The notes under the pieces were generated by a model, which worked only from the letters and a program-made list of their open reading frames with translations, searched no databases and was not told the origin of the DNA. The translations under genes were made by a program, and so were the position numbers. DNA of 42,850 nt from a virus, in the IMG/VR virus record IMGVR_UViG_3300025131_000093, positions 1 through 42,850 of that record. One strand, written 5' to 3'. Shown here in pieces: positions 1-42,850 of this stretch. Numbering within the stretch: position 1 is the first letter of the stretch; the number at the start of each line of letters is the position of its first letter.

Positions 1-181
1 TCGCGTGGGTGGGGGGGGGGTTCGCGCTCCTGACGTGGACCAGGGTCTGCACCGGTGACTCTGGCCTGGATCAACGCAGTCCGGATCGAGTCAAGCCGAT
101 CGGCGAATGACGCCGGCTCCTGGGTGCTGTCCTGGGCGCCGGATCCCTGGCCTGGGCTGTCCTGGGCGCTACGATCGCCGC
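1..181. repeat. Terminal direct repeat, left copy
   Basis: These 181 bases recur at 42670-42850. Aligned base by base they differ at only two places, positions 51 (A here, G there) and 55 (G here, C there). The copy begins with a run of ten G at 11-20, a typical assembly break point. A minus-strand gene reads in frame through the join, so this is best explained as overlap of a circular or circularly permuted genome. True terminal repeats as in T7-like phages would normally be identical. The two mismatches may be strain variation. Confidence 0.9.
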
Positions 182-572
182 CGACCGGACCCACCTGGGC
201 CAGATCGAGGCCACCACGAATGGCGATGCGCTCTGCGAGATCGGTGACCAGTTCCGCGAGGCTCCCGTCTTCGATCGCCCTGGGTAGATCGGCGCCGTCC
301 TGGTCAGCCCTGGCCCGGTCGCGGATCGGATCGAGGAAGCGCGCAAGCCAGGCGTCCTGTGCCCGCCACGATCGCCCGTTGATTGCCTGATCTGTGAACG
401 CCTGGTAAACCTCTGCGGCCTGGTCGATCGCGGCGCCTTCGATCGCCTGGGCTAGCCTGATAGCCTTGTCCTGGTCGACGCGTTGAAGGGCACCGACCGG
501 CTCGATCGGTGCGTCCTGGTCGGCGTCCTGGTCTACCTGGCCGGCGTTGTCCTGGTCATCAGCTGCATTCAT
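1..572 (-). CDS. Junction-spanning hypothetical protein, N-terminal part
   Basis: Partial in this window. It starts at ATG 572 with an AGGAG site about nine bases upstream and stays open to base 1. In the circular molecule it continues at 42669 and stops at 42468, giving 258 codons (257 residues), an exact multiple of three. The protein starts MNAADDQDNAG and is acidic and very rich in Asp-Gln-Asp and Gln-Ala steps. A helical middle part (about residues 40-130) includes a segment with SLAELVTDLAERIA. No family recognised. Nearly every glutamine is CAG, preceded by a codon ending in C and followed by G, so the coding strand is packed with CCAGG. It is the first gene of the minus-strand operon that ends at the terminator near 40833. 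Confidence 0.75.
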   Translation of the reverse strand, partial: MNAADDQDNAGQVDQDADQDAPIEPVGALQRVDQDKAIRLAQAIEGAAIDQAAEVYQAFTDQAINGRSWRAQDAWLARFLDPIRDRARADQDGADLPRAIEDGSLAELVTDLAERIAIRGGLDLAQVGPVGGDRSAQDSPGQGSGAQDSTQEPASFADRLDSIRTALIQARVTGADPGPRQEREPPPHPR

Positions 573-756
573 TTGAGCGGCTCCTGGTCGGGGTCCTGTG
601 TTGGGCAGATGTGTTGCACACAAGTGCAACTCGTTTGCACCTGGTCGGTCGGTTCAGTCCAGGCGCGGCGATCCGGCCAGGCGGTTTCCTGGTCAGCTCC
701 GAACCAGGCACCGGCTAACCGTCTCTGTGAGATTAGCAATTGACGCGAACCTGGAC
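60..756. other. Dense oriented CCTGG motif cluster
   Basis: I count about 22 CCTGG on the plus strand between roughly 60 and 756, and about four CCAGG. Roughly one CCTGG would be expected by chance at this base composition. Many are in the longer form TCCTGGTC. They lie in the minus-strand gene ending at 572 but continue through the non-coding 573-756 stretch, so the protein sequence alone does not explain them. CCWGG is also the Dcm/EcoRII recognition sequence. The role is unknown; packaging or replication signals or a protein-binding array are possible. Confidence 0.6.
613..640. promoter_or_regulatory. Inverted repeat GTTGCAC-ACAA-GTGCAAC, candidate operator
   Basis: A perfect 7-base inverted repeat (613-619 and 624-630, spacer ACAA) is followed by another half-site, GTTTGCAC, at 633-640. 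It lies between the minus-strand junction gene (start 572) and the plus-strand promoter at 740-768, where an operator for divergent control would be expected. No matching second palindrome was found elsewhere by eye. A regulator-binding role is inferred from symmetry and position only. Confidence 0.45.
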
Positions 757-768
757 AAGTCGTATCTT
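726..768 (+). promoter_or_regulatory. Early plus-strand promoter with TGTGAGATTAGC element
   Basis: A -35 box TTGACG (740-745), a 17-base spacer and a -10 box TATCTT (763-768) fit a sigma70 promoter reading into the early operon that starts at 842. Immediately upstream, 726-737 is TGTGAGATTAGC. The same 12-mer sits at the same place relative to the -35 box at 40265-40276, and a close variant is at 8182-8191. Just downstream, 782-799 holds CTCCG-N8-CGGAG with TGTGAGAG on the other strand. This looks like an operator-controlled early promoter. Confidence 0.6.
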
Positions 769-841
769 TCCTCAGTATATACTCCGCTCTCACACGGAGC
801 GCGCGAGTATGGACGGCCAACCCGTAATGAAGGAGACCCAC

Positions 842-1144
842 ATGTCCGAAGACACCAGAATGGTCGCGATAGACTTGGGAGACGGTTTCCCGGCTACGTT
901 GACGATCGATCAGGCCCGCGCCCTTCGCGGCGCCTTGTCTTCCCTCAACTTGGTCGACAATACGTCCCTGGTCACGTGGGAAGACGAGCGTCATACCAAG
1001 ATTGTCGATGGGGTGCAAATTTGGGCCGAGGTATCGACGCGTCCGGCGGTCGACCTGGACACGCCGCTCGATCTCGAAGTCCTGGACTTCCCCGCGCTCG
1101 CGGGCTGCACGAATGGCGCGATTCACAAAGACACACGCTCCTAA
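842..1144 (+). CDS. Hypothetical early protein (100 aa)
   Basis: First gene of the plus-strand early operon. The ATG at 842 is chosen because AAGGAG lies six bases upstream; the frame is open further upstream, but no other start has such a site. The protein begins MSEDTRMVAIDLGDGF, a strand-like start followed by a helix (TIDQARALRGALSSL) and then alternating strands. It looks like a small soluble alpha/beta protein. I do not recognise a family. It is followed by the repeated hairpin at 1151-1178. An early accessory or host-takeover role is inferred only from position. Confidence 0.7.
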   Translation: MSEDTRMVAIDLGDGFPATLTIDQARALRGALSSLNLVDNTSLVTWEDERHTKIVDGVQIWAEVSTRPAVDLDTPLDLEVLDFPALAGCTNGAIHKDTRS

Positions 1145-1150
1145 CCACCT

Positions 1151-1178
1151 GGCGCCCGAGTCTACACGATCGGGCGCC
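1151..1178 (+). repeat. Intergenic hairpin repeat, copy 1
   Basis: GGCGCCCGA, a ten-base loop, then TCGGGCGCC: a 9-bp GC-rich stem. All 28 bases, loop included, are repeated at 1511-1538. It falls between the stop at 1144 and the start at 1199 and is followed by TTCATTTT, a poor U-tract. It may slow RNA polymerase, stabilise or process the messenger, or act as a weak terminator. Confidence 0.75.
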
Positions 1179-1198
1179 TTCATTTTGGAGTCTATGAT

Positions 1199-1501
1199 AT
1201 GACCGCTTTTCTTACCAGGAACGAACGCCAGACCGTGATCCGCGCGCTTGAGGTACTTGAAGCCGGCGCGACGATCGGCGCATGTGGTGGCGTATCGGTT
1301 CCCTTGACGCCGCGCCCACCTTCCGAAGATCAGAGGCGCGCAAGACGTTTGCTGATGGAGTGGAATTTAGGCGACACTTTTGGTCTGGTTCGCCAGGCAA
1401 TGAGACACCACGACGGGCAAAGTTGGGAGGACACACACGCGGCGATTGCTCGCCAGGATAACGCAACAAGCGAGCGCAACGCGGCAACGCCCGAACTCTA
1501 A
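1199..1501 (+). CDS. Hypothetical early protein (100 aa)
   Basis: ATG at 1199 with GGAG eight bases upstream. The protein begins MTAFLTRNERQTVIRALEVLE and is largely helical at its start. It has a glycine-rich turn (IGACGGVSVPL) near residue 30 and a charged C-terminus rich in Ala, Asn and Glu. No catalytic motif or known family is evident. It is flanked on both sides by identical 28-base hairpins, so its messenger segment may be separately processed or expressed. Confidence 0.7.
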   Translation: MTAFLTRNERQTVIRALEVLEAGATIGACGGVSVPLTPRPPSEDQRRARRLLMEWNLGDTFGLVRQAMRHHDGQSWEDTHAAIARQDNATSERNAATPEL

Positions 1502-1510
1502 CCCAATCCA

Positions 1511-1538
1511 GGCGCCCGAGTCTACACGATCGGGCGCC
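1511..1538 (+). repeat. Intergenic hairpin repeat, copy 2
   Basis: Exact second copy of the 28-base hairpin at 1151-1178, again placed just after a stop codon (1501) and before the next ribosome binding site. It is followed by CTTTTCTT, a slightly better U-tract than copy 1. Identity of the loop as well as the stem suggests recent duplication or sequence-specific recognition. Confidence 0.75.
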
Positions 1539-1558
1539 CTTTTCTTGAGGTATCGAGC

Positions 1559-2014
1559 ATGGCAGACGTAACGAACGACCCCGTATTTAACGAAGGCGTA
1601 AACCCGCGCCGGCTCCCGGTCCCGGTCCCTGGAGACTTCGACACGACATATCGAGACACGCCCGACGATAAGCCGCGCGCGCTTTATGTCAAGGACCACA
1701 CCGACGAATACAAGCCGCTCCGCGAGTTCTACGGACATACCGAGGTGTACGTGAACACCCACCTGGTTGACCAGGCAAGCGGCGGACCTGAGGAGGGTGG
1801 TTGGTGGTACACGTACGGCGTACCGTCTAGCTCGATCCGCACGACGGCAGACCAGGCCGCGAAGATTTACGCGCAAGAGATGCAGACCGCAGAACGCGAG
1901 AACGCGGACCGCCGTTCTGATATTGGCTCCGTACTGAGTGAAGGACGCTATGAGGTTACACTTGAGACTCGATACGGCGCCATCTTCCCCCAGGAAAGGC
2001 CGCGGTATGAGTAA
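1559..2014 (+). CDS. Hypothetical phage protein ending ERPRYE (151 aa)
   Basis: ATG at 1559 with GAGG about nine bases upstream. It has a hydrophilic N-terminus with a proline-rich stretch (RRLPVPVPGDF), an aromatic glycine motif GGWWYTYG near residue 80, a helix, and a C-terminus reading GAIFPQERPRYE. A similar C-terminal pattern occurs, from memory, in small uncharacterised phage proteins. Function unknown; no catalytic residues are evident. Its stop overlaps the start of the next small gene, indicating coupling. Confidence 0.75.
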   Translation: MADVTNDPVFNEGVNPRRLPVPVPGDFDTTYRDTPDDKPRALYVKDHTDEYKPLREFYGHTEVYVNTHLVDQASGGPEEGGWWYTYGVPSSSIRTTADQAAKIYAQEMQTAERENADRRSDIGSVLSEGRYEVTLETRYGAIFPQERPRYE

Positions 2015-2147
2015 AATATGGGCATTCCTTAACGGCGTGAAAGGATACCGCCTGGACTACACCCTTGCATATCGCGGGGCTGATCTGATCGCTTACGAAT
2101 GGGGGCGGGAAATCGCCCACCGTTTAACTTTTCGGAGATTTGACTAA
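2007..2147 (+). CDS. Small hypothetical protein (46 aa)
   Basis: ATG at 2007 overlaps the end of the previous gene by eight bases (TATGAGTAA). An AGGAAAGG site lies upstream, within that gene. The product begins MSKIWAFLNGVKGYRLDY and is basic and aromatic, with no membrane segment long enough to be convincing. The overlap, ribosome binding site and tight packing support it as a real gene. No family recognised. Confidence 0.55.
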   Translation: MSKIWAFLNGVKGYRLDYTLAYRGADLIAYEWGREIAHRLTFRRFD

Positions 2148-2164
2148 AAAGCGAGGAACCCATT

Positions 2165-2500
2165 ATGAATAGCCACATCGACCACGGCGCCGGCGGTACC
2201 ATGTTTGCCGGCGCCCAGGCTGTCGAAGTGTTCAGGCTTATCACCTTAAAAAGCGGGATCAAGTTAGAGGCTTGCGGGATCAAAGCGAAACGCGGCCAGA
2301 CGTGCCGCTCGATTGCTCGCAAGCAATACGGCATCAAAGGCAACGCCGCGCGCCAAGTGGAGCAGATCGACGCACTTATAGACCAGGCGCGCGCCCAGGT
2401 TCCGGAGTACCATGACGGCGCCCTGGTTAAACCTACTGAGCTTCCGGCCCTTCCTGAGATCACCCATCCGATCGACTTTGGTGCGGAGCCGAGCGGATGA
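2165..2500 (+). CDS. Hypothetical early protein (111 aa)
   Basis: ATG at 2165 with GAGGA nine bases upstream. The middle of the protein (AVEVFRLITLKSGIKLEA, then GQTCRSIARKQYGIKGNAAR) is basic and helical. The C-terminus is proline-rich. The segment around residues 45-75 could bind nucleic acid, but I do not recognise a domain. The stop overlaps the next start (ATGA), so it belongs to a coupled run of early genes. Confidence 0.7.
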   Translation: MNSHIDHGAGGTMFAGAQAVEVFRLITLKSGIKLEACGIKAKRGQTCRSIARKQYGIKGNAARQVEQIDALIDQARAQVPEYHDGALVKPTELPALPEITHPIDFGAEPSG

Positions 2501-2682
2501 AGAAATGTATACAACGCATGTTCCCCTTCGACGGGTGCGATCCGTCGAAGGTGGAACTTTGGGATCTCGGGACGAGGTACGAGGTACGACGCAATGGGCG
2601 CAGGATCTGGCAGAGCAACTTCTATACGGCGACGTGTTACGCGCGCGCCTATGAACGATACACGGAGGAATTAAGCAAATGA
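2497..2682 (+). CDS. Small hypothetical protein (61 aa)
   Basis: Starts at ATG 2497, overlapping the previous stop by four bases (ATGA), and ends in a four-base overlap with the next gene. Sequence MKKCIQRMFPFDGC, then VELWDLGTRYEVRRNGRRIW, suggests a small beta-hairpin or SH3-like fold followed by a tyrosine-rich helix (CYARAYERYTEEL). Function unknown. Both overlaps strongly support a real coupled gene. Confidence 0.7.
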   Translation: MKKCIQRMFPFDGCDPSKVELWDLGTRYEVRRNGRRIWQSNFYTATCYARAYERYTEELSK

Positions 2683-3149
2683 GCGACACAACAACCGAAC
2701 AGCCGACATGTGACGAACGGGTGCAGGGCGCGCTTGATTCACGGATGGCAGACCTGAAAGCGATGTATCGAGCGCACGAAACCGACAACGACACCCTGGT
2801 TGAGTTCTTAGAGGGTCAAGGGATCGACGTTCGATCACTTCTGGAACCGCACGTCCTAGAAGAGAACGCGCGCGAAGAGATGTACAACTACGGCCTGGCC
2901 TTTGACTACGTGACGCCTGGCACATTCGACAATGATGCGGGGTATTGGCGTTATCAGATTAGCTATGGTGGCCCGTCTGAAGAGTTGCGGTTCTATGGTC
3001 CCGATCGCGTTGACTTCGTTTATCTCAACTGGTTCGACGGCGCGACCAGGCGTTTAAACGGCGACGATCTAGAAACGGCGAAGGCCATGTGGGATGACTT
3101 CAACGAGTGCGGGACCATCGAGCAGGTACGGAAGGACGCCGAACAATGA
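2679..3149 (+). CDS. Conserved hypothetical phage/plasmid-type protein (156 aa)
   Basis: ATG at 2679 overlaps the preceding stop (ATGA). The central segment YGLAFDYVTPGTFDNDAGYW, followed by RYQISYGGPSEELRFY and an LNWFDGA motif, resembles, from memory, a widespread uncharacterised family carried by phages and plasmids. The N-terminal half is helical and acidic; the C-terminal half is a beta-sandwich-like part with many aromatics. No active site is assigned. It ends in a four-base overlap with the zinc-ribbon-like gene. Confidence 0.75.
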   Translation: MSDTTTEQPTCDERVQGALDSRMADLKAMYRAHETDNDTLVEFLEGQGIDVRSLLEPHVLEENAREEMYNYGLAFDYVTPGTFDNDAGYWRYQISYGGPSEELRFYGPDRVDFVYLNWFDGATRRLNGDDLETAKAMWDDFNECGTIEQVRKDAEQ

Positions 3150-3433
3150 GCGAGGGCGCCAGGACGTTTACGGAGCGGTTCGCGGAATACTCCGAGGGGT
3201 ACCACTTAATGCCTGGTCTGGTCGAGGATTGCTCCGATTGCGGCGAGGATGATACGGACGAGTTCAGCTGTCAGCAATGTGAAGGTTGCGGGTCGAGGCT
3301 CGCCGGATCGCGGCACGTTTGCCACTCGTTTGTAGAAGAGGGCAACCCACGCAAGGGGCTTATGCATTGGTCCGTCTGTTGTGACTGCCTGATGTATATC
3401 GCAAACGGCGATATACCAGAAGGCGAAGAGTAA
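3146..3433 (+). CDS. Cysteine-rich zinc-ribbon-like protein (95 aa)
   Basis: Starts at ATG 3146, overlapping the previous stop. It carries a dense set of metal-ligand-type residues: CSDCG near residue 29, CQQCEGCG near 42, HVCH near 57 and VCCDC near 77. This suggests one or two zinc ribbons or knuckles. The protein is acidic, which argues against simple DNA binding and rather for protein-protein contact, perhaps with a host enzyme. The precise family is not recognised. It is followed by a GC-rich hairpin at 3446-3474. Confidence 0.75.
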   Translation: MSEGARTFTERFAEYSEGYHLMPGLVEDCSDCGEDDTDEFSCQQCEGCGSRLAGSRHVCHSFVEEGNPRKGLMHWSVCCDCLMYIANGDIPEGEE

Positions 3434-3445
3434 ACCAACGAAAGG

Positions 3446-3474
3446 GCGCCGGCTGCTTGGGACGGAGCCGGCGC
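3446..3474 (+). promoter_or_regulatory. Intergenic GC-rich hairpin before 3481
   Basis: GCGCCGGCT (3446-3454), an 11-base loop and AGCCGGCGC (3466-3474) form a 9-bp stem directly before the ATG at 3481. There is no U-tract, so it is not a standard terminator. The only GGAG near the next start is inside the hairpin, so folding could hide that ribosome binding site. Confidence 0.6.
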
Positions 3475-3480
3475 AAATTT

Positions 3481-3663
3481 ATGAACATCCCCAATATCGA
3501 CACCTGGATACACGGCGACCACGACACAATGCCGGATTGTGAATTGACCAGGAAACAACGTGAAGCGATCGAGCGCGAACGCCGCGATCAGATCCGGCGC
3601 GACATAGAAACGGAGAACAATGTCGACAGTCAAAGAACAGATTCTGAAGATGCCCAGAGGTGA
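3481..3663 (+). CDS. Small hypothetical protein (60 aa)
   Basis: ATG at 3481 directly follows a GC-rich hairpin that would sequester the only nearby GGAG. The protein MNIPNIDTWIHGDHDTMPDC has a charged coiled helix after residue 22 (TRKQREAIERERRDQIRRDI). It overlaps the better-supported next gene by 44 bases. It is real if the charged helix is meaningful, but translation may be weak or controlled by the hairpin. No family recognised. Confidence 0.5.
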   Translation: MNIPNIDTWIHGDHDTMPDCELTRKQREAIERERRDQIRRDIETENNVDSQRTDSEDAQR

Positions 3664-3829
3664 ATTTAACATGCTAGTGAATAGCCGAAACGACGAGCAG
3701 AGCGACGCGATACGCGCGGCCTGGATCGCCTGGATCGACACGCAGAAGGACACACCGAAAAGCACCCGTGAAGCCTGGTATGGATTCCAGGCATACCGGA
3801 AGTCATTACCACCTGGAGCGCAGATATGA
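3620..3829 (+). CDS. Small hypothetical protein (69 aa)
   Basis: ATG at 3620 with GGAG five bases upstream, a strong start. The product begins MSTVKEQILKMPRGEFNML and has a helical core with tryptophans (IRAAWIAWIDTQKD). No known domain. The last codons overlap the next gene (ATGA). Tight packing supports expression as part of the early operon. Confidence 0.7.
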   Translation: MSTVKEQILKMPRGEFNMLVNSRNDEQSDAIRAAWIAWIDTQKDTPKSTREAWYGFQAYRKSLPPGAQI

Positions 3830-4083
3830 GCGAACGAGACATGACCCTTTATGACGTTCCGTATGGATCGCACTTCTACTTTCACGATAAACCCCCCCAA
3901 GAAAACGTCAGCCGGCCCAACCTGTACGCGAAGGTGCAAGGCACGGTGCAGAAACTACTCGCCGACCAATCAGCATACAGCACTTGGGACGGCAAGGCGA
4001 AAGGGGAACGGATGGGCGCCGAGCTACTTTACAGGCGATGCGACACACCCGTCCACGTCACCAACTTCAGAGGCCTGGAATGA
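3826..4083 (+). CDS. Hypothetical early protein (85 aa)
   Basis: ATG 3826 overlaps the previous stop by four bases. The protein starts MSERDMTLYDVPYGSHFYF and appears mainly beta-stranded, with short aromatic strands and a C-terminal CDTPVHVTNF strand. The size and strand pattern fit a small SH3-like or OB-like fold, but this is only an impression. It ends in an ATGA overlap with 4080. Confidence 0.7.
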   Translation: MSERDMTLYDVPYGSHFYFHDKPPQENVSRPNLYAKVQGTVQKLLADQSAYSTWDGKAKGERMGAELLYRRCDTPVHVTNFRGLE

Positions 4084-4280
4084 GGCCGGCCCCAAGAGCA
4101 GAGATCGAGCGACCGCCGCCCGAACCAGACATTCGCGTCCTGGTCTTTCTCAACCGCGCAGACCACGAAAGGATCAAAGTTCTCGCGCGCAAGCAACAGA
4201 TACCAGGCGCCGGCCACAACGGTGCGGTCAGTGCCTTTTTTCGCCACCTGGAACACGCCATATTGGAGGATTGGGAATGA
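4080..4280 (+). CDS. Possible ribbon-helix-helix DNA-binding protein (66 aa)
   Basis: ATG 4080 overlaps the preceding stop. After a proline-rich start the pattern is one strand (DIRVLVFLN), a helix (RADHERIKVLARKQQ), a glycine turn and a second helix (AVSAFFRHLEHAI). This is the order of Arc/CopG-type ribbon-helix-helix repressors, and the size fits. If correct, it is a candidate regulator of the phage promoters. Identification rests on secondary-structure pattern only. Confidence 0.6.
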   Translation: MRPAPRAEIERPPPEPDIRVLVFLNRADHERIKVLARKQQIPGAGHNGAVSAFFRHLEHAILEDWE

Positions 4281-4519
4281 AGAAATTTATGTACTACGCT
4301 CTGACGATGAACCAGTGGGGCGCCGGCCTCACGATCGAGGAAGCGAAGAAGAACATGAACGCCGACGGCACGGCAGCACCGAAGAAACACGGATATATCA
4401 TCCACAAGTTCAGCAAGCTCACCACGATCGACGTGGACCCGATCGACGGGCGCCCTTCGGTGGAGAAGGGAGTGACGGCAGAGGTGGTCGAGGATACACG
4501 AAAGGTCAAAGCGATATGA
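4277..4519 (+). CDS. Hypothetical early protein (80 aa)
   Basis: ATG 4277, overlapping the previous stop, with GGAGG-like sequence (TTGGAGGA) in the coding end upstream. The sequence MKKFMYYALTMNQWGAGLTI reads as strand, then helix (EEAKKNMNADG), then strands, a compact alpha/beta fold. Function unknown. It overlaps the final early gene by four bases. Confidence 0.7.
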   Translation: MKKFMYYALTMNQWGAGLTIEEAKKNMNADGTAAPKKHGYIIHKFSKLTTIDVDPIDGRPSVEKGVTAEVVEDTRKVKAI

Positions 4520-4983
4520 TCGGAGCAGAGAACTACCTACACCCAGCGATCCGGAAAGAGATTAACAACCTGGAAGAACGGCGCGTGAAGTTGACGCAGT
4601 TGTCACCGCACTACGCTTGCGTCGAGGCGATCGCTGAAGAACTGTTCTCCTACCACAGCATGTGGACCTACTCTGGTTCGATTCAGTTAAACTTCTACGT
4701 CAACGCCTACACCGACTCGATCCCGCTCCTGACCGCCCTGGCCCACGCCGGTTGGAAGCGGATCGGGAAGATGGAAAAGACTTGCGCGTCCTTCAAGTGG
4801 AAGTTGGAATATGAGGCGCGTCCTGGTCTGATGATTCCCCTGGAAGTGAGTGGCGATGTTCGCGGCGAGGATGCCGAAGGCGCAACTTGCAGACGTGTCC
4901 AGGTTGGAACCAAGACGAGCGAGATTCCGATCTACGAGATTCAGTGCGACGATCCGGCAGAGGCGAGCGCCCTGGCTAACTAG
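4516..4983 (+). CDS. Hypothetical early protein (155 aa), last gene of the operon
   Basis: ATG 4516 overlaps the preceding stop (ATGA). It has an N-terminal helix with NNLEERRVKLTQLSPHYA, a central alpha/beta section (SGSIQLNFYVNAYTDSIPLL) and a helix GWKRIGKMEKTC. The last third is acidic with alternating strands. No family recognised. It is followed at 5003-5037 by the bidirectional terminator that closes both this operon and the convergent recombination operon. Confidence 0.75.
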   Translation: MIGAENYLHPAIRKEINNLEERRVKLTQLSPHYACVEAIAEELFSYHSMWTYSGSIQLNFYVNAYTDSIPLLTALAHAGWKRIGKMEKTCASFKWKLEYEARPGLMIPLEVSGDVRGEDAEGATCRRVQVGTKTSEIPIYEIQCDDPAEASALAN

Positions 4984-5002
4984 GCGAGCGGATCGGAAAG
5001 CA

Positions 5003-5037
5003 AAAGGCCGGCGGGGTAGCTAACCCTGCCGGCCTTT
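5003..5037. terminator. Bidirectional intrinsic terminator
   Basis: AAAGGCCGGC plus an inner GGGG pairs with CCCT plus GCCGGCCTTT around a seven-base loop, giving about 14 pairs. A-rich and T-rich flanks lie on the two sides. It sits between the convergent stops at 4983 (plus) and 5087 (minus), exactly where one terminator can serve both operons. Confidence 0.85.
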
Positions 5038-5086
5038 CTATTCCCTGTCGCCGTCGCTATCTCCCCTAATATCGACGACTAAGGGC

Positions 5087-6145
5087 TTACTTCAGATGTT
5101 CCAAACAGGCAAGCGCCTGGTCCTCAGTCATTGTGTCGATCGGCTCCTTGCATTCCTCGATGCCGATCAGTTCCCACACGCCCTCGACGTTCTTTCCCTT
5201 TGTCGCCGACCTCAGACGACCCAACGTGAGTTTCTTGATCGGCTTCGGCTCCGCGTCCTTGCGCTTCTTGATCTCGGTCTGCATCCAATCGAGTCCCTTC
5301 TTGGCTCGATCCATCGACCACTCTGCACAGTTCTCAAAGTCGGCTTTCTCTTTCTCGGTCCAAACGTGTGACTTCGACAGCTTCAGAACGAGTTTACGCT
5401 GAGCGTCCGTGATCCGCAGTTCGACATCGTATTCCGGCACAGTCTGACCCTGGTCAGGTGGATAGTTCGTGCCAGGATCGGGATGATCGAAAGCGGGAGC
5501 CTCCCCACGTCCCACAGCACTCCCGCCTCGACCATCGTCATCTGCGCTCGCCGCGACCCCCACAGCCGCTTTAAGCGTATATCTCTGAAGGTAGGTTACA
5601 GCCGACCCGACCGCTTGGATCGCGTTCTTGCTTCCCGAGCTGTCCACAGGACCGCCTAGCGTAGTCTCTTCACTGTGACCGTCCTTGTGGGACAGGATAC
5701 AGGTCACTTTGACCGTGCCAGGAGTCTCCGTATCGGTGCGCCATCGGAACGACAGGCCGTGTTCAGCCAGGACAGGCGCCAACTGATCGACCACGCCGGC
5801 CAGATCCTCGTACTTGTAGTGCGTTGACTTGTAGTCCACCGACTTGTTCTTGAACAGGATCGGCAAGTTATCGCGCATAGCTGAGAGTGCAACCGAAAAG
5901 GCCGTAGCCGCTTCGGATGCCTTCCACCGCTCCGCGAGGCTGACCAGACGTTCAAGCACCTCGACATCGGCGCCGGTCTGGACGGCCTGACTCAGCATTA
6001 CCATCGGCGTGAGTGCCGTGTGAGGGACAGGCTTCAACTGCTCGATCGGGATCGCGCCGTCCGGTTGCCCGTCCGTGCTATCCGATGGCGGCGGCTCCTG
6101 GCCCATCGCCACCGCATCCATTACTTCAATCTCTTTAGCTTCCAT
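5087..6145 (-). CDS. erf: ERF-family single-strand annealing protein
   Basis: Recombinase of the ERF superfamily, which anneals complementary single strands and typically works with a partner exonuclease in phage replication or genome circularisation. The core spans about residues 75-215: SAMRDNLPILFKNKSVDYKS, then YKYEDLAGVVDQLAPVLAEH, a strand region with VTCILSHKDGHSEET, and NAIQAVGSAVTYLQRYTLKA followed by an acidic ADDDG. The C-terminal third is charged and variable, as is usual. The ATG at 6145 is preferred over GTG 6151 because GGAGG lies six bases upstream. It overlaps the exonuclease gene, supporting a coupled pair. A circular or permuted genome fits such a system. Confidence 0.9.
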   Translation of the reverse strand: MEAKEIEVMDAVAMGQEPPPSDSTDGQPDGAIPIEQLKPVPHTALTPMVMLSQAVQTGADVEVLERLVSLAERWKASEAATAFSVALSAMRDNLPILFKNKSVDYKSTHYKYEDLAGVVDQLAPVLAEHGLSFRWRTDTETPGTVKVTCILSHKDGHSEETTLGGPVDSSGSKNAIQAVGSAVTYLQRYTLKAAVGVAASADDDGRGGSAVGRGEAPAFDHPDPGTNYPPDQGQTVPEYDVELRITDAQRKLVLKLSKSHVWTEKEKADFENCAEWSMDRAKKGLDWMQTEIKKRKDAEPKPIKKLTLGRLRSATKGKNVEGVWELIGIEECKEPIDTMTEDQALACLEHLK

Positions 6146-7094
6146 CGCCACCCTCCGTCAAGTTCAGCACCTTCTCGATCGGCCCATCTCCTGGACCAAG
6201 ATCCTCACACGCACCACGGTACGCGCAGTAATCACAGTTCCAATCCTTACCAGGCGTGTGATCCTGAACAGGGATCAGACCGTTGCCGTAGTCGTTCACA
6301 CAGCTGACCAGGCGCGACATGGCTATCTCGGCCTCGGGAGCGTCGAAGTTCACGACCTCGACCGCGATCGCCTTGCCATCGGGGTTGCGACCTACGAAGA
6401 TTCCCCGCGTGACCGGCACAGCCCGATTCCGGAGCGCGAGCATGTAGCACTGCATCTGCTGATAGTATTCGTGCTGAACGCGCTGAAGCGTTCCCTGCCT
6501 CAGAACATACCCGCCATCTTCCTCGCGGACCACGTTCTCCATCGGCGCGTCCCGCTTGAATCCCTTCTTGCCGATGCACAGCTTCCACGGATAGTCGCCG
6601 AGCTTCTTGTGTTCAAACAGAGCGACCGACAGGAAGCTGTGAGGATACTCCGAATACACGACCTCGCGAACGTCAGGCTCGTTTTTCTCCGTGCCGACGA
6701 ACAGATCCCAATACACCAGGCCGTCGATGTGACCGTGAACGGACTCAGCATCGCCCGTCGTGTAGAAGTGAACGGCGAACTGATCGTTGACGATCGGGAT
6801 GCCGCCCCTCTGCAAACAGGCGCGCGTGTCGGCCTCCATCAGATGCCCGACGCGGAACGTATCAAGCTGTGATGCCGTGGTCACAGACGGCTCAAAATCT
6901 TCCCTGCGGTTCAGCACGATCTGACGCCGACACCGCCCTGCAGAACTCATACCGACATACCGACGCGGTGGATCGGCGCCGTAGACAGATGTGATGTAGG
7001 AGTCAGGCAATCGCAACCCCTTTTCCCAACCGGCGAGGATGGCGAGCGCCAATTCCTCATTATCGCAGTCCGGATGCTTGTCGATTATCTCCAC
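6135..7094 (-). CDS. Cas4/RecB-like PD-(D/E)XK exonuclease with Fe-S cysteines
   Basis: Motifs match the Cas4/AddB-like nuclease group. In 319-residue numbering there is an early cysteine (AGRCRRQ, C55), a catalytic aspartate in HGHIDGL (D124), an E-x-K motif in FEHKKLG (E161, K163), a Q-x3-Y helix (QQMQCY) and a C-terminal C-x2-C-x5-C (287, 290, 296). The four cysteines would hold an iron-sulfur cluster. The enzyme probably resects DNA ends to feed the ERF protein encoded next. The GTG at 7094 follows AAAGGG at a good distance. An ATG at 7133 would add 13 residues but overlap the previous gene by 74 bases. Confidence 0.88.
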   Translation of the reverse strand: MEIIDKHPDCDNEELALAILAGWEKGLRLPDSYITSVYGADPPRRYVGMSSAGRCRRQIVLNRREDFEPSVTTASQLDTFRVGHLMEADTRACLQRGGIPIVNDQFAVHFYTTGDAESVHGHIDGLVYWDLFVGTEKNEPDVREVVYSEYPHSFLSVALFEHKKLGDYPWKLCIGKKGFKRDAPMENVVREEDGGYVLRQGTLQRVQHEYYQQMQCYMLALRNRAVPVTRGIFVGRNPDGKAIAVEVVNFDAPEAEIAMSRLVSCVNDYGNGLIPVQDHTPGKDWNCDYCAYRGACEDLGPGDGPIEKVLNLTEGGDGS

Positions 7095-7362
7095 TTTCTT
7101 GCCCTTTCCTGAATGTCTCCGATCGCTCTGCATTCAGCTTTCGGATACCAGGCGCCATTCGCGCCTCATTGTAGGCGACGATCGCCCCCACCTTATCGAA
7201 CTCTGCCACCGTGACGCACCAGACGCGACGTGACTCACCCTCGACATTGCGCTTCTTCGCGCGGATGAGCCGGTCCTTGATCCAACGCCAGACCGTCTTG
7301 TTGCTCACGCCGTAGAAGGCCACGATGTCGCGCACAGTGTAGTAGTAGACCTTTCTAGGCAT
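7060..7362 (-). CDS. Helix-turn-helix protein, MerR/excisionase-like
   Basis: The N-terminal half reads YYYTVRDIVAFYGVSNKTVW, then RWIKDRLI, a classic helix-turn-helix. It is followed by a wing (ESRRVWCVTVAEFDKV) as in excisionase or MerR-type winged domains. The tail is basic and unstructured. The ATG at 7362 overlaps the previous stop by eight bases; a TTG at 7389 is an alternative. No integrase is present, so it is more likely a transcription regulator or replication accessory than an excisionase. It is one candidate for binding the TGTGAGA element. Confidence 0.75.
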   Translation of the reverse strand: MPRKVYYYTVRDIVAFYGVSNKTVWRWIKDRLIRAKKRNVEGESRRVWCVTVAEFDKVGAIVAYNEARMAPGIRKLNAERSETFRKGQESGDNRQASGLR

Positions 7363-7717
7363 CGTCGATCGGGAATTGGCCGTCACCAATCACCCATCTA
7401 AGCGTGTCCACCACCAAGCTGATCCGCGATTCATACTCGATCTGCACCACATCCAACGCGGCGTCAACAGCCGCGTTACTCAGAGGCGTGGTGTTCACCA
7501 ACAGGTCGCGCATTTCTTCCCTGTGTGCTTCCGACTCGCCTTTCAATCCCTCGATCTTGCCCTCGATCGTATCTCTGACTTGCATCTTCCTACGTGACTC
7601 ACCGTTTTCCTCTGGCATATCGTCTAATCCCTCTCCTAAACAGTTCGGACAACCGTAGCGACCACAGGCCGCATCGAACTCATAACCACAGAACGCGCAC
7701 CCCATTGTTTTTGGCAT
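7355..7717 (-). CDS. Zinc-ribbon plus coiled-coil hypothetical protein (120 aa)
   Basis: Starts at ATG 7717. The first 27 residues carry CAFC and CPNC pairs separated by GYEFDAACGRYG, a likely zinc ribbon. The rest is helical and charged (VRDTIEGKIEGLKGESEAHR), then a helix ending in LRWVIGDG. It sits between a conserved phage protein and the helix-turn-helix gene in the recombination operon, so a nucleic-acid-related role is plausible. No family recognised. Confidence 0.7.
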   Translation of the reverse strand: MPKTMGCAFCGYEFDAACGRYGCPNCLGEGLDDMPEENGESRRKMQVRDTIEGKIEGLKGESEAHREEMRDLLVNTTPLSNAAVDAALDVVQIEYESRISLVVDTLRWVIGDGQFPIDDA

Positions 7718-7724
7718 TTTTTCT

Positions 7725-8042
7725 TTACGCCGTTTCCACTTCTTCCTCGTCCGCTCGCGCGACTCTCAACTCAAAAAATCCACCCGGAATGTCACCGAGC
7801 TGCATCATCATACGAGCATAGTAGGCTTTGTGATTGTTGTTCAGCTTGAACTCTTTGCCCGTCGTCTGAAGATCCGTCCGGTACCTCAGCACTTCATACA
7901 GCGTGGCGATACCATACCGCTTCCGACCCGTCGCCAACACCTTGTTCGCATAGTCCACCAGGCGCTTGTAGACGTGAGGATTGTCCCGATGAAATTCTTC
8001 GAACGCGATCTGCTGAAGCGACTTGATGGGGAATAGATCCAT
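7725..8042 (-). CDS. Conserved phage protein of unknown function (105 aa)
   Basis: ATG 8042 with AAGGAGG six bases upstream, the best ribosome binding site of this operon and its first gene. Sequence FEEFHRDNPHVYKRLVDYAN, then GRKRYGIATLYEVLRYRTDL and KLNNNHKAYYARMMM, matches a pattern I recall from many phage and prophage genomes, always uncharacterised. It is small, basic and helical. Given its lead position upstream of recombination genes, a DNA-metabolism role is possible but not shown. Confidence 0.75.
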   Translation of the reverse strand: MDLFPIKSLQQIAFEEFHRDNPHVYKRLVDYANKVLATGRKRYGIATLYEVLRYRTDLQTTGKEFKLNNNHKAYYARMMMQLGDIPGGFFELRVARADEEEVETA

Positions 8043-8169
8043 CCACTACCTCCTTGTGAAGTGACCGCCCCGACGATGCCTCCGCATCTCGGATTGGGTC
8101 GTGCCGACCAAGCACCGCCAGGGCGATCGAGCCTTAAGATGAGAGTTTCACCCCTGTCACTCTCGCACA

Positions 8170-8198
8170 ATGATACCTAGATAGTCTCACAGGGTCAA
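8170..8198 (-). promoter_or_regulatory. Promoter of the recombination operon
   Basis: Reading the minus strand: TTGACC (8198-8193), 17-base spacer, TATCAT (8175-8170). The spacer begins CTGTGAGACTATC, so TGTGAGACTA occupies 8191-8182. This is a close variant of the TGTGAGATTAGC element at 726 and 40265. The leader of about 120 bases includes a GATGC-N4-GCATC hairpin at 8075-8088 before the AAGGAGG site of the gene at 8042. Confidence 0.7.
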
Positions 8199-8204
8199 GC
8201 ACAC

Positions 8205-8238
8205 AAAAAAATCCCCCTCGGTTCTCACCGAAGGGGAT
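8205..8238 (-). terminator. Intrinsic terminator ending the structural operon
   Basis: On the minus strand the stem reads ATCCCCTTCGG, a six-base loop and CCGAGGGGGAT (8238-8211, one internal mismatch), then a run of seven T. It lies 23 bases beyond the end of the giant virion gene at 8261 and just before the recombination promoter, so it insulates the two operons. Confidence 0.85.
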
Positions 8239-8260
8239 CGCACACCACACTGTAATTAGA

Positions 8261-11200
8261 CTAATCCGCTCGACCTCGCAAACTCCGACGCCGACGCCGA
8301 CGCCGACGTGGGTCTTTCTTCTTGGCCTCGCGCGTAGGCCGTAGCCCCGTCACGTTCCGGATCGTGTAGTCGATCGGACCCTCGCCCTCGCGTGGTATCA
8401 TCCTCGACACCGCCGCCGGCGCCAAGCCTCTCTTTACATATTGGCCTGTGTCCTGGTTGCCGACGACCCATTCCTTTGCTTGCCAGATCGCTCCGGCCCA
8501 GACACCGCCGAAGAAGTTCAACAGAGGCGGCTCCGACCCACGACGCTCCTTCCCCATCAACTGGTCATACTTGTCAACCATCGGATGCGAGTAGCGATCG
8601 CTTGTCTCGTAGCCGGCCATCATACCTGGACCGAGCAACGCCGCGTAGCTACCAAAGTGAAGCGCGAGTTTTGACAGGTTTTCCTTCGTCGGATTCACCG
8701 TCGCGTCCCTCAAGATGTCCCAGGAGAAATTGATCTGATGCATCGTGTAGCTTTGGAACATAAACATCGTTCGCGCCAGCGGCGAACGCAAGAACCTCGG
8801 CGTCCCTGACCTGTTGAATATGAACTGTGTCTTTTGCTCTGCCTGAACAGCTTGCTCTAACGCCTGGCGATGCGCCTCGATGGGATCGGTATTCGGCAAG
8901 TCGTCCATCTTCCTGAGCGCGTCCTCGTACTTGCCCAGAACCGTAGCGCCACGGTTCCAATACTCCGACCACTGTGACGGCTTGAACACGATGTCCTCTG
9001 TCGCCGCGAACTTGCGACCGAATCGCGACGGCGTAAGGAACTCCGAATGCGATGGCACGTCGTGCCGGATCTCTGCAAGCAGATCCGACACAGCAGTTGA
9101 CACCTTGCCGACTTTGATTACCTGGTCTTTCTGCCCTCCCAGGAACTGATTCACCAGACGCCAGTTACCTCGCGCCGACGCCTGTCGAGAGATATGACCC
9201 AAGAACATCTTAGCGCCACGTCCCGCCGCTTGCGCCCCTAGTTCCGGAACACTGTTGACCAGGAACTGTGTCGAGTTGGTCACGAAGTGTGCGATGTTGC
9301 CGCCGAGCTTGTGCCAGGCCATGATCCTCTGCAACTGACTCAGCACCACAGGACCGGCATTCGGGTTACTCAGCTGTGCGCGTAGGTCGTCGATCGCGAT
9401 CGCCGCCGCCGCCCTTGCCCTGGTCACACGCTCCGCACCACTCTCTGCACCTTCTGGCAAGTGCGACATCTCGACCACCTTGCGGTACCAGTCAAGCATC
9501 TGCTCTGGGTTGTCGTATATCATACCGAGGTTCTTGGCGTACGTGCCAGGAGCGAGTAACGCCATCATCCGATCGACGCCACCGTTGAAGGCTTCGGAGT
9601 CTGCCAGGAAGTGTGCTTGCCGTTGCTTTGTCTTGGTCGTCCCGCCGGCCATGAAGTAGGCGTAACTCGACATTTCCTCGCGCACCGTCGAGCCTTTGCC
9701 GTGCATCGGCGTCTGGCCTATGAGGACGCGCGCCTCTTTCAAGAATTGGTCGATGTAAATCTTCCGTGTCGCACCGCGCGTGTAACTCTGCATCACGGTG
9801 GCCCAATCCATCTCGTAGCCTTCGGCGCCCTTCCGCTTCATCAGATGTTGGAAGAACTTCGCCTGCGGAACGCGAGGCACAGTCGTCGGACGACCACGCC
9901 AATCGAAGTTGACAGCCTGCGCCGCGACGTTCATACCTGTCTCGCCGGCCAACTCCTGTGCTATCAGCTCGCCGAGTCTGCCCTTGAAAATATGAGGCGC
10001 ATATTCGCTTATCCTCTGGTCCGGAGCCAACTCAAGACGGTCGGCCAGGTCGTCTAGGATCTGCCGGCTCGCATTGTGGACTTTGATGAGGCGCGGATCG
10101 CCGAGGGCTTGCACTTCGATCTGTCCGTCGAGCGCCATCATCACCTTGCGACCCTCTGCTACAGACATCTGTGCTTCCTCTGCGATCGCGTGAAGTTCCG
10201 TGGTCCTATCGCCCAACTCCTTGAACATCAAGCGCATCGTTTCTGCACCACCATTGAACCGATGATGTACGACCCCCATTTTATCTGTAAAAAATTTCCG
10301 GAGGTGTTTTGGAACATCGCCACCGCGAACAAGCAAACTGCCTAAAAAAGTTCCAGACAGGTTGGACTTACTCGTCGGCGTCTGCATCACAATGGATTCC
10401 GGCCTCATCTCTTGTGCAAATTCTTCGGGCAGTCCCGCTTGCTCGCGGCCACCCAGGTCGCCGAGCAGATCGTCCGGATCTCTGGCGCCGGCTTCGTGAA
10501 GCTCGTTCAGCGTCAAGTCCTGGTCGCGCGCCACTGCCTCTGTGCGGATGCGTTCCTTGTGGCGTAGGTGAGCGATGTAGGTCTGCTGTTCCTCGCCCGT
10601 CATGTCCATCGGGTTGTTCTTGCCGGTGACTTGCTCGCGGTACAGTCTCGCCGCTTCCTTGTCACCACCAAAGATGTTGTTCTCTCGCGCGTGGATGAGC
10701 CGGTTGTTATGCTCCGGACCTCTCGGTCCTCGACGTTGACCGGGGAAGTCAGCCGCACCACCGATCGGCGGGTCGCCACCTTGCAGACCAGTGATCTCAT
10801 CCTCTGCTTGCTTGATCTCTCGACGTAGGCCGTCGGCCTCGTCGCTGAACGGATCGACGGAGCTATCTTCCATCTCCTTCAGGCGGTTCTTCATCGTGAT
10901 GATGTCGTCGTTCAGATCCTTGATCCGTTGAGCATCGTCACCACCGAACAGACCTTGCTGACTGCTCGCGGCCTGGTCTGCGCGCCTGGCGATCTCGGCG
11001 GGGTCCATCGCCGTACCCTGAAGTGCCTGTTGCGCTCCCGCTGCCGGCCTGCCGGCGTTGTTGCCCTTCGCCGATGGCTTGCCGCGAAGGATCTGCATCT
11101 GCTTGATTTCGTGATCGGCGTCGGCGATCTGCTCGACCAACTTGCCGCGCATCTCTGGCGTCAGCTTGGTACCTGTGATCGACTCGCCCTTCTTGAGTGC

Positions 11201-14200
11201 GTCGATCCCTGCGTTCCGGAAGTTGACGAGCTGTGCCAGATCCGATCCAGGCTCCGCATCGTAGGGAGAATCGCCTAGCTCGTCTACGAACTTGGCGACG
11301 TTGAAGTCGTCATCGAGCGCGTTCGGATTGTCAGGGTCGATACCCATCTGTTCTGCCGCGCGTCGATCGCCCTCGCTGATGGCATCCTCGACTGCGTTGC
11401 CGTGGTCCACATCCATAATCTCTTTGCGCGCCAGGAGAGGACCGATGTCGTCGCCGGTCAATGGACCGTCTGCGTTGCCCGACTGCTTCCGGATCGAGGC
11501 GATCATCGCAAGGATCTCAGCGTCAGCCTCGTCGACATCTACCTCGTTCAGCAGTTCCGCGATCTGATCGAGAGTCTTGCCACCAGTGCCGGCCTTGCGG
11601 AATATCTTCTTGGGTCCGGTGTTCGCTACGACGTTCATGTCTATGCTGTGCCTGTACTTCATCCGCGCACCGGTGGGGTTCGTGATCGCGTCCACGTCGA
11701 TGCCACCATACGCAAGGATGAAACCACGGAGCGAGAACTTGTTCGGTTCTGCCGGTGGCTTCTTCTTCGATGCCTTGCCGAGCTTGGTAGGATGGTGCTT
11801 CGCATCCACGACGACAGACACAGGCTTGCCACGGTTCGTCCCTGAGATGAGCCGCTTCTCAAGGTCGATGAACTCGACGTTGAGGCGTTCCCCGCCGTAC
11901 TCGATGCGATCACCTACGACGATCGGACTGCCGTTGGCGTGGTAGATGGGTCGCGGCTCGCTCCCGTTCGTCGGCAGAGAACCACCGCCCTCAAACTCTC
12001 GCGGAACGCGGGGGTCCCACCCGAGGACTTCGGCCAGGCGGTCGACACCTTCCTTGCCATACTCCTGTTCGACCGTCGCAACAAGATCCTCCATCTGTTG
12101 GTCGATGCTCTGGCTCGCCTCGATCGCCTCGTCCATCTGCTTCTGATTCAGTTCCTTGCCTTTGCGACTGCGGCCCGACGTGCCTTCGTCAATGAGTATT
12201 GCCGCTTCGTTCTCAAAGTTGTCCAGTTCTGCCGCCACCTGTTCAAAGACAGACTCAGCCGCTTCCGGCGTGTTGCCTCCGGACGACTCGGCCTCATACT
12301 CCGACCGCGATCCTTCCCGCGCGACAGGCTTCGGCTTCTCACCCTTGTCACGGAGCGCCGCGTCGTCTTTGGCTTTCTCTGCCAGGTTCTTCGGGCGCCG
12401 AACAAACTGACCGTACTTCATCTTCGACCAATCGCCAGTATGGAAGTCGATGTAGGCATCTACCAGGCGCCTCATCTCAGCACCCTTCTCGGCATCGGCC
12501 TTCGTTACCTGCTTGACGAAGTTGTCGAAGGAACTCTTAACGGCCCCGCCCTTCTCGTTGAACCACAACCTACTGCTCATACTTATTTCTTGTCGCTTGC
12601 GGCTCGACCCAACATCGAAACCTTTGACCTCCAACGAGTGAGGATCGAGGCCGGCTTCATCGACGATCTGATAGACTCGCGCACCGTAGTCACTGAACCA
12701 CTCGCGAGCATCGTCAGCCACCTCGATCTTCGCAAGCTGATCGAGTACCTCATCCGTCGTGTAGGGAGTCTCGGCCTTCACCGCTCTGATCTCATCGTAG
12801 ACAGCCTGGCGCTCCGCACGGACATCCATCTCCCTCGCGCGCCACTTGGCGATCCCTGCCTCGTCGCCTCGCTTCTCTAGTTCGGCGTAGCTATCCTTGC
12901 CGTGCCAGTACTCGTCCCACTTCTGTGCCTGGACCTCTGTCTCGGCCTTCAGTTCAGCAAGACGAGCATCACGCGCCAACCGCACATCACTATTGTCGAG
13001 TGCATCCAACACCGCCGGCGAAGGTGGATCTCCCGCCGGCTTCGCGGCCTCTGCCTCCTGACGTGCCACCTCTGCCGCCGCGCTTTCCTCGGTCGGCGCC
13101 TTGCCCATCGGATCGACCACATCGTCGGCGAACTGATCGTGCGCATTGCTCTGTGCCTTCTGCGCGTCATACTTGGCGATCTCCGACTCGATCCGTGCGC
13201 GATACATATTCGCCACCGGATCGTCAGGATTCTCCCGCCAAACCTCGTCGATCTGCTTCTTGAAAGCCCGTAGGCGCCGTTCTCCGATGATGGCCTTGAC
13301 GTTATCCTCGATCCGACCAAGCGTTTCTTCGCCCAATCCGGACTTCATCTGCCCTTCCAAGAGGTGAACAGACTCAGCCACCGTCTGAGGACGGGTATCT
13401 ATGCCGTCATCCACGCTAGGAACGACTGTCGGCTTCGGGTCAGGCGCAATTACCGTCGATTCTGGCGCGTCTATGGACTTCACAGGCCCAACCGTGGTCC
13501 TTCCGGACGACGATGTACCCTCTGGACCCTCTGGAATGCCCATCAGAGCGTCCTCTGGCGGTATTCCGGACGCCTCGACCGACTTCTCTGGTGTTATCCG
13601 GTCCCGTAGCGTTCGCACCGTCAGGACTTCTTGCGGCTCCATCTCGTAGATCAGCCCATCCTCCGTCGATCGAGCCAGAACAGGCCGGCCAGGTCTATTC
13701 GACGAACGCGTCACCACGAACACCTCGCCCAAGTCATCGGCGAACTCAGCCCCTTGCCCCAAGTTCTCGATCGGCACGTTGTCTCTGATGTGGACGACCT
13801 TGCGATCCTGTCCATCATACTGCCGGAGATCCGCGTCCAACTCCGCTTCCATCGACTTTATTTCTTCTGCCGACTCATTCTTTATCGCGCGCCGACGCAT
13901 CGTGTCGTCGATGCCTGGCGGTTGCTCCTGGCGGTAGACTCCATCGCCTGTCTCGACCACGCCCGTATGCTCTTGGATCGGAGCGTCCAGGTTGCCGCTC
14001 GTCTGGTCGATCTGGTGCTGTATCGCCGGCCCTTGATAATCTTGAGGATTCATCCCGCGCTTGTTGGCTTCTTCGACCAGCCTGTCGATCTCTGGCTTTA
14101 ACTCGATGCCCCTCTTTCTCACGTCCCTCGATCGGTACGCCTGGCGCATTTCCATAATCTGTTTCCGGCTCGCACGGAGCGCCTTCGGCACCATCGCGAT

Positions 14201-14986
14201 AAACATATCGAAGGCCAGACCCGTAGCGATCCCGATCGCCATCGCTTCCATAACCTTGTCTGCCGTGATGTCCTCGCCGGCCAGACCTGAACGAATGAGT
14301 TGTGCCGGCACTTCCATAGCGCCGAAGCCCATACCCATTTCCATCGACTGCACCACGCGAGGGTTCGATGCGAACTGCATCGCCTTCTCCGTCGCGCTCG
14401 TCCCTGCCGCCGGCAATTTCACGCCGGCCTTCGCCGCTTCTTTCGTGGCTGAAGTCAACCCCGTCGACATCCCGAACGCTTTGTTCATCAACATCTGGGC
14501 GCCCTTCGCCGCACCGACACCACCGACAAGGCCACCTAAAAAACGCGAGGGAGCTACATTCCTCGTCGCTTCTTTCATCCATTCAGGCGTGCTTTCTGGG
14601 AGATAATCCCCAGGGCTGAACTCCGTCACCAACCCCTCGGTCGCTTTCCTGTCGTCCATCGCGCCGGTGGCTCGCAGTGCCGCAGGGATCGTTCCCAACG
14701 ACAGCATATCTTGCGCTTCCTCGACAACCGCCATTATCTCTAACTGGACTGGAGTCATCAACGGCGCCTCGATCTCCCTGAAATAGTCTGCCGGCGTCAT
14801 CCCCTTACTGAGCGCGAAGTTTCGGATCTTAGTCTGCATCTTCCGCGTGGAACTCTCAACGAAGGGGATCACCTTCATCGTTTCCCCGATGATCGGCGGT
14901 AGCTGTGCTTCGTCCACATGCACGGCGATCTTATACGCCTCGCGTAGCTTCTCGATCTGCCTGTCGGTGATTTTCTTCTTGCTCAT
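8261..14986 (-). CDS. Giant virion/ejection protein (2241 aa)
   Basis: Very large protein at the distal end of the structural operon, where podovirus internal or ejection proteins are often encoded. Two small-residue-rich hydrophobic segments (about residues 147-170 with GGLVGGVGAAKG, and 249-268 with AMAIGIATGLAF) could insert into membranes. The middle is long, acidic and repetitive in Asp, Glu and Ala. The last 700 residues are more ordered and contain TPRFLRSPLARTMFMFQ near 2060. The organisation resembles giant polyvalent phage proteins delivered with DNA, whose C-termini often carry such helical domains; that assignment is inference. The C-terminus has eight consecutive arginines from GCCGAC-type repeats. 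The start at 14986 overlaps the preceding stop (ATGA). Confidence 0.8.
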   Translation of the reverse strand: MSKKKITDRQIEKLREAYKIAVHVDEAQLPPIIGETMKVIPFVESSTRKMQTKIRNFALSKGMTPADYFREIEAPLMTPVQLEIMAVVEEAQDMLSLGTIPAALRATGAMDDRKATEGLVTEFSPGDYLPESTPEWMKEATRNVAPSRFLGGLVGGVGAAKGAQMLMNKAFGMSTGLTSATKEAAKAGVKLPAAGTSATEKAMQFASNPRVVQSMEMGMGFGAMEVPAQLIRSGLAGEDITADKVMEAMAIGIATGLAFDMFIAMVPKALRASRKQIMEMRQAYRSRDVRKRGIELKPEIDRLVEEANKRGMNPQDYQGPAIQHQIDQTSGNLDAPIQEHTGVVETGDGVYRQEQPPGIDDTMRRRAIKNESAEEIKSMEAELDADLRQYDGQDRKVVHIRDNVPIENLGQGAEFADDLGEVFVVTRSSNRPGRPVLARSTEDGLIYEMEPQEVLTVRTLRDRITPEKSVEASGIPPEDALMGIPEGPEGTSSSGRTTVGPVKSIDAPESTVIAPDPKPTVVPSVDDGIDTRPQTVAESVHLLEGQMKSGLGEETLGRIEDNVKAIIGERRLRAFKKQIDEVWRENPDDPVANMYRARIESEIAKYDAQKAQSNAHDQFADDVVDPMGKAPTEESAAAEVARQEAEAAKPAGDPPSPAVLDALDNSDVRLARDARLAELKAETEVQAQKWDEYWHGKDSYAELEKRGDEAGIAKWRAREMDVRAERQAVYDEIRAVKAETPYTTDEVLDQLAKIEVADDAREWFSDYGARVYQIVDEAGLDPHSLEVKGFDVGSSRKRQEISMSSRLWFNEKGGAVKSSFDNFVKQVTKADAEKGAEMRRLVDAYIDFHTGDWSKMKYGQFVRRPKNLAEKAKDDAALRDKGEKPKPVAREGSRSEYEAESSGGNTPEAAESVFEQVAAELDNFENEAAILIDEGTSGRSRKGKELNQKQMDEAIEASQSIDQQMEDLVATVEQEYGKEGVDRLAEVLGWDPRVPREFEGGGSLPTNGSEPRPIYHANGSPIVVGDRIEYGGERLNVEFIDLEKRLISGTNRGKPVSVVVDAKHHPTKLGKASKKKPPAEPNKFSLRGFILAYGGIDVDAITNPTGARMKYRHSIDMNVVANTGPKKIFRKAGTGGKTLDQIAELLNEVDVDEADAEILAMIASIRKQSGNADGPLTGDDIGPLLARKEIMDVDHGNAVEDAISEGDRRAAEQMGIDPDNPNALDDDFNVAKFVDELGDSPYDAEPGSDLAQLVNFRNAGIDALKKGESITGTKLTPEMRGKLVEQIADADHEIKQMQILRGKPSAKGNNAGRPAAGAQQALQGTAMDPAEIARRADQAASSQQGLFGGDDAQRIKDLNDDIITMKNRLKEMEDSSVDPFSDEADGLRREIKQAEDEITGLQGGDPPIGGAADFPGQRRGPRGPEHNNRLIHARENNIFGGDKEAARLYREQVTGKNNPMDMTGEEQQTYIAHLRHKERIRTEAVARDQDLTLNELHEAGARDPDDLLGDLGGREQAGLPEEFAQEMRPESIVMQTPTSKSNLSGTFLGSLLVRGGDVPKHLRKFFTDKMGVVHHRFNGGAETMRLMFKELGDRTTELHAIAEEAQMSVAEGRKVMMALDGQIEVQALGDPRLIKVHNASRQILDDLADRLELAPDQRISEYAPHIFKGRLGELIAQELAGETGMNVAAQAVNFDWRGRPTTVPRVPQAKFFQHLMKRKGAEGYEMDWATVMQSYTRGATRKIYIDQFLKEARVLIGQTPMHGKGSTVREEMSSYAYFMAGGTTKTKQRQAHFLADSEAFNGGVDRMMALLAPGTYAKNLGMIYDNPEQMLDWYRKVVEMSHLPEGAESGAERVTRARAAAAIAIDDLRAQLSNPNAGPVVLSQLQRIMAWHKLGGNIAHFVTNSTQFLVNSVPELGAQAAGRGAKMFLGHISRQASARGNWRLVNQFLGGQKDQVIKVGKVSTAVSDLLAEIRHDVPSHSEFLTPSRFGRKFAATEDIVFKPSQWSEYWNRGATVLGKYEDALRKMDDLPNTDPIEAHRQALEQAVQAEQKTQFIFNRSGTPRFLRSPLARTMFMFQSYTMHQINFSWDILRDATVNPTKENLSKLALHFGSYAALLGPGMMAGYETSDRYSHPMVDKYDQLMGKERRGSEPPLLNFFGGVWAGAIWQAKEWVVGNQDTGQYVKRGLAPAAVSRMIPREGEGPIDYTIRNVTGLRPTREAKKKDPRRRRRRRRSLRGRAD

Positions 14987-15135
14987 AGGGACGCCAGTTT
15001 CTTTCCTGTCTGACCGTGGACCTTGTAAGGTTTCCCTGTCTTGGGATGGACCTGACCACCACCGAAGCCCTCGCCGGCGTAGTCTAGGATCTCGATCGCA
15101 GACCCTTTGCCGACCAGAGTGAACAGCTTGTTCAT
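14983..15135 (-). CDS. Small hypothetical protein (50 aa)
   Basis: ATG at 15135 begins MNKLFTLVGKGSAIEILDYA, four bases after the previous stop; an earlier in-frame start at 15174 would overlap that gene. The product has a strand-rich glycine segment (EGFGGGQVHPKTGKPYKVHG) and a basic end. The ATGA overlap with the giant gene suggests coupling. Possibly a minor virion or chaperone protein. No family recognised. Confidence 0.6.
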   Translation of the reverse strand: MNKLFTLVGKGSAIEILDYAGEGFGGGQVHPKTGKPYKVHGQTGKKLASL

Positions 15136-15139
15136 ATCT

Positions 15140-16564
15140 TCATTTTGTCGAAGTTGAATTTGGAATCTGACCAAGTGCGTCGAACTCTTCCTGCGTGATC
15201 AACCCCTTTGCGATAAGTTCCTGAATGTTCACGAGACTTCCTTCGCCCTGCGCTGCACCGAAGAAGTCAAGTGCCTGTGCTTGATCGACCGTCTCTCTTC
15301 CATTCGCCAATACATCTTTAGCGATTGAGACGTAGATCCGTTCCTGCTGTTCCTTTGGTAGCTTCGCCAGTTCCATCGGTCCTGCTATACCCTGATTCTC
15401 AGGCTCACCCGGTGAGGCTGGCTCAAACCTTGAACCTCTCTCACGCTCTGCGATCATCTCCGGTTCTTCGTCGTCCCATCCGGCGCCGATTATATCGTCA
15501 ATGCGACCCATTGATTCCTCGACCGCGTTGCGTCCTTCGGCTTCGGCCTTCAATGCTTCATACTTCTCAAGGGGGAACTTGTATCCCTTGTCGTTCAGGC
15601 GCTTTCCTAACTCGATGATCTCCGTGAGGTCGGCGATGTACCCCGCCGTCACTACTGGATCGGGTTTTGGCCCATCCCAAAAAACACCCTTCTCTTGCAC
15701 GGCATCCTCGCGCTTGGCCAGACTGCCCGACAGTTGGTTGAACTTCGTCAGCAGTTGGTTCTCACTCATCTCGTCTGGCTTCATATCCTTTTCGTGCTTC
15801 TGCACCGACCGCTCTGCCGCCTCACGCGCGCGCTTCTCGGCGCCCGTTTCAAGCACCGGAAGTTCGTTCGCCGTTTCCGTGGAGATCGTGGTCGCGCCTT
15901 CCGTGGTCGATGATGTCGTGATCCCTGGCACTCCGTTCTTGCCTAGCCTCTGCACGATCGACGAGGGAGGTGCTTTCCAGTTCGATGTCTTTTCAAAGCC
16001 TGGACTCTTTTCGGTTCGTCCTTTCGACACGACCGTCTCGCCTACTATGTCCTCAGTCTCCGAAACAGACGGCGCCGGCGTGTGCATAACCGGACCCTTT
16101 CTCATTTTCGGCGTCCCGTCATCGTATGATCCGCCGGCGGGAATCATCTGATACTTGATCCCGTTTTCGTCGGTAATGTAGGCGGGAGCGATACGTTTCC
16201 TCGGTAGCTTTTTATCACCTTCAATCTTTACCGGCTTTATCGTGTTCGTCGCATCGTCCTGTTGCCAACGACCGCCCTCGGCGTCAGTGAAGTAAGACTT
16301 CCCCTTCGTTGGGTCTTGGCTCCCTGGAACAATATCGCCGTACTCGACCCTCCCGTCCGGGTAGATTCCGACAGGTCTAAGGCCCGTCGCGGTACGCTGA
16401 AGCGACCACTTCGGTTTACTTGCCTCGTCAACTCGGATCTGATACAGCTTGTCCATTAGATCGGCGCGCTCGTTCTGCCGGCGTATCTGCTCGCCCTGCA
16501 CACGACCCATCAGTCCCATCGCTACCGTCCGTGCCGCGTTGCCTGGATTAAAGCTGAGTCCCAT
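15140..16564 (-). CDS. Probable internal virion protein (474 aa)
   Basis: Starts MGLSFNPGNAARTVAMGLMG, a short amphipathic glycine-rich segment, then a charged helix (RRQNERADLMDKLYQIRVDE). The centre is low in hydrophobics and strand-like, and the C-terminal half is strongly helical with Ala, Glu and Lys. Size and place between two other ejection-type proteins fit an internal virion protein that leaves the capsid with DNA. No domain is recognised. The start overlaps the stop of the 698-residue protein (TGATG). Confidence 0.6.
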   Translation of the reverse strand: MGLSFNPGNAARTVAMGLMGRVQGEQIRRQNERADLMDKLYQIRVDEASKPKWSLQRTATGLRPVGIYPDGRVEYGDIVPGSQDPTKGKSYFTDAEGGRWQQDDATNTIKPVKIEGDKKLPRKRIAPAYITDENGIKYQMIPAGGSYDDGTPKMRKGPVMHTPAPSVSETEDIVGETVVSKGRTEKSPGFEKTSNWKAPPSSIVQRLGKNGVPGITTSSTTEGATTISTETANELPVLETGAEKRAREAAERSVQKHEKDMKPDEMSENQLLTKFNQLSGSLAKREDAVQEKGVFWDGPKPDPVVTAGYIADLTEIIELGKRLNDKGYKFPLEKYEALKAEAEGRNAVEESMGRIDDIIGAGWDDEEPEMIAERERGSRFEPASPGEPENQGIAGPMELAKLPKEQQERIYVSIAKDVLANGRETVDQAQALDFFGAAQGEGSLVNIQELIAKGLITQEEFDALGQIPNSTSTK

Positions 16565-18660
16565 CAGGTACCTTTCGGGGGTCGGCTGTACTGATAAGAA
16601 GCAATGGCGCTAGCCAGATTGCCCCACGGATTCGACTGCGGCTGATTGAGGATGTTGCCCAACCCCTGTGTCGCGCCTTGAAGCATCGAGTTCTGCTGAG
16701 TGTTCCCGCCTTGACCTTTCGCATACATATCTAAGCCGACATCTTCCTGATACTGCGTCCACGCATCGGCGCCCTGCTGTGAATTCAGGAAGTCGTAGAA
16801 GTTCTGGTTGTTCGCGTTGAACACGCCCTGCTGGATGCCGATGTCGTTGGCCTTAATCGCCTGCGCCTGGTCGAGTCCGCCAGACAGGTTGTCGATAATC
16901 TGCTGGGTGAAGTTTCTGAGATCCGCCAGACGGTTCGAGCGCATATCCTCCGATGTCTCTGCTTCCTTCATCCCGAAGCCGATGCGCGCCTGTGCGAGCT
17001 GATCGAGATAGCCCTTGTTCATCTGATCCGTCAGCGCCCCGCGGAACGATCCGGAGCCTAGCTTATTCGTGGCTGAGTATCGGTTGACGATGTTCTCCAT
17101 CTCCTTATCGCTCGACCGCTTCAGCATCCCTTCCAGTTCGTCGAGTATGCTACCCTTTCCCGCGCTGTATGGATTCGGAGCACCGATCGCGTTCACATAC
17201 TCTGACCCGAGCATGTCGATCGCGCCGGTGTTGCCCAAGATCATGTTCATCAACGCATCACGCAACACTCCGGTGTCGTCCACGATCGCCGGCGGATCGG
17301 CCAGAGGGTCGAAGGTTGAGTAGTCGTAGGTCGCCGGCGGGTCGCCAGTGGAACCGTCATTACCGAGAAGATCCGGATCGTCGTTGTTTCCCTGGCCGCT
17401 CACGCCGCCACCGTGGGCGCCGAGCGCGGTATCGAGGGACTGAAGATCCTCGTCGCTCGCGTCACCCTGGAAGAAGCCGCCGCCGGCGTCGATGATCTGC
17501 TGATCCGTCGGTTGGTCTTGACCAGGTATGTCGTTCGGGTTGCTCTCTCCGATTCTCAGGAAGTCGGCCATGTCGATCGTGCCGCTGCCATCCACATCCC
17601 ACCCAGGTTGCCAGTTTTCGTCGTTTTCCGTAGACCCGAAAGCCGCCTTGAACATATCGACATCCACAGGCCGGCCATCGACCATGACGATGTTCTGGTC
17701 TGAGCCATCGTTGGCGAGGCCACCCGTCGTGTCTCCGCTGTTCTCCAAGCTCAGTAGGTTGTCGTAGCCACCGACATCGCCGCCGACCGTCACCCTGTCC
17801 TCCGGACTCAGCTCGTCCGTGCCGATCGAGCTTCCGAGGATCGGGTTCGCCGGCGTGAACAGTTCGGGATAACTCTCCGTGGTGTAGAAAGTCTCCCCCA
17901 TCTCTCTCAGGTCGCCAGTGAACAGATCCGGAGACAGACCAAGCGTTTCGTACTCGCTTCGGTCAAGCCTCTGGTCGTCCAACACGTCGGCCAGTGTGCC
18001 AGCATCGAGGCCCATCTGGTCGATGATGTAGCTGAGTTGGTCCATCCCGATCAGTCTGTCGTCAGGTAACTGGATGTTCATAGAGCCACCACTTCCCGAG
18101 TCATTGTTGGATGCAGTCCCATTGTCGTTAGTAAGGGTCGGCTGCACGGGCATCGTCGACACCGTGCCGGTGGACCCCGTTCCCCCGGTCCCTGCCGGCG
18201 GTCCCTCTACTTCTTCTCCGAGAGTGTTGAAGTATCTAGTGGTGCCGTTTGACGTGCTTGCCCGTATCACCAGACTTCCGTCAGGGTGTCGAGCGGGGAT
18301 GGAAGACTGATCGACCGGATTGGGAGCTGTTACTGGCGCGTAGGTGGTCTGTGTTTCGGGTGCGGGTTTAGTCGAGTCAGGGACAGCCTCGGGCGCAATC
18401 GCCGCAGCAGTCGGTGTCGGCGCAGCTTTCGGTGTCGGCGCAGCAGTCGGTGTCGGCGCAGCAGTCGGTGTCGGCGCAGCAGTCGGATAAAACATGAAGG
18501 ACCCACCGATCTGCTCCGCCTTCGACAATACGTGCTGAAGGTCGTTGGGGTTACTCCACTCACCGCCATCGACCGCCATCCGCCGCCTGACTCTCGCCAC
18601 CAAAGCCGGATCGAGCTGGTCGATGCTATCAACGCGTTGATTTCCGACATAGTAAGCCAT
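16564..18660 (-). CDS. Probable ejection protein with PTPTAA repeats and EF-hand-like loop (698 aa)
   Basis: The N-terminus (MAYYVGNQRVDSIDQLDPAL) is followed near residues 60-85 by a PTPTAA repeat encoded by an 18-base tandem repeat. A long Asp/Gly/Ser-rich region follows. Near residues 354-367 the sequence DVDGSGTIDMADFL matches a calcium-binding EF-hand or dockerin loop with ligand spacing D-x-D-G-S-G-x-I-x-x-x-D. The C-terminal 250 residues are helical (ELEGMLKRSSDKEMENIVNR) and end QYSRPPKGT, as expected of an injected protein. The start immediately follows the previous stop without a clear ribosome binding site, so coupling is likely. Confidence 0.65.
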   Translation of the reverse strand: MAYYVGNQRVDSIDQLDPALVARVRRRMAVDGGEWSNPNDLQHVLSKAEQIGGSFMFYPTAAPTPTAAPTPTAAPTPKAAPTPTAAAIAPEAVPDSTKPAPETQTTYAPVTAPNPVDQSSIPARHPDGSLVIRASTSNGTTRYFNTLGEEVEGPPAGTGGTGSTGTVSTMPVQPTLTNDNGTASNNDSGSGGSMNIQLPDDRLIGMDQLSYIIDQMGLDAGTLADVLDDQRLDRSEYETLGLSPDLFTGDLREMGETFYTTESYPELFTPANPILGSSIGTDELSPEDRVTVGGDVGGYDNLLSLENSGDTTGGLANDGSDQNIVMVDGRPVDVDMFKAAFGSTENDENWQPGWDVDGSGTIDMADFLRIGESNPNDIPGQDQPTDQQIIDAGGGFFQGDASDEDLQSLDTALGAHGGGVSGQGNNDDPDLLGNDGSTGDPPATYDYSTFDPLADPPAIVDDTGVLRDALMNMILGNTGAIDMLGSEYVNAIGAPNPYSAGKGSILDELEGMLKRSSDKEMENIVNRYSATNKLGSGSFRGALTDQMNKGYLDQLAQARIGFGMKEAETSEDMRSNRLADLRNFTQQIIDNLSGGLDQAQAIKANDIGIQQGVFNANNQNFYDFLNSQQGADAWTQYQEDVGLDMYAKGQGGNTQQNSMLQGATQGLGNILNQPQSNPWGNLASAIASYQYSRPPKGT
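18410..18486 (-). repeat. 18-base tandem repeat encoding PTPTAA
   Basis: Four consecutive units of GTCGGTGTCGGCGCAGCA (plus-strand reading; the second unit begins TT instead of GT) with a partial fifth. On the minus strand they encode Pro-Thr-Pro-Thr-Ala-Ala, with one Thr replaced by Lys. Such a repeat is expected to change copy number between isolates and probably forms a flexible linker. Confidence 0.85.
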
Positions 18661-19026
18661 CTAGTTGAACACACTCGTATTGTTTGGCTTGCGCTGCATC
18701 CTGGACAGGAATCCGCTCATCGGCCTCGACGCCTGTTGACCACCCTTCGGCGCCGTCGGCATACTCGTCCTCATGTTCTGGAACGGGTTGAACGTAGGTG
18801 GAGCCTTCGGCAGGTTGTAGCGAGGGAACTTCTTTTGCGACCTCCGGTTCAGAGCCTGCAAAAGGTTCTTTCGGAAGGGAAGCTCAAGGTCCTCGCGCTT
18901 GCGGAACATACCGAGCAATTCCTTGTTGAGTTCAGCCTGCTGTTGACTAGCGGCGCCCTGGCCGTCGTCGCCATCAAACAGGCTCATTACACTTGATGCA
19001 ATCAATGCGATAGTTGCGGGGTCCAT
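18661..19026 (-). CDS. Small virion-type protein (121 aa)
   Basis: Starts MDPATIALIASSVMSLFDGD, a short hydrophobic N-terminal helix as in small internal virion or tail-tip proteins of podoviruses. A helix (QQQAELNKELLGMFRKREDL) and a basic Pro-rich C-terminus (KFPRYNLPKAPPTF) follow. GAGGAAG lies upstream of ATG 19026. A role with the next, larger ejection protein is inferred from neighbourhood. No named family is assigned. Confidence 0.6.
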   Translation of the reverse strand: MDPATIALIASSVMSLFDGDDGQGAASQQQAELNKELLGMFRKREDLELPFRKNLLQALNRRSQKKFPRYNLPKAPPTFNPFQNMRTSMPTAPKGGQQASRPMSGFLSRMQRKPNNTSVFN

Positions 19027-19440
19027 TTATTCTTCCTCTGTTAGCTCCAATTCCTCGCCCAACTCATCCTCGTCTGGCGGGGCTTCAGGTGGAGGCGTGG
19101 GTTGTGTCTCGATCGGAGCCGGCGCGTGGGCCACCCCGTTCATAGCGGCTGACTTCACGGTTCCGATGTCACGAACGGCGCCGACGACGACACGGCGCAT
19201 CGACTGTATGCCGTGGATGATCTGATCGTTCAAGTCCTGCGGGTCCACCATCTGCTCAAGAATTTTCTCGCCTACCTGACTCCCGTTGGCTTGATACACT
19301 TCGGCCAGGTCTGCCAGGCCGACCGCCACGTCCCTCTTGTGCGCGAGCTTTTCGATGTTGCCGATCCCTGCCTGAAGCATCGTGACGATCCTCTTGAAGA
19401 TCGCGATCTGCTCCAAGTCTGTGCCTATGAGGTTGCTCAT
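19027..19440 (-). CDS. Hypothetical structural-operon protein (137 aa)
   Basis: ATG 19440 with GGAGAG six bases upstream. The N-terminal two-thirds are helical (LEQIAIFKRIVTMLQAGIGN, then VVVGAVRDIGTVK). The last 35 residues are a Pro-rich then strongly acidic tail (DEDELGEELELTEEE). An acidic tail like this is typical of assembly chaperones or flexible virion connectors. No family recognised. Confidence 0.65.
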   Translation of the reverse strand: MSNLIGTDLEQIAIFKRIVTMLQAGIGNIEKLAHKRDVAVGLADLAEVYQANGSQVGEKILEQMVDPQDLNDQIIHGIQSMRRVVVGAVRDIGTVKSAAMNGVAHAPAPIETQPTPPPEAPPDEDELGEELELTEEE

Positions 19441-19781
19441 CTGTCTCTCCCTGTGAAGGTTCGACGTGTGCGCGTCGAGATACCTACCATCTCGGACGGA
19501 TCAATTCCGACCGTGCATAACACCTTCGTTTCCGCCGAGGATGCGTGTTTTACCCTGAGCATCAACCACCCGATTGTGTTCGTGTCCGTGACATCCAGCG
19601 TGACCGTGTAATCGCCGTACCCGATCTCGGTCCACGTGCCCAGGTCAGGCGCCGCATAGAGCGCGCCGTTCTTCGTGATCTCTATCGTCGGGTTCAGGAG
19701 TCCCGTCATAAGAGCGCCGCCGGCGTTGACCATCGTCACCGGAACCTTCTGGCTGTCCTTGTTAGCGTTCAGCGGGAACAT
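19437..19781 (-). CDS. Hypothetical beta-rich tail-associated protein (114 aa)
   Basis: Starts at ATG 19781 sharing a base with the previous stop (TAATG), so translation is probably coupled. The pattern NPTIEITKNGALY, then DYTVTLDVTDTNTIGWLML is an immunoglobulin-like or jelly-roll strand pattern common in small phage tail or fibre accessory proteins. It is close to the fibre genes upstream. No enzyme motifs. Confidence 0.6.
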   Translation of the reverse strand: MFPLNANKDSQKVPVTMVNAGGALMTGLLNPTIEITKNGALYAAPDLGTWTEIGYGDYTVTLDVTDTNTIGWLMLRVKHASSAETKVLCTVGIDPSEMVGISTRTRRTFTGRDR

Positions 19782-20308
19782 TAGTTCTTGTAGTGTCCGA
19801 CCACAGTTATCGACGCTTCGGTCATCGTCGCTTCGACGGCATCGACGGCAATCGCCTTATCTTCTGCCAGACGATACCCGCGAAGATCAATCTCGATGTT
19901 TGAGTCTACCGGCAGAGTGACATACCGGATGATGTTGGCAACCGCAACTGTGTTGCCCGTCTCGTCCGCCGTCGCCGTGGCGTCAGCTGTCGGGTTCTGC
20001 CCTGTGTTCAGCGGGACGCCGAGGACTTCCGTCCCTGCATTCGTGTAGACGACCGTGATAAGGTGAACCTTGAACACCGAGGCCACCGCGCCGGTACAGA
20101 TCGCCACCTTATCGAGATGGAGAATTTTCGTCTTTGATTCGTTCCTGACCGCGAGCAACGTATCATTTGCCGCCGTCGAGTAAGGCACCTGCGTCCAGCT
20201 AAACGCATCCTCAACGTCGGCGATCTCGGGTATCGTTCTCGCCTGGACGCGCCCGAGGCCGTCGGATGATACCTCCATCGGCTTTCCGTTCGGACCGTAC
20301 AAAAGCAT
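19781..20308 (-). CDS. Hypothetical beta-rich structural protein (175 aa)
   Basis: ATG 20308 with GGAGG five bases upstream. A sequence of alternating strands (TKILHLDKVAICTGAVASVF, then VHLITVVYTNAGTEVLGVPL, and a final ASITVVGHYKN) suggests an all-beta sandwich domain as found in tail or head-fibre components. No cysteine pairs or catalytic motifs are seen. Its high Thr/Ala/Val content fits a virion surface protein. Confidence 0.6.
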   Translation of the reverse strand: MLLYGPNGKPMEVSSDGLGRVQARTIPEIADVEDAFSWTQVPYSTAANDTLLAVRNESKTKILHLDKVAICTGAVASVFKVHLITVVYTNAGTEVLGVPLNTGQNPTADATATADETGNTVAVANIIRYVTLPVDSNIEIDLRGYRLAEDKAIAVDAVEATMTEASITVVGHYKN

Positions 20309-20320
20309 AGCTACCTCCGG

Positions 20321-20467
20321 TTAGATTTTGTCCTCAACATCTTCATCCTTCAACTCTCCGAGTCCAGGCGTTTCCGCGCGATACACATTTGCCTTCAGCA
20401 GCTCGATGAGAATCCGCTTCAACGCTTCCTCTACTGCCGGCGAAGATGTGGGGAACATCATCATCAT
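20321..20467 (-). CDS. Small acidic hypothetical protein (48 aa)
   Basis: Short gene that begins with four successive ATG codons (20467, 20464, 20461, 20458); the first overlaps the preceding stop (ATGA). The product is MMMMFPTSSPAVEEALKRIL, then a helix and an acidic tail ending DVEDKI. The overlap on one side and a 12-base gap to the next GGAGG-preceded gene on the other support it as real. Function unknown. Confidence 0.55.
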   Translation of the reverse strand: MMMMFPTSSPAVEEALKRILIELLKANVYRAETPGLGELKDEDVEDKI

Positions 20468-20658
20468 AGCGCACTCGTCTGTGCCGCGCGATGATGGATC
20501 GCCTTGTCGCTGATGTGCTTATCGACCACCATTTCAAGTTTGTCCTCGATGCGGATCAGTCGTTCGTTAAACCCGAGGTGCGCGCCACCGATGCCTAGCA
20601 GAACACCGACGCCGAGGACTACCAGATCCCTTTTCATTGAGTCCATATATTGCCCCAT
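20464..20658 (-). CDS. Small single-pass membrane protein (64 aa)
   Basis: ATG 20658 with GGAGG nine bases upstream (a GTG at 20661 is possible). After MGQYMDSMKRD comes a hydrophobic segment LVVLGVGVLLGIGGAHLGF, then a charged helix (RLIRIEDKLEMVVDKHISD). Size and topology resemble small phage lysis or superinfection proteins (holin- or spanin-like) but also many others. It lies in a group of membrane-associated genes following the fibre. Confidence 0.6.
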   Translation of the reverse strand: MGQYMDSMKRDLVVLGVGVLLGIGGAHLGFNERLIRIEDKLEMVVDKHISDKAIHHRAAQTSAL

Positions 20659-20680
20659 CACCCCATGCCTCCACAGAGGA

Positions 20681-21178
20681 TCACTTGACTAGCTTCAACC
20701 CGACCACAATCGGCCCACCGATAAAGACCACCGCGACAAGGGCCACCAGATCACCGAAGCCCCACTCGATACCCGCAAAGACCTTCCCGATCATCGAAAG
20801 CAACCAGACTGCATCCCACACGATTCCGGTGTCCTTTACTTTCTCGTATACCTCAAGTCCAATGAGCACTGTTCCAAGAGAGATGCCCGATCCGACGCCG
20901 CCCAATACCCCCGACTTGGCAAGAGCGCCATTCGTAGGCTGTGGCGGATCTTCTGCTCGCCGGCGCTTGACTCGTTTGACCTTGCGCGCGACGTATCCGT
21001 CTTTGTTCTGGTGTAGTCGCTGCCCGCCGGCGCGACGGTTTGCCAGGGCTTCGTTGAGGCGAGTCTTCCCGGCGTCATCCAAAATCGGTCCGACAGTTTC
21101 GATCCAATGAAGGATCTGCATTTCTGAATAGGATTCATACCGCCGATCTCTCGGCGGTGGCCACGGTTCGTAGTTCAA
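20681..21178 (-). CDS. Membrane protein with basic N-terminus (165 aa)
   Basis: A TTG start at 21178 is proposed because AGGAAGGA lies six bases upstream. A basic soluble part (GKTRLNEALANRRAGGQRLH, KVKRVKRRRAEDP) is followed from about residue 90 by a glycine-rich hydrophobic region. That region has two or three possible membrane spans (VLGGVGSGISLGTVLIGL; WLLSMIGKVFAGI; LVALVAVVFIGGPIVVGL). It may serve in lysis or DNA entry. No known family is visible. Confidence 0.55.
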   Translation of the reverse strand: MNYEPWPPPRDRRYESYSEMQILHWIETVGPILDDAGKTRLNEALANRRAGGQRLHQNKDGYVARKVKRVKRRRAEDPPQPTNGALAKSGVLGGVGSGISLGTVLIGLEVYEKVKDTGIVWDAVWLLSMIGKVFAGIEWGFGDLVALVAVVFIGGPIVVGLKLVK

Positions 21179-21197
21179 AGCGCATCCTTCCTGCCCC

Positions 21198-21512
21198 CTA
21201 TTTCTTTCCCCACGGCAGTGCCGCTCGCACCGGCGCCGGAATGACTGCCAGAACACTGTCTACAGCTTGGTGAGTTGCCTGTATCGCCTCGCTAACTTCT
21301 TTTCCAATTCGCTCAGCTTCGTCTGCCGTAATCTGGTTATCCGCAATCGCCGCAGTAGTGACATCGCGGACATCTTCCAGTTCGGTAATTGCTTTTTGGA
21401 CGTGTCCAATAGCGACCTTGACCTTGAGAGCATATGCCCCGCCCACCGCCATACCCACTGTGGATATGGTTCCCCAATTCTCGGTTACGAGTGCTGTTAC
21501 TTGGTCGAGCAT
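21198..21512 (-). CDS. Small protein with N-terminal hydrophobic segment (104 aa)
   Basis: ATG 21512, just after the previous stop. MLDQVTALVTENWGTISTVG, then MAVGGAYALKVKVAIG forms a hydrophobic stretch, followed by a helical region (VQKAITELEDVRDVTTAAIA) and a second amphipathic helix. The end is VLAVIPAPVRAALPWGKK. The arrangement is compatible with a holin-like or membrane-associated protein; nothing more specific can be supported. Confidence 0.5.
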   Translation of the reverse strand: MLDQVTALVTENWGTISTVGMAVGGAYALKVKVAIGHVQKAITELEDVRDVTTAAIADNQITADEAERIGKEVSEAIQATHQAVDSVLAVIPAPVRAALPWGKK

Positions 21513-21515
21513 CTT

Positions 21516-21935
21516 CTATCCCCCTATTTCCAGATCGTTCTTGGTGCTCTCAAGAAACTTGATTGCCCTGTCCTTCCGCATCCTGACGCGGCCCTCTGAC
21601 ACATCCTTAGCCCAATACTTGTCCCGTGCCTCTGCAAGTTTCGACAACCAGAACCCACGCTCAAACTGGGTTGAAGTTGACAGAGGAACATCAACAACCA
21701 GCCAATGCTCGTCTTTGTCTATCATAAAAGACACTCCATCAACCGCCAAAGCATCTGCCACAACAATACTGTCAGCCCACTCAACTGTGGCCCTGCGTCG
21801 AGCCAGTGTTCGCACAGCTTTCACTGAGTCAATCTTGGCCTGAAATGCCGCGACTTCGGGGTCAACCGGACTCGCATCAGGCTCCTGTGCGGACAATGGT
21901 GACACGAAAAGCATTGCTAAAATTAAAAAGTTCAT
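21516..21935 (-). CDS. Secreted protein with Sec signal peptide (139 aa)
   Basis: ATG 21935 is chosen because AGGAG lies seven bases upstream and the sequence then begins with a clean signal peptide: MNFLILAMLFVSPLSA, then QEPDAS, with a likely signal peptidase I cut after LSA. The mature part is helical and charged (FQAKIDSVKAVRTLARRRAT), with a strand pair in the middle (DGVSFMIDKDEHWLVVDVP). It overlaps the end of the fibre gene, which also has a signal peptide. An envelope role such as lysis or superinfection exclusion is possible but unproven. Confidence 0.65.
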   Translation of the reverse strand: MNFLILAMLFVSPLSAQEPDASPVDPEVAAFQAKIDSVKAVRTLARRRATVEWADSIVVADALAVDGVSFMIDKDEHWLVVDVPLSTSTQFERGFWLSKLAEARDKYWAKDVSEGRVRMRKDRAIKFLESTKNDLEIGG

Positions 21936-21946
21936 TGTTTTCTCCT

Positions 21947-24900
21947 TTACCATTGAACGTTACTGGATAATTCTGAACCTGAGCCAGCGTCCGTAATTGC
22001 TCCGTTCGATGAGTTGCCAACAATTAAACAATAGTAGGTTGCCGCGTTCACGTAAACCGCAGTGTCAGTGCTACCAAAATAACACCCCGTCACCATCAGC
22101 CTGTCACCACTATTATTGCTATGTATCTGTGTCCCAGATCCACTATCACCTATGAAGATGCAATCCCTAACCGCGAGCGCGGTTTGGATTGCGTGGATCA
22201 TATACGAATCTGGCCCCGGGTAGTCACTACCATTAAACACGCAATTAACGGGACCACCGCCCTGACAGTCTCCGTTGACTTCAATGAAGTGGCCGTCAGA
22301 TTCGGTGAACAGGCAGTGAAAAACTATCCCGCTCCCTGCGTAGTTGATTACGTCAGCGTTCCCTGTTTCCCCGCTGTAGTTTTTAAGTTGCAGATTCGCA
22401 ATTATAGCGTGGTCGGCAGTCAGTGTTATTGTATGGTTCGATCCGTCACCGGATATAATCGTCTGCCAACTCTCACCCCACAACTGGAGCTTGTCGTGAA
22501 CGGATTCAGTAACACTAAGAGATTCCTTGTATTCGCCATCCCTTATGAAGATTGCGCCTTCGGGATAGAGATCCATCGCATCCTGGATCCTATAAAAATC
22601 CCCACCTCCGTTGATGTCCACGATAGCATCGAACATACGCGGCATCATCGGAACCCCGGTTGCCATAACCCCGAACACTGATGGTGTCGGCTTCACGCTT
22701 GCTACATTACTGGCAACATCAGCCACCACCGGATCAGGCTGTATCAGCCGCAGACCGCCAGTGCCTAATGCCATCGCCACGCCGTAGGATTCGATGGAGC
22801 TGTCTGGCTTGGCTCCGTTCACACTCCACACGTCTATGTCAACCAGACCGCTTGCTGTGAGCGTGTCTGTCGGGATGCCTGTCGGCGTCAGACGGTGCAA
22901 CGTTGAGTCGGCTGAAGTCGATGCTCCTGCGAGAACCCAAATCGAACCGTCCTCTGCCGTTTCCACGTCTTGCACCGATGCGCCTACGAGAACATCGTTG
23001 GCTATGACGTTCTGTTGGATTGCGTCCTTTTCTTTTGCGATTAACGCTTTCATCTCGTTCGTGGTGAGAACACGCGAAAGAAAGAACGCGTTTTTGATCT
23101 TCCCGTCGAAGTGCGCCGCTACGGAAGTCTTTTTGTAGGCTCCTATCAGCAAGTCGTTCGCGTTGTTATCAATGCTTGAACCTGCAACTGTAGACTGATC
23201 CTGAAAAACACCATCAACGTAAATCTTTAAAAATCCAGTGGTGGTTTCCCACGTCAAAGCCACGAAATACCACTTATTTGCCGACAGAGCCACATTAGAT
23301 GTCCTTACCGAACCCCCTCCTCCAGCAGATATTCGCGCATTAAACTTGTTACTCGCATCAACCCACATCAACCACCCGCCTGATGTGGTAGCGTCTAAGT
23401 TCAGATTCCCCATAATGCCTGCAAGCGCACCTACGGATTCCAGATTGATCCACGCGCCAGCGGTCAACGCAGTCATCTCATTGAAGTCAGCGTGATCTGC
23501 GATGTTGAGGTATTCAGTATTGTCGAGTTCAAAATCAGCATAATCAGCAGGGAACGTGACGGTGTTATTGTTCGTTAAAACGCTCCCGAAAGTGCTTGTA
23601 ACAGTTGAGACTGAATTCAAAGCCCAACCGCGCTTTTTTGTCCCTTCGCCTGACCACGGTGGCGCGTTCTGCGTGGCGTCGATCTCATAAGTAAGGATGC
23701 TTGTAGTCGGGAGATTCGCTAAGTTTGGGAACCCTGTCGAAATTATCAGCCCCTCGTCTGACCCGACAATTACGCTTGGCCCTGCGCCTGTCTCAATCCC
23801 TCTGCCGTATGCAAGACCCTTCATTACAGCACTGTCACTGATTGTAATATCTCGACCACCAGAAGCCGCGCCGTTCAGGTTCCAGTTCGCCCAATACCCA
23901 TCGGCATCGGAGTCAGCAAACACGTTCCAATCAAGGGCTAACTCATCCCGAGTAGCCTGTTGCGCCCAAGCAATGTGTCCCAACGGAGAAATCGCCAGTT
24001 CCGTAATCGGAATCGGGGAGCCAGATGCGGCAGAATCGTATATGACGTTGAGGACGGGATTGTAGAACGACACTTCATCTGCTGTCCCGACCATCCAGTA
24101 GTGCAACGGTCGCCCGAACTCGTCCACGCCGCCCTCTGGATCGCGGACCACGTCGACGGCGTATGCTACATTATTAACAAGTGCTGGACTTGAGGTATAG
24201 AGCACCCTACCTGACCCGCTGTTCCGCATTCCGATATTTCCACCGTATCTGGCTTTTCCAGAATTTGACCAGTGGAATATCATATCCTTCACAAAATCGA
24301 TCTCTGCCAGAACCGCATATTCGCTTGTTCCGTTTGCTGTCGCGCGAAGGATGCCATCTTTAAAAGAAACGTCTGTTTGGGTTACGGCTTGGCCAATCGC
24401 ATTCAGATCACTTGCGCCTGACCCCCCATCAGTAAACCAGATCCACTGTTCCCCTGTGTCCGTATTAACAATCCCAAGCGAATCACCAGTAGCGTCACCG
24501 ACCACCGCAAAGTTCGTCGGCCACGCCGCAGTCGTATCGCCGCGTGTGCCGATGCTCGACACGCTGACCTTCGCTTGAAACTCATCGCGGTCCCACATCA
24601 CGGCAGGGTCGTTCAGGCTGTAACGCTTGACGATGTTCGCGCTGAATCCGGTGATCGTGGTATCGCGACCGTTGAGCGTGAATGTCTCAGGATATACGCT
24701 CGTAGCCCCGTCCGAAGATAAGGTCGTAAACGCGCCCGTTGAAGGCGTTGTAGCTCCGACAGTGGTTCCATCTATAGCACCTGAGTCGATGTCAACGTTG
24801 GTCTGTTCGTGGTTGTTGTAGTCGATCTCGACTGCACCGTCACCACCGTAGGTCAACTTCCCGGCTGAATGGGTTACCGTAACGTCACCACCGTCTAAAT

Positions 24901-25654
24901 TAACCACCCCTCCCGTGGCAATAAGAAGATCGTCACCAACATAGATGTCTTTAGCGACACCCAAGCCCCCGTCCGTGTGGATGGAGCCATCAGTCCCTGA
25001 AGTTGTCTCCGTTACGTCATCAATCGACAGCACACCAGACCCGGTAATCGTAGTTGCTGACGCAGAAGCCGGGGTTGTCCCGCCTACGACGCCATCGAAC
25101 GTCCCTGCATTGATGTCTGCCGTGGTAGCAACGATGGATGTGATAGCTGTTCCCGCGCCCATTGTTACTTCGTCAATCGTCCCGCCGTCTATATTGATCG
25201 TGGTTACGTCACCGAGGTCAGACCACGTTCCAGTAAGAGCACCACCACCTGTGGCATTGAGTGTCGTTGCTGTCACCGCCGCCGGGGTATTCGACCCGAC
25301 GATGCCGTCCAGATCCGTAGCCGATACATCGCCTGTAACCGTCAGGGTCGTGCCGTCAAACGTCAGGTTGGCCTCGCCCTGGATGGCATCTGCGCCTGTG
25401 ACCGTGGTGATAGTATTATTCGTAGATCCGGTGAGGACAGGGAAACCAGAGATATTAGACGTGCCGAGCGCGGTAAAATTGTTTACCGTGAGCGAGTCTG
25501 CTCTCAGGGTGTCAGCGATGGTCGTGCCTTTTGAATCTAACACCTTGCCGTTCGCCAGTTGCAGCGTGTCGGCGCGAGTAGCTTGCGTGACCGTGCCGGC
25601 GAAAGTATTAACGGGAAAGGTTAATAGAAATAGCGCGAGAAGAAGTCGTTTCAT
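21947..25654 (-). CDS. Tail-fibre/spike-like protein with signal peptide, LamG and beta-helix domains (1235 aa)
   Basis: The ATG at 25654 follows GAGGAA at good spacing and gives MKRLLLALFLLTFPVNTFA, then GTVTQ: a textbook Sec signal peptide. Residues about 60-330 are fibre-type repeats (TIDGTTVGATTPSTGAFTTL-like segments). About 705-865 match a LamG/concanavalin-type lectin fold (YLNIADHADF, GAWINLES, KWYFVALTWE, KIYVDGVF). About 1005-1235 look like a right-handed parallel beta-helix (GGGDFYRIQDAMDLYPEGAI and short hydrophobic coils). These domains suggest receptor or polysaccharide binding. A signal peptide on such a protein is unusual. An alternative ATG at 25708 would bury it but lacks an equal ribosome binding site. 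Confidence 0.8.
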   Translation of the reverse strand: MKRLLLALFLLTFPVNTFAGTVTQATRADTLQLANGKVLDSKGTTIADTLRADSLTVNNFTALGTSNISGFPVLTGSTNNTITTVTGADAIQGEANLTFDGTTLTVTGDVSATDLDGIVGSNTPAAVTATTLNATGGGALTGTWSDLGDVTTINIDGGTIDEVTMGAGTAITSIVATTADINAGTFDGVVGGTTPASASATTITGSGVLSIDDVTETTSGTDGSIHTDGGLGVAKDIYVGDDLLIATGGVVNLDGGDVTVTHSAGKLTYGGDGAVEIDYNNHEQTNVDIDSGAIDGTTVGATTPSTGAFTTLSSDGATSVYPETFTLNGRDTTITGFSANIVKRYSLNDPAVMWDRDEFQAKVSVSSIGTRGDTTAAWPTNFAVVGDATGDSLGIVNTDTGEQWIWFTDGGSGASDLNAIGQAVTQTDVSFKDGILRATANGTSEYAVLAEIDFVKDMIFHWSNSGKARYGGNIGMRNSGSGRVLYTSSPALVNNVAYAVDVVRDPEGGVDEFGRPLHYWMVGTADEVSFYNPVLNVIYDSAASGSPIPITELAISPLGHIAWAQQATRDELALDWNVFADSDADGYWANWNLNGAASGGRDITISDSAVMKGLAYGRGIETGAGPSVIVGSDEGLIISTGFPNLANLPTTSILTYEIDATQNAPPWSGEGTKKRGWALNSVSTVTSTFGSVLTNNNTVTFPADYADFELDNTEYLNIADHADFNEMTALTAGAWINLESVGALAGIMGNLNLDATTSGGWLMWVDASNKFNARISAGGGGSVRTSNVALSANKWYFVALTWETTTGFLKIYVDGVFQDQSTVAGSSIDNNANDLLIGAYKKTSVAAHFDGKIKNAFFLSRVLTTNEMKALIAKEKDAIQQNVIANDVLVGASVQDVETAEDGSIWVLAGASTSADSTLHRLTPTGIPTDTLTASGLVDIDVWSVNGAKPDSSIESYGVAMALGTGGLRLIQPDPVVADVASNVASVKPTPSVFGVMATGVPMMPRMFDAIVDINGGGDFYRIQDAMDLYPEGAIFIRDGEYKESLSVTESVHDKLQLWGESWQTIISGDGSNHTITLTADHAIIANLQLKNYSGETGNADVINYAGSGIVFHCLFTESDGHFIEVNGDCQGGGPVNCVFNGSDYPGPDSYMIHAIQTALAVRDCIFIGDSGSGTQIHSNNSGDRLMVTGCYFGSTDTAVYVNAATYYCLIVGNSSNGAITDAGSGSELSSNVQW

Positions 25655-25662
25655 TGGATTCC

Positions 25663-26274
25663 TCACTGGACGCATTGGTCGGCGATTGAGTGTGGTATTA
25701 TCTGCCACCCTCCGAACACGATCCGGCCCGTCGAAGCGTGGACGACGGACACCATACCTACTACCTGGACACGGTAAGTGACATCGCCGAGGGCAGCTAG
25801 GTTCGCAGCGTAGCCGCCGGCGGTGTCATCGAGAAGCACCTGGTCGCCGACCGTGAATGCCGAAGTATCGAGACTCTCCACTTCCTTCAGGAGTTTCACA
25901 TATCCGTCGGCGCCGTCTGCCACTGCCGCGTCGAGGATGCACGTAGCGTATTTGGTTGTCGAGGCCGAGTTGGTCGAGACAGCCTTCGCGATCGTGGGGT
26001 AGTTGTCTGTCCCATCGCTGTATGTGCCCGAGAAATAGCAGATCGTGTTGATCGCGAGCGTCCCGCCGGTATCGTTCCGGACCTTGATCGGGTCGGCTTC
26101 GGCGTGCGCGTGGGAGCTGATGTTCGTGACGCGAATCCCATTCGTCTGCAAATTCAGGTAGTCTAGCTTTGTGGTGTTCAGGAGCGCCTTGACCTCATTG
26201 AAAGGAACCAGACAGTCGTTCCAATCGTGAGCCTCGCCGTTCGCACCATCGAGCGTCAGTGATAGTGTTGGCAT
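25663..26274 (-). CDS. Beta-rich structural protein (203 aa)
   Basis: ATG 26274 overlaps the previous stop (TAATG) and follows GAGG by five bases. Sequence DYLNLQTNGIRVTNISSHAH, then ADPIKVRNDTGGTLAINTIC and FTVGDQVLLDDTAGGYAANL, has the strand-turn pattern of phage decoration or fibre-base proteins (compare the uncharacterised capsid-cement type folds). It lies between the nozzle-like protein and the fibre, so a fibre-attachment role is plausible. Confidence 0.6.
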   Translation of the reverse strand: MPTLSLTLDGANGEAHDWNDCLVPFNEVKALLNTTKLDYLNLQTNGIRVTNISSHAHAEADPIKVRNDTGGTLAINTICYFSGTYSDGTDNYPTIAKAVSTNSASTTKYATCILDAAVADGADGYVKLLKEVESLDTSAFTVGDQVLLDDTAGGYAANLAALGDVTYRVQVVGMVSVVHASTGRIVFGGWQIIPHSIADQCVQ

Positions 26275-27899
26275 TATTGCCTCTCGTAGAGTTGGCCTTC
26301 AAGGACGATCCGATCCATCTCAAACTTCCCACTGAGCGCCCCCTGGTCGTGCATAGACACTTCAAACACCTTGCCTCTTACTCCTACATCTGCCCTTGAG
26401 CTGGCGACGACGGCGCCGTTCCACGTCCCTACGTTCGGGTCTGTCGTCCACACCCCGCCATCCTTCCACTTTCCGAGGTTGGCGTCCAGGTCGAACTCTC
26501 CGGAGCCGACGGCCTGGTTGCCGTCTGCCGCCACCTGGACTTGCATAGCGTAGTCGGAATCTTGCGTCCCACTCACGCGCACCTGAGTCACGACTTTCTC
26601 TAGCTCGCCGATGCCTTCTTCGGCTCCTGAGTATCCGGACTTGCGCGTGTAATAGTAGATCGACTCGCCATCGTCGGTGAAGCCTTCATCGAGGCGATAC
26701 AGGAATCCGTCGCGCATCCCATACAGGTGATCGACGCCGTTTGCTGAAGGCAGCAGCGTGGACGAGTCGGTACGGATCGGCATCAGCTGATCGCAGGGGT
26801 AGATGCTCGTCTGCCCGTTGTCCTTGAGGCTGTAATCCGGCGCCTCTTTGTTGCCGCCGATGAATGCCAGGAGAGATTGAAGGTCGATGCAGAGACAGGC
26901 GTTGTTGTCAGAAGCGCCGACCAGGGACAGGCCGAACCGTATCTCCTGAATCTTCGGCTGATACGACGCTACGATGCTGCCGAACCGTTCCTCCTTGAAA
27001 CCAGGAGCATTCGGATTCGGTGACTCGCCCTTCATCGCATCTTGCACGAACTCCCACAGGCTCCGCAGAATCGGCTTGCCTTCGCCCAGGCGATAGATCA
27101 CGTACGGCCCTTCCTCAGACCAGAACACCGCCAGAGGAAAAGGAAGGTGGGAAATCTCCGTGTAGCTTTTCGCAGAGATATTCCCGATCTGGTTCGAGAT
27201 GTCGAGCCGGTCCCAATCGCCCTTGTTGCTAGGGTTCTGCCACTGAAGGATCGTGTTGTGCCTGGTGAAGTAGATGAGGTCATCGCCGAACGATCCGATG
27301 CCTGTGCATACCTCGCCGAGAGGGGTGGTTACAAGCACGTAGTCGTTTACGTTGTCGCGCGTATCCGGATCACGGACGGCAGAGAACTCAAACAGGTGAG
27401 GCTTCTTCGACATACCGGCAGAGATCAGCCGGTTGTTGTGGACCGCGAGAAACTTCGCCAGACCAGGAGATCCACCGACATCCGACCACGTTCCTGTGCA
27501 ATCCATCTTCTTGAACTGATACCCGTTCGCCAGAATCGCGTAGTCCGAGAACATCAGCATATCGGCTTCTTGTCCGGCTTGCAGGGTCAGGCTTTGTGCG
27601 GTGAAGGAGAGGGTGCTGTTGACGAAGTTGTAGGCATCGGTCCCGCCCACAGCAATCACGGTCTGCGTGGCATCGGCGAAGTGGGCATCGAGGCCACCGA
27701 GCATATCCGGACCGCCGGTGATCGCGGCTGAGTTGAGCACCGTGTATCCCTTGCGCTTGGTCACAGCCTTACGGCGAAAGACGTGGACGTTCCTGAATGC
27801 CGTGTATCGCAGATCGGAGAACGACATATCCTGTCGCCATCCACCTACGAGATCGCGGTCCTCAAGTTGCCACTCGCCAGTTTGCTGATCTACGGACAA
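26274..27899 (-). CDS. Tail nozzle / tubular protein B-like (541 aa)
   Basis: A large beta-rich protein in the order adaptor - small protein - this gene, as in podovirus tail modules. It begins with TTG 27899 (GAGG eight bases upstream): MSVDQQTGEWQLEDRDLVGG, then FRNVHVFRRKAVTKRKGYTV, typical of nozzle proteins near their N-terminus. A propeller-like series of strands follows (LAVHNNRLISAG, GIGSFGDDLIYFTRHNTILQ, FPLAVFWSEEGPYVIY). The C-terminus is a beta domain. Role: distal tail tube or stabilisation. Named by position and pattern rather than by a definite homologue. Confidence 0.65.
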   Translation of the reverse strand: MSVDQQTGEWQLEDRDLVGGWRQDMSFSDLRYTAFRNVHVFRRKAVTKRKGYTVLNSAAITGGPDMLGGLDAHFADATQTVIAVGGTDAYNFVNSTLSFTAQSLTLQAGQEADMLMFSDYAILANGYQFKKMDCTGTWSDVGGSPGLAKFLAVHNNRLISAGMSKKPHLFEFSAVRDPDTRDNVNDYVLVTTPLGEVCTGIGSFGDDLIYFTRHNTILQWQNPSNKGDWDRLDISNQIGNISAKSYTEISHLPFPLAVFWSEEGPYVIYRLGEGKPILRSLWEFVQDAMKGESPNPNAPGFKEERFGSIVASYQPKIQEIRFGLSLVGASDNNACLCIDLQSLLAFIGGNKEAPDYSLKDNGQTSIYPCDQLMPIRTDSSTLLPSANGVDHLYGMRDGFLYRLDEGFTDDGESIYYYTRKSGYSGAEEGIGELEKVVTQVRVSGTQDSDYAMQVQVAADGNQAVGSGEFDLDANLGKWKDGGVWTTDPNVGTWNGAVVASSRADVGVRGKVFEVSMHDQGALSGKFEMDRIVLEGQLYERQ

Positions 27900-28265
27900 T
27901 TAGTGAACCTCAGTGTAAAGGATCGTTCCCATAATGTCGGCGGCTGTGCCACCGTTGTCGTAGGTGATCCAGAGCGCGGTTCCCTTCGTGGTTTTCATCC
28001 ATTTGCACATCGAGTCGTTGGGAACTGGCGGGAGAATGAACTCCACCGCATCCTCCAAGTCGTAAGATCCGGTGAGCGCGGAGCCACCCGATCCGTCAAG
28101 GAAGGCGAAGGCCGTCACGCCGGCATCGTCGATGCTCAGATGGACGGCCTTGACCTCGATCCGCTTGCCGGGAACTGCCGCGATCAATACCTCCGTAACC
28201 GTATCGCTCGTTGTGGTCGAGTCGAGAGTTACGATCTGCGATTTCCATTCATTGGGTTCTGGCAT
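27900..28265 (-). CDS. Small beta-rich tail/head protein (121 aa)
   Basis: ATG 28265 with GGGAG eight bases upstream. MPEPNEWKSQIVTLDSTTTS, then RIEVKAVHLSIDDAGVTAFA and GTALWITYDNGGTAADIMG is an all-beta pattern seen in small phage head-fibre or tail proteins. It sits between the adaptor and nozzle genes. No catalytic motifs. Virion structural role inferred from context. Confidence 0.6.
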   Translation of the reverse strand: MPEPNEWKSQIVTLDSTTTSDTVTEVLIAAVPGKRIEVKAVHLSIDDAGVTAFAFLDGSGGSALTGSYDLEDAVEFILPPVPNDSMCKWMKTTKGTALWITYDNGGTAADIMGTILYTEVH

Positions 28266-28266
28266 A

Positions 28267-29205
28267 TCAATAACTCCCTTGATCTGTGGGTATCACCTGG
28301 TTGCCTCTGAAACTCTGTTCTGCAGTCACGAATCCAAGTGCTTCCTGGTAAACGTCCATATACTGCTCTTTGATGAACGGAAGAAGGCGGGGTCGCTTTG
28401 ACGCCGCCAACATCGCCGCACGAAGGCAGACGAGATCGTGAAAATCTTCAGGGATGGGGCAGAGGATGGCGTAGACGGCGGTCGCGGATGGCTGTGTCGA
28501 CCAGGCCGTGTGCGTCACGACGCCGTACGTCTCGTTCCACGTATAGTCGGTGATCCGGCGCGTCTGGCCGACAGCACCTTCCGTGGTGGCGTCACTGACG
28601 ATCGTGATGTCCATCGCGTTGTAGTAGTCATCGCGCTTGTCGATCTTATCTTCCGAAGTCGCGCCTTTGATGTAGGTCGGCTTTTCCGGCAGATGTGTCT
28701 CCGTGAGCGTTGCCGTAGTCTCGCCCACCGTGCCTTGATTCATATTCCCGAACATCGGATTATACCAGAAGCGGATACCGCTCGATGTCGTCACTCCTGG
28801 CGCCGGCGAGAGGCGTAGCTTGTCGCGCTCCATCACCGCCCCGAAATCGGAGTCGGACGGATCGGTCACGCCGATCGGCCCTTCCATCGTCAGCGTGTCC
28901 TGAAAGCGGATGTCGGCAACGTAGAGAGGGGGGTTCGCGCTAGAGATCCGGTTCTCGATCAATGCCCACTGAGTGCCTAAGCGCGCGTTTAAGGGCAGAT
29001 CGTAGGTTCCGGTCCCAGACACCAGGTCGATGTCTTGCGACTCCAAGAACATATTGTCTCGCGCCTGAACCATCTTCCTGTAGATGTATCCCTGCGAATC
29101 GTGGAGCCGGTGCATCAGCTCCGAATTGTACCAGAAGGGACTCGACCCCTGTGCCGGCTCGTCTATGTGAATCCTTACTTGTCCCACCATCTGCTGTGGA
29201 TTCAT
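28267..29205 (-). CDS. Probable head-tail adaptor / tail tubular A-like protein (312 aa)
   Basis: The ATG at 29205 overlaps the previous stop (TAATG). MNPQQMVGQVRIHIDEPAQG, then YNSELMHRLHDSQGYIYRKM resembles the start of podovirus adaptor proteins: short N-terminal helices followed by a strand-rich core (TYDLPLNARLG; LRLSPAPGVTTSSGIRFWYN) and a C-terminal helix bundle (LVCLRAAMLAASKRPRLL). The position between portal/capsid genes and the nozzle supports a connector that joins portal and tail. The family is not proven. Confidence 0.65.
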   Translation of the reverse strand: MNPQQMVGQVRIHIDEPAQGSSPFWYNSELMHRLHDSQGYIYRKMVQARDNMFLESQDIDLVSGTGTYDLPLNARLGTQWALIENRISSANPPLYVADIRFQDTLTMEGPIGVTDPSDSDFGAVMERDKLRLSPAPGVTTSSGIRFWYNPMFGNMNQGTVGETTATLTETHLPEKPTYIKGATSEDKIDKRDDYYNAMDITIVSDATTEGAVGQTRRITDYTWNETYGVVTHTAWSTQPSATAVYAILCPIPEDFHDLVCLRAAMLAASKRPRLLPFIKEQYMDVYQEALGFVTAEQSFRGNQVIPTDQGSY

Positions 29206-29825
29206 TACTCGACCTCGATGTCCATGTCCATTGGCTGATACGCCATCGTGCGGTTTGCCAGATGCGCCGGCGCCGGTCGCGCTCCGAACCTGCCCTTGCG
29301 GAAGGCTTCCGGCTTGAAGTCCTCTTTCGGTACGTTCACCGCTCCGATGCTCAGCCCGGAGAGAGAGTGCGACACTTCGTTATCCAGATCGTGCTTCAGT
29401 CGTGGACGCAATTCCTGTTCCGAGTATTCGGCGTCCTGTTGCACCTGGTGGCGTTCCTCGCGCTCCTGATTCTCGATATTCTCTTCGACCAGATCGTCCA
29501 TCACTTCGCGCGTGTTGCCATCGAGCCTTCGGAGCATATCCAGTGATCGTGCATCGAGCGGAGCGTATGTGCCGATCGTCGGATCGCCCTCGCATACGTG
29601 GAGCACGATCGCCTGTCCGAACTCTTTCGATGACCCCCAAATCTGCCAGATGCACCGCACCCTGTTCCAGTGTGCCGAGAGTCCAGGGTCTATCTCCCGC
29701 AGTCGCCTTTGGAATCCATCGGGAGCCGGCTTGACATCTCCAAGCCGGCGTCCCGATTTCAGTCCTTTTACTGCCGCATTGATCTCCGTGCGGATCAGTT
29801 CTTTTGGTCTGTTACGCTCAAACAC
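29205..29825 (-). CDS. Hypothetical structural-operon protein (206 aa)
   Basis: A GTG start at 29825 with AAGGGGG six bases upstream. It is mostly helical and charged: MFERNRPKELIRTEINAAVK, IWQIWGSSKEFGQAIVLHVC in the middle, then a long acidic/basic coiled stretch (LVEENIENQEREERHQVQQD). The C-terminus is Pro/Met-rich. The coupled position before the adaptor suggests a head or tail completion or assembly function. I do not recognise a family with confidence. Confidence 0.6.
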   Translation of the reverse strand: MFERNRPKELIRTEINAAVKGLKSGRRLGDVKPAPDGFQRRLREIDPGLSAHWNRVRCIWQIWGSSKEFGQAIVLHVCEGDPTIGTYAPLDARSLDMLRRLDGNTREVMDDLVEENIENQEREERHQVQQDAEYSEQELRPRLKHDLDNEVSHSLSGLSIGAVNVPKEDFKPEAFRKGRFGARPAPAHLANRTMAYQPMDMDIEVE

Positions 29826-29842
29826 TGTCGCCCCCTTGTGTG

Positions 29843-30469
29843 TTACGATGCCGCCTGTGATGTCTGCGCTGTCACCTTCTCGCTCAATGCCGCCTTCATG
29901 TAGTGATGCGGAAGGTAGTCGAACTCGACGCCCAGGAATACAACCTCGTCTGCGGAATATCCTGTCAGAACGTCGGCCTCGATACTGACGGCCAATGTGC
30001 CGAGTTTCGCAGTCTCGTCGAACGTGTTAGCGTTGATAATTCCGCGCGCCGTGCGCTCTAGCACGTATGGCGTCGTATGTGCCGGTTCGTGGTTTGCGAT
30101 CACTGTGTCCAGGGCCGTTGCGGGAGCCGCAAGCGCCTCGCCTGGATCAGCTTGGTCATAGAGCGCAAGAAATGTCACGTCATCGGTTGCCGCCGGTGTC
30201 CCGTCACATGCCCACAGGACACGAACGCCTATCTCTTCAGAGAGATCGGCAACGGGAAGCAATTCCGGAACGAGCGCCACGACCGTATCACCCGCCGCCG
30301 CGATCGAGAAACCTCCGAAGCCGAGTGAGTTAAACTCGTTGTACAGAGGATCGCCGGCTCCCCAACCATCGAGAAGCACAGCCGCGCCCGTTACCTGTCC
30401 GGAGATGAAAGCACTGGCAGGGATGCGCTGAAGCAGACGTTTTCGTGCGAGGTTTCTATCAGTAATCAT
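29843..30469 (-). CDS. Hypothetical virion protein (208 aa)
   Basis: ATG 30469. MITDRNLARKRLLQRIPASA is basic, followed by strand-rich sequence (FISGQVTGAAVLLDGWGAGD; DTVVALVPELLPVADLSEEI; VRVLWACDGTPAATDDVTFL). The strand order and Ala/Val/Thr content fit a head or tail surface protein. It comes after a stable intergenic hairpin that separates it from the capsid-proximal gene. No specific family recognised. Confidence 0.6.
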   Translation of the reverse strand: MITDRNLARKRLLQRIPASAFISGQVTGAAVLLDGWGAGDPLYNEFNSLGFGGFSIAAAGDTVVALVPELLPVADLSEEIGVRVLWACDGTPAATDDVTFLALYDQADPGEALAAPATALDTVIANHEPAHTTPYVLERTARGIINANTFDETAKLGTLAVSIEADVLTGYSADEVVFLGVEFDYLPHHYMKAALSEKVTAQTSQAAS

Positions 30470-30493
30470 AGGTTTGCCACTCCACAGTTAGCC

Positions 30494-30523
30494 CCCGCCG
30501 GCGCTCCGAAGAACGCCGACGGG
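30494..30523 (-). promoter_or_regulatory. Stable hairpin between capsid-proximal and tail genes
   Basis: CCCGCCGGCG (30494-30503), a ten-base loop and CGCCGACGGG (30514-30523) form a 10-bp stem with one G-U pair in the minus-strand RNA. No T-run follows, so it is not a full terminator. Its place after the capsid block suggests messenger protection or partial termination that favours capsid expression. Confidence 0.55.
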
Positions 30524-30546
30524 ATACTCAGCAATGAAAGGACGGC

Positions 30547-30981
30547 TTAATCGTCGTCCAGAGGTTTCTTTACTTTGATCCGAACACAGACCCCTGCGTT
30601 CGCGCCGGCGACGCTCGAACCGATCTGGTCGCAGTCCAAGCCGATCAGGTCGCCGTTCACCACCGAGGCGTTCTCAGGCGCATCCGCTTCCGTCGATTCC
30701 GTTCCCGAAATCGCGATCGTCGGACGATTGTCCTGTGTCGTGTAGATCGTGGTACCGTTGAGGTTCACGTCGTAGATGGCCGTTGCACCCGTAGGTGCCG
30801 TGTCCACCGTGACGTTCACGCCAACAATCGTTCCGCCGGTATCCGGAAGCCCACCGACGACGGCAAAGTCCTGATCTGCCGCCGCGACGAGTGTCGAAAG
30901 ATCCTTCAACTGCAAGCGCACCAACCGCAGTTCGTCGTTCTGGTCGATGTCTTCGTATCCTGCTCTGGTAAGGTCGCTCAA
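30547..30981 (-). CDS. Probable head decoration/cement-type protein (144 aa)
   Basis: Directly downstream of the capsid gene. A TTG start at 30981 is proposed: it lies just after the capsid stop and six to seven bases after AGGGGGGA. An ATG at 31056 would overlap the capsid gene by 59 bases. The protein is helical at first, then beta-rich (GGTIVGVNVTVDTAPTGATA; YDVNLNGTTIYTTQ) and ends VRIKVKKPLDDD. Size and position fit a capsid-stabilising protein, but this is inference. Confidence 0.6.
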   Translation of the reverse strand: MSDLTRAGYEDIDQNDELRLVRLQLKDLSTLVAAADQDFAVVGGLPDTGGTIVGVNVTVDTAPTGATAIYDVNLNGTTIYTTQDNRPTIAISGTESTEADAPENASVVNGDLIGLDCDQIGSSVAGANAGVCVRIKVKKPLDDD

Positions 30982-30997
30982 AAGACTTCCCCCCTGG

Positions 30998-32176
30998 TTA
31001 TGCCGCGAGTGAAACGATGCGGGAGTTGTTCTTGGGGTCGTCACAGGCAAGCTCACAGAAGTTGTAGAGCAATGCTTCGTAAGCCGCCTGACGCGAAACC
31101 TTATGGAGAATCCGACCGTCCGTTTCGTCCCACTGCCATCCGGCGGTCATCTCGTAGATCGTGAATGTCGACTCATCGAGGAAATACATCCTCTGACTCT
31201 GACAGTCGCGATCCGGAACGATCGGGATACCGTTGAAGTCGAGTGCGGTGAATCCACCGTCCAGAGACAGTGCCGTTGGGAAACGACGATCGCCTACCAA
31301 AAGGTTGCCATACTTCCGCCACTGCGTGTAGTCCGTGACGCCCAAAGAAAGATCGCCTTCGCCATTTTCCTCTGCGTCCGTGAACGCCTCTTGCATCAGA
31401 TCCAGAGACAACGGCGCCGAGGAAGCATCTTTCTCATTCGCTTGCCACTCAGGATACGTGGAACGAGAAATCTGGTAGATCGTACCGGTGTCATCGTCCA
31501 CGATAGCATCGAGGCCGAGAAGTTCCTGGCCGCGAGCATCTTCGCGGATGAAATGCTCGTTGTCGGCACACGTAATCGCCGTTCCCATCGTAGCGGTCGT
31601 GGCTGTGGTAGCCGTAACCTGGACGGAATCGACGGTACGCGTAGTCGAGGGATCGCCAGAGTTGTTCGTGTAGATGTCCACGATCATACCGGCCTTGACC
31701 TTATGACCTGCATCGAGCGTCACGGCGGTCGAGGCTGTCACGGCGCCATTCACGGTTCCCAGGGAGCCGAGGCTGTCGCCGAACATCTGGCGGTTGAGGT
31801 CGTTCTGAGCATCACGACGGATGCCCTTCATTTCCGAGTCCATCACGCGCGCGAACGCGCCGGCATCATTTCGGGATGCCAGGATGGTTGGAAGGTCGAA
31901 CTGAATCGTACCGTAGAGGTAGTTCATGTTGACACGCATCTCTACGATCGTCTGACGTTGTGGAGCCGGTGTCGGACCCGCGCCTGAACGCGCACCAAGC
32001 GACTGTGATCCACGGATATTCACAGGGATCGTCACCTGTTTACCCGAAACCATCGTCGGATCGGCGTTACGACGCAGACGAGAGAGCAAGACGCGCTTCT
32101 CGTTGATCGTAGCGTTCATCCTGGGTCCGTACCAAATCTTCAACGCTTCGTCAAAGTTGGTTAGATCCTGTGGCAT
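30998..32176 (-). CDS. Major capsid protein, HK97-like fold expected (392 aa)
   Basis: Located right after the scaffold and portal genes, with usual capsid length. Sequence features: N-terminal helix, IPVNIRGSQSLGARSGAG followed by an E-loop-like strand (IVEMRVNMNYLYGTIQFDLP), a spine-helix-like segment (FARVMDSEMKGIRRDAQNDL), a beta domain and a C-terminal segment with CDDPKNNSRIVSLAA. RVMDSEMKGI-type helices are typical of P22/HK97-type coat proteins from podoviruses. ATG 32176; the ribosome binding site is weak (GCGAGA), so expression may rely on coupling to the scaffold gene ending 13 bases earlier. Confidence 0.85.
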   Translation of the reverse strand: MPQDLTNFDEALKIWYGPRMNATINEKRVLLSRLRRNADPTMVSGKQVTIPVNIRGSQSLGARSGAGPTPAPQRQTIVEMRVNMNYLYGTIQFDLPTILASRNDAGAFARVMDSEMKGIRRDAQNDLNRQMFGDSLGSLGTVNGAVTASTAVTLDAGHKVKAGMIVDIYTNNSGDPSTTRTVDSVQVTATTATTATMGTAITCADNEHFIREDARGQELLGLDAIVDDDTGTIYQISRSTYPEWQANEKDASSAPLSLDLMQEAFTDAEENGEGDLSLGVTDYTQWRKYGNLLVGDRRFPTALSLDGGFTALDFNGIPIVPDRDCQSQRMYFLDESTFTIYEMTAGWQWDETDGRILHKVSRQAAYEALLYNFCELACDDPKNNSRIVSLAA

Positions 32177-32189
32177 TTCAATCTCGCTG

Positions 32190-33158
32190 TTAAGTGTTCA
32201 AAGAACCGCGGTTGAGGATTCCCTTCACGATCGCGAGTGATCCGGTGCCACCGAAGTCCATGTCTTTGCGCTTGGAGTTGACGGCCTTCTTGGTAATATC
32301 CTCTCTACCTGCAGGGCCACCCCTTCCGGCGGGAGGCGGGTTGGCCGCAGGGTCGTTTTCCTTCCCCAAAACCGTCCGCATCGTTTCCGCATTTCCGTGC
32401 AGAAGTTTCGTGAACGTCCCGTTGACATCCTTCACAACCGCCGGTAGGCGATCGGGAGTCATCTTCGGGTTGGCCGCAAAACGCGCGACCACGTTCTCCG
32501 TAATCATCTGCCGCAGTGAGGCATTTTCTTCGGTATCCGCGACCCCATCTTTCGTGATCTGGGAACTCAGGTTCGCGTAGAATTGCTGTACGTTGCCTTC
32601 CGTCGTTCGCTGATTGTCGTTGGCTTCGTACTTGTCCAACCTGGCCTGTAGCGGAGAAACCGCCGCATCCATCACGGCCTTGTTGTTCTGATACAGCCAG
32701 TCGATCCCGTCCTCGTCCATTCCTGGGTTGACCTTCTGAAGCGCGGCTTTCGCCACCGCCTCGATCGACTCAGTGGTAGACGGCTCCGGTGTTCCTCCCG
32801 CCTGTGCCTCTGCACCTTGCTTCAGGAGCAGTGCCAGGGCGGTACCCATCTGATTCATATTCGCCGTAAGCTGTGCGATCTCAGCGTTCTCGCCACCTTC
32901 TGTGGGCGTTCCGCTTCCCTCTGGCTCGCCTGTCTCCTGGGCTTCACCTTCGGGCGCCGCACCAACCTGGTCGAAGTCACCAGATAGGATTGCTTCCATT
33001 TCTGCATCGTTCAAAGAGTCCTCGACTACGGGACCGATCCCCTGGCGCTCGTTTGCCGCGCGAACCGCTTCCGGTGACGTGCTGTTACCTTGCCCGTCGT
33101 GGTCGAGGAAAAACTGTGTGCTACTTGGGCCTTCCTGTACTGCCGCTTCTTCTGCCAT
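32190..33158 (-). CDS. Scaffolding protein (322 aa)
   Basis: Highly acidic, Gln/Ala/Glu-rich and helical protein directly between portal and capsid genes, the standard place for a scaffold that guides procapsid assembly and then leaves. The N-terminal half is disordered (AAPEGEAQETGEPEGSGTPT), then coiled helices (NAEIAQLTANMNQMGTALAL; LQARLDKYEANDNQRTTEG) and a basic Gly-rich C-terminus (GRGGPAGREDITKKAVNSKR), the usual capsid-binding end. ATG 33158 with AAGGAGG five bases upstream. Confidence 0.8.
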   Translation of the reverse strand: MAEEAAVQEGPSSTQFFLDHDGQGNSTSPEAVRAANERQGIGPVVEDSLNDAEMEAILSGDFDQVGAAPEGEAQETGEPEGSGTPTEGGENAEIAQLTANMNQMGTALALLLKQGAEAQAGGTPEPSTTESIEAVAKAALQKVNPGMDEDGIDWLYQNNKAVMDAAVSPLQARLDKYEANDNQRTTEGNVQQFYANLSSQITKDGVADTEENASLRQMITENVVARFAANPKMTPDRLPAVVKDVNGTFTKLLHGNAETMRTVLGKENDPAANPPPAGRGGPAGREDITKKAVNSKRKDMDFGGTGSLAIVKGILNRGSLNT

Positions 33159-33173
33159 CGTAACCTCCTTGTG

Positions 33174-35354
33174 TTACTGAACGGTTTCGGGCGCCTGTTG
33201 ACCACCAAACGCCCCTGACTCGACGACAGCATTCTCAGCTTCCGGCCCTGCACCTTTCGTCGCCATCGCCGCCTGTTGAGCCTGTTGAGCTTGCTGTGCC
33301 ATAGCTTCTTGATACTGTCCCGCCAACTGCATCAGACCCTGTTGCACTTCCTCCGGGTCTTTCTCAAAATCGGAACTCTTGATGTAGTCGGTGATGACTT
33401 TGAAGTGGACCGGATGAATATCGAACGGTCCCATTTCCACCTGTTCGCCGAGATCGCGGATCTTGTGGATGTTCCGTCGTGCGCGCTCCGCGTCTACCGT
33501 GAACTCGTTCTGGAACCCTGGTATCTCTAGTTTTTCCAGAACCTTCATCCTTACTTCAGGATTGCGCGCATCGCCGAGAATGCCTTTGTCGTAGGCCATT
33601 TGGATCTTCTGGTTCGCTACGGCTTTCGACAGGATCACGCTCGCGTCCATCTCTACGAACACGTCCTCGACACCAGAGAAGTCGGCGCCCTTGTAGTGGA
33701 ACTGTTCGGTGATGCTATCCTCGCCGATGATCTTGACGGAGCGTTCCAGTTTCCAATGCTCCTGGGCGAGTCTCAGCTTGTGCTGTTCGTGTCTGCCGAA
33801 GGTGCGTTTGATACGTTTCAGCATCGGGCCGAACCGTTTCGCGGCCTGCTCCAGAAGGATCTCCGTCTGTCCTAGCGTGTCTACACCTGACGGCTGTCTG
33901 CCGGCAAGGACATCGAGCGTTCCGGTAATATCTTCCAGATCGCGTTGCGCGGTTTCGCGCTCCTGAGTGATCGTGTTTGGCAGAGGGACGCCCCCGACTG
34001 GCTTCGGTTCGACACCGCGCGGGAGGCTGTGCGAGTCCCACCGAATAATCGACGCAGGGCGCCCCTCGATAATGCGGACGCCCGACCTGTTCGGGATCAT
34101 CCATCGAGGGTTCAACATCGTCTTGCGGTTGTGGATAATTCCTGAGTCTATACTGTTGATTCGCTTCTGCAGGGGGATCGCCGATCGCATAGGTCCGTGG
34201 CCCCACAACTCACCAGGGATCTTGCGATACTGCGTCAACTCCCACGGTAGTTCGCCGCCTTTGGTCTTGAGCGTGTCGATCGGACCTTCGTGGAGCAGGT
34301 TATTGCCGATCGTGCAAGTGTATTTGCCTTCTGGGAATTTGTCTGAGGGACGATGCCGGAAGAACTTCAACAGCGCGAACTCTGTCGCGTCGTAGTAGTT
34401 CTGCATCAGTCCGTGGCCGTGCTGATTCGTCAGGTAGGCGCCGAGGCCGAGCAGGGAAATATCTTCGGCGAACACTTTGTCGCGCCACTTGGATCCAAAC
34501 ATCGACACGACCTCATCCGGCGTCGTGGCTTCGACCTCGATGGCGTAGTCAACATCCTTCCACCTGGACCGAGGCTGTGGAAAGAAGCCAAACGGGTTCG
34601 TGGCGCGTTCAATGACCTCGCCCTCGTATAGTTCGTCGTAGAGGGGTTGTCCGTTGTCACCCTTCTTGTGTTCGCGCGTAACGTTCATCACAGGCTTGCC
34701 GTCTTGCATCATCGGCACGTTCTCGCGCTCCAACTCAAAGCCGTTCATCATCTGGCCGGCGAAGTCTGCCGGATGGCGCTCGTTCGTCATCCTGTTGATC
34801 GCGACATCCTCGTATGCCTGTTCCTCGTGGATGTCCATCTGTGGGATCTTGACGAGTTTGCCGGCGCGCGTGTCGTATTGGGAGAAAAGAATCAGATTGC
34901 CGGTGAGGATGCACCAGGCCGCTGCCTCATCGAAACAGTCGGCGGTGTCCATCCCTTGATAGAGCGCGCGGAGGACGCGGGAAGCGGCACGACCTCGATC
35001 GACATCATCAGCTCGTTGCGATGCCGGTCGCGCCTGACCCATCAGATCGCCGCCGGTGAGGATGTCTAAAAGGCGATCGTGGATCTTTTGGATGTAGTTG
35101 GTGACAGGAGTCGGAATCCAATCATCGAGGCCGTGGCGCCGGAACGTCTGCGTCGTGCTATTCCAACTGATCCATTGTTCGTCACCGAGAAAGAGTAGTG
35201 CTTCGCGCCAATGAAATTCGTGCGCTAGTTTCGCCCCGCGCGAATAGGCGAGGATTTCGTCGACGTAGGATACCCACTGTTCCGCATCTCCCTTTGTAGG
35301 GATAGTCAGATCATGAACGGGCGATCCCTCGATCGAGCTAATATCAAATGCCAT
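33174..35354 (-). CDS. Portal protein (726 aa)
   Basis: Podovirus/P22-like portal, the dodecameric ring through which DNA passes. Length (726) matches the P22-type portal (about 725). Features include an N-terminal helical wing (HEFHWREALLFLGDEQWISW), the core RPASQRADDVDRGRAA, a long strand/wing region, the stem/clip region around GELWGHGPMRSAIPLQKRIN and DSGIIHNRKTMLNPRWMIPN, and a Gln/Ala-rich C-terminal barrel-like helix. The ATG at 35354 is preferred over TTG 35387: AGGA lies five bases upstream and the longer form would run into the terminator hairpin at 35375-35432. Confidence 0.9.
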   Translation of the reverse strand: MAFDISSIEGSPVHDLTIPTKGDAEQWVSYVDEILAYSRGAKLAHEFHWREALLFLGDEQWISWNSTTQTFRRHGLDDWIPTPVTNYIQKIHDRLLDILTGGDLMGQARPASQRADDVDRGRAASRVLRALYQGMDTADCFDEAAAWCILTGNLILFSQYDTRAGKLVKIPQMDIHEEQAYEDVAINRMTNERHPADFAGQMMNGFELERENVPMMQDGKPVMNVTREHKKGDNGQPLYDELYEGEVIERATNPFGFFPQPRSRWKDVDYAIEVEATTPDEVVSMFGSKWRDKVFAEDISLLGLGAYLTNQHGHGLMQNYYDATEFALLKFFRHRPSDKFPEGKYTCTIGNNLLHEGPIDTLKTKGGELPWELTQYRKIPGELWGHGPMRSAIPLQKRINSIDSGIIHNRKTMLNPRWMIPNRSGVRIIEGRPASIIRWDSHSLPRGVEPKPVGGVPLPNTITQERETAQRDLEDITGTLDVLAGRQPSGVDTLGQTEILLEQAAKRFGPMLKRIKRTFGRHEQHKLRLAQEHWKLERSVKIIGEDSITEQFHYKGADFSGVEDVFVEMDASVILSKAVANQKIQMAYDKGILGDARNPEVRMKVLEKLEIPGFQNEFTVDAERARRNIHKIRDLGEQVEMGPFDIHPVHFKVITDYIKSSDFEKDPEEVQQGLMQLAGQYQEAMAQQAQQAQQAAMATKGAGPEAENAVVESGAFGGQQAPETVQ

Positions 35355-35365
35355 CAATTCCTCAT

Positions 35366-35432
35366 AAAAAAAATGACCGATAGGCAATCATGTAGGTGGA
35401 GGCGACCACCCACACCGATTCGCCTATCGGTC
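35366..35432 (-). terminator. Strong leader terminator/attenuator before the portal gene
   Basis: On the minus strand GACCGATAGGC (35432-35422) pairs perfectly with GCCTATCGGTC (35385-35375). Inside are AATC/GATT pairs and an 8-bp inner stem GTGGGTGG/CCACCTAC with one G-U pair. A run of eight T (35373-35366) follows. A second hairpin, GTACG-N5-CGTAC, is at 35445-35459. The terminator lies between a promoter-like sequence (35496-35467) and the portal start, so it either ends the upstream operon or attenuates the structural operon. Confidence 0.8.
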
Positions 35433-35466
35433 GGTTCACAAGGAGTACGACGAGCGTACCACTTGT

Positions 35467-35496
35467 AATTTAGAGCATATAGCTGTTTATCGTCAA
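35467..35496 (-). promoter_or_regulatory. Promoter-like sequence upstream of the portal leader
   Basis: Minus strand: TTGACG (35496-35491), 18-base spacer, TAAATT (35472-35467). It overlaps the stop codon of the preceding gene. A transcript from here would run about 95 bases and meet the strong terminator before the portal gene, an attenuation-like arrangement. The -10 match is moderate. Confidence 0.5.
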
Positions 35497-36164
35497 GTTA
35501 TCTGCTGTCTGGCAACCTTATTAAGGATGGTATTCACGAACTGAGCAACGAATTCTAATTGGATCTTCTCACCGCCAAGAATCCACCCATTTCCCGCGTC
35601 ATCTGGCGTTATTTGCATCCCTAGAAGGTCCGGAATGCCCTGCTCGTTGTATCCGTCGTAGACATCCCCATCGAGGACGTAAAGAATCTGCGGTCCAAGT
35701 GGTCCTTTTTCGACCCTAAATGCGAGGCAACGGAAGTCGTTTACGACGAAAATCGAGACTTTCTTGTCTCTGGATTCGGCATTCGCGCGTTTCAGGACGC
35801 ATTCATCGAGTTTTAGACGAACGGCCTTCACCTTCTCTGCCGTCTGGCCGCGCCACTTGCGCTTGCGCTTCTCTCCTGGCTCAAACTTCGGTCCCTGGTG
35901 GACCGTGCCGTCTGACAGTTCCAACGTCGCTTCACCGCCCCCAGGCCTCCAGTGTGAGCGCATCGAGATGTCGGTATCGTCTATGATCGAGGTAGTGACG
36001 ATCGACGTGCCACCAGGGTTGTTGAACGCGCGATTGGACTTGACAGCCGACTCAAAGGTGCGCTCGACCGTTCGTGCCGGCCCTCGCTCCATCTTGGACT
36101 GACCGATGATGTCGTCAGTCTCGACGCTGTTCAGTATGCCGTCATAATCTTCTTCTTCGGGCAT
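35493..36164 (-). CDS. Hypothetical protein between packaging and head modules (223 aa)
   Basis: ATG 36164, overlapping the stop of the preceding membrane protein. MPEEEDYDGILNSVETDDII is acidic, then comes a basic patch (FEPGEKRKRKWRGQTAEKVK) and an ordered alpha/beta C-terminal half (VSIFVVNDFRCLAFRVEKGP; QILYVLDGDVYDGYNEQGIP). Length and composition suggest a soluble assembly or DNA-associated protein. No family recognised. It is the last gene before the leader terminator and would end the packaging transcript. Confidence 0.6.
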   Translation of the reverse strand: MPEEEDYDGILNSVETDDIIGQSKMERGPARTVERTFESAVKSNRAFNNPGGTSIVTTSIIDDTDISMRSHWRPGGGEATLELSDGTVHQGPKFEPGEKRKRKWRGQTAEKVKAVRLKLDECVLKRANAESRDKKVSIFVVNDFRCLAFRVEKGPLGPQILYVLDGDVYDGYNEQGIPDLLGMQITPDDAGNGWILGGEKIQLEFVAQFVNTILNKVARQQIT

Positions 36165-36511
36165 TACGCTTCTTCCTCAACGTCCACGTCAGTAGGGAAA
36201 ATTCCCTCGACAGATTCTGTCGTCGTTTCCCTGCCTCCGAATGGGCCATCATTCACGACAGGTCCGTTCAGTTCTGCTACCCATTGTCCATCTGGTTGCT
36301 TGTAAAATCCTCCTGTGCCGTCTTGCATCGGGATGTAGCCTGGCAGTTCTGGCACCGGCTCCCGATCGAGTTGTCGGATCGAGGCGTGTTCGACCAGGCC
36401 GACGAGTTTGTCGACAAGCTCGCTGTTCTGCTTTCGTAGGCCAATGGCGATGTTACCGATGAACCAGATACAGACGACCGCGAAGGCCGCGAACACCAGA
36501 AGTGTTTCCAT
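36164..36511 (-). CDS. Membrane-anchored protein with coiled stem (115 aa)
   Basis: ATG 36511 with AAGGAGG and good spacing; a longer in-frame form from 36541 is less likely. One N-terminal membrane segment (METLLVFAAFAVVCIWFIGN) is followed by a helix (LRKQNSELVDKLVGLVEHAS) and a Pro/Gly-rich tail with a short repeat (MQDGTGGFYKQPDGQWVAEL). Topology resembles an inner-membrane spanin or signal-anchor lysis protein. This fits its place after the endolysin and terminase genes but is not proven. Confidence 0.6.
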   Translation of the reverse strand: METLLVFAAFAVVCIWFIGNIAIGLRKQNSELVDKLVGLVEHASIRQLDREPVPELPGYIPMQDGTGGFYKQPDGQWVAELNGPVVNDGPFGGRETTTESVEGIFPTDVDVEEEA

Positions 36512-36537
36512 CACTCCCCTCCTTACAAGATCCAACA

Positions 36538-36672
36538 TCAAAGTTCCTTCAAGTCAGGCTTTGGCCAAACCAATTCAAAAATTGAGTCGAATAAACCTAT
36601 GCCAGCCCACATCACTGCCAGAATGAGAACTAACGGCACCGTTATCGGAAGACATAAAATTCTCAGGCCCAT
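36538..36672 (-). CDS. Small membrane protein, possible holin-type (44 aa)
   Basis: Short gene of 44 codons. It starts with ATG 36672, with AGGTG a few bases upstream. The sequence is MGLRILCLPITVPLVLILAV, then MWAGIGLFDSIFELVWPKPD and KEL. One long hydrophobic segment covers nearly half the protein. Its stop overlaps the region just before the next gene's ribosome binding site. Size and topology fit a small holin or pinholin-like protein; I cannot distinguish this from other phage membrane peptides. Confidence 0.45.
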   Translation of the reverse strand: MGLRILCLPITVPLVLILAVMWAGIGLFDSIFELVWPKPDLKEL

Positions 36673-36749
36673 CAGCACCTACTGTGCACGTTTTCAGTTA
36701 GCCGCGTGAATGCCACAGCCGACAACCACAGGCAATCTGTATCGCTCAA
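36672..36749 (-). CDS. Possible very short peptide gene (25 aa)
   Basis: A TTG at 36749 overlaps the stop of the nuclease gene and follows GGAGG by six bases. The frame then runs MSDTDCLWLSAVAFTRLTEN and five more residues to a TGA whose last base is the first base of the next ATG (36672). Both junctions look coupled, but 25 residues is too short to be sure. It may act as a translational bridge. Confidence 0.3.
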   Translation of the reverse strand: MSDTDCLWLSAVAFTRLTENVHSRC

Positions 36750-37570
36750 ATCAGTCCTCCCATCGTAGTTGATTCGCGCTCCATCTTCCTGAGCCGTATC
36801 GCCTTGTCCATCAAATCCTCATCCTCATCTTCCGGTTCCTCGTCGCGAATATACGGCTCCGCGAAGTCTGCCATCGACGGGTCGCCGATGTTCTCTACTG
36901 CGCGTGTTTTGAATGCCGGCGCGTGACCGGCCTCACGTAGTTCCTCTGCAATCGGGAAGTAGAGGATGCCCTGGATCGCGAGCATCCACCCGAAGATCGC
37001 ATCATCTTTGGCACCTCTGATATGCTCGTATTTGCCACGCTTGTTCCTTTGAAAGACCGACATCTGGTCGAGAATCAGCGACGATCGGACGTGGTAGAGG
37101 TTGTCGCGCATCCCCGTTCGCGCGTCGTTCACTAGCTTGTTGCGAGTGAGCGCGTTGGTGTTCCACCCTAACTTTTCCTTCCGCGTGTCCGAGATGTCTG
37201 CCCTGTAAAACCACTCGTAATGGAGGTTAGGATATTCCAGATTCTTGAGGACTTGAAGCGGCGTAATATCCTTGTTGTTCTCGATGAGGACGTAGGACCA
37301 GTTGTACCATTTCCCGACGAGATAACAGAGTAAACCAAACTCGTCTGGGTCGATGGAGCCGGTGAACTCACAACACTGATTTCCTGTGTCTGACCGCAGT
37401 ACGCACAGGGAACTGTCATCACCGTGTTCAAGTCCTTCTGCGACATCGGCTCCGAGAGAATAGGTTTTTCCTGGCTCCGGTCGCTCCCAAACTTTGAGCA
37501 AAATGCGCGCATCGCCTTCGACTCCGAAAAGGGATTCGACATCGTATTCTATTTTGAGGGCTTCAGGCAT
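36746..37570 (-). CDS. Terminase large subunit, nuclease half (274 aa)
   Basis: RNase H-like nuclease domain of a large terminase, encoded without the ATPase. Catalytic acids visible: D42 in SLGADVAEG, E97 in VLIENNKD and D189/D190 in GAKDDAIFG, in the order and spacing of TerL nucleases. WNTNALTRNKLVNDARTGM also matches the family pattern before the last acid. It would cut the concatemer during headful packaging. The partner ATPase is encoded separately at 38268-39368, with lysis genes between. The start at 37570 overlaps the endolysin stop by eight bases with no obvious ribosome binding site, implying coupled translation. Confidence 0.85.
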   Translation of the reverse strand: MPEALKIEYDVESLFGVEGDARILLKVWERPEPGKTYSLGADVAEGLEHGDDSSLCVLRSDTGNQCCEFTGSIDPDEFGLLCYLVGKWYNWSYVLIENNKDITPLQVLKNLEYPNLHYEWFYRADISDTRKEKLGWNTNALTRNKLVNDARTGMRDNLYHVRSSLILDQMSVFQRNKRGKYEHIRGAKDDAIFGWMLAIQGILYFPIAEELREAGHAPAFKTRAVENIGDPSMADFAEPYIRDEEPEDEDEDLMDKAIRLRKMERESTTMGGLI

Positions 37571-37976
37571 TTTGATAGATCAGCGTTGCGACACATCCGA
37601 TGTGCCAGTGTTCGGAATCCTTCCCGCGCCCGACACGGACGAGGGGGATGCCCTGGTTGAGACACAGCCGTTCAAACCTGTTGGCCGTATCCTTCGTCCA
37701 CGTCTTGTCTCCGAAGAAGGCTTTGTCGCCGGCACTGATCGCAGAGATGTCTGCCGCCTCACTGTGTTCGTGGAACGGCCCTGGCTTCGTTATTGCCGTC
37801 ACACGGATGGGGCGATCGAAGTAACTCAGGGCGATAGCATTCGCCTGTGCTAACCAGATTGATAACGTCGCGTTGAGTTGGTTCGATCGCCACAGTTGCA
37901 GATCCTTGACGCCCTTGAAGATCATCAGCTCGTAGACACTGCCTGTCGCCTCGTTTCGTTGAATCAGATCAGCCAT
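37563..37976 (-). CDS. Endolysin, M15-type peptidase (137 aa)
   Basis: Probable zinc peptidase that cleaves the peptide cross-links of peptidoglycan (D-Ala-D-Ala carboxypeptidase or L-Ala-D-Glu type). FHEHSEAADIS gives H69 and D76 with the H-x6-D spacing of M15 enzymes, and SEHWHIG gives E122 and H125, completing the metal and catalytic set. There is no cell-wall-binding domain and no signal peptide, so release would need a holin. ATG 37976 has GGAG six bases upstream; an in-frame start at 38027 is less likely. The gene overlaps the membrane protein before it and the nuclease after it. Confidence 0.8.
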   Translation of the reverse strand: MADLIQRNEATGSVYELMIFKGVKDLQLWRSNQLNATLSIWLAQANAIALSYFDRPIRVTAITKPGPFHEHSEAADISAISAGDKAFFGDKTWTKDTANRFERLCLNQGIPLVRVGRGKDSEHWHIGCVATLIYQNA

Positions 37977-38268
37977 ACCACGCTCCGTATTTGCCGGCGA
38001 TGAGTACGCCGAGTCTGAAGAACGCAAGCGAGGCTACGCCGGCAATAGCCGTGACGATCGCCAGACCCTTCCTTGTGAATACGCTCGGTCGAGGGACGAG
38101 CCACCCGATGATTGCTACATAGAAGTAGAAGTATCGTGTGACGATGTGCCAGAGGTCGTGCTTGGTTCCGGGGTGAATAATCGGGTCGCCCCACGTTGCA
38201 TCCCCATAGCCTTTGGCGATCGACATCACGCAGATCGCGAGCAGTGAGCAGTATAGATCCCTCAACAT
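37969..38268 (-). CDS. Probable holin, multi-span membrane protein (99 aa)
   Basis: ATG 38268 shares a base with the stop of the terminase ATPase (TGATG); a GTG one codon earlier is possible. It has three hydrophobic stretches: residues about 1-18 (LYCSLLAICVMSIA), about 46-60 (YFYFYVAIIGWLV) and about 70-92 (GLAIVTAIAGVASLAFF). It directly precedes the endolysin, the usual holin position. The segment between spans one and two contains HPGTKHDLWHIVTRY. Holin function is inferred from context and topology. Confidence 0.65.
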   Translation of the reverse strand: MLRDLYCSLLAICVMSIAKGYGDATWGDPIIHPGTKHDLWHIVTRYFYFYVAIIGWLVPRPSVFTRKGLAIVTAIAGVASLAFFRLGVLIAGKYGAWYG

Positions 38269-39368
38269 CACGCCGCCTCGTTGAAGATGATGCGCTTCCG
38301 TGTTTCGTAGTGATGCTGCGTAGCCGCGCGCGCGAAGTATTCTGCGTCTGGCTCGATCTCTGCCTCGTATTCTTGCTCGTCTAGGAAACCGAGCGTTGGG
38401 TCCACCATGTGAACCTCCCTCTGTTCCTTGATAAGATCCATCGCGAAAGCCAATCGGATACCCGATGGCTGAAATAGACCGTATGTACGCGTATCACGGC
38501 TGTCCTCGTCATACGAGGCGATGATTCTCGTTTTTTCTTCTTCGGGGATGATCCAGTCTGGAACGTCGAGAAGTGTCCAGAAGTGAAAGCGCAAATCTGG
38601 AATTTCCGCACGACGTGTGTAGAGACTTGGATGAATCCAAGAGATGCCAACACTCTCACGGTATATAGGCGTAAACGACCGAATGATTTCACCTGGTGGT
38701 CCGCCCACACCGGCAGTCCTCGCAACACATTCGTCGTCCACGTCCTTTGGCTGTTCTTCGTCCAGGTGGACGATCTCTTGCTTGGTTCCCTGAAACGCTG
38801 CGGCTCCCTGACTTGAATACCTAAAACGGATGACAGAATTGAACGGTGGCTTAAATACGATGACGTTATTTTTCCATCCACGCTCAACCGTGTAGTCGCA
38901 AGAATCCGTGAGTAGATACTCCGGACAAAGTTCGTGATACTTCGCTTGAACGATTTCAATGGATGTGTCCTCGGTGTCAGAGACAGTCCAGACGTTCACT
39001 GGCGGTAGGAAGCGTTCGCTCGCTTGCTTGGTGACGGGATTCATCCCGATGCATCCGGAGATCACTTCTGCGGCTGACGAGTAGGTCTTGGCGCAACGGT
39101 TTCCGGTGACGACGATGCGTTGCTTGGATGTGTCCAGGTGGAACTTCAGGGGCGAGGATTTGATGTCGCCGTTGGGTAGGGCGCCTTCGGGACAGTCGAA
39201 GGGCATATAGTTGTAGATGGGATCTGCCGCGACGTGATCCATGTAGTATCGGAAGTTGGGGATGGTGCGTTCGGCTCGTTCGGAAAGCTCGTTCGCCTCA
39301 TTCGGATACTTCTGAATCATAAAGCTCAACATGGTCACGGCTGACCATATATCGCCTATGCTCGCCAT
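38268..39368 (-). CDS. Terminase large subunit, ATPase half (366 aa)
   Basis: ATPase motor part of a large terminase. Walker A is TGNRCAKTYS (G89-T95; the phage-type G-N-R-x-A-K-T with Ala in place of the usual Gly before Lys). Walker B is EIVHLDEEQ (199-206, catalytic Glu after Asp). The coupling motif is SFTP (231-234). The protein ends at FNEAA after about 120 further residues and lacks the nuclease acids, which are found in the separate 274-residue protein at 36746-37570. It starts at ATG 39368, sharing a base with the previous gene's stop. It is part of the packaging operon driven from 40257. Confidence 0.88.
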   Translation of the reverse strand: MASIGDIWSAVTMLSFMIQKYPNEANELSERAERTIPNFRYYMDHVAADPIYNYMPFDCPEGALPNGDIKSSPLKFHLDTSKQRIVVTGNRCAKTYSSAAEVISGCIGMNPVTKQASERFLPPVNVWTVSDTEDTSIEIVQAKYHELCPEYLLTDSCDYTVERGWKNNVIVFKPPFNSVIRFRYSSQGAAAFQGTKQEIVHLDEEQPKDVDDECVARTAGVGGPPGEIIRSFTPIYRESVGISWIHPSLYTRRAEIPDLRFHFWTLLDVPDWIIPEEEKTRIIASYDEDSRDTRTYGLFQPSGIRLAFAMDLIKEQREVHMVDPTLGFLDEQEYEAEIEPDAEYFARAATQHHYETRKRIIFNEAA

Positions 39369-39619
39369 CAGAACTGTGAGTGCTGCGTGATCGGATTCAC
39401 CGACACATTCTCAGCCGCTACCGTGGCGTGTTTGTCTGCCTCCATCCAATCTGTAATCACTACTCCGTCCACTCTGAGCGCCCCCTTGTGAAAGGCATCC
39501 ATCACCTGTTCGCGTTTCTTCTTGCCGGCGGCAGTCAGGTCGATGTTCTTCGCGCGCCGGCTCCCTGTCTCTTTCGGGACTTTGAAAACGCCCTTGCGAT
39601 ATTCTACCTTCTCAGGCAT
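39368..39619 (-). CDS. Hypothetical protein before the terminase (83 aa)
   Basis: MPEKVEYRKGVFKVPKETGS is basic, followed by a helix (TAAGKKKREQVMDAFHKGAL) and a C-terminal helix or strand (WMEADKHATVAAEN). Small, basic and directly upstream of the terminase ATPase, it is one of three candidates for a terminase small subunit or accessory DNA-binding protein. No helix-turn-helix can be picked out with certainty. Overlaps on both sides indicate coupled translation. Confidence 0.6.
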   Translation of the reverse strand: MPEKVEYRKGVFKVPKETGSRRAKNIDLTAAGKKKREQVMDAFHKGALRVDGVVITDWMEADKHATVAAENVSVNPITQHSQF

Positions 39620-39824
39620 TGAGTATCCTCTCTGACGCGCGTGGTGCGTTGCCCTCGCCTCGCTCGATCTCGCCGGCCAGGAGTCGCGCGTCCTTCGTCA
39701 GTTGATCCTTGAGTCGTTTCTCGTCGCGGTCGAATGTCTCCGTGACGATGTTCGGGATCTCAGGATCGAGGTCTGCGAGTTCCGCGACCTTGAATCCGGA
39801 TTTGAATTTGTGTCGCTCGTTCAT
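39612..39824 (-). CDS. Small charged helical protein (70 aa)
   Basis: ATG 39824, overlapping the previous stop by four bases. MNERHKFKSGFKVAELADLD is followed by a long charged helix (DEKRLKDQLTKDARLLAGEI). It resembles a small packaging accessory or terminase small-subunit-like oligomer, but no motif is diagnostic. Second gene of the packaging operon. Confidence 0.6.
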   Translation of the reverse strand: MNERHKFKSGFKVAELADLDPEIPNIVTETFDRDEKRLKDQLTKDARLLAGEIERGEGNAPRASERILNA

Positions 39825-40150
39825 CCGGACGTGCGATCGTCGGTCGACTTCGGACCTTTGGAGAAGTAGGGATCTGCCGCTACCTCGACCGATGGCGGCT
39901 GAGTGTTGATCGAGTTGCCGACTGCGCTGATCTGTTGCTCTGCGGCCTTGAGGCGCCGTTCCAGGGAGAGGATGCGATCGTTAAACTCCGGCATCAGTTC
40001 GCGCATCGCCCTGGTCACGCGCGTCTGTGCGCGTTCCTCGTCGGACGGATCTGGTTCTGCCGGTGGTGCGGATTTGACTACTGGCTCCGGATCGCCCTTC
40101 GGTGTCGCTTCGGCTTTTTTCGATGGTCTCTTTGGTTGTCGCTTGGCCAT
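39821..40150 (-). CDS. Basic coiled-coil protein, first gene of packaging operon (109 aa)
   Basis: ATG 40150 with GGAGG five bases upstream, about 80 bases after the -10 box of the promoter at 40257-40229. The N-terminus is very basic (MAKRQPKRPSKKAEATPKGD), then Pro/Glu-rich, then a coiled coil (FNDRILSLERRLKAAEQQIS). Basic tail plus coiled coil could bind DNA or help terminase assembly, so it is a candidate terminase small subunit. No close family recognised. Confidence 0.65.
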   Translation of the reverse strand: MAKRQPKRPSKKAEATPKGDPEPVVKSAPPAEPDPSDEERAQTRVTRAMRELMPEFNDRILSLERRLKAAEQQISAVGNSINTQPPSVEVAADPYFSKGPKSTDDRTSG

Positions 40151-40228
40151 GTTACCTCCAAAAAAGATGGCGAGGGTGACGGAATGACGGTCCCGTCGCC
40201 CCCGCCTGGGCTAAGAAAGTGTGATCTG

Positions 40229-40257
40229 ATAATAACCCTCTCTGGCGAGTATGTCAA
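40229..40257 (-). promoter_or_regulatory. Strong promoter of the packaging/lysis operon
   Basis: Minus strand: perfect TTGACA (40257-40252), 17-base spacer, TATTAT (40234-40229, five of six). It faces the gene at 40150. It is back to back with the plus-strand promoter at 40278; the two -35 boxes are 20 bases apart and the TGTGAGATTAGC element lies between them, so one regulator could control both. Confidence 0.8.
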
Positions 40258-40264
40258 CATCTTG

Positions 40265-40306
40265 TGTGAGATTAGCGTTGACACGCGCGATATTGTAGGT
40301 TAAGAT
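40265..40306 (+). promoter_or_regulatory. Plus-strand promoter with TGTGAGATTAGC element
   Basis: TGTGAGATTAGC (40265-40276), then perfect TTGACA (40278-40283), 17-base spacer, TAAGAT (40301-40306, four of six). The 12-base element and its placement just before the -35 box match the early promoter at 726-745. Start of transcription would be near 40313. No good protein gene follows at once; the transcript meets a strong terminator at 40387-40420. Confidence 0.7.
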
Positions 40307-40312
40307 TGGTTC

Positions 40313-40420
40313 GACACCCACGGTGTTTCTTCGGGTGTTTCCTCAACTGTTTCCTCTGCAGGCTTGGCCGTCCGTCGAGAAAACCCACTGTCATCGGAGC
40401 CGTCCGATGGCAGTTTTTTT
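40313..40420 (+). ncRNA. Candidate small RNA or attenuated leader (about 105 nt)
   Basis: Bounded by a strong promoter (TTGACA at 40278) and a strong intrinsic terminator, with no convincing ribosome binding site or gene between. The 5' end can fold as ACACCC-N13-GGGTGT. The middle holds three GTTTC(T/C)TC-type repeats, and the terminator stem forms the 3' end. This is the typical build of a phage small RNA. An attenuator leader for transcription toward 40504 is the alternative. Confidence 0.5.
40387..40420 (+). terminator. Intrinsic terminator, 12-bp stem and seven T
   Basis: ACTGTCATCGGA (40387-40398), four-base loop GCCG, TCCGATGGCAGT (40403-40414), with one G-U pair and no mismatch, then TTTTTTT. 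It points to the plus strand. It is one of the best terminators in the window although no sizeable plus-strand gene precedes it. Confidence 0.85.
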
Positions 40421-40429
40421 CGTGCGCGC

Positions 40430-40458
40430 TTGACTCGGTGCAATTCATGTGCTAATAT
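40430..40458 (+). promoter_or_regulatory. Second plus-strand promoter
   Basis: TTGACT (40430-40435), 17-base spacer, TAATAT (40453-40458, four of six). It starts only ten bases after the T-run of the upstream terminator, so transcription is restarted right after being stopped. The expected start is near 40465, leading into a structured leader and the small gene at 40504. Confidence 0.6.
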
Positions 40459-40503
40459 CATTTCACGAAAGGACGGCCACCACTTGAAACTGCAGAGGCT
40501 TGT

Positions 40504-40668
40504 ATGACCTTTAGATCGAAAGCATACGCGGTTCACGCGACGCCACCGGATTCAGTATTGGGCGATCGAGTGAATCGTTTTTCTATGTTATTCGTAGCCA
40601 AGCGCACAGCCGTCCTTCGGAAGAAGGCCGGCTTTTTGCGTGTATGGATTGGTGAAGCACCCAGGTAA
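40504..40668 (+). CDS. Possible small basic protein (54 aa)
   Basis: ATG 40504 with AGAGG six bases upstream, downstream of the promoter at 40430. MTFRSKAYAVHATPPDSVLG is followed by a basic segment (FVAKRTAVLRKKAGFLRVW): eleven Lys/Arg and only three acidic residues. The frame contains two terminator-like hairpins (40549-40582 and 40608-40637), which argues either for attenuation within the gene or for the segment being a structured RNA and not coding. A hairpin GTATG...CATAC surrounds the start codon. Confidence 0.35.
   Translation: MTFRSKAYAVHATPPDSVLGDRVNRFSMLFVAKRTAVLRKKAGFLRVWIGEAPR
40608..40637 (+). terminator. Terminator-like hairpin with five T
   Basis: AGCCG, a one-base mismatch, CCTTC, loop GGAA, GAAGG, mismatch, CGGCT, then TTTTTG. 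A 10-bp stem on the plus strand that could end transcripts from the promoter at 40430. A weaker one (GATTCA...TGAATC then TTTTT) lies at 40549-40582. Confidence 0.6.
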
Positions 40669-40832
40669 CTCGCTGTAAAATCGAGAATAAGGGTCGGCAT
40701 GCGGGACTGACGACCGAAAACATTCGCCGCCGTATCGGGAACGAAACTCCGCGCCCCTTCAGCGATTGGGGCAGAATCCACAGGAAAGCCCAGGATTCCC
40801 ACAAGGGATAGGCCCAGGTTGGATTCGACAAC
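40669..40832. other. Non-coding gap
   Basis: No supported gene. It holds a GCGCCCC...GGGGC inverted repeat near 40751-40773 but no clear promoter. The open frames on the minus strand here lack a ribosome binding site and read like random sequence. Confidence 0.5.
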
Positions 40833-40864
40833 AAAAAACCCTCCGGACTCGAAAGTCCAGAGGG
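40833..40864 (-). terminator. Terminator of the right-hand minus-strand operon
   Basis: Minus strand: CCCTCTGGACT, loop TTCG, AGTCCGGAGGG (40864-40839, one mismatch), then TTTTTT (40838-40833). It would stop transcripts from the genes at 42490-41130 as well as any short transcript from 40938. Confidence 0.85.
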
Positions 40865-40886
40865 CAGTGGGGAGAGATCGAACAAC

Positions 40887-40943
40887 CTACGTCAAGGTCG
40901 TTATTCAAAAGTATCGCACAACTTTAACTCTACGTCAAGGTCG
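40887..40943. repeat. 14-base direct repeat CTACGTCAAGGTCG, two copies
   Basis: Copies at 40887-40900 and 40930-40943, 43 bases apart (about four helical turns), in a non-coding region. The complement contains TTGACG, so each could also be a -35 box. The second copy has GATACT 17 bases downstream on the minus strand. The repeats may be operator sites or short iterons. Confidence 0.65.
40910..40938 (-). promoter_or_regulatory. Promoter-like sequence inside the repeat region
   Basis: Minus strand: TTGACG (40938-40933), 17-base spacer, GATACT (40915-40910, four of six). A transcript starting near 40903 would reach the terminator at 40833 after only about 70 bases, so a small RNA is possible. 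Equally, the -35 match may just be part of the direct repeat. Confidence 0.4.
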
Positions 40944-41129
40944 GAGCTACCTCAATGCTCGGGGACGGGGGACATAGGTGTGCCAGAATCTACTTCAAAT
41001 TCAGGTCGATGACACGAATCGCGCTGAACCTAATGATTTCCCGCAAAAAGTGTCACTATGCATCGGGAACAGCAATCCGTGACGCCCCACACCCCGCCTT
41101 ATATGACGGTCCCTTCCCCGATTCCAAAG
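40944..41129. other. Non-coding gap after the 70-aa gene
   Basis: Downstream (3') region of the right-hand minus-strand operon. I see no gene with a ribosome binding site on either strand and no strong hairpin. It would form a long 3' untranslated stretch before the terminator at 40833-40864. Confidence 0.45.
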
Positions 41130-41342
41130 TCAACCCCGCGCATCAATGATCGGCGACATACACAACTTCCGCTCGATCTCGCGACAGTTTTCCTCGATGA
41201 CTTTACTCCACGACAGATCGCCGTTCTTCATCTGGTGGATCTCAAACAGACTGAGCGAGATACGAACGTCGCAGTGATACTCAGCCTTGCACCCCGTCAA
41301 TCGCCAAGACTTCCCATTGAAGTCATAAATCTCAACACTCAT
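41130..41342 (-). CDS. Small hypothetical protein (70 aa)
   Basis: ATG 41342 overlaps the HNH gene stop by four bases (ATGA). MSVEIYDFNGKSWRLTGCKA, then EYHCDVRISLSLFEIHQMKN suggests a beta-hairpin followed by a charged helix (SKVIEENCREIERKLCMSP). Last gene of the operon. Function unknown. Confidence 0.65.
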   Translation of the reverse strand: MSVEIYDFNGKSWRLTGCKAEYHCDVRISLSLFEIHQMKNGDLSWSKVIEENCREIERKLCMSPIIDARG

Positions 41343-41734
41343 CGACGATGCCCCCTGTGATACGAACCGTGACAACGATGACACAACACTGTGACATCAG
41401 TTGCCATCGACTCATCAAACCAATGACGATAATTACGATGATGAACTACCAACTTCTTAACCTTCATCTCCCAATCAGAAGTCCTACCCGCCTCGCACAA
41501 AACGCACGAACCAAAATACTGAATCGCCGACTTCTTCAGAGACTTGAACCACTCCGTCGCCTCATACTTCTTCCGATCCCGCGCTTCCGGCTTGTTCTTC
41601 GACGCCAACAGCCTTAGAACCACCGCCTGGTCCAGACCCTGCGACAAGCCCTCCACGAAGGGGTCCTTCTCCGGCCTCCGGAACTCCGGATCGTCCAACT
41701 TCACCGTCCTCGGCCTCCCCTTCCGACGATTCAT
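41339..41734 (-). CDS. HNH endonuclease (131 aa)
   Basis: ATG 41734 with AAGGAG five bases upstream. The N-terminal half is basic and helical. From residue 77 it has a zinc-type HNH module: CVLC (C77, C80), LVVHHRNYRHWFD (H98, H99, N101), then LCHRCHGSYH (C118, C121, H122, H126). The DNA-cutting His is expected in the VHH motif. Phage HNH enzymes of this kind may be homing nucleases or partners of the packaging terminase; here it is not next to the terminase genes but is in the neighbouring operon. It shares bases with an overlapping gene at 41562-41903. Confidence 0.82.
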   Translation of the reverse strand: MNRRKGRPRTVKLDDPEFRRPEKDPFVEGLSQGLDQAVVLRLLASKNKPEARDRKKYEATEWFKSLKKSAIQYFGSCVLCEAGRTSDWEMKVKKLVVHHRNYRHWFDESMATDVTVLCHRCHGSYHRGHRR

Positions 41735-41903
41735 AGAATCTCCTTTCCAAAAACTCGACCCTGCCGTGAAGCTGTACCAACATTTCCGACAACTCCGCCA
41801 TACCCTCAAAACAGAAAACGATCAACGGCTCCGTTTTCAACATCCGAATCTGCCCCTTCGTTTCGGCCAACTCCCGCTGAAACTTCTGAATCACCTCGAC
41901 CAT
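41562..41903 (-). CDS. Overlapping coiled-coil hypothetical protein (113 aa)
   Basis: ATG 41903 with GGGAG eight bases upstream. The first 60 residues form a plausible coiled coil (MVEVIQKFQRELAETKGQIR; GMAELSEMLVQLHGRVEFLE). The rest is Gly/Glu-rich low complexity, where it overlaps the HNH gene in another frame by about 170 bases. It also overlaps the preceding gene by 98 bases. Either it is a real heavily overlapping gene or only its first part is functional. Confidence 0.4.
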   Translation of the reverse strand: MVEVIQKFQRELAETKGQIRMLKTEPLIVFCFEGMAELSEMLVQLHGRVEFLERRFYESSEGEAEDGEVGRSGVPEAGEGPLRGGLVAGSGPGGGSKAVGVEEQAGSAGSEEV

Positions 41904-42075
41904 TCTCGAACTCCCTCAGTGAACGCTCTATCGCCAACTTCTGCTGCCAAGCACCCGCAAACGTCTTATGACCCTCGCGCGGATTCGATGCCATCGGAAA
42001 ACCACTGTCCAATACAAAGAACCGGGTCTGCTCCCCATTAGCGCCCGCTCGCACCGACCTTACTTCAAATGCCAT
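41806..42075 (-). CDS. Hypothetical protein (89 aa)
   Basis: ATG 42075 with AGGAAGG six bases upstream, overlapping the preceding stop by 11 bases. MAFEVRSVRAGANGEQTRFF, then VLDSGFPMASNPREGHKTFA reads as strands, followed by a helix (WQQKLAIERSLREFENGRGD). The last 30 residues are Gly/Asp-rich and lie in the overlap with the 113-aa frame. No family recognised. Confidence 0.6.
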   Translation of the reverse strand: MAFEVRSVRAGANGEQTRFFVLDSGFPMASNPREGHKTFAGAWQQKLAIERSLREFENGRGDSEVSAGVGRNEGADSDVENGAVDRFLF

Positions 42076-42490
42076 CACCGCCTTCCTCTCCAGACGCCGA
42101 CTCACCAGTTACCAACGGCTCCACCAAATTCAAATTCAGAACACGCTCAACCTCATTCAACCGAACCGACAAACGCTCGATCACCACCCCAAACTTCTCA
42201 ACAGCATCCATCCGATCCTGGATAGCATCAACAAACGAAGCCGTAAACTCGTCCACATACTTCATCCTCCCCAACACCTTCTCAAAATTTCGATCGCATA
42301 TCTCCATCGACCGAATCAAGTCCTTCACGAACCTCAGCAACGTCCCATCCACAGGCGGATTCTCTGCCACCCACGCCCGAAATACCGACGCACTACTCGT
42401 CAACGCATCCTTACCACCATCACCCGAACCACCCACCAACGCCTTGCCCTCCCCTGACTTCTCCATCCTACGACGCTCCTTCCGATTCAT
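42065..42490 (-). CDS. Hypothetical helical protein (141 aa)
   Basis: ATG 42490 with GGGAGG five bases upstream. MNRKERRRMEKSGEGKALVG is very basic; then a helical core (LRFVKDLIRSMEICDRNFEK; MKYVDEFTASFVDAIQDRMD) and a coiled segment (IERLSVRLNEVERVLNLNLV). A basic head plus coiled coil suggests an oligomer that may bind nucleic acid. The start lies 23 bases inside the end of the junction gene. Function unknown. Confidence 0.65.
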   Translation of the reverse strand: MNRKERRRMEKSGEGKALVGGSGDGGKDALTSSASVFRAWVAENPPVDGTLLRFVKDLIRSMEICDRNFEKVLGRMKYVDEFTASFVDAIQDRMDAVEKFGVVIERLSVRLNEVERVLNLNLVEPLVTGESASGEEGGDGI

Positions 42491-42850
42491 CACTACCTCC
42501 CTGTGAACGACGATCTCGCATCATAGCTTCCCTGGCAACATCACCACCTTCGCTCGTTTCCTCCGTGAACTCCGCATCCTCTATCACTTCGTGACCCCCA
42601 ATATTATCAGAAAATCGTCCGTGGGGTGGTTCCATAGTCTCCCTTCCCCTCCCCCCGGGGGCCGCGCCGTCGCGTGGGTGGGGGGGGGGTTCGCGCTCCT
42701 GACGTGGACCAGGGTCTGCGCCGCTGACTCTGGCCTGGATCAACGCAGTCCGGATCGAGTCAAGCCGATCGGCGAATGACGCCGGCTCCTGGGTGCTGTC
42801 CTGGGCGCCGGATCCCTGGCCTGGGCTGTCCTGGGCGCTACGATCGCCGC
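42468..42850 (-). CDS. Junction-spanning hypothetical protein, C-terminal part
   Basis: Continuation of the gene that starts at 572, open at the right edge of the window; 42670-42850 duplicates the left end. After a proline run (GAA followed by CCC codons, from the G10 tract) the tail contains PPHGRFSDNIGGHEVIEDAE and ends in an acidic, serine- and glycine-rich stretch with stop at 42468. The stop lies 23 bases inside the next gene, so the two are probably translationally coupled. The low-complexity C-terminus suggests a disordered tail. Function unknown. Confidence 0.7.
   Translation of the reverse strand, partial: GDRSAQDSPGQGSGAQDSTQEPASFADRLDSIRTALIQARVSGADPGPRQEREPPPHPRDGAAPGGRGRETMEPPHGRFSDNIGGHEVIEDAEFTEETSEGGDVAREAMMRDRRSQGGSDESEGAS
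42670..42850. repeat. Terminal direct repeat, right copy
   Basis: Second copy of the 181-base terminal repeat, offset 42669 from the left copy. The two differences fall in adjacent codons of the junction gene on the minus strand: one is silent (GGT/GGC) and one is Thr to Ser (ACC/AGC). Selection on the protein is therefore compatible with both versions being real variants. Confidence 0.9.

Follow-up and report, generated by a model that had tools for sequence, protein, structure and literature searches.

The CCWGG island and its neighbouring genes

The window, by which we mean the whole 42,850-nucleotide stretch of DNA analysed here (IMGVR_UViG_3300025131_000093), is a small tailed-phage genome. 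Its contig closes upon itself, and the closure falls within an island of CCWGG sites. The ends of the contig overlap, and the two mismatches in the overlap lie at 51 and 55 in one copy and at 42720 and 42724 in the other. The sole close relative found, G003 (IMGVR 3300002514_000246), is the same phage, and its contig ends at window position 50, one base before the first mismatch. The mismatches and this stopping point suggest that strain variation broke the assembly. Since G003 ends at 50, the evidence for the island is one contig and its 181-base self-overlap. The features of the locus, with gene boundaries that are ORF choices of the present analysis, are as follows.

1–572, minus strand: junction gene, N-terminal 190 codons with the ATG at 572, rich in Gln, Asp and Ala; the gene resumes at 42669 and runs downward
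42468–42669, minus strand: junction gene, C-terminal part, with the stop at 42468
40–754, unstranded: CCWGG island, 27 sites in 715 bases (22 CCTGG and 5 CCAGG, plus strand)
573–841, unstranded: non-coding divergent junction with 7 CCWGG (4 CCTGG, 3 CCAGG), where 0.76 are expected and 0 of 5000 shuffles reach the count
740–768, plus strand: sigma70-like promoter match TTGACG-17-TATCTT, a match to the consensus only, with the CCTGG of 750 in the spacer
842–4983, plus strand: early operon made up of small genes, over which the CCWGG density levels off at about 10 per kb, as seen by shuffles, density and cluster scan
38268–39368, minus strand: N-terminal portion of the terminase large subunit, lying about 3 kb away from the island
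42640–42690, unstranded: tract of C and G runs forming the left boundary of the island; the same tract is 1–20 in the overlap
42670–42850, unstranded: repeat of 1–181 with 2 mismatches, which closes the contig

The junction gene runs leftward across the contig ends, comprises 257 codons (774 bases) and holds most of the island. No relative was found for it, nor any Pfam match or match to a small terminase subunit, and the gene is not adjacent to terL. A single-sequence structure model had a pLDDT of 45, too poor for a structure search. The terminase large subunit appears split into two ORFs, 36746–37570 and 38268–39368, with small ORFs between them, and is annotated alike in the metagenomic podovirus ctLwi270.

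The sequence-only reading had put the number of CCTGG on one strand at about 22, and exactly 22 lie on the plus strand between 65 and 754; no other 5-mer of the genome is as clustered as CCTGG when counted on one strand in 700-base stretches. The first kilobase holds 28 CCWGG against 3.2 expected from the dinucleotide composition, and the successive kilobases hold 28, 12, 8, 10, 10, 5, 5 and 2. In a cluster scan the best cluster was 40–4975, with 68 of the 191 sites and a log-likelihood ratio of 37.4 against a maximum of 12.1 in 60 random sets. This cluster is the junction plus the early operon, and its end coincides with the end of the operon. With the island removed, a cluster at 967–6312 was still prominent (18.3 against a maximum of 10.4 in random sets). 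The density of 26.0 per kb in 573–841 falls to about 10 per kb in 842–5050, and in 5051–42467, where an equal density would have spoken against a special array, there are only 2.6 per kb in non-coding and 3.3 per kb in coding sequence.

The array had been described as having one orientation, which did not hold. The plus strand of 40–754 also carries CCAGG, at 40, 348, 659, 677 and 704, and the orientation outside genes is balanced, with 4 CCTGG and 3 CCAGG in 573–841 and 8 and 6 in 573–5050. As the orientations are mixed outside genes, the bias towards one strand stems from coding, and the repeat unit is the palindromic CCWGG and not an oriented CCTGG. Most flanking positions carry less than 0.4 bit, with one at 0.92, and the core is the exact 5-mer. 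A cooperative binding array of the iteron or terminase-binding type would have its sites in phase and a consensus that extends beyond the core; neither was found, the spacing of the sites having no power at 10.5 bases and only the codon period of 3.

Coding constraint and the CCWGG word

Could the protein have produced the sites? A disordered segment rich in Gln, Asp and Ala, written with CAG and C-ending codons, would give CCAGG as a by-product. Of the 20 Gln residues of the junction protein 19 lie within the first 181 codons, and all Gln codons but one are CAG. When synonymous codons were shuffled within the gene, 11.9 ± 2.3 CCWGG were obtained against the 21 present, a number reached in 2 of 20,000 shuffles; drawing codons from genome usage gave 8.7 ± 2.4 and permuting the codon order 5.3 ± 2.1 (0 of 20,000 each). 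The codon-shuffle comparison, set beforehand as a check, thus did not give similar counts (21 against 5.3–11.9). The protein, together with the codon usage of its gene, accounts for about half of the count within the gene and not for the remainder.

The neighbours of Gln are biased towards making the word. As stated in the sequence-only reading, most Gln codons are embedded as xxC-CAG-Gxx (15 of 20). The codon after Gln starts with G in 19 of 20 cases, where the gene average is 0.50 (P = 2e-5), and the codon before it ends with C in 15 of 20 against an average of 0.37 (P = 6e-4). Eight other residues used as controls showed no comparable pull on their neighbours. An enrichment in the early operon had also been noted and is confirmed, on the strand opposite to the junction gene: the 10 early ORFs contain 34 CCWGG against 11.0–16.5 under three shuffles (0 of 500 reach the count in each). 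The 39 late ORFs contain 116 against 99.2, 101.8 and 108.7, with 13, 26 and 126 of 500 shuffles attaining the observed count, so that any excess in late genes is small or absent.

With an excess beyond the shuffles and with the non-coding sites of the divergent junction, protein composition alone is largely refuted, and we regard it as a very improbable cause of the island. The shuffle excess, the Gln-neighbour bias and the non-coding excess together support a DNA word that bends the protein. The proposal that the motif shapes the protein thus stands for the excess and for the neighbours of Gln, but not for the half of the in-gene count that the protein and its codon usage supply. That the CCWGG sites are kept by selection or by a very specific DNA-level process is well supported.

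A neutral origin would not need a function. Biased repair, for example of the very-short-patch kind that converts CTWGG to CCWGG, or slippage within a terminal region prone to recombination could enrich the word, and G+C does climb along with CCWGG, in the window as well as in the terL clade described below. CTWGG is slightly low in the early and junction genes (CCAAG 7 against 10.2, CCTAG 1 against 2.9), but this shortfall of about 5 words stands against a CCWGG excess of about 26 in the same genes, so biased repair accounts for a small part only. Neither CCSGG nor most one-letter neighbours of the word are raised. Duplication of a longer unit was rejected as the main cause, the flanks of the sites being mostly unlike one another and holding little information. 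A neutral or mutational origin seems quite unlikely to us.

Within-gene synonymous shuffling of the early and junction genes placed two 5-mers at the top, CGATC (55 against 20.0) and CCAGG (55 against 28.7). In late genes CGATC is high too, and CCAGG is raised just slightly. The best cluster of GATC is 15 sites in 69–445, and CGATC clusters at 84–508, in the junction gene.

The identity of these two words favours a methylation mark, in which a CCWGG methylase of the host would modify the island and so time early transcription, replication or self-recognition. CCWGG is the exact Dcm/EcoRII site and CGATC contains the Dam site, while CCSGG is rare, with 24 on the genome, under expectation. A CCTGG also lies in the spacer of the promoter-like match at 740–768, but matches of this kind arise by chance (2 found where 0.5 are expected). 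C-5 methylase (PF00145) and MethyltransfD12 (PF02086) were each found in 0 of 6 phages, namely the window phage and five array-bearing phages, and a methylase encoded by the phage is rejected for these two families. On balance a Dcm-type mark is an unlikely reason for the island. Tolerance of Dcm-type enzymes, which had been taken as implied, is putative.

Position relative to the genome ends

The head and packaging proteins match those of Microbacterium phage Shocker, of Arthrobacter phages Brad and Jasmine, and of metagenomic podoviruses such as ctLwi270, at about 23–30% identity. Exact direct repeats are present at the ends of Shocker (484 bases), Brad (1549 bases) and Jasmine (1330 bases), where the structural and replication operons diverge; in ctLwi270 the early/late divergence lies close upstream of terL. 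By synteny with the terminal repeats of these three distant homologues, we infer that the island is likely to lie at the physical terminus, where the terminase would cut and the leading end would form. No CCWGG peak was found at the junction in any of six homologues (Shocker, Brad, Jasmine, DS1, ctLwi270 and ctEqG8).

Other words were considered as end marks in the same phages. A TTTACAGG cluster in Shocker, which seemed to mark the ends, was rejected, as it is no longer among the top words when only one copy of the terminal repeat enters the count. In Jasmine a CTATCC cluster beside the terminal repeat stays (12 against 0.6), and in Brad the top word clusters are no stronger than noise.

An island of the same word in a second lineage

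A CCWGG island is also present directly upstream of terL in a second, unrelated lineage. Four IMG/VR contigs of this clade, L079, L096, L106 and L067, were chosen by the motif and are therefore a biased sample; their first kilobase upstream of terL has 27, 32, 24 and 18 CCWGG per kb, and the counts drop farther out where the contig extends. DSL-LC04 (OR003939) and the loci L160–L239 were not chosen in this way. DSL-LC04, included solely for having the TerL closest to that of L079, has 17, 13, 6 and 6 CCWGG per kb. It is metagenome-assembled with a host that is only predicted, according to the accessible part of its description, which does not mention the island (PMC10611076).

A TerL search blind to the motif gave 80 loci, of which the 48 with at least 900 bases upstream were scored. 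Upstream of terL, L160 has 33, L161 19 and L162 15 CCWGG per kb, L178 and L171 have 10 and 9, and the other 43 have at most 6. When L160 is taken over its full length, the majority of its forward CCWGG triplets fall at 42.9–45.2 kb, just upstream of terL. Among TerL loci from MAGs, 16 of 17 were long enough upstream, and all of these stay below 10 CCWGG per kb over the first upstream kilobase. A scan for the pattern CCTGGTC is not counted as support; many of the matches listed were collagen-like or other coding repeats (16 loci inspected). The island is thus real in this lineage and bound to a clade, not a rule. For the sequence-only reading, which had suggested looking for the array in relatives, the outcome is divided, the six homologues being without a peak and an unrelated terL clade having an island.

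The islands of the terL clade resemble that of the window in having exactly the same word, at 15–33 per kb in the first kilobase, and in ending sharply on one side while thinning out on the other, both within genes and between them. They differ in lying directly beside terL, in their opposite orientation lean and in having no detected shared protein: the ORFs of the window gave no BLASTP match at E 1e-3 to the eight array loci. In the eight clade loci (L079, L096, L106, L067, L142 and L160–L162) non-coding CCAGG reads away from terL in 94 cases against 53, a lean that a purely palindromic reading does not predict.

A few relatives have other words in the same place. Upstream of terL, L172 has 25 AGCTC against 0.7, L193 has 12 CTGGGC against 0.7, and L150 has a dense array of CAGCTG/CCAGC. 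A word z above 8 occurred in 4 of the 48 upstream stretches and in none of the downstream ones, where the maximum was 7.9.

A possible role at the leading end

The presence of an island beside terL in an unrelated clade hints at a job at the end of the genome, and with the synteny described above it makes a link between island and genome end plausible. We rank first a role in packaging or end processing, to which we give a probability of roughly 40%, in which an end-handling protein would read the clustered CCWGG words. The terminase would cut at the divergent early/late junction and so form the leading end, and the CCWGG sites would be putative recognition words for the protein that handles this end. 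Such a step would read short palindromes, clustered within the first gene and possibly methylated, much as P1 reads Dam sites at its pac. Maintenance at the DNA level is the well supported part of this picture and the terminus the part deduced from synteny; packaging itself is a guess. Of the roles first put forward for the array, a terminus or packaging link is thus plausible, and a protein-binding array lacks the helical phasing.

The nearest known system, by analogy, would be the pac site of P1, reportedly the subject of work by Sternberg and Coulby in 1990. It has far fewer GATC sites, in a compact region partly in the pacA coding sequence. Both loci would have short palindromic methylase words clustered at the packaging end and partly inside coding sequence, and such a dense cluster is found here in the 27 CCWGG of 40–754. 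They differ in that P1 uses GATC in a compact site, whereas the window has 27 CCWGG in 715 bases followed by a 4 kb plateau, and packaging from it is putative. In P1, Dam methylation of pac is needed for packaging, according to the accessible part of PMC12707154. Several observations tell against this reading: an enrichment extending to 5 kb is too long for a compact pac site, and terL of the window is about 3 kb off the island and does not adjoin it. To these are added the six homologues with no peak at the junction, the lack of helical phasing, the low counts in 43 of 48 TerL relatives, the two methylase families not found, the junction gene with no small-terminase match, and the orientation lean of the terL clade.

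The kilobase-long tail favours a broader, distance-dependent pressure, Chi-like or related to entry. A host enzyme of the RecBCD/AddAB type, coming from a DNA end, could be slowed or marked by CCWGG, or a factor could act on the first-injected DNA, with selection strongest near the end and continuing through the early genes. The enrichment of the window, like that of the terL clade, decays over kilobases from one sharp edge, and the few relatives with another word in that place (L172, L193 and L150) are what host-specific words would give. Chi is directional, depends on its orientation and is spread over chromosomes. The non-coding sites of 573–5050, however, are in both orientations, 6 CCAGG and 8 CCTGG, and are confined to one region, and the orientation lean of the terL clade is opposite to that of the window. 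The likeness to Chi and other over-represented short words is that these too are short, over-represented and tied to end processing; in its accessible part, the proteobacterial Chi study restricts its tests to variants of the 8-base E. coli Chi (PMC8022716). It would seem improbable that end entry or a Chi-like process explains the island, in either of its two forms.

A more general possibility, which we put forward tentatively and consider somewhat unlikely, is that unrelated phages share a leading-end code in which the place is kept and the word is matched to the host and changes. The word would be CCWGG here and in the clade of DSL-LC04, and AGCTC, CAGCTG or CTGGGC in a few others; it would lie inside and between genes and be read by packaging, end-protection or methylation machinery.

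No description of CCWGG islands at phage ends was found in the open-access literature, subscription papers being mostly outside the scope of that search. If the packaging or end-processing role, or another function, applies, word density by itself could serve to locate the ends of uncultured phages and their signals for packaging or entry, and the junction gene would clearly exemplify a DNA signal that dictates the order of amino acids. The island also offers a connection between phage ends and Dcm-type sites that can be tested.

Other sequence features

Further elements lie in the junction and early region. An operator-like inverted repeat, GTTGCAC-ACAA-GTGCAAC, is found at 613–630 in the divergent junction. 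Two early genes are each followed by a stem-loop, at 1148–1187 and 1508–1547; the two copies are 88% identical, open with CCTGG/CCAGG and are followed by T-rich sequence, and no exact copy of their core was found among other viral contigs.

Over the whole window many 6-base palindromes are strongly avoided (counts on both strands), with 4 ATCGAT against 70 expected, 0 CTCGAG against 43 and 0 CGGCCG against 40.5. CCAGC is avoided in late genes, with 15 against 102 expected, and GATC is common genome-wide at 9.8 per kb. Of the 28 GCWGC sites of the genome, 5 are packed into 77 bases at 18404–18480.

What the first reader, a model, noticed from the sequence alone, without database searches (positions are those of the whole stretch)
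36746..39368. Large terminase split into ATPase and nuclease genes with a lysis pair in between
Seen: Walker A (TGNRCAKT) and Walker B (IVHLDEE) occur only in the 366-aa protein. The nuclease acids (D42, E97, D189/190) occur only in the 274-aa protein. Between them lie a three-span membrane protein and an M15-type peptidase, all overlapping by 1-8 bases with no intron-like gap. Known: TerL is normally one protein with both domains; T7-like phages place lysis genes between the two terminase subunits, not inside TerL. Inferred: the motor assembles from two chains, and lysis and nuclease expression are translationally tied. This could also delay DNA cutting relative to ATPase synthesis.
Basis: partly seen in the sequence, partly recalled or inferred. 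Interest (0 to 1): 0.8.

Follow-up and report, generated by a model that had tools for sequence, protein, structure and literature searches.

The report
Phage DNA-packaging motor in two genes
A lineage of uncultured tailed phages makes its DNA-packaging enzyme, normally one two-part protein, as two separate proteins (motor and DNA cutter), and in this genome two probable cell-lysis genes sit between them; this matters because in the model phage T4 the two parts stop working as a motor when they are separated.

Summary
The large terminase (TerL) is encoded as an ATPase-only gene (38268-39368) and a nuclease-only gene (36746-37570). A membrane-protein gene and a motif-level M15-like peptidase gene lie between them, with overlaps of 4-8 bases. 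No other TerL was found in this apparently full-length genome. It is not a misassembly, a decayed gene or a spliced gene. A virus-contig scan gave 34 relatives in 20 clusters (90% ATPase identity). In 19 clusters ATPase and nuclease are separate ORFs, split at the same interdomain linker. One relative (L017/L142, sister to the window in the ATPase and portal trees) has a fused 605-aa TerL. Both halves are under strong purifying selection and keep all catalytic residues; predicted folds match TerL ATPase and nuclease domains. Most members have overlapping or abutting genes; five clusters carry inserted genes, one of them a Pfam-confirmed M15 peptidase. The ATPase resembles Jasmine/LUZ24-type TerL; the nuclease resembles the Vibrio 252E42 type and T4 gp17. 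The best reading is a conserved two-chain terminase whose parts assemble in trans. Two-chain assembly is inferred, not shown. No report of a stable two-gene TerL was found in the papers searched. Other podovirus contigs split TerL at a different site.

The parts
38268..39368 (-). TerL ATPase chain, 366 aa: Walker A at residues 89-95 (GNRCAKT), Walker B/catalytic Glu at 203-205, coupling motif TP at 233-234, then a linker tail (about 307-366)
   Evidence: Terminase_6N, 20.1 bits, just under the cut-off of 22; 54% to fused L017 TerL; AlphaFold model hits TerL ATPase structures P74-26, D6E, Sf6, T4 gp17
37969..38271 (-). small membrane protein, 100 aa, GTG start overlapping the ATPase stop (GTGA); possible holin
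   Evidence: hydropathy only; no database match
37563..37976 (-). 137-aa M15-like zinc peptidase by motif; possible endolysin
   Evidence: motif only; no match; a related phage (L155) has a Pfam Peptidase_M15_3 gene at the same place
36746..37570 (-). TerL nuclease chain, 274 aa, RNase H fold, D42/E97/D189-D190
   Evidence: 42% to fused L017 TerL; RB49/T4 gp17 nuclease, E 4e-9 and 1e-7; Foldseek T4 gp17 E 3e-9, G20c nuclease
36164..36541 (-). small protein with an N-terminal membrane span; family members have a small membrane protein of this type at the same position after the nuclease gene
35493..36164 (-). 223-aa protein between the TerL nuclease and the portal; a gene of similar size at this position in relatives
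33174..35387 (-). portal protein, 737 aa; anchors the packaging module
   Evidence: (35% to L017 portal)

Best explanation
The phage encodes a two-chain large terminase. One gene makes the packaging ATPase (motor) and a second gene makes the RNase H-fold nuclease (cutter). Together they replace the single two-domain TerL. The break lies in the interdomain linker and is shared by a whole lineage of uncultured phages. The chains most likely assemble in trans at the portal, by the ATPase-nuclease contact that is intramolecular in ordinary TerL, and translational coupling of overlapping genes keeps them in step. In this genome (and in others, with different cargo) the gene junction has received extra genes, here a probable holin/endolysin-like pair. 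Shown: the two genes, their homology, their conservation, the lack of another detectable TerL, and the fused sister. Inferred: physical assembly, the translation mechanism, and the function of the inserted pair.
For: Fused TerL of L017 aligns with both halves and is followed by the same kind of gene order up to the portal. 34 loci in 20 clusters: 19 clusters have separate ATPase and nuclease ORFs at the same boundary, 1 is fused. Junction layouts vary (ATGA or TAATG overlaps, 13-43 nt overlaps, an in-frame TGA with a start 18 nt on, inserts of about 0.2-3.2 kb; frame offsets 0, 1 and 2), which fits two real genes rather than a conserved frameshift. dN/dS is about 0.04-0.11 for both halves where dS is not saturated. 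Catalytic residues are invariant. Predicted folds match TerL ATPase and TerL nuclease structures. In four other members the general TerL profile hits only the 343-378-aa ATPase ORF, and the nuclease profile gives one hit per record in each of eight records. The portal tree recovers the same lineage.
Against: All members are metagenomic contigs; no isolate, proteomics or structure exists. In T4, separated ATPase and nuclease domains keep their own activities but lose translocation (review PMC9958956), so trans assembly must differ from T4. PHROG TerL profile phrog_2 finds neither half in this genome, so an extremely divergent extra TerL cannot be wholly excluded by that search alone.
Confidence: 0.82

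Rival explanations
1. The nuclease chain is not a fixed part of the translocating motor. The ATPase chain works alone as the motor, phi29-like, and the nuclease is recruited only to start and end packaging.
For: Separate chains would permit it; phi29-like motors lack a working nuclease domain (established knowledge). The nuclease is active at initiation and termination but not during translocation in T4 (PMC9958956).
Against: The two genes are always found together, usually overlapping, and their rates of change are similar. In T4 the C-domain carries the translocation groove.
Confidence: 0.3
2. A joined protein is made after all, by splicing, ribosomal hopping, frameshifting, stop readthrough or intein trans-splicing.
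For: TerL genes interrupted by group I introns are known in Jug phages (PMC12363816). In L121/L173 a single in-frame TGA separates the halves.
Against: No Rfam intron match in the window or the junction. In this genome about 700 nt holding two ORFs separate the halves; frame offset and overlap vary among relatives. The two termini are too short for split intein halves (sequence; general knowledge).
Confidence: 0.04
3. Misassembly or a decaying gene.
For: The contig is metagenomic.
Against: An identical second contig over 12 kb, 18 further split clusters, and dN/dS about 0.04-0.11.
Confidence: 0.01
4. The window's split is an independent event, separate from that of the other 18 split clusters, because its sister L017 is fused.
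For: ATPase and portal trees place the window with fused L142/L017 (100/96 and 97); outgroups are fused. The window nuclease keeps an N-terminal stretch (DVESLFGVEGD) like the linker of the fused Vibrio 252E42 TerL.
Against: One ancestral split plus a re-fusion in L017 needs the same two changes, and the split site is the same in all.
Confidence: 0.45

Closest known systems
Single-chain TerL of Jasminevirus and Bruynoghevirus phages (Jasmine, SCYZ1, Delta/PaP3 type)
   Same: ATPase domain homologous (family profile E 3e-35 to Jasmine); TerL lies upstream of the portal
   Different: One chain; the nuclease is of another TerL lineage, not matched by this family's nuclease profile
TerL of Vibrio phage 252E42.2 and 933W-like Stx phages, and T4/RB49 gp17 nuclease
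   Same: Nuclease domain homologous (37% to 252E42; profile hit to RB49/T4 gp17 structures)
   Different: One chain with an ATPase not matched by this family's ATPase profile
Fused TerL of IMGVR_UViG_3300030392_001562 (L017/L142)
   Same: Homologous along both halves; related portal
   Different: One 605-aa chain, no inserted genes
GenBank Manatee Spring podoviruses ct2G2228 (MW202785) and ctLwi270 (MW202554)
   Same: Two neighbouring CDS each annotated as large terminase
   Different: Other TerL lineages; ct2G2228 breaks before the lid rather than at the interdomain linker; ctLwi270 has an intein-like insert in the ATPase gene (own reading of the sequence)
Intron-interrupted terL of Jug phages (PMC12363816)
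   Same: terL in several ORFs
   Different: There the protein is restored by group I intron splicing; no intron signature here
T7-like and LUZ24-like placement of lysis genes beside terminase
   Same: A lysis gene next to TerL (SCYZ1: TerS, lysozyme, TerL)
   Different: There the lysis gene lies outside TerL, not between its two domains

Membership tests
Terminase large subunit (TerL) | ASCE ATPase with Walker A, Walker B/catalytic Glu and coupling motif | tested here: met
   motif cores invariant in 19 members; fold search hits TerL ATPases; Terminase_6N 20.1 bits against a cut-off of 22 for the window, 23.7 for L017
Terminase large subunit (TerL) | RNase H-fold nuclease with Asp/Glu/Asp metal site | tested here: met
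   D42, E97, D189 invariant in 20 members; RB49/T4 gp17 profile hit E 4e-9; Foldseek E 3e-9
Terminase large subunit (TerL) | both domains on one polypeptide | tested here: not met
   separate ORFs in the window and in 19 of 20 clusters; so it is filed as a two-chain variant, not an ordinary TerL
Terminase large subunit (TerL) | only TerL in the genome, upstream of the portal | tested here: met
   single ATPase and nuclease hits in the window; no hit of phrog_2; portal downstream
Terminase large subunit (TerL) | packages DNA and cuts it | not testable with these tools
   needs biochemistry
Intron- or intein-interrupted TerL | group I/II intron or intein sequence at the break | tested here: not met
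   no Rfam hit at gathering threshold, and only a chance-level fluoride riboswitch match in E-value mode; intervening ORFs are a membrane protein and an M15-like protein
phi29-like packaging ATPase (no working nuclease) | no functional TerL nuclease in the genome | tested here: not met
   nuclease with an intact active site is present
M15 peptidase (intervening gene) | M15 profile match and zinc motif HxxxxxxD...HxH | tested here: inconclusive
   motif present; no profile match; the L155 counterpart matches Peptidase_M15_3, E 4e-12

The most novel reading that the evidence does not exclude
A phage lineage runs a headful or terminal-repeat packaging motor built from two non-covalently joined chains, so that the cutter can leave or join the motor ring freely. 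Covalent linkage of ATPase and nuclease, held essential from T4, is then not a requirement of terminase motors, and splitting TerL has happened several times in podoviruses.
Probability: 0.6. Interest if true: 0.85.

Novelty: new variant of a known kind. Interest (0 to 1): 0.72.

Why it matters
TerL is treated as a universal single-chain, two-domain protein (PMC7824862 calls its C-terminal nuclease universal in Caudovirales), and T4 work says that cutting the hinge kills translocation (PMC9958956). A conserved lineage with the cut already made is a natural test of how ATPase and nuclease communicate and whether the nuclease rides in the motor. It also means that marker searches with full-length TerL profiles miss such phages: phrog_2 misses this genome and several relatives.

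Tried and rejected
Misassembly and pseudogene (second identical contig, 19 split clusters, low dN/dS). Intron (no Rfam match). Frameshift or hopping (variable frames, long inserts). A joined origin of the split with the hybrid make-up (ATPase of one TerL lineage, nuclease of another) was my first idea; the fused hybrids L017 and L036 show that the hybrid also exists fused, so hybrid origin and split need not be one event. The nuclease tree is disturbed by long branches (L007, L029, L036), so I lean on the ATPase and portal trees. Two genome-contig scans gave no relatives, so no host is known. The 80 ATPase neighbours were ranked by score, so 20 of 23 truncated ATPase ORFs with a separate downstream nuclease ORF is not a prevalence. 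Paper searches found no report of a stable two-gene TerL; only open-licence papers are held. Read coverage could not be checked.

Full report
1. The observation. On the minus strand the genes run 83-aa ORF, ATPase (39368-38268), membrane protein (38271-37969), M15-like ORF (37976-37563), nuclease (37570-36746), small membrane protein, 223-aa protein, portal. Overlaps are 1, 4, 8 and 8 nt. The contig ends share 181 bp at 98.9% identity, which suggests a full-length genome, and a second IMG/VR contig is identical to it over the 12 kb compared. Nuclease and ATPase searches of the record find one copy of each.

2. Are they TerL halves? The 366-aa protein touches Terminase_6N just under its cut-off, and its family model folds like TerL ATPases of P74-26, D6E, Sf6 and T4. 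The 274-aa protein matches TerL nucleases of Vibrio and Stx phages, the RB49/T4 gp17 nuclease by profile and T4 gp17, G20c, RB49 and P74-26 nucleases by fold. Decisive is L017 (IMGVR_UViG_3300030392_001562): its single 605-aa TerL aligns with the window ATPase (54%, residues 29-317) and the window nuclease (42%, 24-274 to the last residue), and it is followed by a small membrane protein, a 200-aa protein and a 35%-identical portal. That TerL matches the general TerL profile phrog_2 across both domains.

3. A lineage, not one genome. A scan with a four-member ATPase alignment gave 34 loci. Profile search of their ORFs shows the ATPase profile ending and the nuclease profile starting in different ORFs in every locus except L142 (the same contig as L017). 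At 90% ATPase identity there are 20 clusters, 19 split. In 13 the genes overlap or abut (ATGA, TAATG, or overlaps of 13-43 nt). One (L173) has an in-frame TGA with an ATG 18 nt further on. Five have inserts: the window (membrane protein + M15-like), L154/155 (a Peptidase_M15_3 gene, E 4e-12), L156/157 (116-aa unknown), L169 (89-aa ORF overlapping the junction), L171 (about 3.2 kb, including a gene matching PF03214 reversibly glycosylated polypeptide). Frame offsets of 0, 1 and 2 occur. Both halves are under purifying selection (dN/dS about 0.04-0.11 where dS is finite). Catalytic residues are invariant. In the further records checked, the general TerL profile hits either nothing or only the ATPase ORF, and the nuclease profile hits once per record.

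4. Evolution. The ATPase tree puts the family in one clade (100/100) inside fused TerLs of Jasmine/LUZ24 type; the window and L142 are sisters (100/96), and all 18 others are split. The portal tree agrees. One split and one re-fusion, or two splits, need the same number of changes. The nuclease is of another TerL lineage than the ATPase: the family ATPase profile matches the Jasmine/LUZ24 panel only, and the family nuclease profile matches the Vibrio-252E42 panel plus one fused hybrid, L036. So the hybrid make-up also exists in fused form.

5. Mechanism. In T4 the hinge joins ATPase and nuclease; separated domains keep their activities but lose translocation (PMC9958956). Here the break lies in that linker, and the two chains are kept together for a long evolutionary time. 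The most economical reading is trans assembly at the portal with translational coupling for stoichiometry. This is inference. The rival, an ATPase-only motor with a recruited cutter, is open. The lysis pair is best seen as cargo at a gene junction that accepts inserts: a confirmed M15 peptidase sits at the same junction in L155 and upstream of the ATPase in L167. No evidence links it to the timing of cutting.

6. Known or new. Paper searches found intron-split terL but no stable two-gene TerL. GenBank already holds unremarked examples in other lineages, ct2G2228 and ctLwi270. A second set of podovirus contigs breaks TerL between the ATPase core and the lid: 20 of 23 truncated ATPase ORFs have the rest in a separate downstream ORF, at distances from -16 to +2759 nt. 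Splitting TerL therefore seems to have happened more than once.

Noticed in passing
L045-L104 (e.g. L080, L084, L104, L095): Another group of podovirus contigs has TerL broken between the ATPase core (after TFTPLxG...FLPGG) and the lid plus nuclease, often with inserted ORFs; 20 of 23 have the second half in a separate downstream ORF.
   Followed up: partly
L012 4169-6706 (MW202554): ctLwi270: TerL ATPase gene with an intein-like insert, and the nuclease in a separate 229-aa gene, both annotated large terminase.
   Followed up: partly
L018 1556-4636: A Vibrio-252E42-type TerL is interrupted inside the ATPase C-lobe by a 404-aa pentapeptide-repeat membrane protein gene.
   Followed up: partly
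L155 5993-6442; L167 3232-3612: Peptidase_M15_3 gene between the TerL ATPase and nuclease in one relative, upstream of the ATPase in another.
   Followed up: partly
window 42670-42850 and 1-181: Near-identical ends (98.9%, two mismatches), suggesting a full-length genome with direct terminal repeat or assembly overlap.
   Followed up: no
L036: Fused 523-aa TerL with the same hybrid make-up: Jasmine-type ATPase and Vibrio-252E42-type nuclease.
   Followed up: partly
window 36164-36541; L151 1928-2170; L161 6590-6844 and others: Small membrane protein with a recurring LLRQLNxERxER motif after the nuclease gene in many family members; spanin-like or other role unknown.
   Followed up: no
window 18399-18486: Short imperfect tandem direct repeats (52 bp, 94%) inside the 698-aa ORF.
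   Followed up: no

Follow-up and report, generated by a model that had tools for sequence, protein, structure and literature searches.

The window, by which the whole stretch of DNA analysed is meant, is a virus record of 42,850 bases. It encodes a portal protein (phrog_156/332), a major head protein (phrog_14242), an Erf-like annealing protein and a Cas4-like exonuclease; the N-terminal part of a terminase falls slightly below the Pfam cut-off. The nearest capsids in phage records show 26-31% identity, the best being that of a podovirus record from Manatee Spring. Within 36746-39368 on the minus strand, the large subunit of the terminase appears to be in two pieces, an ATPase-like part at 38268-39368 (a weak Terminase_6N match) and a part at 36746-37570 that is nuclease-like on reading. 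Between the two parts are an endolysin-like open reading frame, so called by reading and with no family match, and a small membrane-like one. In the relative MW202554.1, too, the annotation terminase large subunit is carried by two CDS.

Of interest is a gap of 979 bp (40151-41129) flanked by two leftward operons. A long leftward operon starts at 40150, where the start of its first gene is preceded by GGAGGT; on the other side, leftward genes end at 41130, with a minus-strand terminator behind them at 40865-40838. The gap is apparently noncoding, with no convincing coding signal: codon-usage scores in the six frames are mostly in the range of spurious open reading frames, as judged from a reference of 189 such frames (median -0.200, 95th percentile 0.075 per codon). 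The sequence-only reading held that 40229-40668 contains no plus-strand protein gene of normal size, and this is borne out, as the longest plus-strand frame inside the span has at most 54 amino acids. The codon score of this doubtful frame resembles those of spurious frames. Its identity as a known protein was rejected (PHROG E 0.099, best phage tblastn E 6, no Pfam match).

A coding pattern on the minus strand, which the same reading had named as evidence that would count against an RNA locus, was looked for and is not clearly seen. Could a small minus-strand protein nevertheless be encoded, with the plus-strand signals incidental? The frame would be 40300-40536, or the part 40300-40461, ending ...EETVEETPEETPWVSNQS. 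Three 12-nt units on the plus strand (Table 1) read EETV/EETP/EETP on the minus strand, and the shorter frame, at 0.005 per codon, exceeds the median of spurious frames. The full frame, however, scores -0.178, found no counterpart among 50,697 phage records at E 10 and shows no Shine-Dalgarno site ahead of its ATG on reading, and it would share bases with a promoter and with a strong terminator. Such a protein is considered very improbable.

No tRNA or tmRNA was found within the window. An Rfam scan of 39800-41100 gave one weak snoRNA match, rejected as far below the gathering score, and RNA structure in 40637-40837 is no better than in shuffles. Elsewhere in the gap, a minus-strand promoter-like site runs from 40938 to 40910 (TTGACG-17-GATACT, with TG). 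Identical 14-bp repeats, CTACGTCAAGGTCG, lie at 40930-40943, across its -35, and at 40887-40900, close to its start point, and look like an operator pair. This promoter would yield a minus-strand RNA of about 70 nt with two hairpins, ending at the terminator at 40838, and the fold z for the predicted RNA is -4.71 (region 40833-40943).

The span 40229-40668 is rich in transcription signals (Table 1). A minus-strand promoter, a plus-strand promoter back to back with it, a 12-bp-stem terminator with seven T and a second plus-strand promoter had all been reported from the letters alone, and each was found again. The stem-loop of the first terminator occupies 40387-40414, with a loop of 4, and its T run is at 40414-40420. 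Two more terminator-like hairpins had been proposed. That at 40614-40627 extends by reading to 40608-40633 (10 pairs, one mismatch, a GGAA loop, then five T), and the hairpin alone has -15.6 kcal/mol; that at 40399-40411 is nested within the first terminator.

The whole window has 22 promoter-like sites with at least 9 of 12 consensus matches. The minus-strand site of the cluster is the sole 11/12 and hence the best, and one of the four 10/12 sites (P1) is inside the cluster. Promoter-like sites number five in 3001 scanned bases vs 1.6 (sd 1.4) in shuffles, and terminator-like sites seven vs 2.5 (sd 1.5); a 230-nt cluster with summed matches of at least 30 was present in 0 of 200 shuffled windows. 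The cluster of promoters and terminators exceeds chance.

Table 1. Features at 40229-40668; transcripts are predicted and their ends inferred.
Feature	Position	Strand	Details
Minus promoter, long leftward operon (first gene 39821-40150)	40229-40257	-	sigma-70-like TTGACA-17-TATTAT, 11/12
P1, RNA1 promoter	40278-40306	+	TTGACA-17-TAAGAT, 10/12; back to back with minus promoter
RNA1, predicted transcript	40313-40420	+	about 108 nt, terminated; P1 to terminator 1
Three tandem 12-nt units in RNA1	40324-40359	+	TGTTTCYTCNNN; TGTTTC at 40324, 40336, 40348
RNA1 block A'	40353-40361	+	complementary to 40490-40498
RNA1 block B'	40365-40373	+	complementary to 40471-40479
Terminator 1, of RNA1	40387-40420	+	12-pair stem, seven T; hairpin -19.1 kcal/mol
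P2, RNA2 promoter	40430-40458	+	TTGACT-17-TAATAT, 9/12; TGn extended -10
RNA2, predicted transcript	40465-40637	+	about 173 nt when terminated; P2 to terminator 2
Antiterminator segment, RNA2 leader	40469-40477	+	complementary to 40609-40617; overlaps RNA1 target 40471-40479
RNA1 target block B, RNA2 leader	40471-40479	+	
RNA1 target block A	40490-40498	+	holds AGAGG 5 nt before ATG 40504
54-aa open frame, doubtful gene	40504-40668	+	codon score -0.117; extends beyond terminator 2
Terminator 2 / attenuator of RNA2	40608-40637	+	AGCCGTCCTTC-GGAA-GAAGGCCGGCT in five-T run

What might these signals do? The main rival to an antisense switch is an ordinary operon boundary, where a strong promoter serves the long operon, short transcripts in the antisense direction are insulated by terminators that keep them out of the opposing operon, and any complementarity between RNA1 and RNA2 is chance. 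This is quite possible. Terminators and promoters are also found at other boundaries, at 5005-5034 between convergent operons and at 8209/8198 before gene 7725-8042, but a pair of tandem promoter-terminator units, both on one strand, exceeds what an insulator requires. The minus-strand boundary at 8170-8240 is built like that at 40.2 kb: directly after a 13-pair terminator comes a 10/12 promoter, which precedes gene 7725-8042.

The sequence-only reading had seen in this build either regulatory RNAs or a transcription-timing switch between operons. This is partly supported: the gap looks noncoding, and two short terminated RNAs are predicted beside the long-operon promoter. The tandem units TGTTTCYTCNNN of RNA1 are C/U-rich and anti-Shine-Dalgarno-like. 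Its fold z is -3.06, with the terminator hairpin supplying most of the energy; the folding of RNA2 is no better than chance (z -1.09).

A specific complementarity between the two RNAs, absent from the earlier reading, is added by the present analysis. RNA1 is perfectly complementary to the 5' leader of RNA2 in two colinear 9-bp blocks, which are in the correct order, and block A covers the Shine-Dalgarno-like AGAGG of the doubtful 54-aa frame. Two colinear 9-nt complement blocks were equalled in 2 of 20000 double shuffles. The nested two-block inverted repeat so formed is the only one of its kind in the window, compared with 0.033 per shuffled window (60 shuffles). Pairing of RNA1 with the leader 40465-40514 beats 998 of 1000 RNA1 shuffles, and formation of the RNA1-RNA2 dimer is favoured by about -21 kcal/mol relative to the two RNAs folded separately. 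When IMG/VR was scanned for CCTCTGCAG-N1-12-GGCCGTCC, 18 contigs matched, with two opposed matches only in this phage's copy. The motif GCCGTCC has three of its six plus-strand window copies within 250 bases here (40367, 40399 and 40609), along with the complement GGACGGC at 40471; the copy at 40399 sits in RNA1's own terminator hairpin.

Two comparisons favour an ordinary boundary. Plain duplex energy is not unique, as 38 of 1195 window segments equal the RNA1 pairing (two of them RNA1's own antisense), and nested repeats of equal strength occur twice in 378,219 bases of other phage DNA (38 loci), or about 0.2 per window. Both of these repeats belong to the 23 control loci that were chosen for carrying a form of the pattern (L004-L010, L027-L034, L036-L043); the 15 loci fetched as relatives (L012-L026), several of which are a capsid gene or fragment only, have none. 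Because real phage DNA yields more nested repeats than shuffles, location inside the 440-bp region bears much weight. It is here that a mere boundary accounts less well for the data: the window's only nested repeat falls exactly between the two units, and one of its blocks also matches a terminator arm.

This terminator arm is part of a second complementarity. The leader segment 40469-40477 and the 5' arm of terminator 2 (40609-40617) are perfect complements, a match of 9 that is reached by 78 of 20000 leader shuffles. In silico, the free fold of 40465-40640 gives the antiterminator a probability of 0.77 and the terminator 0.16. The terminator rises to 0.995 when 40471-40479 is blocked and to 0.996 when both RNA1 target blocks are occupied. 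If RNA2 is extended to 40672, the terminator hairpin is preferred even in the unbound RNA, and a switch would therefore need to operate with polymerase still near 40640. RNA1 might also shut off translation, as block A covers the AGAGG before ATG 40504.

Terminator 1 and P2 lie inside the nested inverted repeat that the two blocks make up, and this geometry would also allow action in cis. In a transcript that starts at P1 and continues through terminator 1, 40353-40373 could pair with 40471-40498 and hide the RNA2 leader, making a free RNA1 unnecessary. Few transcripts should carry both arms, however, because terminator 1 is strong, with its 12 pairs and seven T, and cis action is judged a slim prospect.

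Might RNA1 also, or instead, act in trans, its three UGUUUCYUC units serving as an anti-Shine-Dalgarno RNA that represses phage or host messages, with RNA2 as a decoy or sponge? Its mean duplex energy with 48 predicted gene starts beats 149 of 150 shuffles, and the start region of gene 35493-36164 matches it in two colinear stretches of 9 (36153-36161 and 36173-36181). Windows in gene interiors do not clearly show the first effect, as 46 of 150 shuffles are as good at 60 nt inside and 14 of 150 at 110 nt inside, which amounts to a mild overall preference for gene starts. The 9+9 match lies in GAA/GAG-rich coding DNA (VEE..., PEE...), where it is obtainable from composition. The best target over all genes is no better than in shuffles (49 of 200 as good). 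A trans-acting RNA1 thus appears unlikely, and the second target at 36164 is retained as a weak rival.

Are the RNAs conserved? IMG/VR contig 3300002514_000246, from a sample that we take to be a Pacific viral metagenome, is identical over 21,176 bases except for two N. Searches of IMG/VR with the TerL and capsid proteins for a diverged homologue gave only this contig. A search with a two-sequence capsid alignment brought seven further loci at 28-31%, and the same alignment in genome contigs gave 113 candidate stretches and no relatives among them. Phage records contain no DNA match to the gap 40151-41129. Besides the phage's own copy, five relative loci (capsid 28-31%) were scanned, and in four of these (L021-L024; not L025, whose stretch begins about 2.8 kb before the portal match) an 11/12 promoter lies upstream of the operon and is directed away from it. 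In L022 and L023 the promoter leads into a frame for a small protein, which has a Shine-Dalgarno-like site. These two distant relatives thus hold a small protein frame, and not an RNA pair, in a divergent unit near this position, which favours an ordinary boundary. The proteins, of 64 and 77 amino acids (L022:507-837 and L023 near 1142, minus strand), are behind strong promoters and are alike by eye. L021, L022 and L024 do not test the RNAs, as their terminase-like frames have no real similarity to that of this phage.

The best-known cases of antisense control among phages are in temperate ones. The c4 RNA of phages P1 and P7 is encoded on the strand of its target, with which it pairs through two segments. 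In published work, c4 (RF01695) is a small RNA with complementarity to the surroundings of a ribosome binding site (PMC12197685, PMC2864571), its target is ant (PMC12197685), and it is a processed 77-base RNA according to a title cited in PMC8546580. The complementarity around a ribosome binding site is found here too, in the block that holds AGAGG, with ATG 40504 a doubtful start. Unlike c4, RNA1 is a separate terminated unit, and its own promoter and terminator suggest that it does not arise by c4-like processing from a longer transcript. No antirepressor message is recognised as the target, the 54-aa frame having no family or phage-record match beyond chance, and the scan of 39800-41100 gave no match to the c4 covariance model (RF01695) at E up to 5, nor an accepted match to another Rfam family. 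The sar RNA of phage P22 is similar in being a short RNA whose pairing with a message keeps translation from starting; that message is the ant mRNA, according to PMC12197685, whereas the target here would be the neighbouring short transcript, whose frame is doubtful.

The pT181-type attenuator of a Staphylococcus plasmid offers a likeness in logic, as its leader holds either an antiterminator or a terminator and the antisense RNA removes the antiterminator segment, with complete complementarity to the 5' part of the attenuator (PMC4878617). Mutually exclusive structures appear here in silico only, and the fragment to 40672 favours the terminator unaided. Unlike the pT181 antisense RNA, RNA1 comes from upstream on the same strand, where it has a promoter and a terminator to itself, and its pairing is confined to two 9-bp blocks. 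No replication gene is seen downstream that could be under control, only the 54-aa frame without family matches. The mechanism resembles pT181 attenuation and c4 RNA but lacks features that define each, and it is a member of neither.

The best single reading is that the region is most likely an antisense-RNA attenuation switch, to which we assign a probability of roughly 0.4. It would be a noncoding control point that separates two leftward operons of a podovirus-like phage, with the minus-strand promoter driving the long packaging/structural operon. P1 would produce RNA1, stopped by its strong terminator, and P2 would produce RNA2. The 5' leader of RNA2 might pair with the 5' arm of its own terminator, with antitermination and read-through as the outcome, or alternatively with RNA1. 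Binding of RNA1 would hide both the antiterminator segment and AGAGG, and it is therefore proposed that the terminator forms and that the 54-aa frame, if translated at all, is shut off. In this model RNA1 would serve, at the boundary between the operons, as the antisense RNA that attenuates RNA2. The signals and complementarities can be read directly from the DNA and the switch from computed folds; that the RNAs are transcribed and pair in the cell we infer, as we do any role of RNA2 read-through and the timing. The one frame downstream is the doubtful 54-aa one, and past it the plus strand runs toward an opposing operon, a setting that gives read-through no obvious purpose and counts against this reading.

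A more far-reaching version has the terminator arm mimicked by RNA1, with GCCGTCC in RNA1 and terminator 2 and GGACGGC in the leader. RNA1 would also touch ribosome binding sites of the long operon, and a self-contained, RNA-only switch would link the timing of both operons without a protein repressor. This extension is rather doubtful. The candidate switch itself is compact, and is testable in vitro with two short templates. If true, a timing device that needs no protein would be added by such an attenuator, placed where two operons of an uncultivated podovirus-like phage meet.
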